Origin: Maribacter antarcticus DSM 21422
GTDB taxonomy: Bacteria > Bacteroidota > Bacteroidia > Flavobacteriales > Flavobacteriaceae
DNA length: 64,000 nt
Reading direction: 5' to 3'
NCBI RefSeq assembly: GCF_000621125.1
Contig: NZ_KK211214.1
Span: 186,001-250,000 of the forward strand
The position numbers and the translations under genes are program-made. Shown one piece after another: positions 1 through 64,000 of the stretch. The notes under the pieces are model-generated. The model was not told the DNA's origin. It was given only the letters and a program-made list of their open reading frames with translations, and did not search any database. How positions within the stretch are numbered: position 1 is the first letter of the stretch; every line of letters starts with the position of its first letter.

Positions 1-403
1 GTTCGGAACCAGCATATACTTTTAGGTTTCTGAAAAGCTCAGCTCCTAAACGGTTTTTAGGCAACATTCCCTTAACAGCTCTCTCAACAATACTAGCAGG
101 ATTTTTTTCCAACAACTGTATTGCAGTGGTTGCGCGTTGGCCACCCGGGTATCCTGTATAACGTAAGTATGTTTTTTCTGCCCATTTGTTTCCGCTAAGG
201 GTAACTTTTTCGGCGTTTATAATTACGACGTTGTCACCGCAATCTACATGAGGTGTAAAGCTTGGCTTGTGCTTTCCTCTTAATAAATTAGCTACTTTGG
301 AGGATAAACGACCTAGCGTTTGTCCCTCGGCATCAACCAACAACCATGCTTTACTTACGGTTGCCTTATTGGCAGATATGGTCTTATAACTTAATGTATC
401 CAC
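1..403 (-). CDS. rplM: 50S ribosomal protein L13 (5' part, runs off the left edge)
   Basis: Large-subunit ribosomal protein L13, an early assembly protein of the 50S subunit. The reverse strand translates from a GTG at 401-403 as VDTLSYKTISANKATVSKAW and continues with LLRGKHKPSFTPHVDCGDNV and RYTGYPGGQR, all typical of bacterial L13. About 134 codons are present and the last part of the gene lies outside the window. The GTG start is chosen because known flavobacterial L13 proteins begin with (M)DTLSYKT and no in-frame ATG lies just upstream. In flavobacteria rpsI normally follows, which would be outside the window. A good promoter sits about 50 nt upstream. Confidence 0.96.
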   Translation of the reverse strand, partial: MDTLSYKTISANKATVSKAWLLVDAEGQTLGRLSSKVANLLRGKHKPSFTPHVDCGDNVVIINAEKVTLSGNKWAEKTYLRYTGYPGGQRATTAIQLLEKNPASIVERAVKGMLPKNRLGAELFRNLKVYAGSE

Positions 404-452
404 TACAAATATTTTTAACTATTAATCCTCATCAATCCAGATAAATGGGGTG

Positions 453-482
453 CAAATGTACAATTATAAACTTGAATTCCAA
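453..482 (-). promoter_or_regulatory. Promoter of rplM
   Basis: On the minus strand there is a TTG (480-482), a 19-nt spacer and TACATTTG (453-460). This matches the Bacteroidota primary sigma pattern TTG / TAnnTTTG. Transcription would start near 446, giving a leader of about 40 nt before the GTG start of rplM. Confidence 0.75.
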
Positions 483-629
483 ATAGTTGTTTCTTTTTAT
501 TTTAGGGTCTAGGAATTCTTGTTGTCCATACGGTTTTTTCGCCTTAAAAACTTGATTTATTAGTTTCAAATGTGATATTCTATTGTGTTGTTTTACGAAA
601 GGAATATTTTTTATGTTAGTAAAATGGGG

Positions 630-663
630 GGATTACATATGCTTCTGATGAGACGGATTACAT
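630..663 (+). repeat. 9-bp direct repeat upstream of the lipoprotein gene
   Basis: GGATTACAT occurs at 630-638 and again at 655-663, a 25-bp period, directly upstream of the putative -33 element at 665. It could be a paired operator for an activator or be chance. The rest of the 320-nt gap between rplM and the lipoprotein gene (404-723) shows only the two promoters listed here. Confidence 0.4.
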
Positions 664-664
664 G

Positions 665-698
665 TTGAAATATATTTTTTAAAATTACGTTATATTTC
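665..698 (+). promoter_or_regulatory. Possible promoter of the lipoprotein gene
   Basis: TTG at 665-667, a 23-nt spacer and TATATTTC at 691-698, one mismatch from the TAnnTTTG element. The start codon follows 25 nt later. Confidence 0.4.
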
Positions 699-723
699 AA
701 TAAGTAAGCAAAATACATATAAA

Positions 724-1218
724 ATGAAATCAAAATTATGTACTTTAATAGTCGTGTCTGTTTTTATTTGGTCATGTAGTTCCGATAATAAAGATAGTTC
801 TGGTTCAAAAAATGACATTGTAGGAACTTGGGATGCCACAGCCTTGAATGTTGATATGAGCACAGCAAGTGATGAAGCTCAGCTGGGACAGCAGGTATTG
901 AATTTTTTATCGAATAACAATTGCTTCATTATTACGCTACAATTCAATGAAGATTTAACCGCCGAAGCAAGAAATGCTGTTGCTGATTTAGACGTAAGTA
1001 TTGGTGCGAGTGGTTTTACGATTCCCTGCCCAACGGAATTTGAAATAGAGACTAATACGTACACCTATAGCGATGGAGTAGTCAGTTTTTTGAACGAAGA
1101 TGGTAAGACAGTTAATGCTTTGGTGTCTATAAGTGGGGACATAATGACCGTAAATGCTTCAAGTTTAGAAATTCCTGATTTTGACGAAACGGGCGAGTTG
1201 GTTTTTAAAAGACAATAA
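724..1218 (+). CDS. Lipocalin-like outer-membrane lipoprotein, function unknown
   Basis: A 164-residue lipoprotein. The N-terminus is a type II signal peptide (MKSKLCTLIVVSVFIWSC) with the lipidated Cys at residue 18, followed by a Ser/Asp/Lys-rich linker. From residue 32 the pattern IVGTWDATALNVD, alternating strands and an ending in GELVFKRQ resemble the small lipocalin-like domains that are abundant as lipoproteins in Bacteroidota. Two cysteines at about residues 68 and 100 could form a disulfide. Ligand and role cannot be told from sequence. It stands alone, with its own candidate promoter and a terminator after it. Confidence 0.8.
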   Translation: MKSKLCTLIVVSVFIWSCSSDNKDSSGSKNDIVGTWDATALNVDMSTASDEAQLGQQVLNFLSNNNCFIITLQFNEDLTAEARNAVADLDVSIGASGFTIPCPTEFEIETNTYTYSDGVVSFLNEDGKTVNALVSISGDIMTVNASSLEIPDFDETGELVFKRQ

Positions 1219-1241
1219 AAAAATAGATTATACCAAACATT

Positions 1242-1268
1242 AAAAACCCTCAAGTTGAGAAGGTTTTT
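1242..1268 (+). terminator. Rho-independent terminator after the lipoprotein gene
   Basis: AAAAACC and CTCAA pair with TTGAG and GGTTTTT around a one-base loop, with a two-base bulge, and the right arm runs into T-rich sequence. The A-rich left arm means it may also serve the convergent gene at 1276-1672. Confidence 0.65.
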
Positions 1269-1275
1269 CTTGTTC

Positions 1276-1672
1276 TTATATTATCCAATCAATGTATTTT
1301 GCTGCGCTTTTAGTTTGAATTAAACACCATTGTTTGTAGAACTTTGCCGCTACGCGCTGCACCTGTGATTTGATAGTGAGCGTGTACACTCTTTTTTCAA
1401 AGTCTGCAATAGGAATGTTGATGGCGTTATTTTTGACCTTCCATTCGTGTTGCAACACTGTATTGTGATAGATATCGAATACTATGATATAGGCTATTTC
1501 GGTGTCCTTTACCCCCCAATACATTTAGAACCTTAACAACAGGGTTTGGATGAATCGTGATCTTTTTTTCCTTTTGGCGTGTTGAGGCCGTTATACCGGA
1601 TTGCGCCATGTTGTAATTTATGCAGCCAAAAACTACTAAAGCTAGCGATAGACACTTTTCAATAGTTTTCAT
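1276..1672 (-). pseudogene. Frameshifted mini T9SS cargo: signal peptide plus type A sorting domain
   Basis: Two overlapping minus-strand frames make one protein if a single G is removed from the run of six G at about 1512-1517 (seen as CCCCCC on the plus strand). The first frame (start 1672) gives a signal peptide MKTIEKCLSLALVVFGCINY ending near NMAQ, a short linker and ITIHPNPVVKVLNVLG. The second frame continues VKDTEIAYIIVFDIYHNTVL, then INIPIADFEKRVYTLTI and AAKFYKQ. Together this is a T9SS type A C-terminal sorting domain with its PNP motif and GxYxLxI-like strand. The repaired product would be 131 residues with almost no passenger between signal and sorting domain. It ends with about 19 residues beyond the usual KFxK terminus. 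It may be a pseudogene, a phase-variable tract or a sequencing error in the homopolymer. Confidence 0.7.
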
Positions 1673-1867
1673 TTTTAGGTCATTTTAAGGAGATTCTTTT
1701 AAAAGCAGTGTTTAAAAACCTATTCTCTTATGTTTTTTTGAAATGTTTAACACTCAAACGAAAAGCTTTCTAAGAAGATTTGCATAAAAAGTAATTCTGT
1801 TAGTTTATTGTCTATTTTGACAGTGTTTCCAATGTGTGTTTCTAAGAAATTATGTCCAATATTACCG

Positions 1868-1960
1868 CAAATTTACGAATAGTCTTACAATTTAGATAAT
1901 ACAGCATATAAAATGGATAATTTTACAGTACTTCTAATTTTAGGAATCGTAGTAATTTTG
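1868..1960. promoter_or_regulatory. Back-to-back candidate promoters in the 1673-1985 gap
   Basis: A minus-strand TAAATTTG element (1868-1875) could drive the T9SS mini-cargo gene, leaving a leader of about 190 nt. A plus-strand TAATTTTG (1953-1960) with a weak TTC (1932-1934) 18 nt upstream could drive the hypothetical gene that starts near 1986. Neither has a canonical TTG at the best spacing. Nothing else is seen in this roughly 310-nt AT-rich gap. Confidence 0.35.
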
Positions 1961-1985
1961 TAGTGTAATTTTTTTGATACTTTAT

Positions 1986-2552
1986 ATGCTTATGAATAAA
2001 GCAAGGTTCTATCCAAGTATTTGGACGACCATACCCTATTCTTTTCAAGTCTGGAGCGATTGGTACAGTTCCCAAAAAGCGGCTCCAGAAGTTATCCTGA
2101 GTAACGCTGTTCTGGATAGTCAATTTGTTTCTGAAATAGACGTACCCCTTTTAAAGATAACTGCAATTGATTTAGAAGGAAAAGAGCATGCGTTAATAGA
2201 ATTTAGTGAATTAGAGCCTGTTAGAATCAAGGGTTTGGTATCGGGCGATTTCCTAAAGCTGTCTAATACGATTCCAATGCAAATGGGCAGATATACTTGT
2301 TTGCGATTTTATATTGGGAATGGTGCTAACAGGTTTGTTTACAGTAATGGGGAGATAGATACAGCTAACCTCTTATCGCATTTAGATTTTATAATACAGG
2401 ATAACTTAGAAGTAAAGACAAGTCAACAAGTAGAACTAAAGCTTTGGTTTCAATTGGCACCTTATACGTTTGGGAGTTATATTAGACCGTTTAGTAATTG
2501 GTTTAAAAAAATAAAAGAGCAATTGCCAAGATTGGCCGGTACTATTGGCTAG
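1986..2552 (+). CDS. Hypothetical protein, weakly DUF4382-like
   Basis: A protein of about 188 residues that I do not recognise with certainty. The start could be ATG 1986 (MLMNKARF) or ATG 1992 (MNKARF). A TTG at 1974 is in frame but has nothing to recommend it. No signal peptide or membrane segment is visible. The middle (about residues 50-160) looks like a beta-sandwich: a segment on interaction with 'LKITAIDLEGKEHALIEF', then GDFLKLSNTIPMQMGRYTCL and RFYIGNGANRFV. This arrangement resembles the DUF4382 pattern in which a threshold-like loop is followed by GxYxxxRxxIxxx and a later extended segment (VELKLWFQLAPY). The resemblance is by eye only. It is a single-gene unit converging on polA with a shared terminator. 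Confidence 0.6.
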   Translation: MLMNKARFYPSIWTTIPYSFQVWSDWYSSQKAAPEVILSNAVLDSQFVSEIDVPLLKITAIDLEGKEHALIEFSELEPVRIKGLVSGDFLKLSNTIPMQMGRYTCLRFYIGNGANRFVYSNGEIDTANLLSHLDFIIQDNLEVKTSQQVELKLWFQLAPYTFGSYIRPFSNWFKKIKEQLPRLAGTIG

Positions 2553-2563
2553 AGAATAGGAAT

Positions 2564-2609
2564 AAAAACAAAAAGCGTTCAGATTTTATTCTGAACGCTT
2601 TTTGTTTTT
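2564..2609. terminator. Bidirectional terminator between the hypothetical gene and polA
   Basis: A near-perfect inverted repeat. GCGTTCAGA-type left arm (2575-2583) pairs with TCTGAACGC (2590-2598) and is flanked by AAAAACAAAAA on the left and TTTTTGTTTTT on the right. It therefore gives a stem plus U-tract on both strands and serves two convergent genes. Confidence 0.92.
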
Positions 2610-2617
2610 ACAGCATT

Positions 2618-5452
2618 TTAATGCGCCTCTAACCAATTTTCACCAAGTCCAACCTCCACATCCAAAGGCACTACTATGGTATATGCATTTTCCATTTCTA
2701 ATTTAATCATGGCTTTTAGTTCCTCCAGTTCAGGTTTATAGATGTCAAATACTAATTCATCATGCACCTGCAAAAGCATTTTGGATTTGAACTTGCCCTC
2801 AGCTAGCTTTTGATGAATATTGATCATCGCAATTTTGATGATATCTGCTGCCGAACCTTGTATAGGTGCATTTACTGCGTTACGTTCAGCTGCGCCCCTT
2901 ACTATGGCATTACTTCCATTAATATCCTTAAGATAGCGTCTACGACCTAAAACCGTTTGCACATAACCGTGGTCACGCGCAAAATTTACCTGCTCGTTCA
3001 TGTAGCTCTTGAGCTTAGGATAGGTTTTGTAATAGGTCTCTATGAGTTCTTTTGCTTCGGAACGAGATAAATCTGTTTGGTTGCTCAATCCAAAAGCTGA
3101 AACTCCATAGATAATGCCAAAATTTACCGTTTTAGCATTTCCGCGCTGTTCTCGAGTCACTTCATCAATTGGAACACTGAAAACTTTTGATGCGGTAGAG
3201 GCGTGTATATCTTCTCCGTTTTTGAATGCCTCTATCATAGTGGTTTCCTCGCTAAGAGCTGCTATGATTCGTAGTTCTATTTGAGAGTAATCCGCTGCTA
3301 ATAACGTATGTTCTGCATCTCTGGGTACAAAGGCTTTTCGCACTTGCCGTCCGCGTTCCGTTCTAATCGGGATATTTTGCAAATTAGGATTGTTACTGCT
3401 CAATCGTCCTGTGGCGGCAACTGTCTGCATATAATCTGTATGTACCCTTCCTGTGCTTTCTTCCACTTGTAAAGGGAGTGCATCCACGTAGGTGCTTTTT
3501 AGTTTAGCAAGTCCGCGATAATCCAAAACATTTTGAATGATTTCATGATCTTTAGCTAGGTAGGATAGCACATCTTCTGCGGTGGAATACTGTCCAGTTT
3601 TGGTTTTCTTCGGCTTCTCTACCAATTTCATTTTATCAAAAAGGATTTCCCCTAATTGTTTGGGTGAGCCTATATTAAATTCTTGTTCTGCGGATTCGTA
3701 AATCTTTTTTTCTAAGCTAGCGATGTCATTGTTGAGGTCTTCTGAGAGTGAATTAAGAAATGCCTCATCTAGATTGATACCTTCCAATTCCATATCTGCT
3801 AGCACACGCAATAAGGGTATTTCTATATCCTTAAAAAGTCCGTCTGTTTTTGCTTCAGCCAGTTCAGGTCTAAACTGTTGTGCTAATTGAAACGTTATAT
3901 CCGCATCCTCAACGGCATATTCCGTTATTTTGTCAAGTGGAACATCGCGCATAGACAATTGGTTCTTGCCTTTCTTACCAATAAGTTCCGTAATGGAAAC
4001 GGGACTGTAATTCAAATAGGTTTCTGCCAACACATCCATATTATGTCGCATATCTGGATTGATAAGGTAGTGGGCCAGCATGGTGTCAAAATACTCACCT
4101 CTAACCTTGAGGTTATACTTGTCTAGGACTTTAATATCATACTTAAGATTTTGCCCAACTTTTTCAATACTTTCCGATTCAAAGAATGGTCTCAGCTCTT
4201 CGATAAGTTTTTGGGCTTCGTCCTTATCCTCAGGAAAAGGAATATAAAACCCTTTGGTAGCTTCCCAACTAAAAGCGATACCTACAAGTTCTGCTGTTAG
4301 TGGATTAAGGCCAGTAGTTTCCGTATCAAAACAAACAGAGGTTTGTTTTATTAGATTCTGAAGAAATAGCTTCATAGCCATGCCTGGCGCTATACTTTGG
4401 TAGGAATGGGGAATGTCTTTGATGGTTTTTCTGCTAGAGCTGTCCTTTATAGTAGCCGGTGAAGCACCGTCGCCGCCAAAAAGCGAGAACTGTCCAGTTC
4501 CGGCAGAGGAAGAAGCTTTTTTTACTGTTTCCGTGCTGGTAACTTCCCCTGTGGTTGTAGCTTCTTCTCCTGAAAATATTTTTATAAATTGGTCTTTTAA
4601 TCTTCTGAATTCTAGCTCTTCGAAGATTTCTTGTACTTTTTCATTATCAGGAATAGACATTTCGTAGTCCTTAGCGTTAAAGGATACCTCAACTTCTAAA
4701 CAAATAGTGGCTAATTTTTTAGAAAGTAGTCCCAACTCTTTATTGGCTTCAATCTTAACCTTCATGGCGCCTTTAAGCTTATCTGTATTTTCTAAAAGCC
4801 CTTCCATAGTGCCATATTCGGCAATAAATTTTCTAGCCGTCTTGTCGCCTACGCCCGGTAATCCTGGAATATTGTCACTGGCATCTCCCATCATGCCTAG
4901 GTAATCTATGACCTGTTCTGGTCGTTCTACACCAAAACGTTTTTGTATTTCTGGGATGCCCCAAATTTCTATACCATTTCCCATTCGAGCCGGGCGGTAC
5001 ATAAAGATATTCTCCGATACCAATTGTCCAAAATCTTTATCTGGTGTTACCATAAAAACCTTGTAATCCTCTTTTTCTGCTTGTTTGGCCAAGGTGCCAA
5101 TAATGTCATCGGCCTCCCAGCCTTCTAAAACAACAGAGGGGATATGCATTGCCTTTAGGATACTTTGAATGTAAGGCACCGCAATTTTTATAGCGTCCGG
5201 GGTTGCATCACGGTTCGCTTTATACTCTGGGAATAATTCGGTACGCTCTGCGCTTCCTCCCTTATCAAAACACACTGCCAAATGGTCTGGTTTCTCACGC
5301 TTTATTACATCGAACAAAGAGTTCATAAAACCCATTATTGCGCTGGTGTCCATACCTTTGGAATTAATTCTAGGGTTCTTTATTAAGGCGTAGTAGCCTC
5401 TAAAAATTAAGGCGTATGCGTCTAGTAGAAATAGTCTTTTTTGATCTGCCAT
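2618..5452 (-). CDS. polA: DNA polymerase I
   Basis: DNA polymerase I, 944 residues, for Okazaki-fragment processing and repair synthesis. Domains in order are the 5'-3' flap exonuclease (about 1-295, with VMVTPDKDF-like and DNIPGLPGVGDKTA helix-hairpin-helix motifs), a low-complexity linker rich in Ser/Thr/Gly (about 296-345), the 3'-5' exonuclease (about 350-540, with Asp376-Thr-Glu378 of the DEDD site intact, so proofreading is expected), and the polymerase domain. The polymerase carries motif A DYSQIELRI (near 720), motif B RGNAKTVNFGIIYGVS (near 770) and motif C VHDELVFD (near 905). E. coli Pol I is 928 residues, so length is normal. Its upstream gap contains a short tandem repeat. No clear TAnnTTTG promoter was found. 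Confidence 0.98.
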   Translation of the reverse strand: MADQKRLFLLDAYALIFRGYYALIKNPRINSKGMDTSAIMGFMNSLFDVIKREKPDHLAVCFDKGGSAERTELFPEYKANRDATPDAIKIAVPYIQSILKAMHIPSVVLEGWEADDIIGTLAKQAEKEDYKVFMVTPDKDFGQLVSENIFMYRPARMGNGIEIWGIPEIQKRFGVERPEQVIDYLGMMGDASDNIPGLPGVGDKTARKFIAEYGTMEGLLENTDKLKGAMKVKIEANKELGLLSKKLATICLEVEVSFNAKDYEMSIPDNEKVQEIFEELEFRRLKDQFIKIFSGEEATTTGEVTSTETVKKASSSAGTGQFSLFGGDGASPATIKDSSSRKTIKDIPHSYQSIAPGMAMKLFLQNLIKQTSVCFDTETTGLNPLTAELVGIAFSWEATKGFYIPFPEDKDEAQKLIEELRPFFESESIEKVGQNLKYDIKVLDKYNLKVRGEYFDTMLAHYLINPDMRHNMDVLAETYLNYSPVSITELIGKKGKNQLSMRDVPLDKITEYAVEDADITFQLAQQFRPELAEAKTDGLFKDIEIPLLRVLADMELEGINLDEAFLNSLSEDLNNDIASLEKKIYESAEQEFNIGSPKQLGEILFDKMKLVEKPKKTKTGQYSTAEDVLSYLAKDHEIIQNVLDYRGLAKLKSTYVDALPLQVEESTGRVHTDYMQTVAATGRLSSNNPNLQNIPIRTERGRQVRKAFVPRDAEHTLLAADYSQIELRIIAALSEETTMIEAFKNGEDIHASTASKVFSVPIDEVTREQRGNAKTVNFGIIYGVSAFGLSNQTDLSRSEAKELIETYYKTYPKLKSYMNEQVNFARDHGYVQTVLGRRRYLKDINGSNAIVRGAAERNAVNAPIQGSAADIIKIAMINIHQKLAEGKFKSKMLLQVHDELVFDIYKPELEELKAMIKLEMENAYTIVVPLDVEVGLGENWLEAH

Positions 5453-5457
5453 GGTGG

Positions 5458-5485
5458 GAATTTAGAAGTACGAATTTAGAGGTAC
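5458..5485. repeat. 14-bp tandem repeat just upstream of polA
   Basis: Two copies of GAATTTAGARGTAC (5458-5471 and 5472-5485, one mismatch), then a decayed third (GAAATTGAATTT). They lie directly before the polA start on the minus strand and probably fall within its leader. The rest of the 283-nt gap (5453-5735) shows no gene, terminator or clear promoter. Confidence 0.6.
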
Positions 5486-5735
5486 GAAATTGAATTTGCT
5501 AAAGTTTTTAAAAAGGATTGTTACTCGGGCGAATAATAGAAGGGGTGCAGGTCAATATTTTTCTTCAAATAGCCCAAAATATTAATATATCACTCATTAA
5601 GCCAGCCGATTGTAAGCAAAGGGGTTAGAGAGATTGTGAATGGGCATAGTAGATAACAAGAACGTTGCTTTCTAGCTGTGTCTTTAAGTTTTTCTGGTCA
5701 TGTTAGATAATTTGCTTTTCTAGTATCTTAGCCTG

Positions 5736-6731
5736 TTACGAAACATAGCTTTCTGAAGGATTGTTTATATGCCCCTCTTCTGAATAAGTTCTATATGTAA
5801 ACCCAGGCTGAATGCAATACCCGCCTATTTCGCCTTTTTTATTGATGGCGATAAAACCAATCTGGAAGTCGTTGCGTCCTTCGTTTTTCGCCATGATGCG
5901 TTTTACGCCTTCTTCACAAGCTTCTTGTGGTGATTTCCCTTGTCGCATTAATTCTACGATTAAAAAACTTCCTACAGTGCGTACTACTTCTTCACCCATG
6001 CCTGTGGCTGTTGCGCCACCAATCTCATTATCTACAAACAGACCTGCGCCAATAATGGGGGAGTCGCCAACACGGCCTGCCATTTTGTAACCCATTCCGC
6101 TGGTGGTGCATCCACCGGCAATATCTCCGTTTTTATCAATGGCTAACATGCCAATGGTGTCGTGGTTTTCTATATTGATAATCGGTTTGTATTCCGATGT
6201 TTTTTTCCATTCCCACCATTCCAATCGAGACTGTTCGGTAAGTAGATTCACTTTTTTAAATCCTTTTTCGTACGCAAATTGTTCAGCACCCTGCCCCGCC
6301 AACATAACGTGTGGCGTATCTTCCATAACTTTTCTGGCAACGGAAATAGGATTGGCTATGTTTTCCATGGCTAATACCGCACCGCAATTGCCATCCTTGT
6401 CCATAATACAGGCGTCTAAAGTTACGGTTCCATCCCTGTCTGGGCGGCCTCCTGTGCCCACAGTTTGGTTAGTTACATCATCCTCTTCTACTTTTACACC
6501 TTGTTCAATGGCGTCCAAGGCATTTCCACCACTGCTAAGTACCTCCCAAGCTTTTGTCGAAGCATTCAAAAAATCCCAAGTACAGATAACAATGGGGTAG
6601 ATGGCTTTTGTGTTCGCAGCTACGCCCGCTTTTGATGGATTGACCTCCTCTTTACACGAAGTTAAAAATGGAGTAGCTACCAAGGCTGCCGTTGCGGTAC
6701 TTGAGTTTTTGAGAAACTTTCTTCTTTTCAT
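5736..6731 (-). CDS. N4-(beta-N-acetylglucosaminyl)-L-asparaginase (glycosylasparaginase)
   Basis: A 331-residue Ntn hydrolase that cleaves the GlcNAc-Asn bond of N-glycopeptides. The N-terminus carries a twin-arginine motif (RRKFLK) followed by a hydrophobic stretch and LTSC at residues 23-26, so it is probably Tat-exported and possibly lipidated. The autoproteolysis site HDTIGM is present, with Thr192 expected as the new N-terminal nucleophile. The family pattern GNALDAIEQGV, DDVTNQTVGTGG and the substrate-loop GRVGDSPIIGAG are all kept. Length is close to the Elizabethkingia meningoseptica enzyme. It is monocistronic as far as I can see and diverges from cutC across 40 bp. A role in scavenging host or algal glycoproteins is inference. 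Confidence 0.93.
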   Translation of the reverse strand: MKRRKFLKNSSTATAALVATPFLTSCKEEVNPSKAGVAANTKAIYPIVICTWDFLNASTKAWEVLSSGGNALDAIEQGVKVEEDDVTNQTVGTGGRPDRDGTVTLDACIMDKDGNCGAVLAMENIANPISVARKVMEDTPHVMLAGQGAEQFAYEKGFKKVNLLTEQSRLEWWEWKKTSEYKPIINIENHDTIGMLAIDKNGDIAGGCTTSGMGYKMAGRVGDSPIIGAGLFVDNEIGGATATGMGEEVVRTVGSFLIVELMRQGKSPQEACEEGVKRIMAKNEGRNDFQIGFIAINKKGEIGGYCIQPGFTYRTYSEEGHINNPSESYVS

Positions 6732-6771
6732 TGTTTGGGTTGTTTACTTTTAGGGGTCTAAATATAACAAT

Positions 6772-7494
6772 ATGCTTGTAGAAGTTTGTGCCAATTCCTT
6801 GCAATCTGCCTTAAATACCCAAGAAGCAGGCGCTGACCGTATTGAGCTATGTTCAGAATTAGCCGTCGGTGGTATAACGCCATCCTATGGATTGTTAAAG
6901 GCGGTTCGGGATAAAATAAAAATCCCTGTCAATGTCCTGATACGCCCTAGGAGTGGAGATTTTACTTTTTCTAGTGATGAATTTGAAATTATGAAAACCA
7001 ATATTGAGCTATGTAGGGAATTGGGGTTTAATGGAATTGTATCAGGAGTACTCCATCCTGATTGTTCTTTGGATGTAGATCGCACACGTGAATTAATTGC
7101 TGCCTCCGGCGATTTAACGTTCACCTTTCACAGGGCTTTTGATTGGGTAAACGATCCTGTTCTTGCTGTAGAGCAGTTAGCCGATTTGGGTGTAGCCACT
7201 ATTTTGAGTTCAGGTCAACAAACTTCGGCAGTGTTAGGAATGGAATTATTAATAAAACTTCAAATGCAAACCCAAAATGTTGTGATTATGCCTGGCTCTG
7301 GAATCAACCAAAATAATGCACCCAAATTTAAACGAAAAGGCTTTAAGGCCCTACACTTATCTGCGGCTAGATTTTGTAAAACCTTGGAGGTTGAGCCGAA
7401 AGTTCCTATGAATTCTTCTTCTTTTTTATTTGATAACGGAATAGCGGTCTCCAATTTGGAAATCTTGACAGCTGTAGTTAAAGCCGTAAAATAA
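6772..7494 (+). CDS. cutC: CutC family protein (copper homeostasis)
   Basis: A 240-residue TIM-barrel protein of the CutC family, cytosolic, historically linked to copper tolerance although the biochemical activity is unclear. The start MLVEVCANSLQSALNTQEAG and the motifs GADRIELCSELAVGG, IPVNVLIRPRSGDF, FHRAFDW and MPGSGINQNN are all family-typical, and length is normal. It starts 40 bp from the divergent asparaginase gene, so the two promoters must overlap. No copper-responsive operator is recognisable. Note that the window also carries CuA/SCO copper biology, but those genes are far away, so a functional link is only suggestive. Confidence 0.93.
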   Translation: MLVEVCANSLQSALNTQEAGADRIELCSELAVGGITPSYGLLKAVRDKIKIPVNVLIRPRSGDFTFSSDEFEIMKTNIELCRELGFNGIVSGVLHPDCSLDVDRTRELIAASGDLTFTFHRAFDWVNDPVLAVEQLADLGVATILSSGQQTSAVLGMELLIKLQMQTQNVVIMPGSGINQNNAPKFKRKGFKALHLSAARFCKTLEVEPKVPMNSSSFLFDNGIAVSNLEILTAVVKAVK

Positions 7495-7509
7495 AACAGA
7501 AAATAGCAG

Positions 7510-7536
7510 TTGTTTGGGTTTCTAAAAATACCTTTG
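7510..7536 (+). promoter_or_regulatory. Promoter of the metallophosphoesterase gene
   Basis: TTG at 7510-7512, a 16-nt spacer and TACCTTTG at 7529-7536, a full match to TAnnTTTG. The start codon is 15 nt further on, so the leader is very short. Confidence 0.55.
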
Positions 7537-7550
7537 TAAAAAAAAGCGCT

Positions 7551-8780
7551 ATGCTACGTTGGATATTATTTGTTATTATTTACGCAATCCTTAGCGTCTA
7601 CGTGCTTCAGGCTTTAAAAACAGTGGCGCGGCAACCATGGGTTTACTATCTCTATATGGCCATTGCTGCTGCGGTTGCCTTTAATTTTATCTATCAGTTC
7701 ACTGCAGGCGAAGAGGAAGGAAGAGTACTTAGTGTTCCTAAAAGTTACGCCTTTGGATTTTTACTTACCATACTCACATTTAAGCTGATCACTATTATTT
7801 TTCTTTTTTCCGAGGATATTTTTAGAATTTTTTCTGGTGGATATGAAAAGATGTTTGGTTCGTCTAGAGCGTTTTCACTGCCGCAGCGTAGGCGTTTTCT
7901 GAGTGCTATTGCCCTTGGTTTGGCAGCTATTCCATTTGGTGCATTGTTGTACGGGATGTATAAAGGAAAATATAATTTTAAAGTATTAAAGTATACTCTT
8001 GAATTTGATGATCTTCCTGATGCTTTTGATGGCTATCGAATTACGCAAATATCCGATATTCATAGTGGAAGCTTTGATAATCGAAAGATGATAGAATACG
8101 GAGTGTCGTTGATAAATCAACAGAAAAGTGACACCATTTTATTTACGGGGGATATGGTCAATAATATGACGGAAGAAATGAAACCTTGGGCGGATTTGTT
8201 TACTACTTTAGAAGCAAAAGATGGAAAATACTCCGTGTTGGGTAATCATGATTATGGCGATTATATTCCATGGGAAACACCGGAGCTTAAAAATCAAAAC
8301 TTACAGGATTTAAAGGACTTACAAAAAGAGATGGGCTTTGATTTATTGCTGAACGAGCATAGGTACTTAACCAAGGGCGAAGATAAAATTGCACTTGTAG
8401 GTGTCGAGAACTGGGGTAAGGGAGGTTTTAAGAAAGCGGGAGATTTACAAAAGGCTGTTTCCAATATATCGGAACAAGATTTTAAGATATTAATGAGTCA
8501 CGATCCATCACACTGGGAAGCGGAAGTCGTGCCAGATGAAAAACACTTTCATTTGACCCTAAGTGGACATACCCATGGGATGCAGTTCGGTATCGAAATA
8601 CCTGGATGGATAAAATGGAGTCCTGTGAAATGGCGTTATAAGCAGTGGGCGGGAATTTACAAGGAACAAGGACAATTTATTAACGTGAACAGAGGTTTTG
8701 GGTTTTTAGGATACCCTGGCAGGGTAGGTATTTGGCCTGAAATAACGGTGATTACCTTAAAAAAAAAGTCGTTAACATGA
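7551..8780 (+). CDS. Membrane-anchored metallophosphoesterase (YkuE/YaeI type)
   Basis: A 409-residue calcineurin-type phosphoesterase. Residues 1-90 contain three hydrophobic helices and another follows at about 118-136 after an RRRF basic patch, so the enzyme is membrane-anchored. The metal-binding set is complete: D169 and H171 in QISDIHSG, D201 in FTGDMVNN, N232-H233 in LGNHDYGD, H317 in MSHDPSHWE, and H340/H342 in SGHTHGMQFG. YaeI/YkuE-like enzymes act on phosphodiester bonds of lipids such as UDP-diacylglucosamine or LTA-like substrates; the substrate here is unknown. It is followed after 90 nt by the thioredoxin-fold gene, which has its own promoter. Confidence 0.9.
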   Translation: MLRWILFVIIYAILSVYVLQALKTVARQPWVYYLYMAIAAAVAFNFIYQFTAGEEEGRVLSVPKSYAFGFLLTILTFKLITIIFLFSEDIFRIFSGGYEKMFGSSRAFSLPQRRRFLSAIALGLAAIPFGALLYGMYKGKYNFKVLKYTLEFDDLPDAFDGYRITQISDIHSGSFDNRKMIEYGVSLINQQKSDTILFTGDMVNNMTEEMKPWADLFTTLEAKDGKYSVLGNHDYGDYIPWETPELKNQNLQDLKDLQKEMGFDLLLNEHRYLTKGEDKIALVGVENWGKGGFKKAGDLQKAVSNISEQDFKILMSHDPSHWEAEVVPDEKHFHLTLSGHTHGMQFGIEIPGWIKWSPVKWRYKQWAGIYKEQGQFINVNRGFGFLGYPGRVGIWPEITVITLKKKSLT

Positions 8781-8819
8781 TTTTAACCTGGTGACAAGTG
8801 TACTAAAAGGTAGTAAGCA

Positions 8820-8849
8820 ATTCTATTTTAACATTTTTTACTACATTTG
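8820..8849 (+). promoter_or_regulatory. Promoter of the thioredoxin-like gene
   Basis: TACATTTG at 8842-8849 is a full match to the -7 element. The -33 region (about 8820) reads TTC rather than TTG. The start codon lies 24 nt downstream. Confidence 0.5.
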
Positions 8850-8872
8850 ATTCTTAAAGTAAAGCTTGTCAT

Positions 8873-9169
8873 ATGTCTAAATTTGGGGAACTCATAGATT
8901 TGAATATTCCTGTTCTGTTGGATTTCTATGCGGAATGGAACGAACAGTCTACTGCAATGCATCCTGTTTTAAGAGAGGTAGCTGCGGCTTTGGGTGACAA
9001 GGGTAAAGTGATAAAAATTGATGTTGATAAAAATAAAGAGCTTGCCCAAGCGCTTCGCGTGAAGGGATTGCCAACATTAATGATTTACAAAAAAGGAGAG
9101 ATGGTTTGGCGCCAAAGTGGGGAGCAAGATGCCAATACGCTCATAGGGATTTTGAGCGAATACGCGTAA
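8873..9169 (+). CDS. Thioredoxin-fold protein without the active-site cysteines
   Basis: A 98-residue single-domain thioredoxin fold, cytosolic because no signal peptide is present. The fold is clear from VLLDFYAEW, VIKIDVDKNKELAQALRVKG and the cis-proline loop GLPTLMIYKKGE. The usual W-C-G-P-C is W22-N-E-Q-S26, so both redox cysteines are gone and the protein contains no Cys at all. It cannot act as a disulfide reductase. A chaperone-like or protein-binding role is possible but not shown. The spared fold residues suggest that it is maintained by selection, not decaying. The 267 nt after it (9170-9436) hold no gene I can see. Confidence 0.9.
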   Translation: MSKFGELIDLNIPVLLDFYAEWNEQSTAMHPVLREVAAALGDKGKVIKIDVDKNKELAQALRVKGLPTLMIYKKGEMVWRQSGEQDANTLIGILSEYA

Positions 9170-9436
9170 CTACAGAAATCAACGTACGCTTACTACACTA
9201 TGTATTTATATGTGACATGCTCTAAACAAGACAGATTATAGGCGTCTAATCTCATGATTTCAATACACCTACTCCCAAAGAAAACAAACGATAAATAAGA
9301 ATGCATTGTCAAGTATGTTGCATTTTGTTTCGTGTTTCAGCTAGCATAAAATCTGGGCTAATGTCTAAATAGTGTATCTGTAATTTATTGTGAGTACTGG
9401 TCTTTGTAATTACCCTAGGGCTCTAAAATTATATTT

Positions 9437-12400
9437 TTAGTTTGCTGGAGCGGTTCCTGCAGTGTCCTCTAAGGCATCTGTTTTTGTGGCATCCAATTTA
9501 ATGGTGTCTTGTTTGATATCAGGATTAGCCTCCGAAGTAGTTTCAGGCATTTCAAAGTCGTCTTCATCTTTATAAAAGTGTTGGAACTTATCAATATACT
9601 CATTGAATATGAGTGTTTCTTTTTCGGCCACTTCGCGATCGTTATTGTTTATTAGGTTGTCTATGTTGCGTCTATAGGCTTCCATGTCAGCAATAATCTC
9701 ATCAATGTTACTGTACTGCTCGTCCAGATTTGTACCAGCATAGTATTCTAAACGTTCTTGGTACACTGTTTTTAACTTATCAAACAGATTCCGTGCCTTT
9801 TCCGTTTCGCCTACTTTGTAGTAGCCATCTACAAAAGGCTCCACAAGGGTATAGTAACCAAACTGATCTACCGGCATATTGTTCAAGGAGATTTCAATCA
9901 CCTCTTTTGCCTTATCTATATTATTTTCTCTGATCAGCGCTTCCATCAACCGCGCTAAATTAGACCTGTAGGATACACTTTGAATGCGGGTTTGCGTGTC
10001 GTGATAAATATCGGTGCTTCCAGAATTCCCCCAGTCCCATTTAGTAACTATATCGTACATTAAATCAGTATCAATCCTACCCATTTCAAAGGAATTGGGG
10101 CGTTCCGTTCTAATGGGAACCAGTTTGTAGGCCATGCCATCTAATTGAAGGTAGTCTTTCATCCACAAGAATTCGGCATCGTCAAAGCTTCCACCGGAGA
10201 AATAAAGAGGTCTTTTCCAATCATTGTTGGCAAGAATATCCAACATCATCATATTTTTCTTGGTAATAGCACCTGGGAGGTCAATATCTATAAAATCTAC
10301 GATAAGGGCAGAATCCTTGACTTTCACTAGTCCACTTTCCATAACGTTTTTTTTGTTTACGGGCACCCTGATTTTATCGGTAGGGTAGTAGACCATGTTT
10401 TGCGTATTTTCATCGTAGTTGTTCGCGTCTTGTCCGTTTTGCTCAAATAGGTACTTAAGCTTGGTCCGTGGTTTGTCACTATCGATCCAGTTCATAAAGT
10501 CCTTAATAGCCCATCTGTTATCGGTCGCTTTTTGAAAATAGAGTACGTCCCTGTTTCCTTGGCGGTATTTTTTATGTTCTATTTGCGAAGGGATAGGGTC
10601 ACTCTCATAAGCTTTGTGCTTCATTTGGTCTACGTACCAATCCGTCTCGAACAAACTAGTACAGACAATACGCACATCCGTGCGGTAGCCTTCTATTTCT
10701 TGGGCGTACCAGAGCGGAAATGTATCATTGTCACCTATGGTGAATAAAATGGCACCTGCATCTTCTTGGCACGAATCCAAATATGCCTTTGCAGATGCAT
10801 TTGCAGTAAATCTTCCAGAGCGGTCATGGTCGTCCCAGTTTTGCACCGCCATTACTGTGGGTACGGCTAATAAGCAAATAACAACGACTGCTGGCGCCAG
10901 TATCTTTGGCTTCAACCAGTCCTTAAACCCATCAAAAAGTCCGTAGACTCCTAAGCCAATCCAAATAGCGAACACATAAAAAGAACCCACTAAGGAATAG
11001 TCACGCTCCCTAGGTTGAAAGATATAGGGGTTGGTATAGAACTGAATGGCAAGTCCCGTAAATAGAAAGAAAATCAACAGAACCCAAAATTGCTTCGGAT
11101 TTTTTGAAATTTGAAAAACCAGACCAATAATACCTAGTAGTAATGGTAAAAAGAAATAGGTATTTCTACTTTTATTATTTTCAATTTCGCTGGGGAGATT
11201 GTATTGACTTCCCAAACGCCAGCTATCGATAAACTTAATACCGCTTAGCCAGTTTCCATTGTTATTGTATCGACCTTGAACATCATTCTGCTTTCCGACA
11301 AAATTCCACATGAAGTAGCGCAGGTACATATAATTGAACTGAAATTCAAACATGTATTTTACATTGTCCCAAACCGATGGTGGTTCTACTTCAATAAAAT
11401 CTTCAAAACGTTTTAGAAAGCTAATGTACTGGTCCGCGTCTATTTCTCCGTTTGCGAAACCTGTTTTAATCTGGTTTACTGCATTTCTAAGTTCCTCATT
11501 AGGTTTAGTAATTCTGAAGTCCAGTGGGCCAAAGTGGCGCATGTAGTTTTCGGCATGTTGGGAGCTCCACATTCTTGGTAGAATGCCTTGGTGTTCCGGG
11601 TTTGGTCCTATATCGGCGTTTTTGTACTTATTTACAATGATATATTTATTTAAGGTATGGTCTTTTTCGTATTTGGGTTTTCCATCACGTTCTTCACCTT
11701 GGGAAGCGAACATCTCTGAGTAGTAACTTCCGTAAATGGGACTATCCACACCAGGGTATTGCTCCCTGTTGTAATAGGCCAAAAGCGCCCTTGCATCAGA
11801 CGGGTTGTTCTCATTGATGACTACTTTGGCGTTCGCACGTATGGGTAGCATGATCCAGGAAGAGAATCCAAGAAAAAGGAACATTAGGCATAAAACTATG
11901 GTATTGCCCGTTTTGTAATTGTGCTTTCTAGTGTAGCGAAGGCCTAAATAAAAGGCCGTAATAAATAGAACACCAATAAAGATAGAACCCGAGTTAAACG
12001 GGAGCCCCATGCTGTTAATGAAGAACACTTCTCCCCAACCAAATAGTACTAAGACGTAGGTTAAAGAAAATTTATAAACCAACATTAGTATGCCAATGAC
12101 AATGAGATTGGCAAGCAGAAAATTCTTTACTGTTGTGGTTTTGTACGTTTTAAAGTAATAAAGTAGTCCTATGGAAGGAATGGCTAAAAAGCCCATAAAT
12201 TGAATTCCAAAAGTGAGTCCCACAACATAGGAGATTAAGATAATCCATCTATTCCCTCTTGGGTCTTCTAAGTTGTCTGTCCATTTAAGCCCTAGCCAGA
12301 GCAGTAGCGCCATAATACAACTGGCCATGGCGTACACTTCTGTTTCAGTAGCATTAAACCAGAAACTGTCTGTATAGGTAAATGCTAGAGACCCTATTAG

Positions 12401-12775
12401 CCCACTTCCTAAAACGGCTATCGCTTTACTATTGGTGAGTTGTTCGTCGGTATCCATTAATTTCTGGGTGATATTAGTAATGGTCCAGAACATAAATAAT
12501 ATGGTAAAAGCGCTTGATATACCTGAAACCAAATTCACCATCATGGCTACTTGACTAGGCTCAAAAGCGAACATAGCAAAGAAGGCACCAATCATCTGTA
12601 GCAAAGGAGCTCCCGGTGGGTGCCCGACTTGTAACTTAGCTGCCGTAGAAATATATTCCCCCGCATCCCAAAAACTGTTAGTCGGTTCTACGGTAATGAA
12701 ATAAGTAATAAATGCAATAAAAAATACGGCCCACCCGAGGAGGGTGTCCCACTTCTGAAAGTTCTTTGAAAACAT
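9437..12775 (-). CDS. DUF2723/TMEM260-like membrane glycosyltransferase (GT117), probable protein O-mannosyltransferase type
   Basis: A 1112-residue polytopic membrane protein. The first 350 residues carry many transmembrane helices and the GT-C-type signature near the N-terminus: FWDAGEYISTAAKLQVGHPP followed by GAPLLQMIGAFF. This is the DUF2723 (PF11028) family, which includes human TMEM260, an O-mannosyltransferase of CAZy family GT117. A second membrane block follows at about 540-670, then a large soluble part. Residues from about 960 are helical and TPR-like (LARLMEALIRENNIDKAKEV), and the tail is acidic and Thr/Asp-rich. Donor and acceptor are unknown; a polyprenyl-phosphate mannose donor and exported protein acceptors are inference. 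It stands alone, divergent from tRNA-Gln. No clear promoter was found in its 5' flank. Confidence 0.85.
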   Translation of the reverse strand: MFSKNFQKWDTLLGWAVFFIAFITYFITVEPTNSFWDAGEYISTAAKLQVGHPPGAPLLQMIGAFFAMFAFEPSQVAMMVNLVSGISSAFTILFMFWTITNITQKLMDTDEQLTNSKAIAVLGSGLIGSLAFTYTDSFWFNATETEVYAMASCIMALLLWLGLKWTDNLEDPRGNRWIILISYVVGLTFGIQFMGFLAIPSIGLLYYFKTYKTTTVKNFLLANLIVIGILMLVYKFSLTYVLVLFGWGEVFFINSMGLPFNSGSIFIGVLFITAFYLGLRYTRKHNYKTGNTIVLCLMFLFLGFSSWIMLPIRANAKVVINENNPSDARALLAYYNREQYPGVDSPIYGSYYSEMFASQGEERDGKPKYEKDHTLNKYIIVNKYKNADIGPNPEHQGILPRMWSSQHAENYMRHFGPLDFRITKPNEELRNAVNQIKTGFANGEIDADQYISFLKRFEDFIEVEPPSVWDNVKYMFEFQFNYMYLRYFMWNFVGKQNDVQGRYNNNGNWLSGIKFIDSWRLGSQYNLPSEIENNKSRNTYFFLPLLLGIIGLVFQISKNPKQFWVLLIFFLFTGLAIQFYTNPYIFQPRERDYSLVGSFYVFAIWIGLGVYGLFDGFKDWLKPKILAPAVVVICLLAVPTVMAVQNWDDHDRSGRFTANASAKAYLDSCQEDAGAILFTIGDNDTFPLWYAQEIEGYRTDVRIVCTSLFETDWYVDQMKHKAYESDPIPSQIEHKKYRQGNRDVLYFQKATDNRWAIKDFMNWIDSDKPRTKLKYLFEQNGQDANNYDENTQNMVYYPTDKIRVPVNKKNVMESGLVKVKDSALIVDFIDIDLPGAITKKNMMMLDILANNDWKRPLYFSGGSFDDAEFLWMKDYLQLDGMAYKLVPIRTERPNSFEMGRIDTDLMYDIVTKWDWGNSGSTDIYHDTQTRIQSVSYRSNLARLMEALIRENNIDKAKEVIEISLNNMPVDQFGYYTLVEPFVDGYYKVGETEKARNLFDKLKTVYQERLEYYAGTNLDEQYSNIDEIIADMEAYRRNIDNLINNNDREVAEKETLIFNEYIDKFQHFYKDEDDFEMPETTSEANPDIKQDTIKLDATKTDALEDTAGTAPAN

Positions 12776-12893
12776 GTAACCCTAATTAAAGCTAAGGGCG
12801 AATTTACTAATTAAAATAGATAACAGACTACAATTTTTATAAACCTTTAACAGGCCTGCTAATCGGTTTTTTAGATTATTGTATTAAAAAAAG

Positions 12894-12924
12894 TTTGTGC
12901 AAACCAAACTTTGTTTTAAATTTG
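12894..12924 (+). promoter_or_regulatory. Promoter of tRNA-Gln
   Basis: TTTG at 12894-12897, a 19-nt spacer and TAAATTTG at 12917-12924: a near-ideal Bacteroidota primary promoter. The mature tRNA begins 39 nt downstream. Confidence 0.8.
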
Positions 12925-12963
12925 CACCCTCGAATGCAAAACTTGTGTTTCGCATCCAGAGAT

Positions 12964-13035
12964 TGGCCCATGGTGTAATTGGTAACACACCGGTTTTTGG
13001 TACCGACATTCAAGGTTCGAGTCCTTGTGGGCCAA
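12964..13035 (+). tRNA. tRNA-Gln (anticodon UUG)
   Basis: A cloverleaf can be folded. The acceptor TGGCCCA (12964-12970) pairs with TGGGCCA (13028-13034) and A13035 is the discriminator. The D arm lies in GTGTAATTGGTAACAC. The anticodon loop TTTTGGT has TTG at positions 34-36, read as Gln. The T arm is CAAGG-TTCGAGT-CCTTG. The CCA end is not encoded. It is a single tRNA with its own promoter and a terminator just downstream. Confidence 0.97.
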
Positions 13036-13050
13036 CAGAAGTTTTAAAGT

Positions 13051-13090
13051 AAATCCCAATGTCATTTTGATATTGGGATTTTTGCTTTTT
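13051..13090 (+). terminator. Terminator after tRNA-Gln
   Basis: AAATCCCAAT (13051-13060) pairs with ATTGGGATTT (13072-13081), followed by a T-rich stretch. It ends the tRNA transcript. Confidence 0.85.
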
Positions 13091-13421
13091 TAAAGGTATT
13101 ATTGCGAGGAGGTTAGCACGTCAAATTGAAAAGTTGAAGTGTTTTGTCTTGATAAATGCAGCTATAAGATTGAATTACTCATTTATTGACTTGGATTTAC
13201 TTTTTTTGTAATTACGTATCACTTGTAACCGAAATAAATTAGTTTTTAGAACTTTTTGTAAGTTTTTAACGACATAATGTGTACTGTTGCCGTGAATCTT
13301 GTCGGTCAAATTAGATATTTTGTATATTGCCTTTTGTAACTGAGCTAAAGATTGAACGGAACGGAAGCTTTTTTAATTAAAGTAACTATTAGCTTTATTG
13401 CTATTTAAAAAGATACTACTT
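13091..13421. other. AT-rich gap before the small membrane protein, no feature recognised
   Basis: About 330 nt without a convincing gene. A weak promoter-like TTG (about 13298) with TATATTGC downstream is the only hint, and it deviates from TAnnTTTG. No hairpin, repeat or attachment-site duplication of the tRNA 3' end was found. Confidence 0.4.
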
Positions 13422-13763
13422 ATGAAATTGACTGCAAAGCATCTCAAAATTTTACTAGCATTAGTAGTAGTAGGTTTTGTGGTAGGTATTTATCTCCAAG
13501 ACAAAGAGCACCAAAAAAGCACCAAACATGCGTGGAAGGCGAACAGATATAATTTGGAACGTTTTAATAAAATAACTGAGTTCAATAAATCTATGAGCGC
13601 TGCAAATTGGCAGCTGATACAGGACAGTATTGAAAGAGAGTTGGATACGCTCATGATTTTAAGGTTTAGAAAAGAAGTGGACAGTATTAGTAGCACCAAA
13701 GTAGGTCTTAATGAACTTACAAAGCAGTCAAATACAGGAGTTGTTTCTACTGCGACAAACTAA
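13422..13763 (+). CDS. Small single-pass membrane protein, unknown function
   Basis: A 113-residue protein starting at ATG 13422 (MKLTAKHLKILLALV). The in-frame TTG at 13398 would add MLFKKILL and is less likely. One transmembrane helix covers about residues 8-25 (LKILLALVVVGFVVGIYL), followed by a charged, mostly helical segment with DSIERELDTLMILRFRKEVD and a Ser/Thr/Asn-rich tail. It may be a coiled coil of about 60 residues. There are no cysteines and no known domain that I recognise. It converges on the antiporter gene with only 35 bp between them and no clear terminator. Confidence 0.7.
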   Translation: MKLTAKHLKILLALVVVGFVVGIYLQDKEHQKSTKHAWKANRYNLERFNKITEFNKSMSAANWQLIQDSIERELDTLMILRFRKEVDSISSTKVGLNELTKQSNTGVVSTATN

Positions 13764-13798
13764 TTATTTAGCCTGTTATAGCGAACTTAAGAGTATGG

Positions 13799-15139
13799 TT
13801 ACTGCAAGGAGTCGTTTTCATTAGCGGAGTCCTTATCAGTAAAGAGTTCGTCAGGTAAGTTTTCAGACACTTGTTGCGCCCGTAATACATCTTCTGCTTC
13901 ATTCTTTTTCGCATATTCTTCGTCAATTTCATCCAAAAGAGTATTCATTTTTTTCTTATCTTTAATCATTGCCCATGTCATAATTAGACTGGTAGAAATA
14001 ATCACGAACAATAAAATTCCCGATTCAAAATTAGCCACTTGTGCCGCTTCGGGTATGGCGTAAAACAATAGAACGGTTATAAGGCCCCTTGGCGCTACAA
14101 ATAGCTGTGGTAGAATATCTGAACCTATAAACACCTTAAGGATTACAAAGCGTATCGCATAGATAGATGCGATAATCAATAAGCTAATTAGGGCAACATT
14201 AAAGTTGAAAAGCGATGTAATGACGATACTTAATCCAAAAACTACAAAGAAAAACGTGCGCACTACAAAAGCGGTTTCTAAAGTAATAATATGAAGTTCA
14301 TGATAAATTTGATTGATTTTCTCGTGCTTTAGGAAAACGGCCATTTTACCAGGAAAAAATAATTTAACATTCGCTATCACCAGCCCAAAAATTAATATGA
14401 TAATCAACGAGGAGAGGTGGAGTTTTTTGCCGATTGCATAAAGTAAAAGAAGGACGGCAATTAATAAGAATAGTTTAGCCTGACTCTTTATTTGTTGGAA
14501 AATTAGGATAATAGCGTAACTGGCAATGAGTCCTATGACGAGGGTTAAGACCAAATTGCCAGCAAAACCTGCAATGCCACCGTCTTCTGCTGGGTCTAGG
14601 CCGCCAATTAAGTAATAAAACATCATAATTCCCATAATATCGGAAAACGTACTCTCGTAAATATGGAACTCTTTTTTAGGCTCGGATAGACCGCTTACAC
14701 TAGGAATGATAATCGCACTTGAAAGTATAGATAGGGGTGTGGCGTATAGCCATGCAGATTGCATGCTCATTTCTGGGATGAAGTAATTTAGAATAAGGGC
14801 TGCCGCGTAAGCGGAACCTAAAAGCCCTAATAATGCTACAGCCATTGATTTTAAGATGGGCACCAGTTTTTCGCGTTTGAGTTCTAGCTCTAATGCCGCT
14901 TCTAGTACAATCATTATCAACCCAATGATGCCCAAAAGTTCTAGTCCTCCAGAGAAATCTAACGCTTCTGGCACAAAGTATTTTAAGACATATTGCAAGA
15001 TGATGCCTAAAACGATAAGCATTAGTACGGATGGTATATTAGTTTTTTTGGAAATACCGTTAAACCAAAAAGAAAGAATAATAATTACAGATGCTTCAAT
15101 GATTAGGTTGTAAGACGATAGAATGTCCATTTGATTCAT
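13799..15139 (-). CDS. Cation:proton antiporter (CPA superfamily)
   Basis: A 446-residue inner-membrane antiporter of the NhaP/KefB-like CPA superfamily, expected to exchange Na+ or K+ for H+. About 12 hydrophobic helices cover residues 8-390. The ion-binding region FSDIMGIMMFY (near residue 165) has the conserved Asp expected in transport helix 5, and an early IVLEAALELEL matches the family's acidic third helix. The C-terminal 60 residues are cytosolic, charged and Asp/Glu-rich (LDEIDEEYAKKNEAEDV) and carry no TrkA-N or cyclic nucleotide domain. The start may be ATG at 15139 or, nine bases in, ATG at 15130 (MDILSS). Ion selectivity cannot be told. Confidence 0.88.
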   Translation of the reverse strand: MNQMDILSSYNLIIEASVIIILSFWFNGISKKTNIPSVLMLIVLGIILQYVLKYFVPEALDFSGGLELLGIIGLIMIVLEAALELELKREKLVPILKSMAVALLGLLGSAYAAALILNYFIPEMSMQSAWLYATPLSILSSAIIIPSVSGLSEPKKEFHIYESTFSDIMGIMMFYYLIGGLDPAEDGGIAGFAGNLVLTLVIGLIASYAIILIFQQIKSQAKLFLLIAVLLLLYAIGKKLHLSSLIIILIFGLVIANVKLFFPGKMAVFLKHEKINQIYHELHIITLETAFVVRTFFFVVFGLSIVITSLFNFNVALISLLIIASIYAIRFVILKVFIGSDILPQLFVAPRGLITVLLFYAIPEAAQVANFESGILLFVIISTSLIMTWAMIKDKKKMNTLLDEIDEEYAKKNEAEDVLRAQQVSENLPDELFTDKDSANENDSLQ

Positions 15140-15265
15140 TTTAAAAAAGGTTATCGTGTTTAAAAATAGGTCTAAAAGATGTAAAAGTTGGTTGCAGTGC
15201 GGTTAAAAATAAACGGAAGAATTTAATCGTATTGTTAAATCATTTAATTGTGAGAGTATACGCTA

Positions 15266-15294
15266 TTGTAGAAATCAAATTTATTGTATATTTG
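15266..15294 (+). promoter_or_regulatory. Promoter of rimP-nusA-infB
   Basis: TTG at 15266-15268, an 18-nt spacer and TATATTTG at 15287-15294. Transcription should start near 15300, leaving a leader of about 100 nt before rimP that contains the hairpin described next. Confidence 0.8.
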
Positions 15295-15323
15295 CACCAC
15301 TGAAAGAATATTGAAGTATTCAT

Positions 15324-15350
15324 GAGGGGGCAATTTGTCCCCTCTTTTAT
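15324..15350 (+). promoter_or_regulatory. Terminator-like hairpin in the rimP-nusA-infB leader (possible attenuator)
   Basis: GAGGGGGC (15324-15331) pairs with GTCCCCTC (15337-15344) around a 5-base loop, eight pairs including one G-U, followed directly by TTTTATT. It lies inside the leader about 30 nt after the predicted transcription start and 54 nt before the rimP ATG, so most transcripts would stop here unless it is read through. It may be a NusA-sensitive attenuator, as reported for the Bacillus subtilis rimP-nusA leader; that comparison is inference. A short leader frame (ATG 15322, 21 codons) overlaps it and is probably incidental. Confidence 0.6.
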
Positions 15351-15403
15351 TAGAAAAAATTTACTTTATCAGTATTCATGTTGTTGATGTAGAAACTATT
15401 TTT

Positions 15404-15865
15404 ATGTTACAGAGTAAGGTTAAATCTTTATTGGATGCAGGATTGGAAGAAGATGATTCTCTTTTTTTAATAGATTTTGTAGTGGGTACAGACAATAAGA
15501 TAAAAGTTGTTATAGATGGTGATAACGGCGTTACAGTGACCGATTGTATTAAAATAAGCCGTGCCATAGAGCATAATTTAGATAGGGAAGAAGAAGATTT
15601 TGCCTTGGAGGTGGCATCTGCAGGTGCTTCGTCGCCGATAATATTGCCGAGGCAGTATAGGAAAAATATTGGTAGAAAGTTAGAGGTTCAAACGGAAACT
15701 ACTACCTATGAAGGCAGTCTTATAGCGGTGGAGGAAGGGCATATTGTTCTGGAGTGGAAGGCAAGGGAGCCCAAGCCTATTGGTAAGGGCAAGGTTACCG
15801 TGCAAAAAAGGCAAGAAATTAATTTTTCTGAAATCAATAAAGCAAAAGTTGTATTAAAATTTTAA
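15404..15865 (+). CDS. rimP: Ribosome maturation factor RimP
   Basis: A 153-residue cytosolic factor for 30S subunit maturation. The start chosen is ATG 15404 (MLQSKVKSLLDAG) because homologs begin there; an upstream in-frame TTG at 15335 would add 23 residues with no family match. Family signs are SLFLIDFVVGTDNKIKVVID, the GDNGVTVTDCIKISRAIEHN block with DREEEDFALEVASAG, then a C-terminal Sm-like domain (GRKLEVQTETTTYEGSLIAV). It is the first gene of the classic rimP-nusA-infB operon, 13 nt before nusA, and its leader holds a possible attenuator. Confidence 0.95.
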   Translation: MLQSKVKSLLDAGLEEDDSLFLIDFVVGTDNKIKVVIDGDNGVTVTDCIKISRAIEHNLDREEEDFALEVASAGASSPIILPRQYRKNIGRKLEVQTETTTYEGSLIAVEEGHIVLEWKAREPKPIGKGKVTVQKRQEINFSEINKAKVVLKF

Positions 15866-15878
15866 TTTCAAAGTATAA

Positions 15879-17111
15879 ATGGAAAATATTGCGTTAATAG
15901 AATCTTTCTCGGAATTTAAGGATGATAAATTTATAGACCGGGTAACGCTTATGGCGATTTTGGAAGATGTTTTCAGAAATGCGTTAAAAAAGAAGTTTGG
16001 TTCGGATGATAATTTCGATATTATCATAAATCCGGATAAGGGGGATTTGGAGATTTGGCGTAATCGAACTGTTGTGGAGGATGGTGAAGTTGAGGATGAA
16101 AACGAAGAGATTTCATTGATTGAAGCCCAAAAAATAGAGCCAGATTTTGAAGTAGGTGAGGATGTTTCTGAGGAGGTAAAGCTTATAGATTTAGGGAGGA
16201 GAGCTATTTTAGCGCTACGTCAGAATTTGATTTCTAAAATCCATGAACATGATAATACCACCATTTACAAACATTTCAAAGAGTTAGAAGGTGAAATATA
16301 CACGGCTGAGGTTCATCACATACGGCATAAAGCGATTATCTTATTAGATGACGAAGGGAACGAGATTATTTTACCTAAAGACAGACAAATTCCTTCTGAT
16401 TTTTTCCGAAAAGGTGATAATGTCCGCGGTATTATAGAAAGTGTAGAGTTAAAAGGTGCCAAGCCTTCAATTATTATGTCTAGAAGTTCTCCAAAGTTTT
16501 TGGAACAATTGTTTTTTCAAGAAATACCAGAGGTGTTTGATGGTTTAATTACGGTCAAGAAAGTAGTTCGTATTCCTGGTGAGAAAGCTAAGGTAGCGGT
16601 TGATTCTTATGATGATCGTATTGATCCTGTTGGTGCTTGTGTGGGAATGAAAGGTTCGCGTATTCATGGTATTGTAAGGGAGTTGGGTAATGAGAATATA
16701 GATGTAATCAACTGGACGGCAAATCCGCAATTATTAGTAACTAGAGCCTTGAGTCCGGCAAGGGTTTCCTCCGTAAAGTTGAACGATGAGAAAATGACTG
16801 CTCAAGTGTATCTTAAGCCTGAAGAGGTTTCTAAGGCTATAGGTAGAGGAGGTCATAATATTAGATTGGCTGGTCAGTTGACTGGATATGAGATAGATGT
16901 ATTCCGAGAAGGCGTTGAAGAAGATGTAGAATTGACTGAGTTTAAGGATGAAATCGATGCTTGGATTATAGAGGAGTTCAAAAAAATTGGTATGGACACA
17001 GCCAGAAGCGTCTTGGAACAAGATGTGAACGATTTGGTAAAGCGTACCGATTTAGAGGAAGAGACAATTGTAGAAGTTGTGCGTATCCTCAAAGAAGAAT
17101 TAGAAGATTAG
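15879..17111 (+). CDS. nusA: Transcription termination/antitermination factor NusA
   Basis: A 410-residue RNA polymerase-binding factor that controls pausing, termination and antitermination. Order: N-terminal domain (1 to about 125, with an acidic insert EDGEVEDENEEISLIEA), S1 domain (about 130-200, GEIYTAEVHHIRHKAIIL), KH1 (about 205-275, with VGACVGMKGSRIHGIVREL) and KH2 (about 280-345, with AIGRGGHNIRLAGQLTGYEI). The tail from 346 is acidic and short. It lacks the two acidic repeats that extend E. coli NusA to 495 residues, which is usual outside proteobacteria. It is followed after 41 nt by infB. Autoregulation via the leader hairpin is plausible. Confidence 0.98.
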   Translation: MENIALIESFSEFKDDKFIDRVTLMAILEDVFRNALKKKFGSDDNFDIIINPDKGDLEIWRNRTVVEDGEVEDENEEISLIEAQKIEPDFEVGEDVSEEVKLIDLGRRAILALRQNLISKIHEHDNTTIYKHFKELEGEIYTAEVHHIRHKAIILLDDEGNEIILPKDRQIPSDFFRKGDNVRGIIESVELKGAKPSIIMSRSSPKFLEQLFFQEIPEVFDGLITVKKVVRIPGEKAKVAVDSYDDRIDPVGACVGMKGSRIHGIVRELGNENIDVINWTANPQLLVTRALSPARVSSVKLNDEKMTAQVYLKPEEVSKAIGRGGHNIRLAGQLTGYEIDVFREGVEEDVELTEFKDEIDAWIIEEFKKIGMDTARSVLEQDVNDLVKRTDLEEETIVEVVRILKEELED

Positions 17112-17152
17112 CTATATATTAGCACAAGAATAAAGAACGGGAATCAGTATTT

Positions 17153-19996
17153 ATGGCAGACAATGCAACAATAAGACTTAATAAAGTTCTGCGTGAACTT
17201 AATATTTCCTTGGACAGGGCCGTGGAATTTCTTAGTAGTAAAGGACATGAGATAGATGCTAGGCCTACAACTAAGATATCCGATGAGGTTTATCAGGTTT
17301 TACTTGATGGCTTTCAGACGGATATGAGTAAGAAAGTGGCATCCAAAGAAGTAGGAGAGGAAAAGCGTAAGGAAAAGGAGGCTATACGGGTTCAGCTCGA
17401 GCAAGAGCAGGATGCCAGAAGACTTGTCCGTGAAAAACGAAATGCCGAATCTGAGAGGGTTATCAATACAAAGGTAGAGCTTCCGGGACCGAAAATGGTC
17501 GGCAAAATTGACCTCAATCCTAAGAAGAAGAAGGCAGAAGAAGCACCAAAGGAAAAAACTATAGAGCCAATTAAAGCAGCGAAGGTTGTTAAAGAGGAAG
17601 TAGTTGTCCCTGATGTAAAGGAGGAAGTTCCTGTGAAAAAGGAGGTTCCTGCAAAAGAGGAAGTTCTTGCGAAAGAGAAAATTCCTGCGAAAAAAGAGGT
17701 CATAGAAAAAGAGGATGTTCCTGTAAAAGAGGAGGTCGAGGTTAAAACCCCTGAAGTGACTGCAGAAAAATCAAAGCCTGTTGAGGTAGCTAAGGAGGAA
17801 TCTGATGTGGTAGCAGAGGAAAGTCCCGATGAGCCAAAAACCTTGCAGACACAATATCAAAAATTGTCAGGTCCAAAAATAACGGGCGATAAGATTGACT
17901 TGTCCAAGTTTAAAAAGCCTAAGAAAAAAGAGGACAGGAAAACGGATAGCACGGATCGAAAGAAACGTAGAAAACGTATTGTAAGTAAAAACACGAAGAC
18001 AAGTCCTGGAGCTAGACCATCTACTGGTACTGGCGATAGGAGGCCTGTCGTTAGACGTTTAGCAACTGTAAGTAAAGTAGAGCCTACTGAGGAAGATGTT
18101 CAAAAGCAAGTACGTGAAACTCTTGAAAAGCTACAAGGTAAGTCCAAGAAAGGTAAAGGTGCCAAATATAGAAGGAGTAAGAGAGATCAGCATAGGGAGC
18201 AAACAGAAAAGGACCTAGAGCAACAAGAATTAGAAAACAAGGTCCTTAAGGTGACAGAGTTTGTTACTGCTAGCGAGGTTGCTACCATGATGGATGTTTC
18301 CACTACCGAAATTATTTCTGCTTGCATGTCTTTGGGAATCATGGTGACTTTGAACCAGCGTCTGGATGCCGAAACTTTGGCCATTGTCGCAGAGGAGTTT
18401 GGTTACGAGGTTGATTTTGTTACTGCTGATATCGAAGAAAGTATCGTTGAAGAAGAGGATGCACCAGAGGATTTGAAACCTAGGGCTCCAATTGTTACTG
18501 TAATGGGACACGTGGATCACGGTAAGACATCACTACTAGATTATATTAGACAGGAAAATGTTATTGCCGGAGAAAGCGGTGGTATAACACAGCACATAGG
18601 GGCATATGGTGTTACCTTAGAAAATGGTGAAAGTATGTCATTTTTAGACACACCTGGTCACGAAGCGTTTACCGCTATGCGTGCAAGGGGAGCACAAGTA
18701 ACTGATATTGCTATTATCGTTATTGCTGCAGATGATGACATTATGCCCCAGACTAAGGAGGCTATTAGTCATGCACAGGCTGCGGGTGTACCAATTGTAT
18801 TCGCTATAAATAAGATTGATAAACCTACGGCAAATGCTGAAAAGGTTAAAGAAGGCTTAGCGCAGATGAACTTATTGGTAGAAGATTGGGGTGGTAAAAT
18901 ACAGTCCCATGATATCTCTGCTAAAACTGGTACAGGTGTTAAAGAACTTTTGGAAAAAGTACTTTTAGAGGCTGAGTTGTTAGAATTGAAGGCGAATCCT
19001 GACAAACCGGCCACAGGAACGGTTGTTGAAGCGTTTTTGGATAAAGGTAAGGGGTATGTTTCTACCATTCTTGTACAGGCAGGAACTTTAAAAATAGGGG
19101 ATTATGTACTGGCAGGTACTACAAGCGGTAAGATAAAGGCCATGCAAGATGAGCGAGGGCAATCTGTTTCTGAAGTAGGACCATCCAAACCAATTTCTAT
19201 TCTAGGATTGGATAGTGCGCCACAAGCAGGGGATAAGTTCTATGTCTTGGAAGATGAGCGCGAAGCGAAGCAAATAGCAGCAAGAAGATCGCAACTGCAA
19301 CGTGAGCAATCGGTAAGAACCCAACGTCATATTACCTTAGATGAAATCGGAAGACGTATTGCTTTAGGGGAGTTCAAGGAATTGAATATTATACTTAAAG
19401 GTGATGTAGATGGTTCCGTAGAAGCGTTGACTGATTCTTTCCAGAAACTCTCTACAGACGAGATTCAGGTAAATATTATATACAAAGCGGTTGGACCTAT
19501 TACGGAGTCTGATGTACTATTGGCGTCTGCTTCGGATGCTGTTATCATCGGATTTAATGTTAGGCCAATGGGTAACGCTAAATCTATTGCTGAGAAGGAA
19601 GAAATCGATATCCGTATGTATTCTATAATTTACGATGCGATAAACGACCTTAAAGATGCTATGGAAGGCATGCTATCTCCTGAAATGAAGGAGGAGATTA
19701 CGGGTACCGCGGAAATAAGAGAGACATTTAAGATTTCCAAGATAGGAACTATTGCAGGATGTATGGTGACTACAGGTAAGTTGTTTAGAAATTCCAATAT
19801 TCGTTTGATTAGGGATAGTGTCGTAATCTACACGGGGGAATTCAGTTCTTTAAAACGATTCAAAGACGACGCTAAGGAAGTTGCTAAAGGTTATGATTGT
19901 GGACTTCAAGTGAAGAACTATAATGATATACAAGTTGGTGATGTGATTGAAGGTTTCCAAGAAGTAGCTGTAAAGAAAAAACTGAAATCAAAATAA
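17153..19996 (+). CDS. infB: Translation initiation factor IF-2
   Basis: A 947-residue GTPase that delivers fMet-tRNA to the 30S subunit. The N-terminal 350 residues are highly charged and include degenerate repeats of about 6 residues ([30 protein letters not shown]) at about 155-195. A second N-terminal segment (about 355-430) carries the typical IF2-N fold ([17 protein letters not shown]). The G domain is complete: GHVDHGKTS (452-460), [22 protein letters not shown] and SAKTGTG. Domains II, III and C2 follow. The end of the gene is closed by a bidirectional terminator shared with the convergent SPOR gene. Confidence 0.98.
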
Positions 19997-20014
19997 ATAG
20001 AAGAAACGAATAAT

Positions 20015-20043
20015 AAAAATCGGCCTAATTGGCCGATTTTTTT
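20015..20043. terminator. Bidirectional terminator between infB and the SPOR gene
   Basis: AAAAATCGGCC (20015-20025) pairs with GGCCGATTTTT (20031-20041) around a 5-base loop, with T-runs on both strands. The stop codon and last codons (KSAN) of the minus-strand SPOR gene lie inside the hairpin. Confidence 0.92.
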
Positions 20044-20396
20044 GGTTTAAGTAACATTGCATTCGGATATTTCATCCGTACCTCGTTGAATTTACGTTCG
20101 GCTTCCATCTTGGTTTTGAACTTGCCAACTCTAACGCGATAGGTAGGCGAGTCAAAATCAATTTTAGAAGCAAGGCTCGGGAAATCTTCTTCTACATTCG
20201 CTTTAATGCGTTCCGCTTGTGCATGTGATCCAAATCCAACTTGAATCCTGTAATAATCCGAAGTTTTTAACGCAGACCTATACAAATCTAATAACGCTTC
20301 TATTTTTTTGTCTTGTTCTATAGTTACTTGAGCTTCTTGTGCAGAACTTAAATAAGTGACTGCAAAACAAAAAGAGATGTAAATTATTTTTTTCAT
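20025..20396 (-). CDS. SPOR domain-containing secreted protein
   Basis: A 123-residue protein from ATG at 20394-20396 (MKKIIYISFCFAV); an upstream in-frame ATG would add 11 residues before the signal peptide and is rejected. A signal peptide ends near LSSAQ. The rest is one SPOR domain with its two repeats: DYYRIQVGFGSHAQAERIK and TYRVRVGKFKTKMEAERKF. SPOR domains bind denuded septal peptidoglycan, so a periplasmic cell-wall role is likely. It sits between infB and the act operon, divergent from actA. Its C-terminal KKSAN is encoded by the shared terminator stem. Confidence 0.9.
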   Translation of the reverse strand: MKKIIYISFCFAVTYLSSAQEAQVTIEQDKKIEALLDLYRSALKTSDYYRIQVGFGSHAQAERIKANVEEDFPSLASKIDFDSPTYRVRVGKFKTKMEAERKFNEVRMKYPNAMLLKPKKSAN

Positions 20397-20512
20397 AAGG
20401 GTAATAATATGGTTATCTGCATGTTGCAAATGTAATTTTTTTGAGCTGCAAATCCAGTGCGTTCGCTTTTATTTAGAATAATTATAAATTATAAGTTATA
20501 AATAGATTAAGG

Positions 20513-20544
20513 TTTTTTCAAATAAAGTCTATGTCGTATTTTTG
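20513..20544 (+). promoter_or_regulatory. Promoter of the act-cox operon
   Basis: TATTTTTG (20537-20544) matches TAnnTTTG; the -33 region is a T-run (about 20513-20518) without a clear TTG. The leader to actA is about 85 nt and shows no strong hairpin. Confidence 0.5.
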
Positions 20545-20632
20545 TATCCAGTTCAGGCATTAGGTTGGTTGTTGTTATTATATTTATAATTGCCTATAAC
20601 CGTGCCAAGAATTTGAGTGAAATATTTTATAT

Positions 20633-21973
20633 ATGAAAAAGGTTATATACCTAAATCAGTTTTCTAAAATTTTAGGCTTCAGTATAGTATTTTTTCTGCT
20701 TTTTTCGGTTGCGTCAAGCGCTCAGGAAGAGGTTGCTGAAGGTTCTGGAGATCCTGTCGCCGGAAAAGCTTTGTTTAAACAAAATTGTGCTGCATGTCAT
20801 GCCTTGAATCGTAAGATGACGGGTCCAGCCTTAGCAAATGTGGAAGCGCGTTTAGCTGAAGAGGAAGGTCTGGAAAAGGAATGGTTGTATGCCTGGATTA
20901 AGAACCCTGCGGGTATGATTAAATCTGGTGATGCTTACGCAAATAAGATTTATGCAGAGTACAACCAAGCGGCAATGACGGCGTTTCCTACCTTTTCAAA
21001 TGCAGATATTGATAATATATTGGCCTATACTGCCGCTCCACCGCCGGCGCCCGTTGCTGTTGCCGCTACTGCTGTTGTTCCTTCTGCTGGTGCTGCCTCT
21101 GGGGGTATTTCTAATGAAATTGTATTAGGTGCCTTAGTTCTTGTTTTTGGACTATTGGTAATGATGTTGGTTTTAGTGAATATTACACTGCGACGTATTG
21201 CGGAGGCAAACGGCGTGGTTGTGGAAAAGAAGAAAGCGGTAAAGCGAACTCCAATTTGGAAGGCATTTGCTCAAAATCAATTCCTGGTTCTGGTTACCGC
21301 AATATTGTTTTTGTTGGGTAGTGCTTATTTCGCGTACGGGTGGATGATGCAGATTGGTATAGATCAAGGATATGCTCCGATTCAACCCATACACTATTCA
21401 CATAAGATACACGCGGGTACCAATAAGATAGAATGTCAATATTGCCACTCTTCCGCTAGGGTTTCTAAACATTCGGGGATTCCTTCATTGAATGTATGTA
21501 TGAATTGTCATAAATCCATATATGAGTATAGCGGGACCGCAGAGGGTCCTACAGCAGATGATTTAGCAAATGGTTACACTAATGAGTTTTATACGAAAGA
21601 GATAAAGAAGTTATATAAAGCTGTTGGATGGGATGAAGAGAATCAGACGTATACAGGGGAAAGTCAGCCAGTTGAATGGGTGCGTATACATAATCTTCCC
21701 GATTTTGCTTATTTCAATCACTCACAACACGTTTCCGTTGGTGGCGTAGACTGTACGACATGTCACGGCCCTGTTCAGGAGATGGAAATTATGTACCAGT
21801 ACTCTCCATTAACTATGGGTTGGTGTATCGATTGTCACCGTGAAACTAATGTAAAGGTTGAAGGGAACGAGTATTACGAAAAAATTCATGCTGAGCTTTC
21901 CAAGAAGTATGGTGTAGATAATTTAACGGTTGCTCAAATGGGTGGTCTGGAATGTGGAAAGTGTCACTATTAA
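20633..21973 (+). CDS. actA: Alternative Complex III subunit ActA, multiheme cytochrome c with an extra N-terminal monoheme domain
   Basis: A 446-residue membrane-bound multiheme cytochrome c of the quinol:cytochrome c oxidoreductase ACIII. A signal peptide (to about residue 30) is followed by a class I-like monoheme domain with CAACH at 52-56, then a Pro/Ala-rich linker and two hydrophobic segments (about 162-186 and 213-238). The C-terminal part carries five more CxxCH sites at 268, 289, 374, 398 and 441, the usual pentaheme ActA core, ending right at CGKCHY. The six sites thus include one more than the pentaheme core. It transfers electrons from ActB Fe-S clusters to the periplasmic acceptor. 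First gene of actABCDEF-coxBA, 30 nt before actB. Confidence 0.93.
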   Translation: MKKVIYLNQFSKILGFSIVFFLLFSVASSAQEEVAEGSGDPVAGKALFKQNCAACHALNRKMTGPALANVEARLAEEEGLEKEWLYAWIKNPAGMIKSGDAYANKIYAEYNQAAMTAFPTFSNADIDNILAYTAAPPPAPVAVAATAVVPSAGAASGGISNEIVLGALVLVFGLLVMMLVLVNITLRRIAEANGVVVEKKKAVKRTPIWKAFAQNQFLVLVTAILFLLGSAYFAYGWMMQIGIDQGYAPIQPIHYSHKIHAGTNKIECQYCHSSARVSKHSGIPSLNVCMNCHKSIYEYSGTAEGPTADDLANGYTNEFYTKEIKKLYKAVGWDEENQTYTGESQPVEWVRIHNLPDFAYFNHSQHVSVGGVDCTTCHGPVQEMEIMYQYSPLTMGWCIDCHRETNVKVEGNEYYEKIHAELSKKYGVDNLTVAQMGGLECGKCHY

Positions 21974-22003
21974 TAATTTAAGAAGCTAATTACAGATATA
22001 CCT

Positions 22004-25000
22004 ATGTCATCAAACAAAAAGTATTGGAAAAGCGAAGCGGAGTTAGATCCTAATGATTCCGTTGTTGAAGCGCTAAGACAGAACGAGTTTGTAGAGGAGA
22101 TTCCTGTTGGAGAGTTCTTAGGGGATAAGGAAACCTTGTCTACAACAAATACAAACCGAAGAGATTTTCTAAAATACGTTGGGTTTAGCACCGCTGCTGC
22201 TTCGTTGGCAGCTTGCGAAGGTCCGGTCATAAAGTCTATTCCTTATGTAGTACAACCAGAGAATATTGTTCCTGGGGTTTCCAATTTCTACGCAACTACC
22301 ATTGCAAATGGGTTCGATTTTGCTAGTATTTTAATAAAAACAAGGGAAGGTCGCCCCATTAAGATAGAGAATAACACCTTAGCAAAGGTCAATGGCAGTG
22401 CTAATGCTAGAATACAGGCATCTGTACTTTCCTTATATGACAGTACTAGGTTGCAAGGGCCAATGGCTAATGGTGAGCCTGTTGAATGGGATGCTTTGGA
22501 TACTGCTGTGAAGGGTAAAATGAGTGGGCTAGGCAATGGTAAAAAGCTAGTCTTTTTAACGCAAACCTATGCTAGTCCTTCTACCAATAGATTGATGTCT
22601 GAATTAAAGTCTAGTAATGAAAATATAAGTCACGTAACCTACGACGCTATTTCTGAAGATGCGGCGCTAACTGCATTTGAAAATGCATATGGGGAGAGAG
22701 CTTTGGCTGATTATGATTTTGAAAAAGCACATCTTATAGTTTCCTTCGGTGCAGACTTCCTTTCTGATTGGCAGGGTGGTGGATTTGATAGTGGTTATGC
22801 AAGAGGCAGGGTTCCAAAGAAAGGAAAGATGTCCCGTCATGTTCAGTTAGAAGCAAATATGAGCTTGACTGGAGCGAATGCAGATAAGAGAATACCATTA
22901 AAACCTACGGCACAAAAAGTAATATTGGCTAAGTTGTATGGGAAACTTAGTGGCGTATCCGTAGGTGGTAATACTTCTGAATATGAAGCGATAGTTGATC
23001 AGTTGGCAATGGAGGTTAAGAAAGCCGGTGCAAATGCCACAGTAGTAACTGGACTTGATGACGTAAATGCACAGGCGGTTGTTCTGGCGATAAATAAAAT
23101 GTTAGGAAGTACTGCCTTTGATGCTGCTGCTCCTAGATATATCAGGCAAGGTAATGTAAAAGCGGTAAATGCTTTGATTGCTGATATGAAGGCTGGTAAG
23201 GTTAGTGCTTTGATAATGGATGGAGTTAATCCTATATATTCTTTGCCAAATGCGATGGATTTTAAGGAAGGTCTGGATAAGGTAGATTTATCGGTTTCCT
23301 TTTCAACGAACTGGAACGAAACTACAGAGAATGTTGATTATGTAGCGGCCTCTAACCACTATCTAGAATCATGGGGAGATGTTGAGATAAAGAAAGGTCA
23401 TTATTCGTTAATGCAGCCCACGATTCAAGAACTTTTCGATACAAAACAATTGCAAACCGCTATTTTGAGTTGGACGGGAAGTGATAAAACATATTACGAT
23501 TATATTAAGGAGACATGGTCTAGTACTGTTTTAAACGGTGCCGACTGGGGCCAAACATTACAAGACGGTGTGTTTAGTGATTCAACCCTAACTGTTGGTG
23601 ATGCTACTGCTTTAATGGGAGCTGTTGTGGAAAAGGATGGGGCAGTTGAAGCCTTGCCTACGACTTCTGCATTGCGTAGTTTGGCGAACGCTACCACTGA
23701 TGGTGTGGAGCTTACGTTATATTCTAAAGTGGGTATGGGTGATGGTCAACAAGCGAATAATCCTTGGTTGCAAGAGTTTCCAGATCCTATTACAAGGGTT
23801 GCATGGGATAATTATGTAACTGTTTCTAAGACTGATGCAGAAGCGCTTGACGTAGCCAACGTGAATGTTGCGGATGGTGGAATGGATGGTAATTATGTGA
23901 ACTTATCGGTAAACGGTGTTACATTGCAGCGCGTTCCTGTAATTGTTCAGCCAGGTCAGGCTAATGGTTCTGTAGGTTTGTCTTTTGGGTATGGTAAGAA
24001 GGTTGGAATGAAGGAAGATATGCAAACAGGTGTAAACGCCTTTTTGTTGTACGATGGAATGAGTGCCAATCAAACAGTTAAGATTGAGAAAGCTGCTGGA
24101 AATCACGAGTTTGCATGCGTTCAGCTGCATAAGACGCTTATGGGGCGTAACGATATTATTAAAGAAACTACACTTGAAATTTTCAATACAAAGGACCATT
24201 CAGAGTGGAACGAAGTTCCTCAGGTATCCTTGGATCACCAAGAGGTTCCTGCTTCTTCCGTAGATCTTTGGGATAGTTTTGATAGGTCTATAGGGCATCA
24301 TTTTAATATGTCCATTGATTTAAACTCCTGTACTGGGTGTGGTGCTTGCGTTATCGCTTGTCACGCAGAAAATAATGTTCCTGTAGTAGGGAAGGCAGAG
24401 GTGCGGAAGTCTAGGGATATGCATTGGTTGCGTATCGATAGGTATTATTCTTCTGAAGATACATTTGAAGAAGATGTAAACAAAAAAGAAGGTTTTGACG
24501 GTCTTATAGGGGATAACGGTTCTCTTGGTGGGTTTGGTGAGTTGGAAGATCCTGCGAATAATCCACAAGTAGTTTTTCAGCCTGTAATGTGTCAACATTG
24601 TAATCACGCTCCTTGTGAAACGGTCTGTCCTGTTGCGGCAACGGCGCATGGTAAACAAGGTCAGAATCAAATGGCATATAATAGATGTGTTGGTACACGA
24701 TATTGTGCCAACAACTGTCCGTATAAAGTGAGAAGGTTTAACTGGTTCTTGTATAATAACAATGACGAGTTCGATTTTCATATGAACAATGATCTTGGGA
24801 AAATGGTATTGAATCCAGATGTAAACGTACGTTCCAGAGGGGTTATAGAAAAATGTTCTATGTGTATTCAAAAAACGCAAAAGACTATTTTAGATGCCAA
24901 GCGAGATGGTCGTGTTATAGAAGATGGTGAGTTTCAAACCGCTTGTTCTATGGCATGTAGCAGTGGTGCTATTGTTTTTGGAGACATCAACGACAAGGAA

Positions 25001-25114
25001 AGTGAAATTGCGGAGCTCAAGGAGAGTGATAGGATGTACCATCTTTTGGAATATGTAGGTACAAAACCTAACGTATTCTATCATGTAAAAGTTAGAAATA
25101 CCAACGAAGCATAA
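22004..25114 (+). CDS. actB: Alternative Complex III subunit ActB, iron-sulfur/molybdopterin-like subunit
   Basis: A 1036-residue periplasmic subunit built from a molybdopterin oxidoreductase-like domain that is thought to hold no cofactor in ACIII and a C-terminal ferredoxin domain. The Tat signal is not at the N-terminus but begins near residue 50 (NRRDFLKYVGFSTAAASLAA), the extended-Tat arrangement typical of ActB. The ferredoxin part has four cysteine clusters: CTGCGACVIACH, CQHCNHAPCETVCPV, CVGTRYCANNCPY and CSMCIQKT with ACSMACSSGA. These fit three [4Fe-4S] and one [3Fe-4S] as in characterised complexes. It connects to heme groups of ActA. Spacing to actC is 31 nt. Confidence 0.95.
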   Translation: MSSNKKYWKSEAELDPNDSVVEALRQNEFVEEIPVGEFLGDKETLSTTNTNRRDFLKYVGFSTAAASLAACEGPVIKSIPYVVQPENIVPGVSNFYATTIANGFDFASILIKTREGRPIKIENNTLAKVNGSANARIQASVLSLYDSTRLQGPMANGEPVEWDALDTAVKGKMSGLGNGKKLVFLTQTYASPSTNRLMSELKSSNENISHVTYDAISEDAALTAFENAYGERALADYDFEKAHLIVSFGADFLSDWQGGGFDSGYARGRVPKKGKMSRHVQLEANMSLTGANADKRIPLKPTAQKVILAKLYGKLSGVSVGGNTSEYEAIVDQLAMEVKKAGANATVVTGLDDVNAQAVVLAINKMLGSTAFDAAAPRYIRQGNVKAVNALIADMKAGKVSALIMDGVNPIYSLPNAMDFKEGLDKVDLSVSFSTNWNETTENVDYVAASNHYLESWGDVEIKKGHYSLMQPTIQELFDTKQLQTAILSWTGSDKTYYDYIKETWSSTVLNGADWGQTLQDGVFSDSTLTVGDATALMGAVVEKDGAVEALPTTSALRSLANATTDGVELTLYSKVGMGDGQQANNPWLQEFPDPITRVAWDNYVTVSKTDAEALDVANVNVADGGMDGNYVNLSVNGVTLQRVPVIVQPGQANGSVGLSFGYGKKVGMKEDMQTGVNAFLLYDGMSANQTVKIEKAAGNHEFACVQLHKTLMGRNDIIKETTLEIFNTKDHSEWNEVPQVSLDHQEVPASSVDLWDSFDRSIGHHFNMSIDLNSCTGCGACVIACHAENNVPVVGKAEVRKSRDMHWLRIDRYYSSEDTFEEDVNKKEGFDGLIGDNGSLGGFGELEDPANNPQVVFQPVMCQHCNHAPCETVCPVAATAHGKQGQNQMAYNRCVGTRYCANNCPYKVRRFNWFLYNNNDEFDFHMNNDLGKMVLNPDVNVRSRGVIEKCSMCIQKTQKTILDAKRDGRVIEDGEFQTACSMACSSGAIVFGDINDKESEIAELKESDRMYHLLEYVGTKPNVFYHVKVRNTNEA

Positions 25115-25145
25115 TAATACTAGAAAGTAATTATAACAAAAGTCT

Positions 25146-26888
25146 ATGGCGTCGCATTACGAAGCTCCTATACGAAAACCACTTGTACTCGGTAACAAAG
25201 GCTACCACGATGTAACCGTCGATATTGCTGCTCCTGTCGAGGGAAGAGCTAACAAGCATTGGTGGATAGTTTTTTCCATTGCACTGATTGCATTTATATG
25301 GGGAGTAGGATGTATTATTTACACAGTTTCCACAGGTATTGGTACTTGGGGATTGAACAAAACGGTTAACTGGGCCTGGGATATTACTAACTTTGTATGG
25401 TGGGTAGGTATTGGGCATGCCGGTACCTTGATTTCTGCGGTTTTACTATTGTTCCGTCAAAAGTGGAGAATGGCCATTAACCGCTCGGCAGAAGCAATGA
25501 CCATATTCTCAGTTATCCAAGCGGGCTTGTTTCCAATTATTCACATGGGTAGACCATGGTTAGCGTATTGGGTATTACCTATTCCTAATCAATTTGGTTC
25601 GTTGTGGGTAAACTTTAACTCGCCGCTGCTCTGGGATGTATTCGCAATATCAACATATCTATCTGTTTCATTGGTGTTCTGGTGGACAGGTTTGTTACCT
25701 GATTTTGCAATGATTCGTGATAGAGCGGTACTGCCTTTCCAAAAGAAAATTTACGGTCTACTGAGTTTTGGTTGGAGTGGTAGAGCTAAGGATTGGCAAC
25801 GTTTTGAAGAGGTGTCATTGGTTTTGGCAGGTTTAGCTACACCTTTGGTGCTCTCAGTACATACTATTGTATCTTTTGACTTTGCTACCTCGGTAATTCC
25901 TGGATGGCATACAACAATTTTTCCTCCCTATTTTGTTGCAGGTGCTATTTTCTCAGGGTTTGCGATGGTGAATACCTTGTTGATTATCATGAGAAAAGTG
26001 TGTCATTTGGAAGCATACATTACCGTACAGCATATAGAATTAATGAATATCGTAATCATGCTTACAGGTTCCATAGTAGGGTGTGCTTATATTACGGAAT
26101 TGTTTATGGCGTGGTATTCAGGAGTAGAATACGAACAGTACGCATTTTTGAATAGAGCCACAGGTCCATACTGGTGGGCTTATTGGTCAATGATGACTTG
26201 TAATGTGTTTTCTCCACAGTTTATGTGGTTTAAAAAATTAAGAACTAGCATTATGTTTTCTTTCTTTATCTCCATTGTGGTGAATATAGGAATGTGGTTT
26301 GAGCGTTTTGTAATCATTGTAACTTCGTTGCATAGAGATTATTTACCATCTTCTTGGACTATGTTTTCACCAACATTTGTAGATATTGGTATTTTCATTG
26401 GAACGATAGGGTTTTTCTTTGTATTATTCTTGTTGTATGCTAGAACTTTCCCAGTAATCGCGCAGGCAGAGGTGAAGTCTATATTGAAGGCATCTGGAGG
26501 AAAATATAAAGCTTTAAGAGATGCAGGACAGCCTTTGTATCAAATATCGCACGATAAAACGGTAGTCAATGAGATTGTTAAGGAAGCAACAAAGGGAGAG
26601 GTTGCTTCAGAAAAGGATGACAACCAAGTCCTCTCCGAACTGCTAAGTAGTATTGGAACATTCGATGCAACTAAAGGCACAGCAGATGACCTTAAAAAGG
26701 TTAAGGGTATAGGGCCACAGATGGAAGCAACATTGAATCAAATAGGAATTTACACGTTCTCCCAAGTAGCTAAGATGACTGAGAGAGAATATAACTTATT
26801 GGATTCTATTACAGGGACGTTCCCCGGAAGGGCGCAGCGCGATGATTGGGCAGGTCAGGCAATACTATTATTAAATAATAATAAATAA
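25146..26888 (+). CDS. actC: Alternative Complex III subunit ActC (NrfD-like) with a C-terminal helix-hairpin-helix domain
   Basis: A 580-residue membrane protein. Residues 40-435 form the NrfD/PsrC-like polytopic quinol-binding part, with helices such as FVWWVGIGHAGTLISAVL and the later QHIELMNIVIMLTGSIVG. After a charged linker (about 436-510), residues 513-577 form a helix-hairpin-helix-like module: DDLKKVKGIGPQMEATLNQI, then GIYTFSQVAKM and FPGRAQRDDWAGQA. The same module is found at the C-terminus of some NuoE and L21 proteins of alphaproteobacteria (recognised by eye). ActC proteins I know are nearer 460-480 residues, so this is an added domain. Its topology side is cytoplasmic if the NrfD helices are counted normally. 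Two nt before actD. Confidence 0.93.
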   Translation: MASHYEAPIRKPLVLGNKGYHDVTVDIAAPVEGRANKHWWIVFSIALIAFIWGVGCIIYTVSTGIGTWGLNKTVNWAWDITNFVWWVGIGHAGTLISAVLLLFRQKWRMAINRSAEAMTIFSVIQAGLFPIIHMGRPWLAYWVLPIPNQFGSLWVNFNSPLLWDVFAISTYLSVSLVFWWTGLLPDFAMIRDRAVLPFQKKIYGLLSFGWSGRAKDWQRFEEVSLVLAGLATPLVLSVHTIVSFDFATSVIPGWHTTIFPPYFVAGAIFSGFAMVNTLLIIMRKVCHLEAYITVQHIELMNIVIMLTGSIVGCAYITELFMAWYSGVEYEQYAFLNRATGPYWWAYWSMMTCNVFSPQFMWFKKLRTSIMFSFFISIVVNIGMWFERFVIIVTSLHRDYLPSSWTMFSPTFVDIGIFIGTIGFFFVLFLLYARTFPVIAQAEVKSILKASGGKYKALRDAGQPLYQISHDKTVVNEIVKEATKGEVASEKDDNQVLSELLSSIGTFDATKGTADDLKKVKGIGPQMEATLNQIGIYTFSQVAKMTEREYNLLDSITGTFPGRAQRDDWAGQAILLLNNNK

Positions 26889-26890
26889 TT

Positions 26891-27421
26891 ATGGCATCTA
26901 AAGTTATACATGCTTTTTACGATGATGACGATGTATTGATGCTTGCCGTTAAAAAGGTGAAAGCAGCTAAATTTCGTATAGAAGAGGTCTATTGTCCTTT
27001 TCCAGTGCATGGCTTGGATAAAGCAATGGGATTGGCACCAACACGGCTTGCCGTAACTTCCTTTCTATACGGATGTGTGGGACTTGCGGTTGCTACTGTA
27101 ATGATGAATTATATCATGATAGAAGATTGGCCACAGGACATTGGAGGTAAGCCCAGCTTTAGTTATATAGAAAATATGCCAGCTTTTGTTCCAATTATGT
27201 TTGAGCTTACCATATTCTTTGCAGCACATTTAATGGTAATTACTTTTTATTTAAGAAGTAGGTTATGGCCATTTAAAAAAGCGGAGAATCCAGATGTGAG
27301 AACTACCGACGACCATTTTTTAATGGAGATAGAAATTCAGGGTAATGAACAGGACCTTAAAGATTTATTAGCCAATACTGGAGCTGTAGAGATAAATATA
27401 TTAGAAAAAAACAGTCATTAA
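26891..27421 (+). CDS. actD: Alternative Complex III subunit ActD (DUF3341)
   Basis: A 176-residue integral membrane subunit of ACIII, family DUF3341. The N-terminal about 50 residues are soluble and ferredoxin-fold-like (VIHAFYDDDDVLMLAVKKVK, then FPVHGLDKAMGL). Two transmembrane helices follow (about 56-78, FLYGCVGLAVATVMMNYIM; and about 99-122, PIMFELTIFFAAHLMVITFY). The C-terminus returns to a soluble segment with VEINILEKNSH. It lies 2 nt after actC and 2 nt before actE, so translation is likely coupled. It has no redox motif and is a structural subunit. Confidence 0.93.
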   Translation: MASKVIHAFYDDDDVLMLAVKKVKAAKFRIEEVYCPFPVHGLDKAMGLAPTRLAVTSFLYGCVGLAVATVMMNYIMIEDWPQDIGGKPSFSYIENMPAFVPIMFELTIFFAAHLMVITFYLRSRLWPFKKAENPDVRTTDDHFLMEIEIQGNEQDLKDLLANTGAVEINILEKNSH

Positions 27422-27423
27422 AT

Positions 27424-27984
27424 ATGAACAGTTTTAAGAAAATAGGAATTTTAACATTTTTGATATTAGCTTTTGCGGCGTGTAAAAACAATACTCAGCG
27501 TAATTACCAGTACATGCCTAACATGTACGAGCCTGTAGGGTACGAAACGTACCAAGAGGTGGATTTTTTACCCAAAGGTGCACAAGCTATGTTGCCACCA
27601 GCCAATACAATAAATAGGGGTTGGCTACCTTACGGTATTGAAAATACAATGGAGGGGAAGGAGCTGTCTAGATTGAATTTAAGTCCACTTGATACTATCA
27701 TCGTAGTGGATAATTTAGAAATAGGTAAAGAATTATATAATGTGTATTGTGCAATTTGTCACGGATCTAAAGGTAAAGGGCAGGGGACATTGGTGAAAAT
27801 GGAAAAAATATTAGGAGTTCCAAGTTATGCTGATGCAGCGCGTAATATCAACGTTGGGTCAACATATCATACCCTTCAGTATGGTCTAAATTCTATGGGT
27901 TCTTATGCATCGCAGATGAATACAACAGAGATGTGGCAGGTTTCTGAATACGTGATGAAGCTAAAACAAGACTTAACCAAATAA
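27424..27984 (+). CDS. actE: Alternative Complex III subunit ActE, monoheme cytochrome c lipoprotein
   Basis: A 186-residue monoheme cytochrome c. A lipoprotein signal (LAFAAC, Cys20) anchors it on the periplasmic face. The heme site is CAICH at 109-113 followed by GSKGKGQG, typical of class I cytochromes, and the distal Met is expected in the NSMGSYASQMNTTEM region near residues 157-167. In ACIII it sits next to ActA and passes electrons toward the oxidase. It lies 2 nt after actD and 15 nt before actF. Confidence 0.94.
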   Translation: MNSFKKIGILTFLILAFAACKNNTQRNYQYMPNMYEPVGYETYQEVDFLPKGAQAMLPPANTINRGWLPYGIENTMEGKELSRLNLSPLDTIIVVDNLEIGKELYNVYCAICHGSKGKGQGTLVKMEKILGVPSYADAARNINVGSTYHTLQYGLNSMGSYASQMNTTEMWQVSEYVMKLKQDLTK

Positions 27985-27999
27985 TAGCTAAGAAATACT

Positions 28000-29301
28000 A
28001 TGTACACGTTTTCAAACAGACTAAAAATTGGTTCCATAATTCTGATGGCTGTAGGCCTATTAGGAATTGTTGGTGGATTTGTAATGGCCCCTTCCACCGT
28101 GGAAGAAGCAAAAGCAATGGTTGCGGCGCATGACGACGAAGGTTATGCTGAGGATGTATCACATGCAGCGGGAACGCATGATGAAGGTCATGATGCATCG
28201 CACGACGAACACTTGCTTCATCAGCTTCAAAACAAACCTTGGGCGGCATTATACATAGCTGCTTTCTTTTTCATGATGATCTCACTTGGGGTACTGGCTT
28301 TTTATGCTATTCAACGTGCCGCTCAGGCGGGTTGGTCTCCACTATTGTTTAGAGTGATGGAAGGCATTACCGCGTATTTGGTTCCAGGAGGGATTGTGGT
28401 ATTTGTAATTTTGTTGCTTTCGACATTGCACATGAACCATTTATTTATTTGGATGGATGCCGAGGTGGTTGCACACGATGAAATAATCCAGGCTAAATCT
28501 GGATACCTTAACCCAACGTTCTTTTTAATTAGGGCTGTTTTTTTCTTAACAGGTTGGATTGCATACCGTGAGTATTCTAGAAAGCTGTCGCTAAGACAAG
28601 ATGAATCTAGCGATGATTCTAACTTTAAGATGAACTTTAGAATTTCAGCAGGTTTCTTGGTATTCTATTTGATAACAGAATCCATTATGTCTTGGGATTG
28701 GATTATGAGCGTTGACCCTCATTGGTTCAGTACCTTATTTGGATGGTATATTTTTGCGAGTATGTTTGTTTCCGGGATTACGGTAATTGCAATGGTTACT
28801 ATATACTTAAAATCCAAAGGATATCTTCAAGATGTAAATGATAGTCACATACATGACTTAGCAAAATTCATGTTTGGTATTAGCATCTTTTGGACCTATT
28901 TATGGTTCTCCCAGTATATGCTTATTTGGTACTCTAATATTCCAGAAGAGGTAACATATTACGTAACAAGGATAAATGATTATAAATTACCGTTTTTCGG
29001 AATGGTTGTTATGAACTTTTTATTCCCGTTGTTATTACTTATGAATAGTGATTTCAAACGCGTAAATTGGTTTGTTGTGATGGCAGGTGTTGTTATACTT
29101 GCAGGACATTATTTGGATATATTTGTGGCAATCATGCCTGCAACAGTCGGCGACCAGTGGTATATTGGTATTCCCGAGATTAGTTCGGTATTGTTTTTTG
29201 CAGGATTTTTTATCTTTTGGGTCTTTAGAGCGCTTACTAAAGCACCGTTGCAGCCAAAGAGAAATCCGTTTATAGAAGAAAGTAAGCACTTTCATTATTA
29301 G
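28000..29301 (+). CDS. actF: Alternative Complex III subunit ActF (NrfD-like), with a His-rich loop
   Basis: A 433-residue polytopic membrane subunit related to ActC and NrfD; about 10 hydrophobic helices are visible. The first helix (about 10-30, SIILMAVGLLGIVGGFVM) is followed by an unusual segment at residues 44-74 that contains seven His plus many Asp/Glu (AAHDDEGYAEDVSHAAGTHD, then EGHDASHDEHLLHQ) before the second helix. The late helices include FPLLLLMNSDFKRVNWFVV and ALTKAPLQPKRNPF at the C-terminus. It is the quinol-side partner of ActC. It is followed by coxB after 30 nt, consistent with an ACIII-oxidase supercomplex. Confidence 0.94.
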   Translation: MYTFSNRLKIGSIILMAVGLLGIVGGFVMAPSTVEEAKAMVAAHDDEGYAEDVSHAAGTHDEGHDASHDEHLLHQLQNKPWAALYIAAFFFMMISLGVLAFYAIQRAAQAGWSPLLFRVMEGITAYLVPGGIVVFVILLLSTLHMNHLFIWMDAEVVAHDEIIQAKSGYLNPTFFLIRAVFFLTGWIAYREYSRKLSLRQDESSDDSNFKMNFRISAGFLVFYLITESIMSWDWIMSVDPHWFSTLFGWYIFASMFVSGITVIAMVTIYLKSKGYLQDVNDSHIHDLAKFMFGISIFWTYLWFSQYMLIWYSNIPEEVTYYVTRINDYKLPFFGMVVMNFLFPLLLLMNSDFKRVNWFVVMAGVVILAGHYLDIFVAIMPATVGDQWYIGIPEISSVLFFAGFFIFWVFRALTKAPLQPKRNPFIEESKHFHY

Positions 29302-29331
29302 TAAGTTTAAAGTAAAATATTAAATCATACA

Positions 29332-30435
29332 ATGTCTACATTATTAATTTTAGTTGTTTTAGTACTCGTGGCAATTGCTGTTTGGCAACTGACCAAAATA
29401 TTTGAGCTGTCTCAGGTTAAAAAGGTTAATACTCAAATTGCCACAGATAAGGACAATAAGTATAACGGCTATATGCTCTTTGCTTTTCTTGTATTTATTT
29501 ACGGTATTACAATATTTAGTTTTGCTAAATACGCAAAGTTTTTGCTACCGACAGCCGGTTCTGAACATGGGGCTGAAGTGGATAATCTGATGTTGGTATC
29601 CATGATTATCATCTTTATTGTTCAAACGATTACACAAGCGTTGTTATATTATTTTGGATATAAGTATAAGGGTGAGAAAGGAAAAAAAGCGTTGTTCTAT
29701 GCAGATAACGACAGGTTAGAATTTATTTGGACAATCATTCCGGTAATTGTGCTTGCAGGATTAATCCTTTGGGGTTTGTATACATGGACAAATATTATGG
29801 ATATTAATGATGAAGACGATCCGTTGATTGTAGAGCTATACGCACAGCAATTTAATTGGACGGCGAGATATGCAGGGGATGATAATGTTTTGGGAGGCGC
29901 TAATGTAAGATTGATTGATATTGACCGTGTAAATGTTATGGGTCTGGATGAAGCGGATTCCTACGCCTTTGATGATGTAATCGTAAAAGAGTTACACCTG
30001 CCTGTAGGTAGAAAAGTGAACTTTAAGATGCGATCTCAAGATGTCTTGCATTCTGCTTACATGCCGCACTTTAGGGCGCAAATGAATTGTGTTCCAGGGA
30101 TGACTACGGAGTTTTCTTTTACGCCTATTTACACTACAGAGGAGATGCGCCAAAATTCGGATGTTGTAGATAAGGTGAAGAGAACGAATATTATACGGGC
30201 TGAAAAATCGTTAAGGACAGGCGAGGTACTTGACCCATGGGAATTTGATTATATATTGCTATGTAATAAAATCTGCGGAAGATCCCATTATAATATGCAG
30301 ATGAAAATAATAGTAGAAACTGAGGAGGAATACACTAAATGGATTTCTGAGCAGACTACTTTTGCAGAAACTGTTTTTAAGGACGATGAACAACCAACAT
30401 TCAACACGGTTGATGACGTCTCTATGACGGAGTAA
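29332..30435 (+). CDS. coxB: Cytochrome c oxidase subunit II (CuA-binding)
   Basis: A 367-residue subunit that binds the CuA centre. Four hydrophobic segments (about 2-20, 47-65, 86-108 and 131-152) precede the cupredoxin domain, more than the usual two. The CuA ligand set is H240 in VLHSAYMPHF, then C311, C315, H319 and M322 in CNKICGRSHYNM. The position that carries the Glu whose backbone and side chain serve CuA and Mg in mitochondrial enzymes (CxEIC) is Lys313 here. The periplasmic domain also includes two insertions rich in Asp. It follows actF and precedes coxA by 54 nt across an almost pure purine spacer. Confidence 0.95.
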   Translation: MSTLLILVVLVLVAIAVWQLTKIFELSQVKKVNTQIATDKDNKYNGYMLFAFLVFIYGITIFSFAKYAKFLLPTAGSEHGAEVDNLMLVSMIIIFIVQTITQALLYYFGYKYKGEKGKKALFYADNDRLEFIWTIIPVIVLAGLILWGLYTWTNIMDINDEDDPLIVELYAQQFNWTARYAGDDNVLGGANVRLIDIDRVNVMGLDEADSYAFDDVIVKELHLPVGRKVNFKMRSQDVLHSAYMPHFRAQMNCVPGMTTEFSFTPIYTTEEMRQNSDVVDKVKRTNIIRAEKSLRTGEVLDPWEFDYILLCNKICGRSHYNMQMKIIVETEEEYTKWISEQTTFAETVFKDDEQPTFNTVDDVSMTE

Positions 30436-30489
30436 GCAAGAAGAATAAAAAAAAAGAAGCTAGAAAAGAGAATTAAAAAGAAAAAGATT

Positions 30490-32319
30490 ATGTCATCATT
30501 AACAGCACAAGTAGATGATCATGCTCATGATGAGCAGGAACACCACCATCACAAAGATACCTTTGTAACGAAGTATATATTTAGTCAAGATCATAAAATG
30601 ATTGCCAAACAATACCTAATTATAGGTGTCTTGGTTATGGGTTTTATAGGAATTGCAATGTCCTTGTTGATGAGGATGCAATTGGCATGGCCCGGAGAGG
30701 CATTCTTAGTTTTTGACACCTTTTTAGGTAAATGGGCTCCTGACGGAATAATGGATGCAGATGTGTATTTGGCTTTGGTTACAATGCACGGAACTATTAT
30801 GGTGTTTTTTGTGTTAACAGCAGGATTGAGCGGTACGTTTAGTAACTTACTAATTCCGCTTCAAATAGGTGCTCGCGATATGGCATCAGGTTTTCTTAAC
30901 ATGGTTTCCTTTTGGCTGTTTTTTGTTGCTAGCGTCATCATGATTATTTCTCTTTTTGTGGAAGCAGGACCTGCTGCTGCTGGATGGACAATATATCCAC
31001 CCTTGAGTGCATTGCCTATGGCACAACCAGGATCTGGTTTAGGAATGACCTTATGGTTGTCTTCAATGGCTATATTTATTGCATCTTCCTTGTTGGGTTC
31101 TTTGAATTATATAGTAACGGTAATCAATCTCAGGACTAAGGGTATGTCTATGACAAGATTGCCTCTGACCATTTGGGCGTTTTTTGTAACAGCTATAATA
31201 GGAGTTATTTCTTTTCCTGTTTTACTCTCAGCGGCGTTGATGTTAATTATGGATAGAAGTTTTGGCACTTCTTTTTTCCTTTCGGACATATTTATTCAAG
31301 GAGAAGTTTTGCATTACCAGGGAGGTTCTCCTGTTCTATACGAGCACTTGTTCTGGTTCTTAGGACACCCAGAAGTTTATATTGTGCTATTACCAGCGTT
31401 AGGTATAACATCTGAAGTCATGTCTACGAACGCTAGGAAACCAATATTTGGTTATCGGGCCATGGTGGCATCTATTTTAGCCATTGCTTTCTTATCAACA
31501 ATTGTTTGGGGTCATCATATGTTTATTTCGGGTATGAATCCTTTCTTGGGTTCGGTATTTACCTTCACTACATTGTTAATCGCCATACCATCAGCAGTTA
31601 AAGCTTTTAATTATATAACAACACTCTGGAAGGGTAACCTCCAGCTTAATCCTGCAATGTTGTTCTCAATAGGGTTGGTTTCGACTTTTATCACAGGGGG
31701 TCTTACAGGTATAATTTTGGGAGACAGTACTTTGGATATAAACGTACATGACACGTATTTTGTCGTAGCACACTTTCATTTAGTAATGGGTATATCTGCA
31801 CTTTATGGTTTGTTTGCCGGTGTGTATCATTGGTTCCCTATAATGTTTGAAGGAAAGATGTTGAATAAGAACATGGGTTATATCCATTTTTGGGTAACTG
31901 CGATTTGTGCTTATGGTGTCTTTTTTCCAATGCATTTTGTAGGTATGGCAGGGGTGCCAAGGAGGTATTATCAAAATACTGCTTTTCCAATGTTTGATGA
32001 GTTAGCTGATGTACAGATATTGATGACTGTGTTTGCGCTGATTGCTGGGGCCGCACAATTGGTATTTGTTGCAAATTTTATTTACAGTATTTTTTACGGA
32101 AAAATAGGGCCTCAAAACCCATGGAGTTCAAATACATTGGAGTGGACTACGCCTCAGAAACATGTTCATGGAAATTGGCCAGGTGCTATTCCAGAAGTGC
32201 ACCGATGGGCTTATGATTACAGTAAGGTAGATGGTGATGGCGAGTATATTATACCAGATCAAGATTTTGTACCGCAACATATACCATTGCAACAGGATGA
32301 AGAGGAATTAAATCATTAA
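30490..32319 (+). CDS. coxA: Cytochrome c oxidase subunit I (aa3 type)
   Basis: A 609-residue catalytic subunit of the terminal oxidase, with heme a and the heme a3-CuB centre. The key residues are present: H100 in TMHGT (heme a), HPEVY at 293-297 with the CuB His, Glu295 of the A1-type D-channel motif and the Tyr297 crosslink partner, HH at 342-343 (CuB), and H428 plus H430 in VVAHFH (heme a3 and heme a). The N-terminus has a His-rich segment (DDHAHDEQEHHHHKD, residues 9-23) before the first helix. It ends the act-cox operon; a strong terminator follows. Other oxidase subunits lie at 53.6-55.7 kb. Confidence 0.97.
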   Translation: MSSLTAQVDDHAHDEQEHHHHKDTFVTKYIFSQDHKMIAKQYLIIGVLVMGFIGIAMSLLMRMQLAWPGEAFLVFDTFLGKWAPDGIMDADVYLALVTMHGTIMVFFVLTAGLSGTFSNLLIPLQIGARDMASGFLNMVSFWLFFVASVIMIISLFVEAGPAAAGWTIYPPLSALPMAQPGSGLGMTLWLSSMAIFIASSLLGSLNYIVTVINLRTKGMSMTRLPLTIWAFFVTAIIGVISFPVLLSAALMLIMDRSFGTSFFLSDIFIQGEVLHYQGGSPVLYEHLFWFLGHPEVYIVLLPALGITSEVMSTNARKPIFGYRAMVASILAIAFLSTIVWGHHMFISGMNPFLGSVFTFTTLLIAIPSAVKAFNYITTLWKGNLQLNPAMLFSIGLVSTFITGGLTGIILGDSTLDINVHDTYFVVAHFHLVMGISALYGLFAGVYHWFPIMFEGKMLNKNMGYIHFWVTAICAYGVFFPMHFVGMAGVPRRYYQNTAFPMFDELADVQILMTVFALIAGAAQLVFVANFIYSIFYGKIGPQNPWSSNTLEWTTPQKHVHGNWPGAIPEVHRWAYDYSKVDGDGEYIIPDQDFVPQHIPLQQDEEELNH

Positions 32320-32341
32320 ATATCTTTTAAAAAGTATTTGG

Positions 32342-32374
32342 AATGCCCAACCTTAAAGTTGGGCATTTTTTTTG
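32342..32374 (+). terminator. Terminator of the act-cox operon
   Basis: AATGCCCAAC (32342-32351) pairs with GTTGGGCATT (32358-32367) around a 6-base loop and runs into eight T residues. Confidence 0.92.
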
Positions 32375-32450
32375 CTTGTATCTTAATAGAATGCAGATTG
32401 TATTTTTTATAATACCTTTAGGATGTTATTTTTTTAACTAGAATGATAGT

Positions 32451-33287
32451 ATGGATATTAAAAGAATTCTGAGTGTAGTTTTTGTGTTTTGTATTTGTCT
32501 TCAAACGTTCGCTCAAAGAAAGCCTAAAATAAAGGGTAATAGGAATGTGGTTGTATCTACTGAAGATCTAGCCCGTTTTACAGAGATAAAGCTTGACGAT
32601 GATTTAGATATCTCGATTCAGAAAGGTTCTGTAGAACGTGTTACTGTCGAAGCGGATGATAACTTGATAGACGTTTTAAAGTTTATCGTGTCGGACGGTA
32701 CCTTGTATATTTCTTCGTTTTATAATATTACTTCTAAAAAGAAATTGAACATTACCGTGTTCTATACAGAATTAACTGGGTTAACCTTAAGTAACGGCTT
32801 GATAACTATGAATGACGTAATCACCGCTGATTATTTAGATGTTAAGGCCTCGGGTGCAGCAAGGCTGATATTAAATGCATCAGCCGATGTGATCAACGTA
32901 CAAATGAAGGAAAATAGCTCAGGAGATTTTAATGTCGCTAGCGATTCTCTAAATCTTACTTTTAAGGATAGGATAGATGCAAAGGTTTATGCCACAGGGC
33001 AAAATAATACTTTATTCATGTATGAAAATGCTTCGGTAAAGATGGAGGGTAAGACAGCATTGTTTACAGCAAAATTGTATGGTAATAGTGCACTTAAAGC
33101 AGTTGAATTTAAGGCAGAAACTATGCTGCTCAATATTGAGGATTCCCCCGAGGCTAGCATCTACGTTATAGATAAGTTTGAATTATCTTCCAAGGGCACA
33201 GCCAAGACCAGTCTGTACGGTAATCCAAAGATTACAATTACGGAGTTTCTGGATACATCGCAGCTGCACAAAGAAAACAACCAATAA
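32451..33287 (+). CDS. DUF2807 (head GIN) exported protein
   Basis: A 278-residue protein with a signal peptide (MDIKRILSVVFVFCICLQTF-AQ). The rest is the DUF2807 beta-helix-like adhesin fold: repeats of extended strands such as YLDVKASGAARLILNASAD and LFTAKLYGNSALKAVEF. The expected N-terminal core (FTEIKLDDDLDISIQKG) is present. It is likely a periplasmic or surface protein. The family is common in Bacteroidota and often stands next to signalling genes, which is not so here. Function unknown. It converges with the acyl-CoA oxidase-like gene over 51 bp without a clear terminator. Confidence 0.85.
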   Translation: MDIKRILSVVFVFCICLQTFAQRKPKIKGNRNVVVSTEDLARFTEIKLDDDLDISIQKGSVERVTVEADDNLIDVLKFIVSDGTLYISSFYNITSKKKLNITVFYTELTGLTLSNGLITMNDVITADYLDVKASGAARLILNASADVINVQMKENSSGDFNVASDSLNLTFKDRIDAKVYATGQNNTLFMYENASVKMEGKTALFTAKLYGNSALKAVEFKAETMLLNIEDSPEASIYVIDKFELSSKGTAKTSLYGNPKITITEFLDTSQLHKENNQ

Positions 33288-33338
33288 GGAAAGTGAAATA
33301 GCTTTCTTAGACCTTAAATTTCCTTCTCAATATACCCT

Positions 33339-35603
33339 TTATTGGGCTATAGGAGCCGACATGCAGTGTGTCGGTATGCCAAACCCATCTACCAAGCTGT
33401 TTAAATGAGGTCTTAGTTCCGTGCAGAGTCTTTCAGTACGGCGTCGGATTGCTTTTGATTTTATGCTTCCAATATACCCTTGTTCTAAATACCAAGAGGC
33501 ATCCTTCGTAATTTCGGAAAGGGCATATAAGCTTCCAAGTTTTTGAAACAATTCCCGATTCTTTTCGTCCGCTATGCTATCGGTAAAGGTGCTGTATGTT
33601 TCATAGGCTAACTCGATACTGTATGCTTTTCCTAAGGTGAGTAAATGGGTTTGAACTTTTAAGAACGCTTGATAGGATGGCACCCCCTTTTTTATATATC
33701 CTCTTATCCGCATAGCCAAGGTATATGTAAGTCTTCTAGTCCTGTGGTTAAAGGCGTGTTTATGGAATTTTGGATTGTATAAGTGTTCCTTATCTGTCTT
33801 ATTGGAGTACAGCGGGTTTACTGTAGCTAATTTATCACTTAGCTGTTGGCTTAATAATTTTAATACCGCAGTAAAGCCTGCACTGTTAAATTCTTCCTTA
33901 AAATCTGATAATACGCCCTTGGCAGCCAATTGCAACAATACATTATTATCTCCCTCGAATGTGGTAAAAATATCTACGTCGCCTTTTAGGTCGGCAATTC
34001 TATTTTCCAATAAATATCCTTTGCCGCCACAAGCTTCTCTACACTCCTGTATGGTGCTGTTAGCATACCAAGTAATCATTGATTTTAATCCGGCTACCTG
34101 GGTTTCTACCTTGCGCTTGTCAGGTTGGGTGTCATCGGAGTATATTTCCATCATTTTATCCAACGTAACGTGGTACACATAGGCACTTGCTACCAAGGGC
34201 GTAAGTCGTAATTGATGTGTTGGGTAATCCATTAATAAATCCTCTTGCACCTTTATACTGTCATTGAACTGTCTTCTTTTTAATGCATGTTTTATAGCTA
34301 CTACTAGCGCCATTTTGGCTCCGCCAAGACTGGCTCTAGCGACACAAATACGACCACCAACAAGCGTTCCTAACATCGTAAAAAACCGTTTATTCGGGTT
34401 TTTAATATCAGATTTGTATGTGCCTTGAGATGTGATATCACCGTATTTATTGAGGAGGTTTTTCCTGGGAACCTGTACTTGATGAAACCAAATTTTTCCG
34501 TTATCAACTCCGTTTAATCCCAATTTATATCCATTATCTTCAATAGTAATACCAGGTAAGGTATTGTGATTGGTATCCCTCAAAGGAACTAGGATGGCAT
34601 GTACCCCTTCATTTTTTCCATTTACGATTAATTGAGCAAAAACCGATGCCATTGTAGCATGCAGGGCGTTCCCTATGTACTCTTTATTATCATTTTTTCC
34701 AGGAGTGTGGATAATTAGCCTATCCGTACTTCGATCATAAGTAGCGGTAGTCTTTATACCTCTAACGTTGGAGCCATGGCCTGTTTCCGTCATTGCAAAA
34801 CAGCCTAGTAATCTGCCTTTTCCAGTTTGGGATAAATAGCTATTGTGGTGCTGTTGTGTGCCTAGTTTTTGAATACTGCCGCCAAAGAGTCCAAATTGCA
34901 CTCCGAATTTAATGGTAAGACTTCCGTCAACATACATCATATTCTCAAAAATAGTGGCATAACCTTCCATATCACCCGTTCCTCCATAAGCTTCTGGATA
35001 GGCTAGAGCTCCGTAACCTTTTTCAGCCAAGTGGACCACCTGTTCTAAAACCTTGGACCTGAACTCCTCCTTATTTCTATGAACTTCCCATTTAAAAACA
35101 GGGTGTTCTAAGGTTTTCCTGAAATCATCTACCACCTTTGCGTTTCTTCCTTTTAAAATACCATCAATTTCTGAGGCCTTGTAATAGTCGGACGAAACTT
35201 CATGTTGTACTGCTACATCAAAAAGGTGGTTGTAGTGGTTGGGCTGTATGCCCAAGTTTATTTCTATGTCCTTTAAGTTATCGTTGAAGGGGTAGGTGTC
35301 ATAGTAATGGCATACGACTTTTTGACTGAATGTTGCCAGCGGATAGGTCTCGCTTTCAATCAATTGAACCTGAGAATTGGAAATCGTTTGCTTCCATAGT
35401 TTAAATGTTTCATCTTTTGGCGGTTTGGATACCTGTAACCAAGAAAGCAAGGAAGTTTTCTCATTTGTTTTTAAACTGATATCGTTACGTATTGCCCTTT
35501 CAACCACGTTAATTTCTGAGGCTGAAATCAGGTCGTCTGACCAGATAACATAAAAAAAAGGAATGTACTGAAGGATTCCTGAGGGATATAGGTTCTTTTC
35601 CAT
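33339..35603 (-). CDS. Acyl-CoA dehydrogenase/oxidase family protein (ACOX-like)
   Basis: A 754-residue FAD enzyme expected to oxidise acyl-CoA at C2-C3 in fatty acid degradation. It has the long architecture of acyl-CoA oxidases, not short dehydrogenases (about 380 residues). Signs in order are YGALAYPEAYGGTGDMEGYA, the FAD-binding CFAMTETGHGSNVRGIKTTA, GVHAILVPLRD, LGLNGVDNGKIWF, the helical ACGGKGYLLENRIADLKGDV and TFEGDNNVLLQLAAK, where the Glu of TFEGDN is the catalytic-base candidate. There is no peroxisomal signal or signal peptide, so it is cytosolic. Whether it uses oxygen or an electron-transfer flavoprotein cannot be told. It diverges from ruvB over 95 bp. Confidence 0.9.
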   Translation of the reverse strand: MEKNLYPSGILQYIPFFYVIWSDDLISASEINVVERAIRNDISLKTNEKTSLLSWLQVSKPPKDETFKLWKQTISNSQVQLIESETYPLATFSQKVVCHYYDTYPFNDNLKDIEINLGIQPNHYNHLFDVAVQHEVSSDYYKASEIDGILKGRNAKVVDDFRKTLEHPVFKWEVHRNKEEFRSKVLEQVVHLAEKGYGALAYPEAYGGTGDMEGYATIFENMMYVDGSLTIKFGVQFGLFGGSIQKLGTQQHHNSYLSQTGKGRLLGCFAMTETGHGSNVRGIKTTATYDRSTDRLIIHTPGKNDNKEYIGNALHATMASVFAQLIVNGKNEGVHAILVPLRDTNHNTLPGITIEDNGYKLGLNGVDNGKIWFHQVQVPRKNLLNKYGDITSQGTYKSDIKNPNKRFFTMLGTLVGGRICVARASLGGAKMALVVAIKHALKRRQFNDSIKVQEDLLMDYPTHQLRLTPLVASAYVYHVTLDKMMEIYSDDTQPDKRKVETQVAGLKSMITWYANSTIQECREACGGKGYLLENRIADLKGDVDIFTTFEGDNNVLLQLAAKGVLSDFKEEFNSAGFTAVLKLLSQQLSDKLATVNPLYSNKTDKEHLYNPKFHKHAFNHRTRRLTYTLAMRIRGYIKKGVPSYQAFLKVQTHLLTLGKAYSIELAYETYSTFTDSIADEKNRELFQKLGSLYALSEITKDASWYLEQGYIGSIKSKAIRRRTERLCTELRPHLNSLVDGFGIPTHCMSAPIAQ

Positions 35604-35657
35604 GCCTTAAAATTACGAATTTCTATATTAAATCATTCGAAATAAAGGAGGCTCGAC

Positions 35658-35691
35658 TTGAAAAAACTTCATGTCGGTTTACGTATCTTTG
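35658..35691 (+). promoter_or_regulatory. Promoter of ruvB-P450-queG
   Basis: TTG at 35658-35660, a 23-nt spacer and TATCTTTG at 35684-35691. The ATG of ruvB is only 8 nt after the -7 element, so the mRNA would be leaderless or nearly so. Confidence 0.6.
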
Positions 35692-35698
35692 TTAGCAT

Positions 35699-36721
35699 AT
35701 GAACGAGTACTTAGACCCCTCCTCTGAGGGTTTTTCCGATGCGGAATTGGACATTGAAAAGGCCCTGAGGCCTATAAATTTTGATGATTTTACAGGTCAG
35801 GAACAGGTTTTAGAAAATCTAAAGGTTTTTGTAGAGGCTGCAAATCAGCGGGGAGAAGCTTTAGATCACACACTTTTTCACGGCCCTCCTGGACTTGGTA
35901 AGACTACATTAGCAAATATTTTAGCAAACGAATTAGGCGTAGGTATTAAAATCACCTCTGGTCCTGTTTTGGATAAGCCTGGGGATTTGGCCGGGCTACT
36001 GACCAATTTGGATGAGCGTGATGTGCTATTCATCGATGAAATACATAGACTAAGTCCTATTGTAGAGGAATATCTGTATTCAGCGATGGAAGATTACAGA
36101 ATTGATATTATGATCGAAAGCGGTCCTAATGCAAGATCGGTGCAAATCAATTTGAGTCCGTTTACGCTTATCGGTGCTACTACGCGTTCTGGGTTGCTAA
36201 CGGCTCCTATGCGGGCTCGTTTTGGTATTCAGAGTCGGTTACAATACTATTCTACAGAATTGTTATCTACGATCGTGGAGCGAAGTGCAGAAATACTTAA
36301 GGTTCCGATTACCCAAGATGCAGCCATTGAGATTGCAGGTCGAAGCAGGGGAACACCAAGAATTTGTAATGCCTTATTACGTAGGGTTCGTGATTTTGCC
36401 CAAATAAAAGGCAATGGAAGTATAGATATGGAAATATCTAAATTTAGTTTGAAGGCGTTGAACGTAGATGCCCACGGACTTGACGAAATGGATAATAAGA
36501 TTTTAACTACCCTTATAGATAAGTTTAAAGGAGGTCCTGTAGGGATTACAACTATAGCTACTGCTGTTTCTGAAAGTGCGGAAACCATAGAGGAAGTATA
36601 TGAGCCCTTTTTGATACAACAGGGATTTATTATGAGAACACCCCGTGGACGGGAAGTAACAGAGTTAGCCTACAAACATTTGGGCAGAATAAAAAATAAT
36701 ATTCAAGGCGGTCTATTTTAA
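35699..36721 (+). CDS. ruvB: Holliday junction branch migration ATPase RuvB
   Basis: A 340-residue AAA+ motor that drives branch migration with RuvA. Walker [10 protein letters not shown] at 62-70, Walker B DEIHRL, sensor/TTRSGLLT, and the C-terminal winged helix ([15 protein letters not shown]) are complete. It starts at ATG 35699, overlapping a near-consensus promoter. Its stop codon overlaps the P450 start by 1 nt (TTTTAATGA-type junction), so translation coupling is likely. The partner gene ruvA is about 6 kb downstream in a different unit. Length is normal. Confidence 0.98.
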
Positions 36722-38046
36722 TGAAAAAACTACCCCGAGTTTCGCGCTCCCATGTATTTAAGAATAGAAAACAGATACTGAGCAATCCACTTCCTTTTCA
36801 CCATGATAATTTTAGTAGATTAGGTGATATTTTTGAGGTGGAAGTTGGTTTTAGAAAACGTATTGTCTTTACAAGGAATGCCCGGTTTATAAAACAAGTA
36901 CTTCAAACCGAGCAAAAAAAATATCAAAAATCTTCCTTACAGACGGTCGATTTGGCTAAATATATAGGGCATGGTTTATTGACGTCTAATGGGGAGCATT
37001 GGCGCACGCATCGTCGTATGGTCCAGCCCGCTTTCCATAAGAAAAAACTTCAAGGATTGATTAGTATTATGCATACTGCTATAAAAGGGGAGTTGACCAA
37101 AATCCGTCCGAACGAGCTGCAAGATGTGTATCCTTTAATGGGAGATTTGGCTTTTCAAGTCGTGGCAACTTCGTTGTTCAGTCGAGATGACATTAAAAAA
37201 CAAATGTCAGACTTAAAGGATATTACCGAGGCCAATCAACGGATGCTTATCAAAGAAATGCGACAACCCTATTTAAACTGGTGGTACAAGCTCTCGGGGA
37301 AAATTGGTCACCATTTAAAAATATCCAAGAAGGCAAGGTTGATATTGAGCCAGATAATTACAGAAAGGATTTCGGAAAATTCGGACAAGGACGATTTATT
37401 GGATATGCTTTTAAAAGCACGTTACGAGGATGGTAGGTCTATGTCTCAAGAGCAGCTCATAGATGAGGTACTGATTTTATTCGCGGCTGGTCATGAAACC
37501 TCCGCGAATGCACTAGGTTTTACCTTGCACCTTTTAGCCAAACATCCAGAGGTACAAGAAAAAGCGTTTGAAGAGATTTCGAAAATAGATTGGGAAAAAA
37601 ACCTTGAAATGGAAGATTTTAGAAACCTTGGTTATGTAAAACTATGCATTGAAGAGGGAATGCGTTTGTATCCACCAGCGTATTACATAGATAGGGAGTC
37701 AATAGCCGAAGATGAGATTGACGGATTCCAAATCCCAAAAAACACCATGCTACTGTTGGCTATTTACGAGCTACATAGGGATGAACAATTCTGGGATGCG
37801 CCTCAAAACTATGTTCCAGAGCGATTTGATGTTAGGAACAAAAAAGATTTTTCTGACTATTACTTTCCATTTGGTGGTGGCCCACGAATGTGCGTCGGAA
37901 ATAATTTTGCCATGCAGGAAATGATTCTTACTGTTGCGGAAATACTTCGTAAGTACAGGCTAGAGTCTGATATTGATGAAATTCCTATAGATCCACTTAT
38001 TTCCTTAAAACCCGTAGCAGTTAACCTTCATTTTAAGCTTCGATGA
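36721..38046 (+). CDS. Cytochrome P450
   Basis: A 441-residue soluble P450 monooxygenase, without signal peptide or fused reductase. It is complete: C-helix WRTHRR (94-99), I-helix AGHETS (256-261) with the acid-alcohol pair, ExxR at 312-315 (EGMR), and the heme loop [12 protein letters not shown] with Cys391 as thiolate ligand. The meander region and PERF are also present. It lies inside a ruvB-P450-queG operon, overlapping ruvB by 1 nt and queG by 4 nt, so it is translationally coupled to housekeeping genes. No redox partner is nearby. The substrate is unknown; bacterial P450s of this general type hydroxylate fatty acids, terpenes or xenobiotics. Confidence 0.93.
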
Positions 38047-38960
38047 ATCGATTAAAGACATCTGAAATGATAAAGGCTGAGGCCAAACGTCTAGGATTTC
38101 TATCTTGTGGTATTTCTAAGGCAGACTTTCTTGAGGAAGATGCACCTCGTTTAGAGAAATGGTTGAAGAAGAATATGCACGGGGAGATGGCCTATATGGA
38201 AAATCATTTTGATAAACGATTAGATCCGAGGCTTTTGGTAGAAGGTTCAAAATCGGTTATTTCCTTGTTGCTGAATTACTACCCAGAGGAAAAGCAAATG
38301 CCAAATACCTATAAGATTTCCAAATATGCCTATGGGCATGATTACCATCACGTAATCAAATCTAAACTCCGCGAGTTACAGCACTTTATTTCAGAAGAAA
38401 TAGGGGAGGTTCACGGAAGGGCTTTTGTAGATTCTGCACCGGTTTTGGATAAAGCTTGGGCTGCTAAAAGCGGATTAGGTTGGATAGGGAAACACAGCAA
38501 CCTTCTTACACAGCGTGTAGGTTCTTTTTATTTTATAGCTGAGCTTATTGTCGATCTGGATTTGGAATACGACACACCGGTAACAGACCATTGCGGTACC
38601 TGCACCGCATGTATAGATGCCTGCCCAACCGAGGCTATCGTTGAGCCTTATGTTGTAGATGGCAGTAAGTGTATTTCTTATGTAACCATAGAGTTGAAGA
38701 ACGAGATTCCGAACGAGTTTCATGGCCAGTTTGACGATTGGGCTTTTGGATGTGATGTGTGCCAAGATGTTTGTCCTTGGAATAAATTTTCAAAACCACA
38801 TAACGAACCCTTGTTCAACCCACATCCAGAGTTGCTCTCCATGTCTAAAAAGGATTGGGAGGAAATTACTGAAGATGTGTTTAAAAAAGTATTTCAAAAG
38901 TCGGCAGTAAAGCGGACTAAATTTTCAGGATTACAGCGAAACATTAAATTCTTGAAGTAA
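38043..38960 (+). CDS. queG: Epoxyqueuosine reductase QueG
   Basis: A 305-residue cobalamin-dependent enzyme that reduces epoxyqueuosine to queuosine in tRNA. The DUF1730-like N-terminal domain (about 1-170) holds [20 protein letters not shown] and GWIGKHSN, typical of the catalytic region. Two [4Fe-4S] clusters are formed by C184, C187, C190 and C194 ([11 protein letters not shown]) and by C210 with C237, C240 and C244 ([10 protein letters not shown]). It lacks the C-terminal HEAT repeats that lengthen E. coli QueG to 379 residues. It overlaps the P450 stop codon by 4 nt (ATGA). No terminator is seen right after it. Confidence 0.96.
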
Positions 38961-39016
38961 GGTCTTATCAATGCTATCGTTTCCGTGGCGTAAATAGCAT
39001 TCTTTTTATATCCCAC

Positions 39017-39049
39017 TTTGTTAACCGTACATTAAAAATACTATCTTGG
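39017..39049 (+). promoter_or_regulatory. Possible promoter of the MFS gene
   Basis: TTTG at 39017-39020, a 21-nt spacer and TATCTTGG at 39042-39049, one mismatch from TAnnTTTG. About 90 nt of AT-rich leader follow. Confidence 0.35.
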
Positions 39050-39138
39050 ATACTATGTTAAATTGAGAAATATGAATTTATTTTATCAAATTAGTATCTT
39101 ATTCATATAAAGGGCCAATAGAACTAAAAGTGAGACCA

Positions 39139-40440
39139 ATGAAATTAACGAAACCAAGTTTAAATTTTTGGCAGATTTTTAATATGAATGTTGGGTTTTT
39201 GGGAATTCAATATAGTTTTGGATTACAACAGACAGCTATCAATCCTATGTTTTTGTATTTGGGTGCGTCTGAGGAAATGTTACCTATTTTAAATATTGCA
39301 GGACCCGTTACTGGCTTAGTAATTCAACCTATCGTCGGAGCTATGTCAGATAAAACGTGGTCTACAAAATGGGGGAGACGTAAACCCTATTTCTTGATAG
39401 GTGCATTAATCGGTAGTTTGTGCCTTTTTGCCTTTCCGCATAGTCCTGTATTATGGTTTGCTGTTGGGTTGCTCTGGATTTTAGATGTTGGAAATAACAT
39501 GGCTATGGAGCCATATAGAGCATTTATCGGTGATAAATTACCCGAAAAGCAGTTGAGTTTAGGCTTTCAAATGCAAAGTTTATTTTGTGGATTGGGAGTA
39601 GTACTTGCCACAGTTTCTATTATTTTGTTCAAAGATTTATTTGGAGAAGTAGTAGATGAAATAGGAGTTATACCGCAATGGATTTACTACTCTTTTTATA
39701 TAGGTGCTTTCTTGTCATTAACTACAGTTTTATGGTCAGTTTTAAAAACCCCAGAAATTCCTCCTTTAGATGAAGAGCTCGCAGAAATCAACCATGATAA
39801 AGCACAGCTATTAAGAGTTCGCATCACAAAACCATTTAAAGAAATAGCAGACGCGATAAAAAAAATGCCACAATTTATGTGGAAAATAGGAGCCGTTTAT
39901 TTGTTTCAGTGGTACGCTCTTTTTATCTATTGGCAGTATATCACACCATTGTTTATGCTTACTATGGACTATGGTATTTCTGAAGCAGCATCACAAACGG
40001 CACAAATGAGCTTAACTTATAATATTGTAACTATGGTTACAGCGCTAGCACTAGTTCCACTTACGTTAAAGTACGGCGGAAAAAAAATCTATACATTAAG
40101 TCTGGTGGGTACAGGTTTGGCTTTGTTTATTATTCCTTTCGTAGCTGATCCTTGGCTCGTGCTCGCTCCAATGGTGTTATTTGGTATTGGATGGGCAGCA
40201 ATGATGGGAATTCCTTACACCATGGTTTCCAAGGTAGTTCCCCAAGATAGACGAGGTGTTTATATGGGTATTTTGAATATGATGATTGTGATTCCTATGG
40301 GAATAGAGACCCTAACCTTTGGGCCTATTTATAAATATGTTCTAGGAGGGAGTGCTATTAATGCAATCCTTTTTGCTGGAGCATTTTTTATTATCTCCGC
40401 TATATTGGCCATGAGGCTGAATGTTCCTAAAGAGGTTTAG
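39139..40440 (+). CDS. MFS transporter, SLC45/maltose-type
   Basis: A 433-residue inner-membrane transporter with about 12 helices. The N-terminal half has the GRRKPY loop after helix 2-3 (DKTWSTKWGRRKPYFLIGA) and ends in NNMAMEPYRAFIGDKLPE, characteristic of the SLC45-like sugar transporters. Bacteroidota members often occur with glucan or maltose phosphorylase loci; no such gene is adjacent, so the sugar is inference. The start is ATG 39139 (MKLTKPS); the GTG at 39130 adds three residues and is less likely. It is monocistronic, followed by the maeB promoter. Confidence 0.85.
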   Translation: MKLTKPSLNFWQIFNMNVGFLGIQYSFGLQQTAINPMFLYLGASEEMLPILNIAGPVTGLVIQPIVGAMSDKTWSTKWGRRKPYFLIGALIGSLCLFAFPHSPVLWFAVGLLWILDVGNNMAMEPYRAFIGDKLPEKQLSLGFQMQSLFCGLGVVLATVSIILFKDLFGEVVDEIGVIPQWIYYSFYIGAFLSLTTVLWSVLKTPEIPPLDEELAEINHDKAQLLRVRITKPFKEIADAIKKMPQFMWKIGAVYLFQWYALFIYWQYITPLFMLTMDYGISEAASQTAQMSLTYNIVTMVTALALVPLTLKYGGKKIYTLSLVGTGLALFIIPFVADPWLVLAPMVLFGIGWAAMMGIPYTMVSKVVPQDRRGVYMGILNMMIVIPMGIETLTFGPIYKYVLGGSAINAILFAGAFFIISAILAMRLNVPKEV

Positions 40441-40504
40441 CTATATTTTTCTTAGTTATTTTAGAGTATTCTTTTATTTTTTAGTTTAAACTATAAAGAG
40501 CTCA

Positions 40505-40533
40505 CGATTTTTCAAAGAATACGTATAACTTTG
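40505..40533 (+). promoter_or_regulatory. Promoter of maeB
   Basis: TAACTTTG at 40526-40533 is a full match to TAnnTTTG; the -33 region has no clear TTG. Start codon 20 nt downstream. Confidence 0.5.
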
Positions 40534-40552
40534 TCGTTCTAAAGCACACTAC

Positions 40553-42850
40553 ATGAGCAAGCAAAAACTAAGAAGAGAAGCACTTATTTATCATGCTAAA
40601 CCCCAGCCTGGTAAAATTAAAATAGTACCTACCAAGCCTTATAGTACGCAAAGAGATCTTGCTTTAGCTTATTCTCCAGGTGTTGCAGAGCCTTGTCTAG
40701 AAATAGCCAAAGACAAGGAAAATGTTTATAAATACACTTCAAAAGGGAACGTTGTAGCCATAATTTCTAATGGAACAGCAGTTTTAGGATTAGGTAATAT
40801 TGGACCAGAGGCTTCTAAGCCTGTTATGGAGGGGAAAGCCTTACTTTTTAAAATTTTTGCAGATATAGATGGTATTGATATTGAAGTAGATACCGAAGAT
40901 GTAGACAAGTTTGTAGAGACGGTTAAAATGATTGCTCCAACCTTCGGGGGAATCAACTTGGAGGATATAAAGGCACCTGAGGCCTTCGAAATAGAAAGAC
41001 GCTTAAAGGAAGAATTGGATATTCCTGTAATGCATGATGATCAACATGGTACTGCAATTATTTCAGCAGCAGCCCTGTTGAATGCCTTGGAACTTACCGG
41101 AAAAAAGATGCAGGACGCTAAAATTGTAATTAGTGGTGCAGGTGCTGCTGCAGTTTCTTGTACACGATTATATAAGGCGTTTGGTGCAAGTCCGGAACAT
41201 ATAGTAATGCTAGATAGCAAAGGCGTTATTCGTAGCGATCGAGAAAGCTTATCCAAAGAAAAATTAGAATTTGCTTCGGATAGAAAAATAGATACTTTAG
41301 ATGAAGCTATGGTAGGTGCTGATGTTTTTGTGGGACTATCCATTGCGGATATCGTAACCCCTCAAATGTTATTGTCCATGGCAGACGACCCCATCGTTTT
41401 TGCTATGGCAAATCCCGATCCGGAAATTAACTATGATGTGGCTATTGCTACCCGAAAGGATATCATCATGGCCACGGGCAGATCAGATCATCCTAATCAG
41501 GTCAATAATGTACTGGGTTTTCCTTTTATTTTTAGAGGTGCTTTAGATGTGCGTGCTACAGCTATAAACGAAGCAATGAAGATGGCAGCCGTAAAAGCTT
41601 TGGCAGAATTGACCAAAGAGCCCGTTCCTGAACAGGTGAATATTGCTTATGGTGAAACACGATTGACTTTTGGAAGGGAATATATAATCCCCAAACCTTT
41701 TGATCAGCGACTTATTGCCAAAATACCACCAGCAGTTGCAAAAGCGGCTATGGAAAGTGGTGTCGCAAGAGCTCCTATTGAAGATTGGGATAAATATGAG
41801 GAAGAGTTATTGCAACGTTCCGGAAACGATAATAAGGTAGTACGATTGTTGCACAGCCGTGCAAAATCTAATATTAAACGTATTGTATTTGCCGAGGCTG
41901 ATCATTTGGATGTCTTAAAAGCTGCTCAAATTGTGTATGAAGAGGGTATTGCAGAACCTATTCTTTTGGGAAGAAAGGATGTTATTTTGGAGCTCAAAAA
42001 AGAACTTGAATTCGATGCTGACATTCCTATTGTAGACCCATTGGATAAAGAATTCGATGAGCGCCTAAATCAGTACGCCACTACGTATTGGGAAAGTAGA
42101 AGGCGCAGTGGTACAACGCTGTACAGTGCGAAAATAAAAATGAAAGAGCGTAATTATTTTGGCGCTATGATGGTATTGGAAGGGGATGCAGACGGTATGA
42201 TTTCAGGATATTCTAGGGCCTACCCCACGGTAGTGAAACCTATTTTAGAAGTTATAGGAATGGCTGCTAATGTTAAAAAGGTATCTACGGTAAATATCAT
42301 GATTACGGACAGAGGTCCATTGTTTTTAGCAGATACGTCCATAAATATAGACCCAAATTCAGAAGAAATTGCAGAAATAGCACAAATGACGGCAAATGTT
42401 GCCAGTACTTTCGGTTTTGAACCTGTAATGGCACTTTTGAGTTATGCTAATTTTGGTTCCTCATCGCATCCTAATGCTAAAAAAGTGCGAGAGGCCGTAA
42501 AAATTTTACACAAAAAAAATCCAGATTTAGTTGTAGACGGGGAAATACAAACAGATTTTGCCTTAAATAGAGAATTACTTGAAAGTAAATTCCCTTTCTC
42601 TAAACTTGCAGGCAGGAAGGTCAATACTTTGGTGTTTCCTAATTTGGAATCTGCCAACATTACATATAAACTTTTAAAAGAGCTTAATAAGTCAGACTCT
42701 ATCGGTCCAATTATGGTTGGTCTAAGAAAGTCGGTACATATTATGCAATTGGGGGCTAGTGTTGATGAGATTGTTAACATGACCGCAGTAGCCGTTATCG
42801 ATGCCCAAGAAAGGGAAAAGCGTAAAAAAGCGAAGTCCAGTAAACAGTAG
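40553..42850 (+). CDS. maeB: NADP-dependent malic enzyme with C-terminal phosphotransacetylase-like domain
   Basis: A 765-residue enzyme converting malate to pyruvate and CO2 with NADP. The malic domain (about 1-160, with YSPGVAEPCLEIAKD) and NAD(P)-binding domain (about 165-420, GAGAAAVSCTRLYKAFGAS) are followed by the phosphotransacetylase-like domain (about 425-760, FAEADHLDVLKAAQI, VANPDPEI-type loops earlier), as in E. coli MaeB (759 residues). The PTA-like domain is regulatory in such fusions and binds acetyl-CoA. It is monocistronic. The gap to ruvA (128 nt) shows no clear terminator. Confidence 0.96.
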   Translation: MSKQKLRREALIYHAKPQPGKIKIVPTKPYSTQRDLALAYSPGVAEPCLEIAKDKENVYKYTSKGNVVAIISNGTAVLGLGNIGPEASKPVMEGKALLFKIFADIDGIDIEVDTEDVDKFVETVKMIAPTFGGINLEDIKAPEAFEIERRLKEELDIPVMHDDQHGTAIISAAALLNALELTGKKMQDAKIVISGAGAAAVSCTRLYKAFGASPEHIVMLDSKGVIRSDRESLSKEKLEFASDRKIDTLDEAMVGADVFVGLSIADIVTPQMLLSMADDPIVFAMANPDPEINYDVAIATRKDIIMATGRSDHPNQVNNVLGFPFIFRGALDVRATAINEAMKMAAVKALAELTKEPVPEQVNIAYGETRLTFGREYIIPKPFDQRLIAKIPPAVAKAAMESGVARAPIEDWDKYEEELLQRSGNDNKVVRLLHSRAKSNIKRIVFAEADHLDVLKAAQIVYEEGIAEPILLGRKDVILELKKELEFDADIPIVDPLDKEFDERLNQYATTYWESRRRSGTTLYSAKIKMKERNYFGAMMVLEGDADGMISGYSRAYPTVVKPILEVIGMAANVKKVSTVNIMITDRGPLFLADTSINIDPNSEEIAEIAQMTANVASTFGFEPVMALLSYANFGSSSHPNAKKVREAVKILHKKNPDLVVDGEIQTDFALNRELLESKFPFSKLAGRKVNTLVFPNLESANITYKLLKELNKSDSIGPIMVGLRKSVHIMQLGASVDEIVNMTAVAVIDAQEREKRKKAKSSKQ

Positions 42851-42978
42851 AAAGTACTATAAAGTGCAAAATAAATCAGAGGGAAGTAGCAGATAATCAG
42901 CGGTAAGAGTTATGTTTTTAGCTATAGGTTTCTGACTAAGTATTTTGCCTTTTACTTTTAATTTGAAGTTGTAAAATA

Positions 42979-43560
42979 ATGATCCATCATTTAAAAGGAA
43001 GGTTAGCAGAGAAAAACCCAACCTATGTTATAATAGAATGTGGTGGGGTGGGTTATTTTGTTAATATATCCTTGCACACTTTTTCCAAGCTACCGGATGG
43101 GGAGTTGTTGAGTCTTTACACGCATTTACAAGTAAAGGAAGATTCGCATACTTTGTTTGGGTTTGCTGAAAAATCGGAACGTGAAATATTTCGTTTATTA
43201 TTATCGGTTTCCGGTATTGGTTCCAGTACGGCCAGAACCATGTTATCTTCAATGTCTCCAGCACAAATTAGAGATGCCATTGCCAATGGGGATGCTCCTG
43301 CCATACAAGCCATAAAGGGTATCGGCGTCAAAACCGCACAAATGGTCATTTTAGACCTTAGGGACAAGATTTTGAAAGTGTACGATATAGACGAACTTTC
43401 CACAACTTCAAACAATACAAATAAAGATGAAGCGTTATCTGCTTTAGAGGTTCTGGGATTTGCTAGAAGACAAGCCGAAAAGGTAGTTGATAAAGTAATT
43501 TCCCAAGATGCTTCACTAAGCGCTGAGAACATTATAAAACTCGCGCTCAAAAATTTGTAA
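42979..43560 (+). CDS. ruvA: Holliday junction branch migration protein RuvA
   Basis: A 193-residue junction-binding subunit of RuvAB. Domain I (OB-fold, about 1-62, MIHHLKGRLAEKNPTYVIIE), domain II with two helix-hairpin-helix motifs (LSVSGIGSSTARTML and IKGIGVKTAQMVILDLRDK, about 70-130), a flexible acidic/Thr linker, and domain III (about 148-190, DEALSALEVLGFARRQAEKV) are all present. It starts at ATG 42979. It ends only 5 nt before the TTG start of sprA, so the two share a transcript. Confidence 0.97.
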   Translation: MIHHLKGRLAEKNPTYVIIECGGVGYFVNISLHTFSKLPDGELLSLYTHLQVKEDSHTLFGFAEKSEREIFRLLLSVSGIGSSTARTMLSSMSPAQIRDAIANGDAPAIQAIKGIGVKTAQMVILDLRDKILKVYDIDELSTTSNNTNKDEALSALEVLGFARRQAEKVVDKVISQDASLSAENIIKLALKNL

Positions 43561-43565
43561 CAAGT

Positions 43566-46500
43566 TTGAAATCAGGGGCAATCAATAATCTTAAAACATT
43601 TTTTAAGTATCTTTTTCTAATCTTATTTGTTTTTGGATCCATAGAAGCATCTATGGCCCAAGAAACAGATGAACAGGAAGTAGATTCTGTGAAAACCGGA
43701 TATGAACTAGGGCGTATTGCTCTGGAAAATCCTGAGAGTATCGTTTCTAGATACCTTTATGATGCTAAGTTAGATCGGTACGTCTACAATGAAAAAATTG
43801 GAAATTTCGATATAGGATATCCAATTATCCTCACACCAGAACAATATTATGATCTGATTAAAAAAGAGGGTATCAAATCTTACTTTAAGGAAAAGTCAGA
43901 TGCCTACTCCGGGAAAAAGCAAGGAAGCGAGGAAGCACGACGAAATTTACTACCCAATTTTTATGTAAATAATGATTTCTTCCAATCCGTATTCGGAGGG
44001 AATACCATAGAGGTGATACCGCAGGGTTCCGTAGCTATGGATTTGGGCGTTATTTGGCAAAAGAATGATAACCCATCACTTTCACCAAGGAACAGAACCA
44101 ACTTATCTTTTGATTTTGATCAGCGCATAAGTTTAAGTATGCTTGGAAAAATAGGCGAGCGTTTGCAGGTAAATGCCAACTATGATACTGAGGCTACTTT
44201 CGATTTTCAGAATATCGTAAAGTTGGATTATACCCCTACCGAGGACGATATTCTTCAAAAAATTGAAGTAGGTAACGTAAATATGCCTTTAAATAGTTCA
44301 CTTATACAAGGTGCACAGAGCTTGTTTGGGGTAAAGACGCAACTCCAATTTGGTAAAACAATGGTCACCGCAGTTTTCTCCGAACAGCGTTCCCAGAATA
44401 ATACGGTAGTGGCACAAGGTGGTGGTACATTAAATGAATTTAATATTACCGCTTTAGATTATGATGAGGACAAACACTTTTTCTTAGCGCATTATTTTAG
44501 GGATAATTACGATAGGGCGCTGGAAACCTACCCTTACATACAAAGCCAGGTGCAGATTACTAGATTAGAGGTTTGGGTAACCAATAGGAGCCAACAAACG
44601 CTAAACGTTCGTAATGTAGTGGCTTTTCAAGATTTAGGTGAAGTATTCCAGGAAAAAACAAGGGTAGGGCAAAATGGTGCAGATGCCGCAGGTTTTTTCA
44701 ATAATACCGTGGATAATCGTCCAAGAAATAACGCCAATGATTATGACCCGGAATTGATAGGGGCAGGAGGAGCATTGACTGCGAATATCAGGGATATTGC
44801 TACAGTAGAGAATGCGTTTAATCTCGGTAGTTTTACATCAGGGTATAGACCTAACCAAGGATTTGACTATGCTATTTTGGAGAATGCCCGAAAGCTGGAG
44901 CAGACACGTGATTATACCTTCAATTCGCAATTGGGGTATGTTTCTTTGAATCAAAGGTTGAGTAATGATGAGGTATTGGCTGTGGCTTTTCAATATACGT
45001 TTAAGGGCGAAGTCTTTCAAGTAGGGGAGTTTGCAAATGGAGGTTTGGATGCTACCACGGTTTCTCAAGGAGCGAATCCTATCATAGAGAATAATACCTT
45101 GATTCTTAAATTATTAAAAAGTAACATTACTAATGTCAGCGATCCTATTTGGGATTTGATGATGAAAAATATTTATGCCACGGGCGCATTCCGATTAAGT
45201 CAGGAAGATTTTAAACTTAATATATTGTATTCCGATCCTACGCCAAGAAATTATATTACCCCAATAGACGATGGGCCTGGTTCTGGATGGCCCGACGGTT
45301 TGGAGGAACGTATCTTATTGGATGTGTTTAATTTGGATAGGTTGAACGTATATAATGATTTACAACCAGGAGGTGATGGATTTTTTGATTTTTATCCAGG
45401 TATTACAGTTGATACCCAAGGCGGACGTATTGTCTTTACCAAAGTGGAACCCTTTGGAGAGTACTTGTTCGAAACCTTAGAGAACGGTAATGCTGGTCAG
45501 TATAATATGCCATCTGCCTATAATCCTAATCAAGACCAGTATGTATTTAGGGATATGTATGAGCTTACCAAGGCGGCGGCACTACAAGATCCAGAGAAAA
45601 ATAAATTTATTTTAAAAGGACGCTTTAAGGCAGAAGGGAGTAATGGAATTCCTATTGGAGCCTTCAATGTACCTAGAGGTTCGGTGAGGGTAACGGCAGG
45701 TGGTCGTCAATTGCAGGAGGGTATAGATTATACCGTAAATTACCAAGCGGGCACAGTACAGCTTTTGGATCCAAGTTTAGAGGCGTCCAATACGCCTATC
45801 AATATTTCAGTGGAAAATAATGCCGTTTTCGGGCAACAAACACGTCGTTTTACTGGGGTTAACGTAGAGCATCAGTTTAGTAAGAACTTTGTGCTAGGTG
45901 GTACCTTGTTAAATTTGAATGAGCGCCCACTTACCCAAAAATCGAATTTTGGTATAGAGCCTGTAAACAATACTATTTTTGGTTTAAATAGTAATTTTTC
46001 AACCGAAGTTCCTTTTTTGACTCGTATGGTGAACAAGTTACCTAATATAGATACTGATATACCTTCTAACGTGTCTATACGAGCAGAGGTTGCTTGGTTA
46101 AAGCCAAATTCTCCAAAGAACGCAGATTTTCAAGGAGAGACAACAACCTATTTAGATGATTTTGAAGGTGCCCAGACTCTTTTGGATGTTCGCGGTTCTT
46201 TGGCGTGGTCTTTAGCTAGTACGCCTTTAGAATTTGCACCAGGTGGTCAATTGTCGGGTAGCTCACCGGAAGATGCGGCCAACTTGCAGAATGGTTTTGG
46301 AAGGGCGAAAATGGCGTGGTATACGATTGACCCTATTTTTTACACGAACCAACGGCCGGCAGAAATAAGTGATAATGATATCTCTACCAACCCTACAAGA
46401 AGGGTTTTTATCGATGAAGTCTTTCCGCAAGTAGATATCGCCCAAGGTCAAACTACGGTGCAAGGGACTTTGGATATGGCCTATTACCCCAATGCAAAAG

Positions 46501-49500
46501 GACCTTATAATAATAACGCAAATTTTGATACGGCCGCGCCAAGTGAAAAGTGGGGTGGTATTATGCGATCTTTGAGCAGTACAAATTTTGAGCAGACCAA
46601 CGTAGAGTTCGTTCAGTTTTGGGTCTTAGATCCATATGTAGACGGGGAAGCAACCAGCGCAGGAGAATTGGTTTTAAACCTAGGAAACATCTCGGAGGAT
46701 ATTTTACGCGATGGGAAAAAACAATATGAAAACGGACTTCCTGGAGTAGAAAGTAATGATTTTATTGCACCTACAGCATGGGGAGAGGTTCCTGCTACCC
46801 AATCATTGGTTTATGCCTTTGATGCCAGTGAGCCTAATCGTGCCTTACAGGATATTGGGCTTGATGGTCTTAACGATGCAGCGGAACAGGCTATTTATGA
46901 CAGCAACCCCGGCCCAGATCCAGCACTGGATAACTTTCAGTATTACTTGAACCGCGAAGGTGGAATTTTAGAACGATATTTTGATTTTAATAATCCTGAT
47001 GGGAATTCGCCAGTGCAGGTGACCAATACAAATAGGGGGTCGACAACCTTACCGGATGTTGAAGATATAGATAGAGATTTAACTATGAATACGGTAAATA
47101 GTTACTACGAGTACCGTATTGGAATTAAGCCTAATACCACTATTAACGATAAGTATGTAACCGATATCAAAGAAGGGACTACGCCCGAACTTCCTAACGG
47201 AGATCAGCTCAATAGAAGATGGATACAGTATAAAATCCCGTTGAGTGATTTTACAGATGCCGTTGGTGGAATTACGGATTTTAGGTCCATTAGTTTTATG
47301 CGTATGTATATGACGGGATTCAACAACCCTACCGTACTCCGCTTTGCTACTCTAGATTTGGTGCGTGGCGATTGGCGTACGTATACCAAGACACTTCAGG
47401 ATAAGACTATAGATGATAATCCTGCGGATGACGGAACAACTTTGGACGTAAATACGGTAAATATTGAAGAGAACAACAGTCGGCTTCCTATCCCTTATGT
47501 TTTACCACCAGGTGTGGCCAGAGAACAATTAAACAATAATAACACCATTATTAGACAGAACGAGCAGTCCCTTTCACTATTGGTGGAAGATTTAGAGGCG
47601 CAAGATGCAAGAGGGGTTTTTAAGAATTTGAATATCGATATCCGTCAATACAAAAACCTTAAGATGTTTATGCATGCGGAAAAAATAGTGGATAGCGATT
47701 ATGCAGATAGTTCCACCCCTTTGGTTGGGTTCCTGCGTTTTGGAACTGATTTCTCGCAGAATTTTTATCAAGTTGAACTTCCGCTGCAGTTTACTCCGTT
47801 TGGAGCCGCTTCGGAAAGCGAGATATGGCCAGAGGTAAACGAAATGAACATTAGCCTTAGCGATTTGAACAAGGTAAAATCCTTATGGATTCAGAGTGGG
47901 GATTTAAGCGAGGTCCGTTTCTTTGAGGTTGAGAATGGCGAAGTGTTCCCTGTGAATGAATTCGATATCCGTACTCCAGGAAGAGTGCGTATAGGGTTAC
48001 GGGGAAACCCATCTTTGGGAAGTATCCGAAGTATTATGGTGGGGATAAAGAACCAAGATAATTTACCTGCACGAGGCGAGGTTTGGTTCAATGAGCTGCG
48101 GTTGGCAGGTTTGGATAATAATGGTGGTTGGGCTGCAGTTGCGGCAATAGATGCCAACATAGCTGATTTTGCAAATATGACCGCTACAGGTAGTACCAGT
48201 ACATCTGGTTTTGGAACTATTGATCAAATGCCAAATGAACGCGCCAGAGAAGATGCCGTTTCATATGACTTGGTAACCAATATAAATGTGGGTCAATTAC
48301 TGCCAAAAAAATGGGGCATACAATTACCTTTCAATTATGGTATTTCCGAGCAGATTATAACCCCGGAATTTGACCCTGTTTACGATGATTTAAAATTAGA
48401 CGACTTAATCGATGCCGCACCTGATCAGGAAGCTGCAGACGAAATAAGGGAGCAAGCAGAGGATTACACCAAAAGAACGAGTATCAATTTAATAGGAGTT
48501 CGTAAGGATAGAGGGCAGGAAGCAGATGAAAATTTCTATGATATAGAGAACTTCACCTTCAATTATTCCTACAACGAAACAGATCATAGGGATTTTGAGA
48601 TTGCCAAATTACGAGATCAAAGTGTGAATACTGGTTTTGTGTATGCCCATAGTTTTAAGCCACTTGAAATAGCACCTTTTGCTAAGAAAGATTCTTTGTT
48701 TAACGGCGCATACTGGAAATGGTTAAAAGAATTGAATCTTAATTTATTGCCAGCGAGTATTTCCTTGAATTCCAATATCAATAGGCAGTTCAATGCCCAA
48801 CGTTTCAGGGATGTTCGGGAAGAGGGTGTTGATCGTTTGGAGCTTCCGGAATTACAACAGCGTAATTACTTGTTTAATTGGCAATATGCCCTAAACTATA
48901 ATTTAACGAAGTCACTTCGTTTGAATTTGACGGCTTCCAACAATAATATTGTACGAAACTATTTTAACGAAAACGAGGCTGTTGATTCTAGAGACAGAAT
49001 AGATCAGGCATTAGAACTATGGGACGGATTTTTTGATATAGGTGAGCCGAATAGGCACTCCCAAGAAATGCAGTTGAACTATGAGATACCCTTTGCTAAG
49101 ATACCGGCTTTGGACTTTATAAGTGCACAGTATAGCTATACCGGTAATTTTGATTGGCAACGCGGCGGTGATGCCCTTAGGGAGGTTGTAGGAAGTGATA
49201 TCAACACCATCCAGAACGCAAACACGCATAACCTTACAGCATCGATGACTATGCAGAAGTTTTATGACTTTATAGGACTTAAGAAGCGTAAAGGTGGTGC
49301 TTTAGGAAGCAAGACTAAGTCTAAGAGAGGGAATCTAGGGCTAGCAGCAGATGCCGAAGAGAAAGTTGAGAAAAAGTCAAGCGCCCTGTTTAATACCTTG
49401 GTAGATGTGGTGACCATGGTAAAGCGACTGAACATAAATTATAACGAGAGTAATGGAACAGTGCTGCCTGGGTACACGCAATCTATTGGTTTTATAGGCA

Positions 49501-50729
49501 CCTCAAGACCCTCTTTAGGTTTTGTTTTTGGTAGCCAGTCGGATATTCGTTTTGAAGCGGCCAGAAATGGTTGGTTGACTACCTTCCCGGAGTTTAATGA
49601 ACAGTTTATTCAACGTACCAATACCCAGTTGAATATTACAGCCACGGCTCAGCCCACCAGAGATTTAACTATAGATTTAGTTGCAGATAGGCAGTTTTCG
49701 GAGAGCTATCAAGAGAACTTTAATGTAGATGTAACTGCAGACGAGCCCTATAACCTACAATTGGGAAACAATTTTGGAAGTTTTAGCATCTCTACCGTTA
49801 TGATTGGTACGGCCTTTAGTAGAAGTGATGAATTTGATTCTGAGACCTTTGAGCAGTTTAAGGCTAACCGATTGACCATTGCTAATCGTTTGGTTTCCGA
49901 TAGAGGAGAAGATCCTGGAACCTTGGATGAAGATGGTTTTCCGCAACGATATGGGAAGACGCAACAAGAGGTCTTGTTGCCTGCATTTTTTGCCGCCTAT
50001 AGTGGACAGAGCGGGGATAGGGTGAATCTAGATGCGTTTCGGGATATTCCTATTCCGAACTGGAATATCAAGTATACAGGATTGATGAAGAGTAAGTTCT
50101 TTAAAAAGAGATTCAAGCGCTTTTCGGTACAACATGGGTATCGCTCATCGTACAGCATTAACTCCTTTCAAACTAATTTGGAAAAAGAGAATGGTACTAT
50201 TGATGTGGAGACTGGAGATGTTTTGCCTGATAATATTATTAATAACGTGGTCATGGTAGATGGCTTCAACCCGTTGGTTCGAGTCGATTTTGAGATGAAA
50301 AATTCAGTAAGTGTATTGGCAGAAGTTAGAACGGATAGGGCTTTGTCTTTAAGTTTTGATAATAATCTAATGACTGAAATAAACGGAACGGACTATACCG
50401 TTGGGTTGGGCTATCGCATTAAAGATGTGAAACTAGTGACCAATATTGGTGGAAATAAGACTCGTTTAAAAGGTGATTTAAACCTAAAGGCAGACATTAC
50501 TTTACGGGATAATATCACCATTATCAGAAACTTGGATATCGATAATAATCAGATTACTTCTGGCCAAAATCTATTATCGGTTAAGTTTACTGCAGATTAC
50601 GCTTTAAGCAAGCAATTAAATGCACTGTTCTTTTATGATCATTCTTTTTCTCAGTTCGCTGTATCTACGGCGTTCCCACAAACTACAATCAATGCAGGGT
50701 TTACGCTCAGGTATAATTTTGGTAATTAA
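43566..50729 (+). CDS. sprA: SprA, type IX secretion outer-membrane translocon / gliding motility protein
   Basis: A 2387-residue outer-membrane beta-barrel that forms the type IX secretion channel and is required for gliding. Length matches F. johnsoniae SprA (about 2400). The start is a TTG at 43566: the signal peptide (NLKTFFKYLFLILFVFGSIE to ASMAQ) begins right after it and no ATG precedes it. Order: N-terminal soluble region, then repeated SprA N-like blocks (LFGVKTQLQFGKTMVTAVFS, later the DDFEGAQTLLDVRG and WFNELRLAGLDNNGGWA motifs), and many amphipathic strands to the end, which closes with TTINAGFTLRYNFGN, a typical barrel terminus. It lies 5 nt after ruvA in an operon. Its cargo would include sorting-domain proteins such as the mini-cargo at 1.3-1.7 kb. 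Confidence 0.97.
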   Translation: MKSGAINNLKTFFKYLFLILFVFGSIEASMAQETDEQEVDSVKTGYELGRIALENPESIVSRYLYDAKLDRYVYNEKIGNFDIGYPIILTPEQYYDLIKKEGIKSYFKEKSDAYSGKKQGSEEARRNLLPNFYVNNDFFQSVFGGNTIEVIPQGSVAMDLGVIWQKNDNPSLSPRNRTNLSFDFDQRISLSMLGKIGERLQVNANYDTEATFDFQNIVKLDYTPTEDDILQKIEVGNVNMPLNSSLIQGAQSLFGVKTQLQFGKTMVTAVFSEQRSQNNTVVAQGGGTLNEFNITALDYDEDKHFFLAHYFRDNYDRALETYPYIQSQVQITRLEVWVTNRSQQTLNVRNVVAFQDLGEVFQEKTRVGQNGADAAGFFNNTVDNRPRNNANDYDPELIGAGGALTANIRDIATVENAFNLGSFTSGYRPNQGFDYAILENARKLEQTRDYTFNSQLGYVSLNQRLSNDEVLAVAFQYTFKGEVFQVGEFANGGLDATTVSQGANPIIENNTLILKLLKSNITNVSDPIWDLMMKNIYATGAFRLSQEDFKLNILYSDPTPRNYITPIDDGPGSGWPDGLEERILLDVFNLDRLNVYNDLQPGGDGFFDFYPGITVDTQGGRIVFTKVEPFGEYLFETLENGNAGQYNMPSAYNPNQDQYVFRDMYELTKAAALQDPEKNKFILKGRFKAEGSNGIPIGAFNVPRGSVRVTAGGRQLQEGIDYTVNYQAGTVQLLDPSLEASNTPINISVENNAVFGQQTRRFTGVNVEHQFSKNFVLGGTLLNLNERPLTQKSNFGIEPVNNTIFGLNSNFSTEVPFLTRMVNKLPNIDTDIPSNVSIRAEVAWLKPNSPKNADFQGETTTYLDDFEGAQTLLDVRGSLAWSLASTPLEFAPGGQLSGSSPEDAANLQNGFGRAKMAWYTIDPIFYTNQRPAEISDNDISTNPTRRVFIDEVFPQVDIAQGQTTVQGTLDMAYYPNAKGPYNNNANFDTAAPSEKWGGIMRSLSSTNFEQTNVEFVQFWVLDPYVDGEATSAGELVLNLGNISEDILRDGKKQYENGLPGVESNDFIAPTAWGEVPATQSLVYAFDASEPNRALQDIGLDGLNDAAEQAIYDSNPGPDPALDNFQYYLNREGGILERYFDFNNPDGNSPVQVTNTNRGSTTLPDVEDIDRDLTMNTVNSYYEYRIGIKPNTTINDKYVTDIKEGTTPELPNGDQLNRRWIQYKIPLSDFTDAVGGITDFRSISFMRMYMTGFNNPTVLRFATLDLVRGDWRTYTKTLQDKTIDDNPADDGTTLDVNTVNIEENNSRLPIPYVLPPGVAREQLNNNNTIIRQNEQSLSLLVEDLEAQDARGVFKNLNIDIRQYKNLKMFMHAEKIVDSDYADSSTPLVGFLRFGTDFSQNFYQVELPLQFTPFGAASESEIWPEVNEMNISLSDLNKVKSLWIQSGDLSEVRFFEVENGEVFPVNEFDIRTPGRVRIGLRGNPSLGSIRSIMVGIKNQDNLPARGEVWFNELRLAGLDNNGGWAAVAAIDANIADFANMTATGSTSTSGFGTIDQMPNERAREDAVSYDLVTNINVGQLLPKKWGIQLPFNYGISEQIITPEFDPVYDDLKLDDLIDAAPDQEAADEIREQAEDYTKRTSINLIGVRKDRGQEADENFYDIENFTFNYSYNETDHRDFEIAKLRDQSVNTGFVYAHSFKPLEIAPFAKKDSLFNGAYWKWLKELNLNLLPASISLNSNINRQFNAQRFRDVREEGVDRLELPELQQRNYLFNWQYALNYNLTKSLRLNLTASNNNIVRNYFNENEAVDSRDRIDQALELWDGFFDIGEPNRHSQEMQLNYEIPFAKIPALDFISAQYSYTGNFDWQRGGDALREVVGSDINTIQNANTHNLTASMTMQKFYDFIGLKKRKGGALGSKTKSKRGNLGLAADAEEKVEKKSSALFNTLVDVVTMVKRLNINYNESNGTVLPGYTQSIGFIGTSRPSLGFVFGSQSDIRFEAARNGWLTTFPEFNEQFIQRTNTQLNITATAQPTRDLTIDLVADRQFSESYQENFNVDVTADEPYNLQLGNNFGSFSISTVMIGTAFSRSDEFDSETFEQFKANRLTIANRLVSDRGEDPGTLDEDGFPQRYGKTQQEVLLPAFFAAYSGQSGDRVNLDAFRDIPIPNWNIKYTGLMKSKFFKKRFKRFSVQHGYRSSYSINSFQTNLEKENGTIDVETGDVLPDNIINNVVMVDGFNPLVRVDFEMKNSVSVLAEVRTDRALSLSFDNNLMTEINGTDYTVGLGYRIKDVKLVTNIGGNKTRLKGDLNLKADITLRDNITIIRNLDIDNNQITSGQNLLSVKFTADYALSKQLNALFFYDHSFSQFAVSTAFPQTTINAGFTLRYNFGN

Positions 50730-50871
50730 GAGATTAGTGCCTTAGGCTTTGAGTACTTTCTAGTATATCGCTATAGTTGCTCAACCACACTTCTTATCTC
50801 CGATTTAATATTACCTTTCCTAATTGCTTAGCTGCGCATTTAATCAAATAGTGTAGAAGTGTCCACGTTTT

Positions 50872-50903
50872 TTTGAAAACCTTTAGAGAATCGTTTACAT
50901 TTG
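50872..50903 (+). promoter_or_regulatory. Promoter of gcvH-vanZ
   Basis: TTTG at 50872-50875, a 20-nt spacer and TACATTTG at 50896-50903. The gcvH ATG is 22 nt downstream. The 196-nt gap after sprA (50730-50925) shows no other feature. Confidence 0.75.
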
Positions 50904-50925
50904 TTATATATCTAATAGCAGAATA

Positions 50926-51306
50926 ATGAATATACCAGCAGAATTAAAGTATACGAAAGACCACGAGTGGATTAGAATCGAAGGAGATGTCGCCACGGTT
51001 GGCATTACCGACTTTGCACAAAGCGAATTAGGTGATATTGTTTATGTAGAGGTTGATACCCTTGACGAGGTATTGGAAAAGGAAGCCATTTTTGGAACAG
51101 TGGAAGCTGTGAAAACGGTATCCGATTTGTTTTTGCCTTTATCAGGTGAAATTATCGAGTTCAATGAAAGCTTGGAAGATGAGCCGGAGGTTGTAAATTC
51201 CGACGCATATGGAAAAGGATGGATGGTTAAAATAAAGTTCAGTAATCCAGCGGAGTTAAGTGAACTTTTGAGCGACGTGGATTACAAAGAATTGATTGGT
51301 GGTTAA
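50926..51306 (+). CDS. gcvH: Glycine cleavage system H protein
   Basis: A 126-residue lipoyl carrier of the glycine cleavage system, shuttling the aminomethyl group between P, T and L proteins. The lipoylated Lys63 is in [11 protein letters not shown] and the fold residues TKDHEWI and [17 protein letters not shown] are conserved. Length is normal. The P, T and L genes are not in the window. Its stop codon overlaps the start of the VanZ-like gene, which is therefore co-translated. Confidence 0.97.
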
Positions 51307-51694
51307 AGCCTTTTTCTTTACTATATTATTTGTAAGTTGGTTAGTGTTTATAACATTTTTAAGCTTATTTTTTTTTACTGGAGAAATGAGTGTGCCAAGG
51401 TTAAACATACCTCATATAGATAAAATAGTCCATTTTTTATTTTACTTTATTTTTGTTGTTTTAGGTGTTAAAGCTGTAAGGGAAATCTTTAAAGTGAATT
51501 TAGAACTAAAAAAAGTTTTATTATATACTGTGACTTTTGCATGTTCCTATGGCATAATTATTGAACTTTTGCAATATGCATTTACAGAGAGCAGACAAGG
51601 TGATATTTTGGATGTTTTAGCCAATTCCATGGGGGCATTAGCAGGGATGTTCCTTGTTAAGCGCCTAGTTTTCAAGGGTTGGTCGTTAAAATGA
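51299..51694 (+). CDS. VanZ-like family membrane protein
   Basis: A 131-residue membrane protein with four hydrophobic segments. The VanZ-like pattern is [14 protein letters not shown] in the second helix, then [20 protein letters not shown] and [15 protein letters not shown] at the end. It starts at GTG 51299 or TTG 51296, both overlapping the end of gcvH by 8-11 nt; no ATG fits. The role is unknown; VanZ in enterococci gives low teicoplanin resistance. The pairing with gcvH is direct and probably cotranscribed. Confidence 0.85.
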
Positions 51695-51756
51695 AAAGTT
51701 TAATTGTATTTTAAGTATTTTATTAGTTAAATTAGCAATTAATAAATTGTATAGAT

Positions 51757-52461
51757 ATGGAACCAAAAAAGAATCCAAAGGCCGATTTGACAAAAAATAG
51801 TAGTCTCTATTTTGTATTGGGTTTAGCTGTGGTGATGCTGCTAACTTTTGTAGCATTTGAATGGAAAACGTACGACAAGACCAATGAGTACGACACTTCT
51901 ATGAATGTAGATGATTTGTTGGACGAAGAAGTTCCAATGACAGAACAGATTAAAACACCACCACCACCACCACCACCACAAGCTCCTGAAATTATTGAGA
52001 TAGTTGAGGATGAGGAAGAAGTGGAAGAAACTATTATAGAATCTACTGAAACGAGCCAGGATGAAGAAATAATAGCAGTTGATGATGTGGTTGTTGATGA
52101 AATGGATGAAGATTTGGATGTTCCTTTTTCCGTAATTGAAGATGTACCGGTATTCCCTGGTTGTGAAAAGGAGAGTGATAAAAGGGCTTGTTTTAATAAA
52201 ATGATACAAAAACATATTAGTAAAAACTTCCGTTATCCTGAAATTGCACAAGAAATGGGAGTTCAGGGGAGAGTTAATATAATGTTTGTTATCCAAAAAG
52301 ATGGAAGTATTGGTAACGTTAGAATGCGCGGGCCAGATAGAAATTTAGAAAAGGAAGCAGCTAGGATTATAGGTAAATTGCCTAAGATGACTCCAGGTAA
52401 ACAAAGGGGAAGAGCGGTACGAGTACCTTTCAGTATTCCAATTACTTTTAAATTGCAATAG
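51757..52461 (+). CDS. tonB: Energy transducer TonB
   Basis: A 234-residue TonB-type protein that couples the inner-membrane proton-motive force to outer-membrane receptors. Order: N-terminal helix anchor (about 16-34), a spacer with seven consecutive Pro (about 69-75) and a long acidic stretch (EIVEDEEEVEETIIESTET), and the C-terminal TonB domain (about 140-234, FRYPEIAQEMGVQGRVNIMF, then VPFSIPITFKL). Two Cys near the end of the spacer (CEKESDKRACF) could form a disulfide. ExbB/ExbD partners are not in the window. Preceded by 62 nt after vanZ; closed by a strong terminator. Confidence 0.93.
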   Translation: MEPKKNPKADLTKNSSLYFVLGLAVVMLLTFVAFEWKTYDKTNEYDTSMNVDDLLDEEVPMTEQIKTPPPPPPPQAPEIIEIVEDEEEVEETIIESTETSQDEEIIAVDDVVVDEMDEDLDVPFSVIEDVPVFPGCEKESDKRACFNKMIQKHISKNFRYPEIAQEMGVQGRVNIMFVIQKDGSIGNVRMRGPDRNLEKEAARIIGKLPKMTPGKQRGRAVRVPFSIPITFKLQ

Positions 52462-52480
52462 ATAGCATCCTATCTAATAT

Positions 52481-52516
52481 AAAAAAATCCCGAACGTATA
52501 GCTCGGGATTTTTTTA
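52481..52516 (+). terminator. Terminator after tonB
   Basis: AAAAAAATCCCGA (52481-52493) pairs with TCGGGATTTTTTT (52503-52515) around a 9-base loop. It could act on both strands. Confidence 0.9.
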
Positions 52517-52630
52517 TATCTAATTTTCGAGTTGCGAGAAAGTGAATAGCTTCTTTAAAATGACTGCCATGGTGTTTTAAGGAACATGTAGTTCAGAATT
52601 CTTAAATAAAACAGAAATAGCTGTATTTGG

Positions 52631-52661
52631 TTGCAGGAATATCCCTTGGAGGTTATCTTTG
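52631..52661 (+). promoter_or_regulatory. Promoter of the oxidase assembly cluster (cyoE)
   Basis: TTG at 52631-52633, a 20-nt spacer and TATCTTTG at 52654-52661, a full match. The cyoE ATG is 19 nt after the -7 element. Confidence 0.75.
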
Positions 52662-52680
52662 TACCCCTATATAAAAGAAG

Positions 52681-53583
52681 ATGAAAACCGTTGTAGGTCA
52701 AGCAAAAATCAACTCATTTGCGTTGATTTTTACCGATTTTAAGGAAATTACCAAGGCAAGGCTAGCGATTAGCGTAGTTTTCTCTTCCGTTGCGGGATAT
52801 TTTCTTGGGGCCGAACAACTAAGTTTGTACGCTATTCTTTTATTAGCTTTTGGGGGTTATTGTATGGTAGGCGCAAGTAACGCGTACAACCAGGTTATTG
52901 AGCGCGATTTAGATGCCTTAATGAGTCGAACGGAAAATAGGCCAATTCCGGCAGGCAGAATGTCTGTGAACACCGCTATGGCTATCGCTATCTTTTTAAC
53001 CGTATTAGGTGTGGTGTCACTATACTTTTTGAACGCCAAAACGGCAATGTTCGGTGCTATTTCTATTTTTTTATATACAAGTGTTTACACACCTTTAAAA
53101 ACCAAAACACCACTAGCTGTATTTGTTGGAGCTTTTCCTGGTGCCATTCCTTTTATGTTGGGCTGGGTAGCGGCAACGAACGAATTTGGAATTGAGCCTG
53201 GGGCTTTGTTTATGATTCAGTTTTTTTGGCAGTTTCCACATTTTTGGGCTTTGGGATGGATGTTAGACGACGATTATAAAAAGGGAGGTTTTAAGATGTT
53301 GCCTACCGGAAAAAAGGATACAGGTACAGCGTTGCAGATTATAATGTATACCATATGGATGATGGTGATTTCGATTATTCCTGCTTTTGGGATTACGGGT
53401 AAATTGCAGCTGTCGGTTTCTGCAGCTGTATTAATTTTTATTATGGGAGGGGCAATGCTTTTTTTTGCACTTCGTTTGTATACCAAAAGAGATAATGCTT
53501 CTGCTAAAAGGTTAATGTTGGCCAGTGTGAGTTATATCACATTGATGCAGATAGTGTATGTAATTGATAAATATATAGGGTAG
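52681..53583 (+). CDS. cyoE: Protoheme IX farnesyltransferase (heme O synthase)
   Basis: A 300-residue integral membrane prenyltransferase that adds a farnesyl group to heme B, giving heme O for conversion to heme A. About nine helices are present. The prenyl-diphosphate motif NAYNQVIERDLDALMSRTEN (about 67-86) and the later YTPLKTKT loop are diagnostic. It is the first gene of the oxidase cluster, one nt before the short subunit III. Heme A synthase (CtaA) is not in the window. Confidence 0.95.
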   Translation: MKTVVGQAKINSFALIFTDFKEITKARLAISVVFSSVAGYFLGAEQLSLYAILLLAFGGYCMVGASNAYNQVIERDLDALMSRTENRPIPAGRMSVNTAMAIAIFLTVLGVVSLYFLNAKTAMFGAISIFLYTSVYTPLKTKTPLAVFVGAFPGAIPFMLGWVAATNEFGIEPGALFMIQFFWQFPHFWALGWMLDDDYKKGGFKMLPTGKKDTGTALQIIMYTIWMMVISIIPAFGITGKLQLSVSAAVLIFIMGGAMLFFALRLYTKRDNASAKRLMLASVSYITLMQIVYVIDKYIG

Positions 53584-53584
53584 A

Positions 53585-54166
53585 ATGGATTTAACACAAG
53601 GAACGGTTAAGGAAAAGAAGGATAGGGCGCAACAGATGATGCTGTGGTTTGGTATTGTTAGTCTTTTAATGGGTTTTGCCGGTTGGACGAGTGCTTATAT
53701 TGTAAGTAGTGCACGCGAGGATTGGGCTAGTGATATAAACCTTCCGAACGCCTTCTATATTAGTACGGCACTTATTATTATTAGTAGTTTCACGTATATT
53801 TTGGCCAATATAGCTGTTAAAAAAGATGATCATAAACAGGGAACTATTTGGTTGCTCGTAACCCTGGGTTTAGGCCTATCTTTTATCACGTTTCAGTTCG
53901 CTGGTTTTTCTGACATGGTAGCTCAAGGGTATTATTTTACCGGACCCACGAGCAGTATAAAAATGTCCTATATGTTTTTGATTGCTATGGTGCATATTCT
54001 GCATGTAGTAGCAGGTATCATTTCCTTGTTGATTGTGGTTTACAAACAGAGGAAAGGTAGATACTCGTCACAGGAGTACTTGGGGATAACTCTTGGGGCT
54101 ACCTTTTGGCACTTTTTAGACCTTTTGTGGGTTTACTTAGTATTATTTATGACCTTTATGAGATAA
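53585..54166 (+). CDS. Heme-copper oxidase subunit III, short form
   Basis: A 193-residue subunit III of the oxidase with five helices. The pattern MMLWFGIVSLLMGFAGW, the helix 3 region FITFQFAGFSDMVAQG and AMVHILHVVAGIISLLIVVY followed by FWHFLDLLWVYLVLF are typical of the COX3 family. It is one nt after cyoE and 98 nt before the longer second subunit III, so the cluster carries two subunit III paralogs, a common flavobacterial arrangement. Role: supports proton uptake and stability of subunit I. Confidence 0.92.
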   Translation: MDLTQGTVKEKKDRAQQMMLWFGIVSLLMGFAGWTSAYIVSSAREDWASDINLPNAFYISTALIIISSFTYILANIAVKKDDHKQGTIWLLVTLGLGLSFITFQFAGFSDMVAQGYYFTGPTSSIKMSYMFLIAMVHILHVVAGIISLLIVVYKQRKGRYSSQEYLGITLGATFWHFLDLLWVYLVLFMTFMR

Positions 54167-54203
54167 TATTTTGATACAAAAATAGTTTTGAATACAATTC
54201 AGC

Positions 54204-54233
54204 TTTTAAATAGTTGAAAAAAATGTAAATTTG
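54204..54233 (+). promoter_or_regulatory. Internal promoter before the long subunit III gene
   Basis: TAAATTTG at 54226-54233 is a full -7 match, with a T-rich -33 region around 54204. It would give the second subunit III its own transcript. Confidence 0.5.
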
Positions 54234-54264
54234 CTAAGGGGTCAATAAAACAATAAATCAGTCT

Positions 54265-55242
54265 ATGGATACTACGATTACAACGGGAGAAGAAGAAAAC
54301 GTTTGGGGTGGTGGCAATAGGCCTTTGGGGGCAAGCTACGGGAAATTAATGATGTGGTTTTTCCTAGTATCCGATGCTCTTACCTTTTCTGGGTTTTTAG
54401 CAGCATACGGCTTCTCAAGGTTTAAGTTTATGGAGACTTGGCCAATCGCTGATGAGGTATTTACTCACTTTCCTGGTTTTCATGGTGTAGATGCACCTAT
54501 GTATTATGTTGCATTCATGACATTTGTTCTAATTATGTCATCTGTGACTATGGTATTAGCTGTAGATGCAGGTCATAAAATGAAAAAAAATGCCGTTACC
54601 TGGTATATGTTCGCTACCATTATTGGAGGTGCTATGTTCGTGGGATCTCAAGCATGGGAATGGGCGACTTTTATTCAAGGTGATTTTGGTGCTCTGGAGA
54701 CAAAGGGCGGGAGGATTTTACAATTCGTAGATTCTGATACTGGAAAACGAGCTGCAATTGCCGATTTTTCTTCAGTGATTCCTGATGATAGAGTGGAACA
54801 TGAGAAAAAGAACGGGATTTGGTATTATAATGAAAAAGCGCTTCCCTCATATTCTATAAATGAAGTGACCCAAGGGTTTCAGGAAAATTTAAATATTGTG
54901 ATTAGAACAGAAGTTCTAAATGAAGAAGGTGAAAAAACCATATTGACTCGAGAAGAGTCATTACAGAAAATTAAAAGCGCTGTTATGGTGGTCGAAGGGG
55001 CTAATCTTGTGAGGAATGAGTACGGAAGTAGGTTGTTTGCAGATTTCTTTTTCTTTATAACTGGTTTTCATGGGTTTCACGTATTTTCTGGGGTAATGAT
55101 AAACCTTATTATATTTTTTAACGTAGTGATAGGAACCTATGAGAAAAGAGGGCATTACGAAATGGTAGAGAAGGTAGGGTTGTACTGGCACTTTGTGGAT
55201 TTGGTATGGGTATTTGTATTTACTTTTTTCTATTTGGTATAG
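54265..55242 (+). CDS. Heme-copper oxidase subunit III, long form with a soluble insertion
   Basis: A 325-residue subunit III. Helices at about 27-50, 79-100 and 112-130 are followed by SQAWEWATFIQGDFGA and then a hydrophilic insertion at about 141-250 (ILQFVDSDTGKRAAIADFSS, VEHEKKNGIWYYNEKALPSY, LTREESLQKIK) before the conserved FFFFITGFHGFHVFSGVMIN and the final helices (YWHFVDLVWVFVF). Normal subunit III proteins pass directly between these helices, so the insertion adds about 110 residues. It lies between transmembrane helices and is absent from the short paralog next to it. Its role is unknown. Confidence 0.93.
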   Translation: MDTTITTGEEENVWGGGNRPLGASYGKLMMWFFLVSDALTFSGFLAAYGFSRFKFMETWPIADEVFTHFPGFHGVDAPMYYVAFMTFVLIMSSVTMVLAVDAGHKMKKNAVTWYMFATIIGGAMFVGSQAWEWATFIQGDFGALETKGGRILQFVDSDTGKRAAIADFSSVIPDDRVEHEKKNGIWYYNEKALPSYSINEVTQGFQENLNIVIRTEVLNEEGEKTILTREESLQKIKSAVMVVEGANLVRNEYGSRLFADFFFFITGFHGFHVFSGVMINLIIFFNVVIGTYEKRGHYEMVEKVGLYWHFVDLVWVFVFTFFYLV

Positions 55243-55321
55243 GTTATAATAGACTAGCATTATAAATAGTATTGGCTAATAGTAATTATTTTAACAACGG
55301 AGTTTAAACAGAGCAGTTGAA

Positions 55322-55705
55322 ATGGCAGAGGGACATAAATTAGAGATTTTTAGAGGGTTAGTCAAGTTTAAATCCAATACACAAAAGATATGGGGCGTCT
55401 TGGCTTTCTTGACCCTGATAACCGTAGTAGAGGTTGCTTTCGGTATTATCAAACCAGCAATACTAACGGGAACATATATATTGGGAATGAAACTCCTAAA
55501 TTGGATTTTTATCATACTTACGTTGGTGAAAGCGTATTATATAGCTTGGGATTTCATGCATTTAAGAGATGAGAAAAGTGCGCTGCGAAGAGCCATTGTA
55601 TGGACGCCTATATTTCTGGTGATGTATTTGGTCTTTATACTTCTAGTAGAAGCAGATTATATACACAACATCTATAAAGACGGATTCGTAACTTGGAATT
55701 TCTAA
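55322..55705 (+). CDS. Cytochrome c oxidase subunit IV family protein
   Basis: A 127-residue membrane protein of the oxidase subunit IV / CtaF-like family. Three helices are visible (about 25-45, 50-72, 93-113). The segment IFIILTLVKAYYIAWDFMHL followed by RDEKSALRRAIVW is characteristic of bacterial subunit IV. It follows the long subunit III by 79 nt and ends the structural part of the cluster, followed by a terminator. Confidence 0.9.
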   Translation: MAEGHKLEIFRGLVKFKSNTQKIWGVLAFLTLITVVEVAFGIIKPAILTGTYILGMKLLNWIFIILTLVKAYYIAWDFMHLRDEKSALRRAIVWTPIFLVMYLVFILLVEADYIHNIYKDGFVTWNF

Positions 55706-55722
55706 GATATAATTAACAGAAT

Positions 55723-55757
55723 AAAAAGACGGTTTAATCACCGTCTTTTTTATTTTT
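55723..55757 (+). terminator. Terminator after oxidase subunit IV
   Basis: AAAAAGACGGT (55723-55733) pairs with ACCGTCTTTTT (55740-55750) and is followed by a T-rich tract. Confidence 0.85.
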
Positions 55758-55917
55758 GTATAACTAGGTTTGTGGTAGATTTATGGGAATGACAGAAAAG
55801 CGTTGAGAAGGGCCTAATGAATTCAAAAGCGTTTGCTAAATAAGGTTTGGGATGCCAAACACTAATAATTTTAGTCCATGCCGATTCGATATGGATCATA
55901 TTAAAATACGTCAGTAG

Positions 55918-56550
55918 ATGAAAAAGACTTTTGTACTTGTTGTGTTATTCATACTCCCCATAGTGGCCTACCTTTTTTTTGCTTCTGGGGTAAATAACTT
56001 TGGGAAACTATCGGTAGTAACAGAAGGGATTTCGGAACTTAGTTTTACAGATAGCAACATCAAGTTTGATCAGAAAATTACGATACTAGGGTTTTTGGGA
56101 TATAACGTGGAAACAAAGAAAGGGAACGCGTTCAATCTAAATCAGAAAATATACAAGCGCTTTCACGAGTTTAGCGATTTTCAATTCGTTATGGTGGTCC
56201 CATTTGGTACTGAAGATGAGGTAGCCGACTTAAAAGAAGAGCTTTCCAATCTTGCGGACGTTTCTAAATGGAAGTTTGCTTATGCGGAAGACGAAGCTAT
56301 CAAAAGCCTGTTCGCAGACCTTAAAACAGACATACAGTTAGCTGATGACCTAAGTACGCCATATGTATTTATTGTCGATAAGGATAGAAGTCTAAGAGGT
56401 CGCACAGATGACGAGAATAAGGGAACTAAATTTGGTTTTAACACCAACTCCGTGGCAGATTTAAACAACAAAATGGAGGATGATGTAAAAATTATCCTTG
56501 CAGAGTACAGGCTCGCCCTGAAAAAGAATAACGCAAACCGTTCAAAATAG
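55918..56550 (+). CDS. Cysteine-free SCO-like thioredoxin-fold protein
   Basis: A 210-residue membrane-anchored protein with one N-terminal helix (about 4-23) and a soluble domain. The layout ITILGFLGYNVETKKGNAFN, FVMVVPFGTEDEVADLKEEL and TPYVFIVDKDRSLRGRTDDE follows the SCO/thioredoxin fold, but the CxxxC copper site and all cysteines are missing. It directly precedes the genuine SCO gene, overlapping it by one base. A partner role for SCO in copper delivery is inference from context only. It may instead be a structural assembly factor. The 160-nt gap before it holds no recognised promoter. Confidence 0.7.
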   Translation: MKKTFVLVVLFILPIVAYLFFASGVNNFGKLSVVTEGISELSFTDSNIKFDQKITILGFLGYNVETKKGNAFNLNQKIYKRFHEFSDFQFVMVVPFGTEDEVADLKEELSNLADVSKWKFAYAEDEAIKSLFADLKTDIQLADDLSTPYVFIVDKDRSLRGRTDDENKGTKFGFNTNSVADLNNKMEDDVKIILAEYRLALKKNNANRSK

Positions 56551-57275
56551 TGAATAAGAAATATACATACGTCTGGGTTTCCTTAATTGTGCTCATTTTT
56601 GGTATTATAGTGGTTCCAAGAATAGTAGATAGACTTCAATCAGGCACTGTGGTCGATATGGATAGGATGAATATAGTACCACAGGAAAAAGGGTTGAGTT
56701 ATGTTTTGTTGAATAAGGTCAAACGCAAGGTGCCTTCTTTTCAATTCATAAACCAAGATAGTTTGCTCATTTCAGATAAGGATTATATCGGTAAAGTGTA
56801 TGTGGTTGAATTCTTTTTTACTTCATGTCCTAGTATTTGTCCCATTATGACGGAAAACATAGTAACCCTTCAGAATTATTTTAAAGATCAGCCAGACTTT
56901 GGTGTGGCCTCGTTTAGCATTACGCCAGATTATGATACGCCCAAGGTGTTAAAGCAGTATGCAAAAAAATATGGTATTACCGATATAGATTGGCATTTGT
57001 TGACCGGCAACAAAGAGGCTGTTTATGATTTAGCAAATAGTGGTTTTAATATCTTCGCTGCCGAGATGCCAGATTCTCCTGGCGGGTTTGAACATTCTGG
57101 TTTGTTTGCATTAGTCGATAGACAAGGATATATACGCTGCAGGTTAGATAAATTTGGTAACCCGATAGTGTATTACCGAGGAGCAATTACTAGAGAGATG
57201 GGAAAGAACGATTATGGCGAGGAAGAACAGATAAGTGTTTTACAGGAAGATATTCAGAAATTATTACAAGAATAA
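56550..57275 (+). CDS. SCO1/SenC family copper chaperone
   Basis: A 241-residue inner-membrane anchored thioredoxin-fold protein for CuA site assembly. The copper ligands are C93 and C97 in TSCPSICPIM and H182 in EHSGLFALVD, all at family positions. One N-terminal helix (about 7-25) anchors it. The start is a GTG at 56550, overlapping the stop of the preceding gene by one base. It ends one codon before the DUF420 gene, so the three are translated together. Its likely client is the CuA subunit encoded at 29.3 kb. Confidence 0.93.
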   Translation: MNKKYTYVWVSLIVLIFGIIVVPRIVDRLQSGTVVDMDRMNIVPQEKGLSYVLLNKVKRKVPSFQFINQDSLLISDKDYIGKVYVVEFFFTSCPSICPIMTENIVTLQNYFKDQPDFGVASFSITPDYDTPKVLKQYAKKYGITDIDWHLLTGNKEAVYDLANSGFNIFAAEMPDSPGGFEHSGLFALVDRQGYIRCRLDKFGNPIVYYRGAITREMGKNDYGEEEQISVLQEDIQKLLQE

Positions 57276-57276
57276 T

Positions 57277-57810
57277 ATGGAGGTAAGCAGTGTAAAAGAG
57301 AAACGATTTAATAGATTGATTACCGCAGTATCTATTGTGATACCTGTTGTAGTAGCTTTTCTTTTTGGAGTGAAGATACCCAATGTAGAACCCCTTTCCT
57401 TTTTACCACCTATTTATGCTAGTACAAACGGGTTAACCGCATTTTTATTGATTGTTGCGGTAATAGCCATAAAAAAGGGAAACCGGAGGCTACATCAAAA
57501 CGTAATGACCTTAAACATTGCCTTAGGGCTATTGTTTTTGATTATGTACATCGCGTATCACATGACTACGGATTCTACCTCCTACGGTGGGGTGGGGATT
57601 GTGCGTTATGTGTATTATTTTATATTAATTACGCATATAGTGTTATCCATTGCTATTGTTCCATTAGTTTTAAGAACCTATGCTAAGGCATATTTGAAAG
57701 ATTATAAAGGACATAGGGCATTGGCGAAATATACATTCCCGATATGGCTTTATGTAGCCGTTACTGGGGTCATTGTTTATTTAATGATTTCACCTTATTA
57801 TATCCATTAA
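57277..57810 (+). CDS. DUF420 membrane protein (CtaM/YozB-like oxidase assembly factor)
   Basis: A 177-residue membrane protein starting at ATG 57277 (MEVSSVKEKRF), one base after the SCO stop codon. Five helices are predicted, with the HQNVMTLNIALGLLFLIMYI segment and the conserved YHMTTD-type loop followed by YFILITHIVLSIAIVPLVL. The DUF420/YozB (CtaM) family is needed for heme-copper oxidase maturation in Bacillus and Staphylococcus; the same role here is inference supported by its place in the oxidase cluster. It is followed after 2 nt by the CxxC mini-protein. Confidence 0.9.
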   Translation: MEVSSVKEKRFNRLITAVSIVIPVVVAFLFGVKIPNVEPLSFLPPIYASTNGLTAFLLIVAVIAIKKGNRRLHQNVMTLNIALGLLFLIMYIAYHMTTDSTSYGGVGIVRYVYYFILITHIVLSIAIVPLVLRTYAKAYLKDYKGHRALAKYTFPIWLYVAVTGVIVYLMISPYYIH

Positions 57811-57812
57811 AT

Positions 57813-58028
57813 ATGCGAATAACCTTTGTTTTAATAGCATTTGTTTTAGTTTTTTTACGTCCTGAAACCATGGAGGCGCAATGTGCTATGTGTAGGGCTG
57901 TTTTAGAAAGTGAAGGGTCTGGGAGAACGGCAGAAGGCATCAATAATGGTATTGTTTACTTGATGGCAATCCCCTACGTTTTAGTGGCGGGCCTCTTTTA
58001 TTTTATCTATCGTAAAATGAGGTCTTAA
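57813..58028 (+). CDS. 71-residue CxxC membrane mini-protein of the oxidase cluster
   Basis: A small protein from ATG 57813 (MRITFVLIAFVLVFLRPETM). An N-terminal signal-like helix ends near MEAQ, then CAMCRAVLESEGSGRTAEGI brings a CxxC motif in a short loop, and a second helix (about 47-66) ends with a basic tail YRKMRS. The layout suggests a periplasmic loop with two cysteines that could bind a metal or form a disulfide. It lies 2 nt after the DUF420 gene, so it belongs to the SCO/oxidase assembly unit. I know no named family. Its role in metal delivery is inference. Confidence 0.75.
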   Translation: MRITFVLIAFVLVFLRPETMEAQCAMCRAVLESEGSGRTAEGINNGIVYLMAIPYVLVAGLFYFIYRKMRS

Positions 58029-58144
58029 CATAATTTTATAGATTTAACATTTTTTTTTATTTGATTGTGTAACATTGTGACGGATATATAGTCTTATCCA
58101 TGTGCGATACGAGTATTGCGCTCATCAATCAAAAACCAATCAGC

Positions 58145-59392
58145 ATGTTCGATTTAGAACGATGGCAAGAAATTTTCGACACTATTCGAAAAAATAAATT
58201 GCGAACTTTCCTTACCGGTCTTTCCGTAGCATCGGGTATATTCATCTTAGTAATTTTACTGGGTTTTGGCCAAGGCATGCAAAATGGCGTGGCAAAGGAG
58301 TTTGAACAGGATGCTTCAACAAGCGTGTGGGTATGGCCGGGAGTAACAACCAAGCAATATAAGGGTCTTAATCCAGGAAGGCGTATTCAACTGCGTAATG
58401 AAAACTACGATTTTGCAGCTAGACTCCTAGAAGATGAAATAGAAAACAAATCGCCACGATATTTTGTTCGTAACGCTTCCGTTAATTACGGGAAGGAATC
58501 ATTGGCATATGGAGTTCAAGGAGTATCTCATCAATTTCAGTTTATAGAGAACGCATATATGTCTCATGGGCGTTTTCTTAATCATAGCGATGAAGTACAT
58601 ACCGCAAAGGTTGCGGTTATAGGCAATAAGATAAAACGGGATGTCTTTAAAGATACGCTAAGTCCGGTTGGTCAATTTTTAAAGATTTCAGGAATACTGT
58701 TTAAGATTGTAGGGGTGTATGGCGATATTGGTGGGGAACGGGAAGAAGAACGTATATTCATACCCATTACAACCGCACAAAAAGTCTTTAACGGTGCGGA
58801 TTACATCAACAATATGAGTTTTACATTGCCGCCAGCCGAAAACTTTGACGCCGCCGTGGAACAATCCATAAAGTTTCGCAACAAAATTGAATCTTATTTA
58901 AAGCAGGTTCATAAGGTAGCCCCGGATGACACTAGCGCCATACAGGTCTTTAATCCAATGGAACAGGCAAAGCGTTTTTATAATTTGGGCTTGGGTATAA
59001 ATTTGTTTTTTTGGTTCGTAGGTATCTGCACGATTATAGCTGGTGTGGTTGGGGTAAGTAATATCATGTTAATTGTCGTAAAGGAAAGAACCCGTGAAAT
59101 TGGGATACGAAAAGCCTTGGGTGCCAAACCATGGTCCGTTATAGGCATGATTTTGCACGAGTCAGTTTTTATTACTGCAATAGCTGGTTTTACCGGGTTA
59201 ATTTTTAGCATGAGCCTACTTGAAATAATTGGACCGCATATAGAAATCGATTACATAGTAAACCCTTCTGTGAATTTTAATGTGGCTTTGGCAACCGTAT
59301 TTGTATTGATTTTTGCCGGTGCCGTCGCAGGTTTTTTCCCTGCTTGGCGAGCTGCCCGTATTCATGTCATAGATGCCTTAAAAGATGAGTAA
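58145..59392 (+). CDS. MacB-like ABC transporter permease 1
   Basis: A 415-residue permease of the MacB/FtsX type without a fused ATPase. Start ATG 58145 (MFDLERWQEIFDTIRKNKLR); in-frame codons upstream from 58100 are unlikely because the paralogs begin here. One N-terminal helix (about 20-44) is followed by a MacB periplasmic domain (about 50-280) and the FtsX core with three helices (about 295-415, GVSNIMLIVVKERTREIGIR and KALGAKPWSVIGMILHE). It is first of a run of four similar permeases. The transported substrate is unknown; MacAB-like systems export peptides, siderophores or act mechanically. Confidence 0.88.
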   Translation: MFDLERWQEIFDTIRKNKLRTFLTGLSVASGIFILVILLGFGQGMQNGVAKEFEQDASTSVWVWPGVTTKQYKGLNPGRRIQLRNENYDFAARLLEDEIENKSPRYFVRNASVNYGKESLAYGVQGVSHQFQFIENAYMSHGRFLNHSDEVHTAKVAVIGNKIKRDVFKDTLSPVGQFLKISGILFKIVGVYGDIGGEREEERIFIPITTAQKVFNGADYINNMSFTLPPAENFDAAVEQSIKFRNKIESYLKQVHKVAPDDTSAIQVFNPMEQAKRFYNLGLGINLFFWFVGICTIIAGVVGVSNIMLIVVKERTREIGIRKALGAKPWSVIGMILHESVFITAIAGFTGLIFSMSLLEIIGPHIEIDYIVNPSVNFNVALATVFVLIFAGAVAGFFPAWRAARIHVIDALKDE

Positions 59393-59460
59393 GTATTTGG
59401 TGCTCCTAACTAGTACAGTGCTGTTTAGTGTTTCCCGAAAAAGAAGTTTAAAAGCAAAGA

Positions 59461-60720
59461 ATGTTCAATAAAGATCGTTGGCAAGAAATTATAGAGGTAT
59501 TGTCTACAAATGTGTTCAGAACCTTGGCAACCGCTTTTGGTGTAGGTTGGGGTATCTTTATCCTTATTATCCTGCTAGCTGCTGGTAAGGGTTTGGAGAA
59601 TGGTATACGAGCAGATTTTGGAGATATCGCTACTAATACCATGTTCATGTGGTCGAGGAATACGACTAAACCTTATAAAGGATTGCCTAAGGGAAGGAAT
59701 TATCGTTTTAAACTAGAAGACGTAATGGCTATCAATGAACGTGTCCCCGGTCTTCGATTTATTTCCCCAAGAAACCAGTTGGGAGGTTTTGGAGGAGCAA
59801 ATAATGTCATAAGAGGTCTAAATGCAGGAGCTTTCAACGTCTATGGGGATTATCCGGAGATTATTAAGCAAGAACCCATGACCATCACCTCAGGGAGGTT
59901 TGTGAACCAGAACGATATAAATAACAATAGGAAAGTAGCCGTAATAGGCGACGGAGTTAAGAACGAACTCTATGATAAGGGAGAGGATATCTTAGGGTCT
60001 TACATCAAGATTCAAGGGGTTAATTTTATGGTGGTCGGAAGCTATAAAAAGAAAAATAACAATGGGGATGGAGAAGAAGGACAAAAGGAAATATTTGTTC
60101 CTTTTACAGCATTTTCACAAGCTTTTAATATGGGTAATGATGTGGGTTGGATGGCCATTACGGCAAACGATGGCTACTCTATTTCAAGCATGAAAGAAAA
60201 TATTGTCAACGTGGTGAAGGAGAATAGGACTATTCATCCAGCTGATGAACGCGCAGTTGGCTATTTTGATTTGTACGAACAATTTAACAGGGTAGAATCC
60301 CTTTTTGGTGCTTTGCGCTGGGTGGCCTATTTTGTTGGGGTTCTGGTGTTGTTATCCGGTATTATCGGTGTAAGCAATATCATGTTGATTGTTATAAAAG
60401 AACGTACTAAGGAAATAGGTATTAGAAGAGCCTTGGGCGAAGACCCATGGTCTATAAAGAAACAGATATTAATGGAATCTATTTTTTTGACGATTATGTC
60501 AGGAATGGCGGGTATTATATTTGGCGCAGCGGTTATTTATGGCATCAATGCGATTTTGGATGCTGTTGGGCCGGTGGATATGTTCGTGAACCCAAGTGTG
60601 AGCTTAAGCGTAGTGGTAGGAGCCTTGGGTATTTTGATTATATCCGGCTTATTAGCAGGTTTCATACCTGCACAGAGTGCCATTAAAGTAAGACCAATAG
60701 AAGCGTTAAGGACAGAGTAA
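59461..60720 (+). CDS. MacB-like ABC transporter permease 2
   Basis: A 419-residue paralog of the preceding permease, starting MFNKDRWQEIIEVLSTNVFR. It has one N-terminal helix (about 22-45), a periplasmic domain (about 50-270) and an FtsX core (about 280-419) with GVSNIMLIVIKERTKEIGIR and RALGEDPWSIKKQILM. No ATPase domain is present. It lies 68 nt after permease 1 and 35 nt before the adaptor gene. Confidence 0.88.
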   Translation: MFNKDRWQEIIEVLSTNVFRTLATAFGVGWGIFILIILLAAGKGLENGIRADFGDIATNTMFMWSRNTTKPYKGLPKGRNYRFKLEDVMAINERVPGLRFISPRNQLGGFGGANNVIRGLNAGAFNVYGDYPEIIKQEPMTITSGRFVNQNDINNNRKVAVIGDGVKNELYDKGEDILGSYIKIQGVNFMVVGSYKKKNNNGDGEEGQKEIFVPFTAFSQAFNMGNDVGWMAITANDGYSISSMKENIVNVVKENRTIHPADERAVGYFDLYEQFNRVESLFGALRWVAYFVGVLVLLSGIIGVSNIMLIVIKERTKEIGIRRALGEDPWSIKKQILMESIFLTIMSGMAGIIFGAAVIYGINAILDAVGPVDMFVNPSVSLSVVVGALGILIISGLLAGFIPAQSAIKVRPIEALRTE

Positions 60721-60755
60721 CAACATCAATCATAAAAGAAAAGCAACCTAACAAA

Positions 60756-61871
60756 ATGAAGAAATCGGTAACCATTATCATCCTATTAGTAATTGTATTG
60801 GCCTTTGGTGGGTCTATGTACTATTTGTATCAAAAAAATGCTGAAAACCCAGTAGTATATGAAACTGATGTGCCATCTAAACAAACGATTATAAAGAAGA
60901 CCATGGCCACGGGTAGTATCCTGCCCTTAGAAGAGGTGCTTATAAAACCTAATATTTCTGGTGTCATCGAAGAAATATACGTGGAAGGAGGTGATTTTGT
61001 GAAGTCGGGCGATTTACTCTGCAAGATAAAAGTAGTTCCTAATCTGAATGCCTTGAACGATGCAAGGAACACTATTGACGGGGCTAAAATTGGTGTGGAC
61101 GATCAAGTGCGTAACTTAAAGCGGCAAAAAGTACTCTTTGAAAAAGGGGTAATTTCCCAAGTAGATTTGGAACGCGCACAAGTATCTCATGATCAGGCCA
61201 AACAATCCTATACAGCCGCAAGAAAAAGATATGATATTGTAAAAACTGGTACCACCGCTGGTTTTGGGAAGGAAGCAAATACCCTGATTAGGGCAACGGT
61301 GAGCGGGATGGTGTTGGATGTGCCAGTCGAGGTTGGTAACCAGGTGATTGAAGCTAATAATTTTAATGAGGGCACTACGATAGCTGCCATTGCGGATGTA
61401 GAGCGTATGATTTTTGAAGGCAAAATTGACGAATCCGAAGTAGGTAAGATAAAGGAAGATTTACCCTTACAAATAACGGTAGGAGCTTTGGAAAATATTA
61501 TTTTTAATGCGGTGCTGGATTATATTGCACCAAAGGGCAAAGAAGAGAATGGGGCCATACAGTTTGAAATTAAAGGGACCTTGCAAAAACAGGATTCGAT
61601 ATTTATCCGTGCAGGACTAAGTGCTAATGCCTCTATCATATTGGCTAAGGCTGATAGTGTTTTAGCAGTAAAGGAAGCCTTGGTCCAGTTTGATGTTAAA
61701 ACAAAAAAACCCTTTGTGGAAATTGAGACGGGAGAACAGGAATTTGAACGTAGAGATATTGAAATCGGAATTAGTGACGGCATTCATGTAGAAATAAAAT
61801 CAGGCATTGTTGAAGGGGATAAAATAAAGGTCTGGAATGAAGTGAAACCAGATGAATTTGCTCAGAATTAA
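60756..61871 (+). CDS. Periplasmic adaptor subunit (MacA/HlyD-type) of the ABC exporter
   Basis: A 371-residue membrane fusion protein that connects the inner-membrane exporter to an outer-membrane channel. N-terminal helix (about 5-24) followed by the lipoyl half-motif VLIKPNISGVIEEIYVEGGD, a helical hairpin (about 95-155), the second lipoyl half (ATVSGMVLDVPVEVGNQVIE), a beta-barrel and a membrane-proximal domain (RRDIEIGISDGIHVEIKSGI). Length is typical of MacA. It sits between permeases 2 and 3 with the ATPase next. No TolC-like outer-membrane gene is seen in the window. Confidence 0.92.
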   Translation: MKKSVTIIILLVIVLAFGGSMYYLYQKNAENPVVYETDVPSKQTIIKKTMATGSILPLEEVLIKPNISGVIEEIYVEGGDFVKSGDLLCKIKVVPNLNALNDARNTIDGAKIGVDDQVRNLKRQKVLFEKGVISQVDLERAQVSHDQAKQSYTAARKRYDIVKTGTTAGFGKEANTLIRATVSGMVLDVPVEVGNQVIEANNFNEGTTIAAIADVERMIFEGKIDESEVGKIKEDLPLQITVGALENIIFNAVLDYIAPKGKEENGAIQFEIKGTLQKQDSIFIRAGLSANASIILAKADSVLAVKEALVQFDVKTKKPFVEIETGEQEFERRDIEIGISDGIHVEIKSGIVEGDKIKVWNEVKPDEFAQN

Positions 61872-61903
61872 AAAAAAATTAAAAAAAATTGAAGCTATTT
61901 TTG
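61870..61903 (+). promoter_or_regulatory. Possible internal promoter with phased A-tracts before the ABC ATPase
   Basis: TATTTTTG at 61896-61903 matches TAnnTTTG. Upstream lie two A-runs of 9 and 8 bases with an 11-base period (61870-61888), which would bend the DNA or act as an UP-like element. No clear TTG is present. The ATPase gene starts 76 nt downstream. Confidence 0.45.
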
Positions 61904-61978
61904 TAACATTCTTAATGGTTTGATGTCCTATTGATAGATGTCTTTTTTAAAAGCTTCCAAACAACAAAGAGAATTAAT

Positions 61979-62680
61979 ATGATAGAAATTAAAGATCTAC
62001 ACAAATCCTATAAAATGGGCAGCAATTCATTGCATGTACTAAAAGGAATAAATTTCTCAGTAGAAGAAGGAGAATTGGTTGCCATTATGGGCTCCTCCGG
62101 TTCAGGGAAATCCACTTTGTTAAATATTCTGGGTATGCTTGACGAATTGGATGAGGGGTCTTATACCTTGGACAACGTTGCTATCAAAAATCTTAATGAA
62201 ACTAAGGCTGCTCAGTATCGTAACAAGTTTTTAGGGTTTGTATTCCAGTCTTTTAATCTGATTAACTATAAAAGTGCTGTGGAAAATGTAGCCTTGCCTT
62301 TGTATTATCAACGTGTAGGCAGAAAGGAACGACAGGAAAAGGCCTTAAAATATTTGGAGCAAGTGGGACTTAAAGAATGGGCGACACACTTGCCGAGTGA
62401 GCTTTCTGGTGGTCAGAAGCAACGTGTGGCTATAGCAAGAGCCATGGCAGCAGAGCCAAAAGTACTTTTGGCAGATGAGCCAACAGGTGCCTTGGATAGT
62501 ACTACCTCCTATGAGGTCATGGATTTGATACAGAAGATTAATGACGCCGGGAATACTATTCTCGTAGTAACTCATGAAGAGGATATTGCCCAGATGTGCA
62601 AGCGAATCGTGCATTTAAAGGATGGCGTAATTGTCGAGGATAAAAAAGTGGAACAAGTAAGAGCCTCCCAATATGTTTAG
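61979..62680 (+). CDS. ABC transporter ATP-binding protein (MacB/LolD type)
   Basis: A 233-residue ATPase from ATG 61979 (MIEIKDLHKSYKMGSNSLHV); upstream in-frame codons from 61931 add 16 residues without family match. Walker A GSSGSGKST (38-46), Q-loop FQSFNLI, signature LSGGQKQR (142-149), Walker B VLLADEPTGALD and the switch VTHE are complete. It is a stand-alone domain, unlike MacB where it is fused to the permease. It overlaps permease 3 by 8 nt. It is the only ATPase seen and would serve several permeases. Confidence 0.95.
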   Translation: MIEIKDLHKSYKMGSNSLHVLKGINFSVEEGELVAIMGSSGSGKSTLLNILGMLDELDEGSYTLDNVAIKNLNETKAAQYRNKFLGFVFQSFNLINYKSAVENVALPLYYQRVGRKERQEKALKYLEQVGLKEWATHLPSELSGGQKQRVAIARAMAAEPKVLLADEPTGALDSTTSYEVMDLIQKINDAGNTILVVTHEEDIAQMCKRIVHLKDGVIVEDKKVEQVRASQYV

Positions 62681-63908
62681 CATTGATACCTGGAAGGAAA
62701 TATTACAAACAATTCAGAAGAATAAGCTGCGTACTTTTTTGACGGGGTTCACTGTAGCCTTGGGTATCTTTATTTATGTGACCCTTTATGGCATGGGTAA
62801 TGGTCTTAATAATACCTTCATGAAATTCTTTGGTAACGATGCTACCAATATTTTAAGGGTGTATCCCGACGAGACCACCATTCCTTTTGGGGGGTTCAAG
62901 GCAAAGCGGCAAATTGAGTTCAAGAATAGTGATTTAGTGGATATTTCCAAAGAATTTGCGCCGTTGATGCAATATATTACCCCACGAATACAACGCGGCG
63001 CTTTTGTAACCTACAAGGATAAATCTGATAATTATACCACGCGTGGTATAGCACCCGGTATGCAGTTGGCAGAGAATACCATTATGATGAAAGGAAGGTA
63101 CATCAATGCAAAGGATATTAGGGATAGAACCAAATATGCCGTTATTGGTAGAATGGTAGAGAAAGACCTTTTTAAGGGTGCGGAGTCTATTGGGGCATAC
63201 GTAGATGTAGCTGGTAGTGCCTTTAAAATTATCGGTGTATTTCAAGATGATGGCGGTGATAACGAGGAAAGGTTTATCTATATTCCCTTTACCACACGCC
63301 AGCTTATTGAAGGTAATAATGATAAAGTAGATGAGATTATAGTAGCATTTAATGAAGCCATTGGTTATTCCGGTGCTATGAAGTTGCAAAGAAACCTTGA
63401 TGAATTCATCCGTAAAAAGAAAGTTGTGAGTCCAAATGACCCACGTGGTATACGAATCATAAACGTTGCTGATAGCCTAAAGCAGACGCAACAATTTGCT
63501 AGTGTGCTTCAGATTATTATTTCTGGAATAGCTTTTGCCGTTATTATTTCCGGTATCCTGGGTATCAGTAATATCATGGTGTTTGTGGTAAAAGAGCGCA
63601 CGAAAGAAATCGGTATCCGAAAAGCTATGGGAGCAACACCCAAAATAATTATCAGCACCATATTGTTGGAGTCGATTTTCATAACAGCCATCTTTGGTTT
63701 TATAGGGATGATTCTCGGAATTATCACCCTTAATTCCATTGGGGGGAAAGTCTTAGAAGATGATTATTTTATAACAAACCCTTCCATCAATTCGGGAACG
63801 GCAATTTTTGTGACCATTCTATTGATTATCGCCGGCGCATTGGCGGCATATGTGCCTGCCAAAAGAGCGGCCCAGATAAAACCTATTGTAGCACTAAACG
63901 ACGAGTAA
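62673..63908 (+). CDS. MacB-like ABC transporter permease 3
   Basis: A 411-residue permease starting MFSIDTWKEILQTIQKNKLR inside the last codons of the ATPase gene. One N-terminal helix (about 20-44), periplasmic domain (about 50-270), FtsX core (about 280-411) with GISNIMVFVVKERTKEIGIR and KAMGATPKIIISTILLE. No ATPase is fused. The overlap suggests that it forms the main translationally coupled pair with the ATPase. A fourth permease starts one base after its stop codon. Confidence 0.9.
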   Translation: MFSIDTWKEILQTIQKNKLRTFLTGFTVALGIFIYVTLYGMGNGLNNTFMKFFGNDATNILRVYPDETTIPFGGFKAKRQIEFKNSDLVDISKEFAPLMQYITPRIQRGAFVTYKDKSDNYTTRGIAPGMQLAENTIMMKGRYINAKDIRDRTKYAVIGRMVEKDLFKGAESIGAYVDVAGSAFKIIGVFQDDGGDNEERFIYIPFTTRQLIEGNNDKVDEIIVAFNEAIGYSGAMKLQRNLDEFIRKKKVVSPNDPRGIRIINVADSLKQTQQFASVLQIIISGIAFAVIISGILGISNIMVFVVKERTKEIGIRKAMGATPKIIISTILLESIFITAIFGFIGMILGIITLNSIGGKVLEDDYFITNPSINSGTAIFVTILLIIAGALAAYVPAKRAAQIKPIVALNDE

Positions 63909-63909
63909 T

Positions 63910-64000
63910 ATGAGACAGTTATTTGATTCGGATACGTGGCGAGAAATTTTTCAATCTATTGGAAAGAATCGCTTGCGCACTTTTCTTACCATGCTGGGTG
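63910..64000 (+). CDS. MacB-like ABC transporter permease 4 (5' fragment, runs off the right edge)
   Basis: ATG 63910 follows the stop codon of permease 3 by one base. The 30 visible codons read MRQLFDSDTWREIFQSIGKN then RLRTFLTMLGV, the same start pattern as the other permeases. The rest lies outside the window. Confidence 0.85.
   Translation, partial: MRQLFDSDTWREIFQSIGKNRLRTFLTMLG

Follow-up and report, generated by a model that had tools for sequence, protein, structure and literature searches.

A gene in which a signal peptide is followed by a T9SS type A sorting domain, the two separated by hardly any cargo, and which has no continuous reading frame, raises the question of what such a locus is for, if anything. 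It was encountered in a 64,000-nucleotide stretch of the Maribacter antarcticus DSM 21422 genome (referred to here as the window), where a preliminary description made from the sequence had ascribed the break to a run of six G and had offered three readings: a phase-variable switch, a decoy for the secretion machinery, or a decayed gene. The analysis described below indicates that the locus is very probably an ortholog, decayed only recently, of a conserved mini-protein composed of a signal peptide, a linker, and a C-terminal sorting domain (CTD), and that it represents ordinary gene decay.

One gene in two frames

The broken gene lies on the minus strand at 1276..1672 and shows both a frameshift and the loss of its stop codon. 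Its first frame (1427..1672, minus; 81 aa, beginning MKTIEKC) encodes the signal peptide, the linker, and the first strands of the sorting domain, followed by out-of-frame residues, and alone it matches no family. The second frame (1276..1524, minus; 82 aa) encodes the remainder of the sorting domain and an extension, without a signal peptide, and scores 17.1 bits against PF18962, for which the cut-off is 27. No single frame of the window copy is open from the signal peptide to the terminal motif. The frame breaks at the G6 run (1512..1517, minus; C6 on the plus strand), and when one base was skipped there, a 131-residue read-through ending at a stop codon was obtained (1672-1276, minus), as had been predicted for the removal of one G.

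Within the read-through, a signal peptide region of 24 residues, ending in AQ, was judged by eye (1601..1672, minus), and the sorting domain, from ITIHPNP to KFYKQ, was delimited from the read-through, Pfam, and relatives (1330..1561, minus); this domain is split by the frameshift. Approximately 14 residues separate the likely end of the signal peptide from the domain, so that the short spacing described at first is borne out, while its figure of about 12 residues is not. Family-like sequence persists 3' of the break, including NNAINIP and KFYKQ. At the position of the relatives' stop codon, the window copy reads TGG (1329-1327), and the frame stays open for a further 17 residues before a TAA (1276..1329, minus). 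An extension beyond the usual end of the family had been noted before and is indeed present, although it is 17 residues long and not about 19.

The read-through scored 28.0 bits against PF18962, one bit above the cut-off of 27, and remained below the cut-off of TIGR04183 (13.9 bits; cut-off, 23) and the gathering score of DUF3244 (PF11589; 15.4 bits; gathering score, 25). The window copy thus fits the sorting-domain models poorly. In a protein search of 36 genus genomes at an E value of ≤0.001, it matched 34, its own included; the genomes with no match at this threshold were G012 and G024. Because the read-through finds these relatives and reaches PF18962, while the halves alone fall short, the two halves were taken to be one gene. 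The frames, the relatives' matches, and PF18962 confirm that a signal peptide and a type A sorting domain with little between them are split at G6.

Just 3' of the broken gene, a hairpin search and folding revealed a terminator-like hairpin of 10 pairs with a T tail (1242..1268, minus; −13.6 kcal/mol; z, −3.82), the one such hairpin found versus a shuffle mean of 0.5. The usual upstream neighbor of the mini-protein family, polA, was identified from its ORF, Pfam, and relatives' loci (2618..5452, minus). An intact small lipoprotein-like gene is convergent with the broken gene (724..1218, plus) and belongs to a cluster found in 58 of 81 grouped loci. The gene for ribosomal protein L13, rplM (2..403, minus), was named by similarity to relatives' loci. 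The gene order of the window is the same as that in relatives' loci. Between polA and the broken gene there is also a gene (1974-2552, plus) with no Pfam match at an E value of ≤0.1; its cluster occurs in only 4 of the 81 grouped loci, and it is 38 to 42% identical in G047 and G011.

A family of cargo-free sorting-domain proteins

The intact orthologs are cargo-free mini-proteins of 99 to 118 aa. They are intact in 32 of the 36 genus genomes (31 plus G041) and broken in three, namely, the window genome, G012, in which a multi-lesion remnant lies directly after polA, and G015, in which one base is inserted within a few bases of the codons broken in the window copy; no family match was found in G024, a 64%-complete genome. 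The 31 intact genus copies have linkers of 2 to 16 residues (median, 6), have no cargo domain before the CTD, and end in a [KR]FxK-type motif with the stop codon immediately after it. In the window's own genome, no second copy of the polA-linked family was found at an E value of ≤0.001.

A scan of genome contigs returned 181 stretches encoding relatives. The 80 best were retained; L129 and L130 proved to be other sorting-domain proteins, which leaves 78 family members. Hosts among these best-scoring stretches include Maribacter, Pricia, Kriegella, Aurantibacter, Pseudozobellia, Ulvibacterium, and Eudoraea, along with others. The gene is intact at 76 of the 78 loci, at 5 of them only from a non-ATG start; the copies at L066, L070, and L106 are intact and end in RFYK. 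The two broken members are L127, with an in-frame TAG, and L128, which is the G015 record. Counted as minima, since at many of the remaining loci the sequence ends before the neighbor position, polA precedes the mini gene on the same strand in 70 of these 78 loci, rplM, rpsI, or rpsB is downstream in 51, and both polA and a downstream neighbor are present in 45; in 48 loci, no gene of ≥70 aa lies between polA and the mini gene. At 12 loci (L065, L080, L088, L097, L103, L106, L107, L109, L117, L119, L123, and L128), polA and the mini gene are separated by two genes, one large (median, 1196 aa) and LRR-like by eye, the other lipoprotein-like and about 224 aa long; a related sorting domain is present in at least some of the large frames. 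When 299 evenly sampled genomes of the taxonomic family were searched, 75 gave a match at an E value of ≤1e-10. Scores above 70 bits were reached in 27 of the 299, own genome included, with the next match at 54.6, and the broken copies among those 27 are the window copy and that of G296 (TAA plus shifts).

All 23 of the 23 intact members match TIGR04183 and PF18962 at an E value of ≤0.01, the first member with 48.5 bits (cut-off, 23) and 53.3 bits (cut-off, 27), respectively. An AlphaFold2 model of the intact family, built from 23 sequences, had a mean pLDDT of 84.1 and seven strands from residue 36 on. The mini-proteins have in common with T9SS type A proteins a Sec-type signal peptide, a C-terminal seven-strand domain, and the PNP, GxY, and terminal KFxK motifs; unlike those proteins, they carry almost no cargo, and the window copy is broken as well. 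The intact copies are probably exported, with a product that is nearly the CTD alone.

In Foldseek searches with the family model, the best matches were to DUF3244 proteins and to SprA-bound T9SS CTDs, and the matches included 8glk_D, 8gl6_D, and 8qb1. DUF3244 proteins (PF11589; PDB 4g5a and 3d33), which appear in table rows of PMC10434189, are small stand-alone Ig-like proteins of Bacteroides and resemble the mini-proteins in size, and 4g5a was the top match (E value, 3.7e-05; TM, 0.59/0.65). However, the Pfam match to DUF3244 is weak (6 of 23 members at an E value of ≤0.01; best score shown, 17.9 bits for the first member, versus a cut-off of 25), and the sorting-domain models score intact members far better. 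The CTDs of Flavobacterium johnsoniae NucA, RemA, and FspA on SprA-PorV (8glk, 8gl6, and 8glj) were matched over 77 to 81 columns, and 8glj and 8glk also matched the family by sequence profile. Unlike the mini-proteins, these CTDs are the tails of cargo proteins or mCherry fusions, according to the available portion of PMC10994853. A further candidate likeness is to PorA of Porphyromonas gingivalis, which an excerpt of PMC7712824 presents as a CTD protein tied to T9SS regulation whose CTD binds PorV; unlike the mini-proteins, PorA has a separate N-terminal FimH-like domain.

The family is apparently undescribed: searches of one literature collection returned no description of cargo-free CTD proteins, and the term "orphan CTD," as used in the accessible passages of PMC12618676, denotes type B substrates without a genetic link to a shuttle gene. 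The T9SS outer membrane translocon, SprA, is encoded in the window (43716-50723, plus; TIGR04189, 2902.6 bits) by an open frame of 2400 aa with no internal stop, and the genome contains 13 TIGR04183 matches above the cut-off. A search for other signal-plus-CTD mini-proteins, which the preliminary description had proposed, found two more in the same genome, intact cargo-free sorting-domain proteins of 114 and 102 aa encoded in tandem on the minus strand (L136:3033-3377 and 3536-3844; contig C6 near 257035-257843). The pair adjoins a gene for a 945-aa TonB-dependent-receptor-like protein, and both proteins are found in 35 of the 36 genus genomes. Elsewhere, in G061, G078, G100, G107, G153, G276, G304, and G319, frames of 109 to 119 aa match the profile nearly end to end at approximately 45 to 50 bits, and these are possibly further cargo-free CTD families.

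Probable decay of the window copy and competing readings

Beyond the frameshift and the lost stop codon, the window copy is changed at 6 of the 16 columns that are ≥97% conserved (K2T, F4H, A8V, N19D, G32H, and G57R), while the other 60 taxa have at most one change each at the same columns in a leave-one-out count. Divergence was measured relative to polA in 61 taxa, those for which a mini sequence (77 available) could be paired with a polA of >600 aa (62 available), L127 to L130 having been left out beforehand; the mini/polA distance ratio of the window ranked first, at 3.76, with the next at 3.29. As a second control, we used one orthologous 732-aa cargo protein, of which 30 of 36 orthologs were fetched and which was present together with the mini-protein in 26 genomes. 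The mini/cargo-body distance ratio of the window was again first of the 26, at 1.44, versus at most 1.22 in the other 25, and in 25 of 25 window pairs, conservation was lower for the mini CTD than for the control cargo CTD.

Between the window and its nearest relative, G008, the mini CTD is 52% identical, versus 93% for polA and 82% for the CTD of the orthologous ordinary cargo, and the profile scores of the two mini-proteins are 28.0 versus 53.3 bits (PF18962) and 13.9 versus 48.5 bits (TIGR04183). Since the split from G008, dN amounts to about 0.29 for the window branch and 0.15 for that of G008, a rough twofold excess calculated by hand with G011 as the outgroup. Against decay speak the family-like sequence 3' of the break, the PF18962 cut-off still being exceeded by one bit, and the neighboring lipoprotein gene, which is also fast evolving, with 59% identity to G008. 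One of the changed glycines (YGN to YHN) sits in the β3-β4 loop of the family model. In P. gingivalis RgpB, a change of Gly to Arg in the β3-β4 loop blocked secretion, as reported in part of PMC11285876, and the YHN position may correspond to that loop glycine. With intact orthologs at the same locus, a lost stop, altered near-invariant residues, and the fastest divergence, the decayed-gene option among the three original readings is supported.

In a codon model, an omega of 1 along the entire window branch was rejected (lnL, −5584.17 versus −5579.36), with synonymous sites saturated. A free omega on this branch (−5579.51) was no better than the background value of 0.105, a comparison that the saturation of synonymous sites renders uninformative on relaxation. 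As neutrality across the whole branch is rejected, a long neutral decay is excluded and the decay looks recent; this fits a gene that was constrained for most of its history and may have been given up lately.

In intact relatives, Sec would carry the mini-protein across the inner membrane, and the T9SS would then recognize its CTD. In the window genome, the frameshift at the G run would leave the signal peptide and the C-terminal half of the CTD in different frames, so that the first frame would yield a secreted fragment without the C-terminal motifs needed for T9SS recognition and the second a product without a signal peptide. With one frame lacking those motifs and the other the signal peptide, the suggestion that the window copy acts as a decoy for the secretion machinery is not supported. 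The stop loss and the changed near-invariant residues would be as expected once the gene was no longer maintained, and G6 would be one lesion among several, not a switch. The four other broken copies each broke differently, by insertion (G015), by multiple lesions (G012), by an in-frame TAG (L127), and by a TAA plus shifts (G296).

An assembly or sequencing error, which would imply a true tract of G5 and an intact gene that has only diverged and been extended, appears improbable. Homopolymer runs are a well-known source of error, and many of the pseudogenes in databases have technical causes, according to an excerpt of PMC11017572; the constraint that the codon model finds along the window branch would also suit an intact gene, and the T9SS can tolerate C-terminal extensions, which alone need not abolish its function (PMC11285876, in part). 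However, with G5 in place of G6 the gene would still not be an ordinary intact one, as the six changed near-invariant columns and the lost stop, which are substitutions beyond a run-length error, would remain. Furthermore, two other G6 runs in the window (62889 and 63741) lie within an intact 411-aa ORF, and an A9 run lies within an intact 409-aa ORF.

The proposal of a phase-variable contingency locus, with slippage of the G tract switching the gene on and off, draws on the exact coincidence of the frame break with the G run and on the role of G/C tracts in the phase variation of other bacteria, but it is scarcely credible here. The tract is G6, whereas Campylobacter tracts are mainly G9 to G10 (PMC8355987, in the portion available), and no long tract is kept, none of the 31 intact genus copies exceeding GGGG (longest run at the site, 4 in 3 copies, 3 in 7, and 2 in 21). 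The other broken copies broke elsewhere or differently, and correction of the frame would leave the stop loss and the altered residues in place. Across the window, G6/C6 runs are rarer than expected (4 observed versus a mean of 15.0 and a range of 8 to 26 in 60 first-order Markov simulations). That the frameshift is used, through programmed frameshifting, polymerase slippage, or two separate functional small proteins, is likewise most improbable: both frames are open for about 80 codons, the second starts with ATG, and the G015 insertion falls within a few bases of the same codons, but G008 and 31 other intact genus copies require no frameshift, and the slippery run is not conserved.

What a free sorting domain may do

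Stronger constraint on the mini CTD than on an ordinary tag was tested for and is not supported, as identities are similar. With the window left out, 300 genome pairs gave mean identities of 65.4% (mini CTD), 63.2% (control cargo CTD), and 67.6% (cargo body), and the mini CTD was above the cargo CTD in 192 of the 300 pairs. The mini CTD is about as conserved as the CTD of one ordinary cargo, and its degree of conservation does not in itself point to a private role. We tentatively put forward, as a rather unlikely possibility, that the intact mini-protein functions as a free CTD, either by occupying PorV or the SprA translocon or as a bare Ig-like domain at the surface, and that it thereby tunes T9SS traffic or reports on it; in that case, it would have been lost from the window lineage and from at least four more, and its loss would be tolerated, at least in the window's own genome beside the two other intact cargo-free CTD proteins.

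The broken copy is one more decayed gene and carries little weight alone; the family, not the G tract, merits attention. What the decay exposes is a single-copy T9SS address tag with almost nothing to deliver, kept beside polA across Maribacter and related Flavobacteriaceae. If the tag itself is the product, it would be a minimal natural ligand for PorV or SprA and would make it possible to test whether secretion is regulated by free sorting domains, a question for which the lineages without an intact mini gene would serve as natural knockouts.
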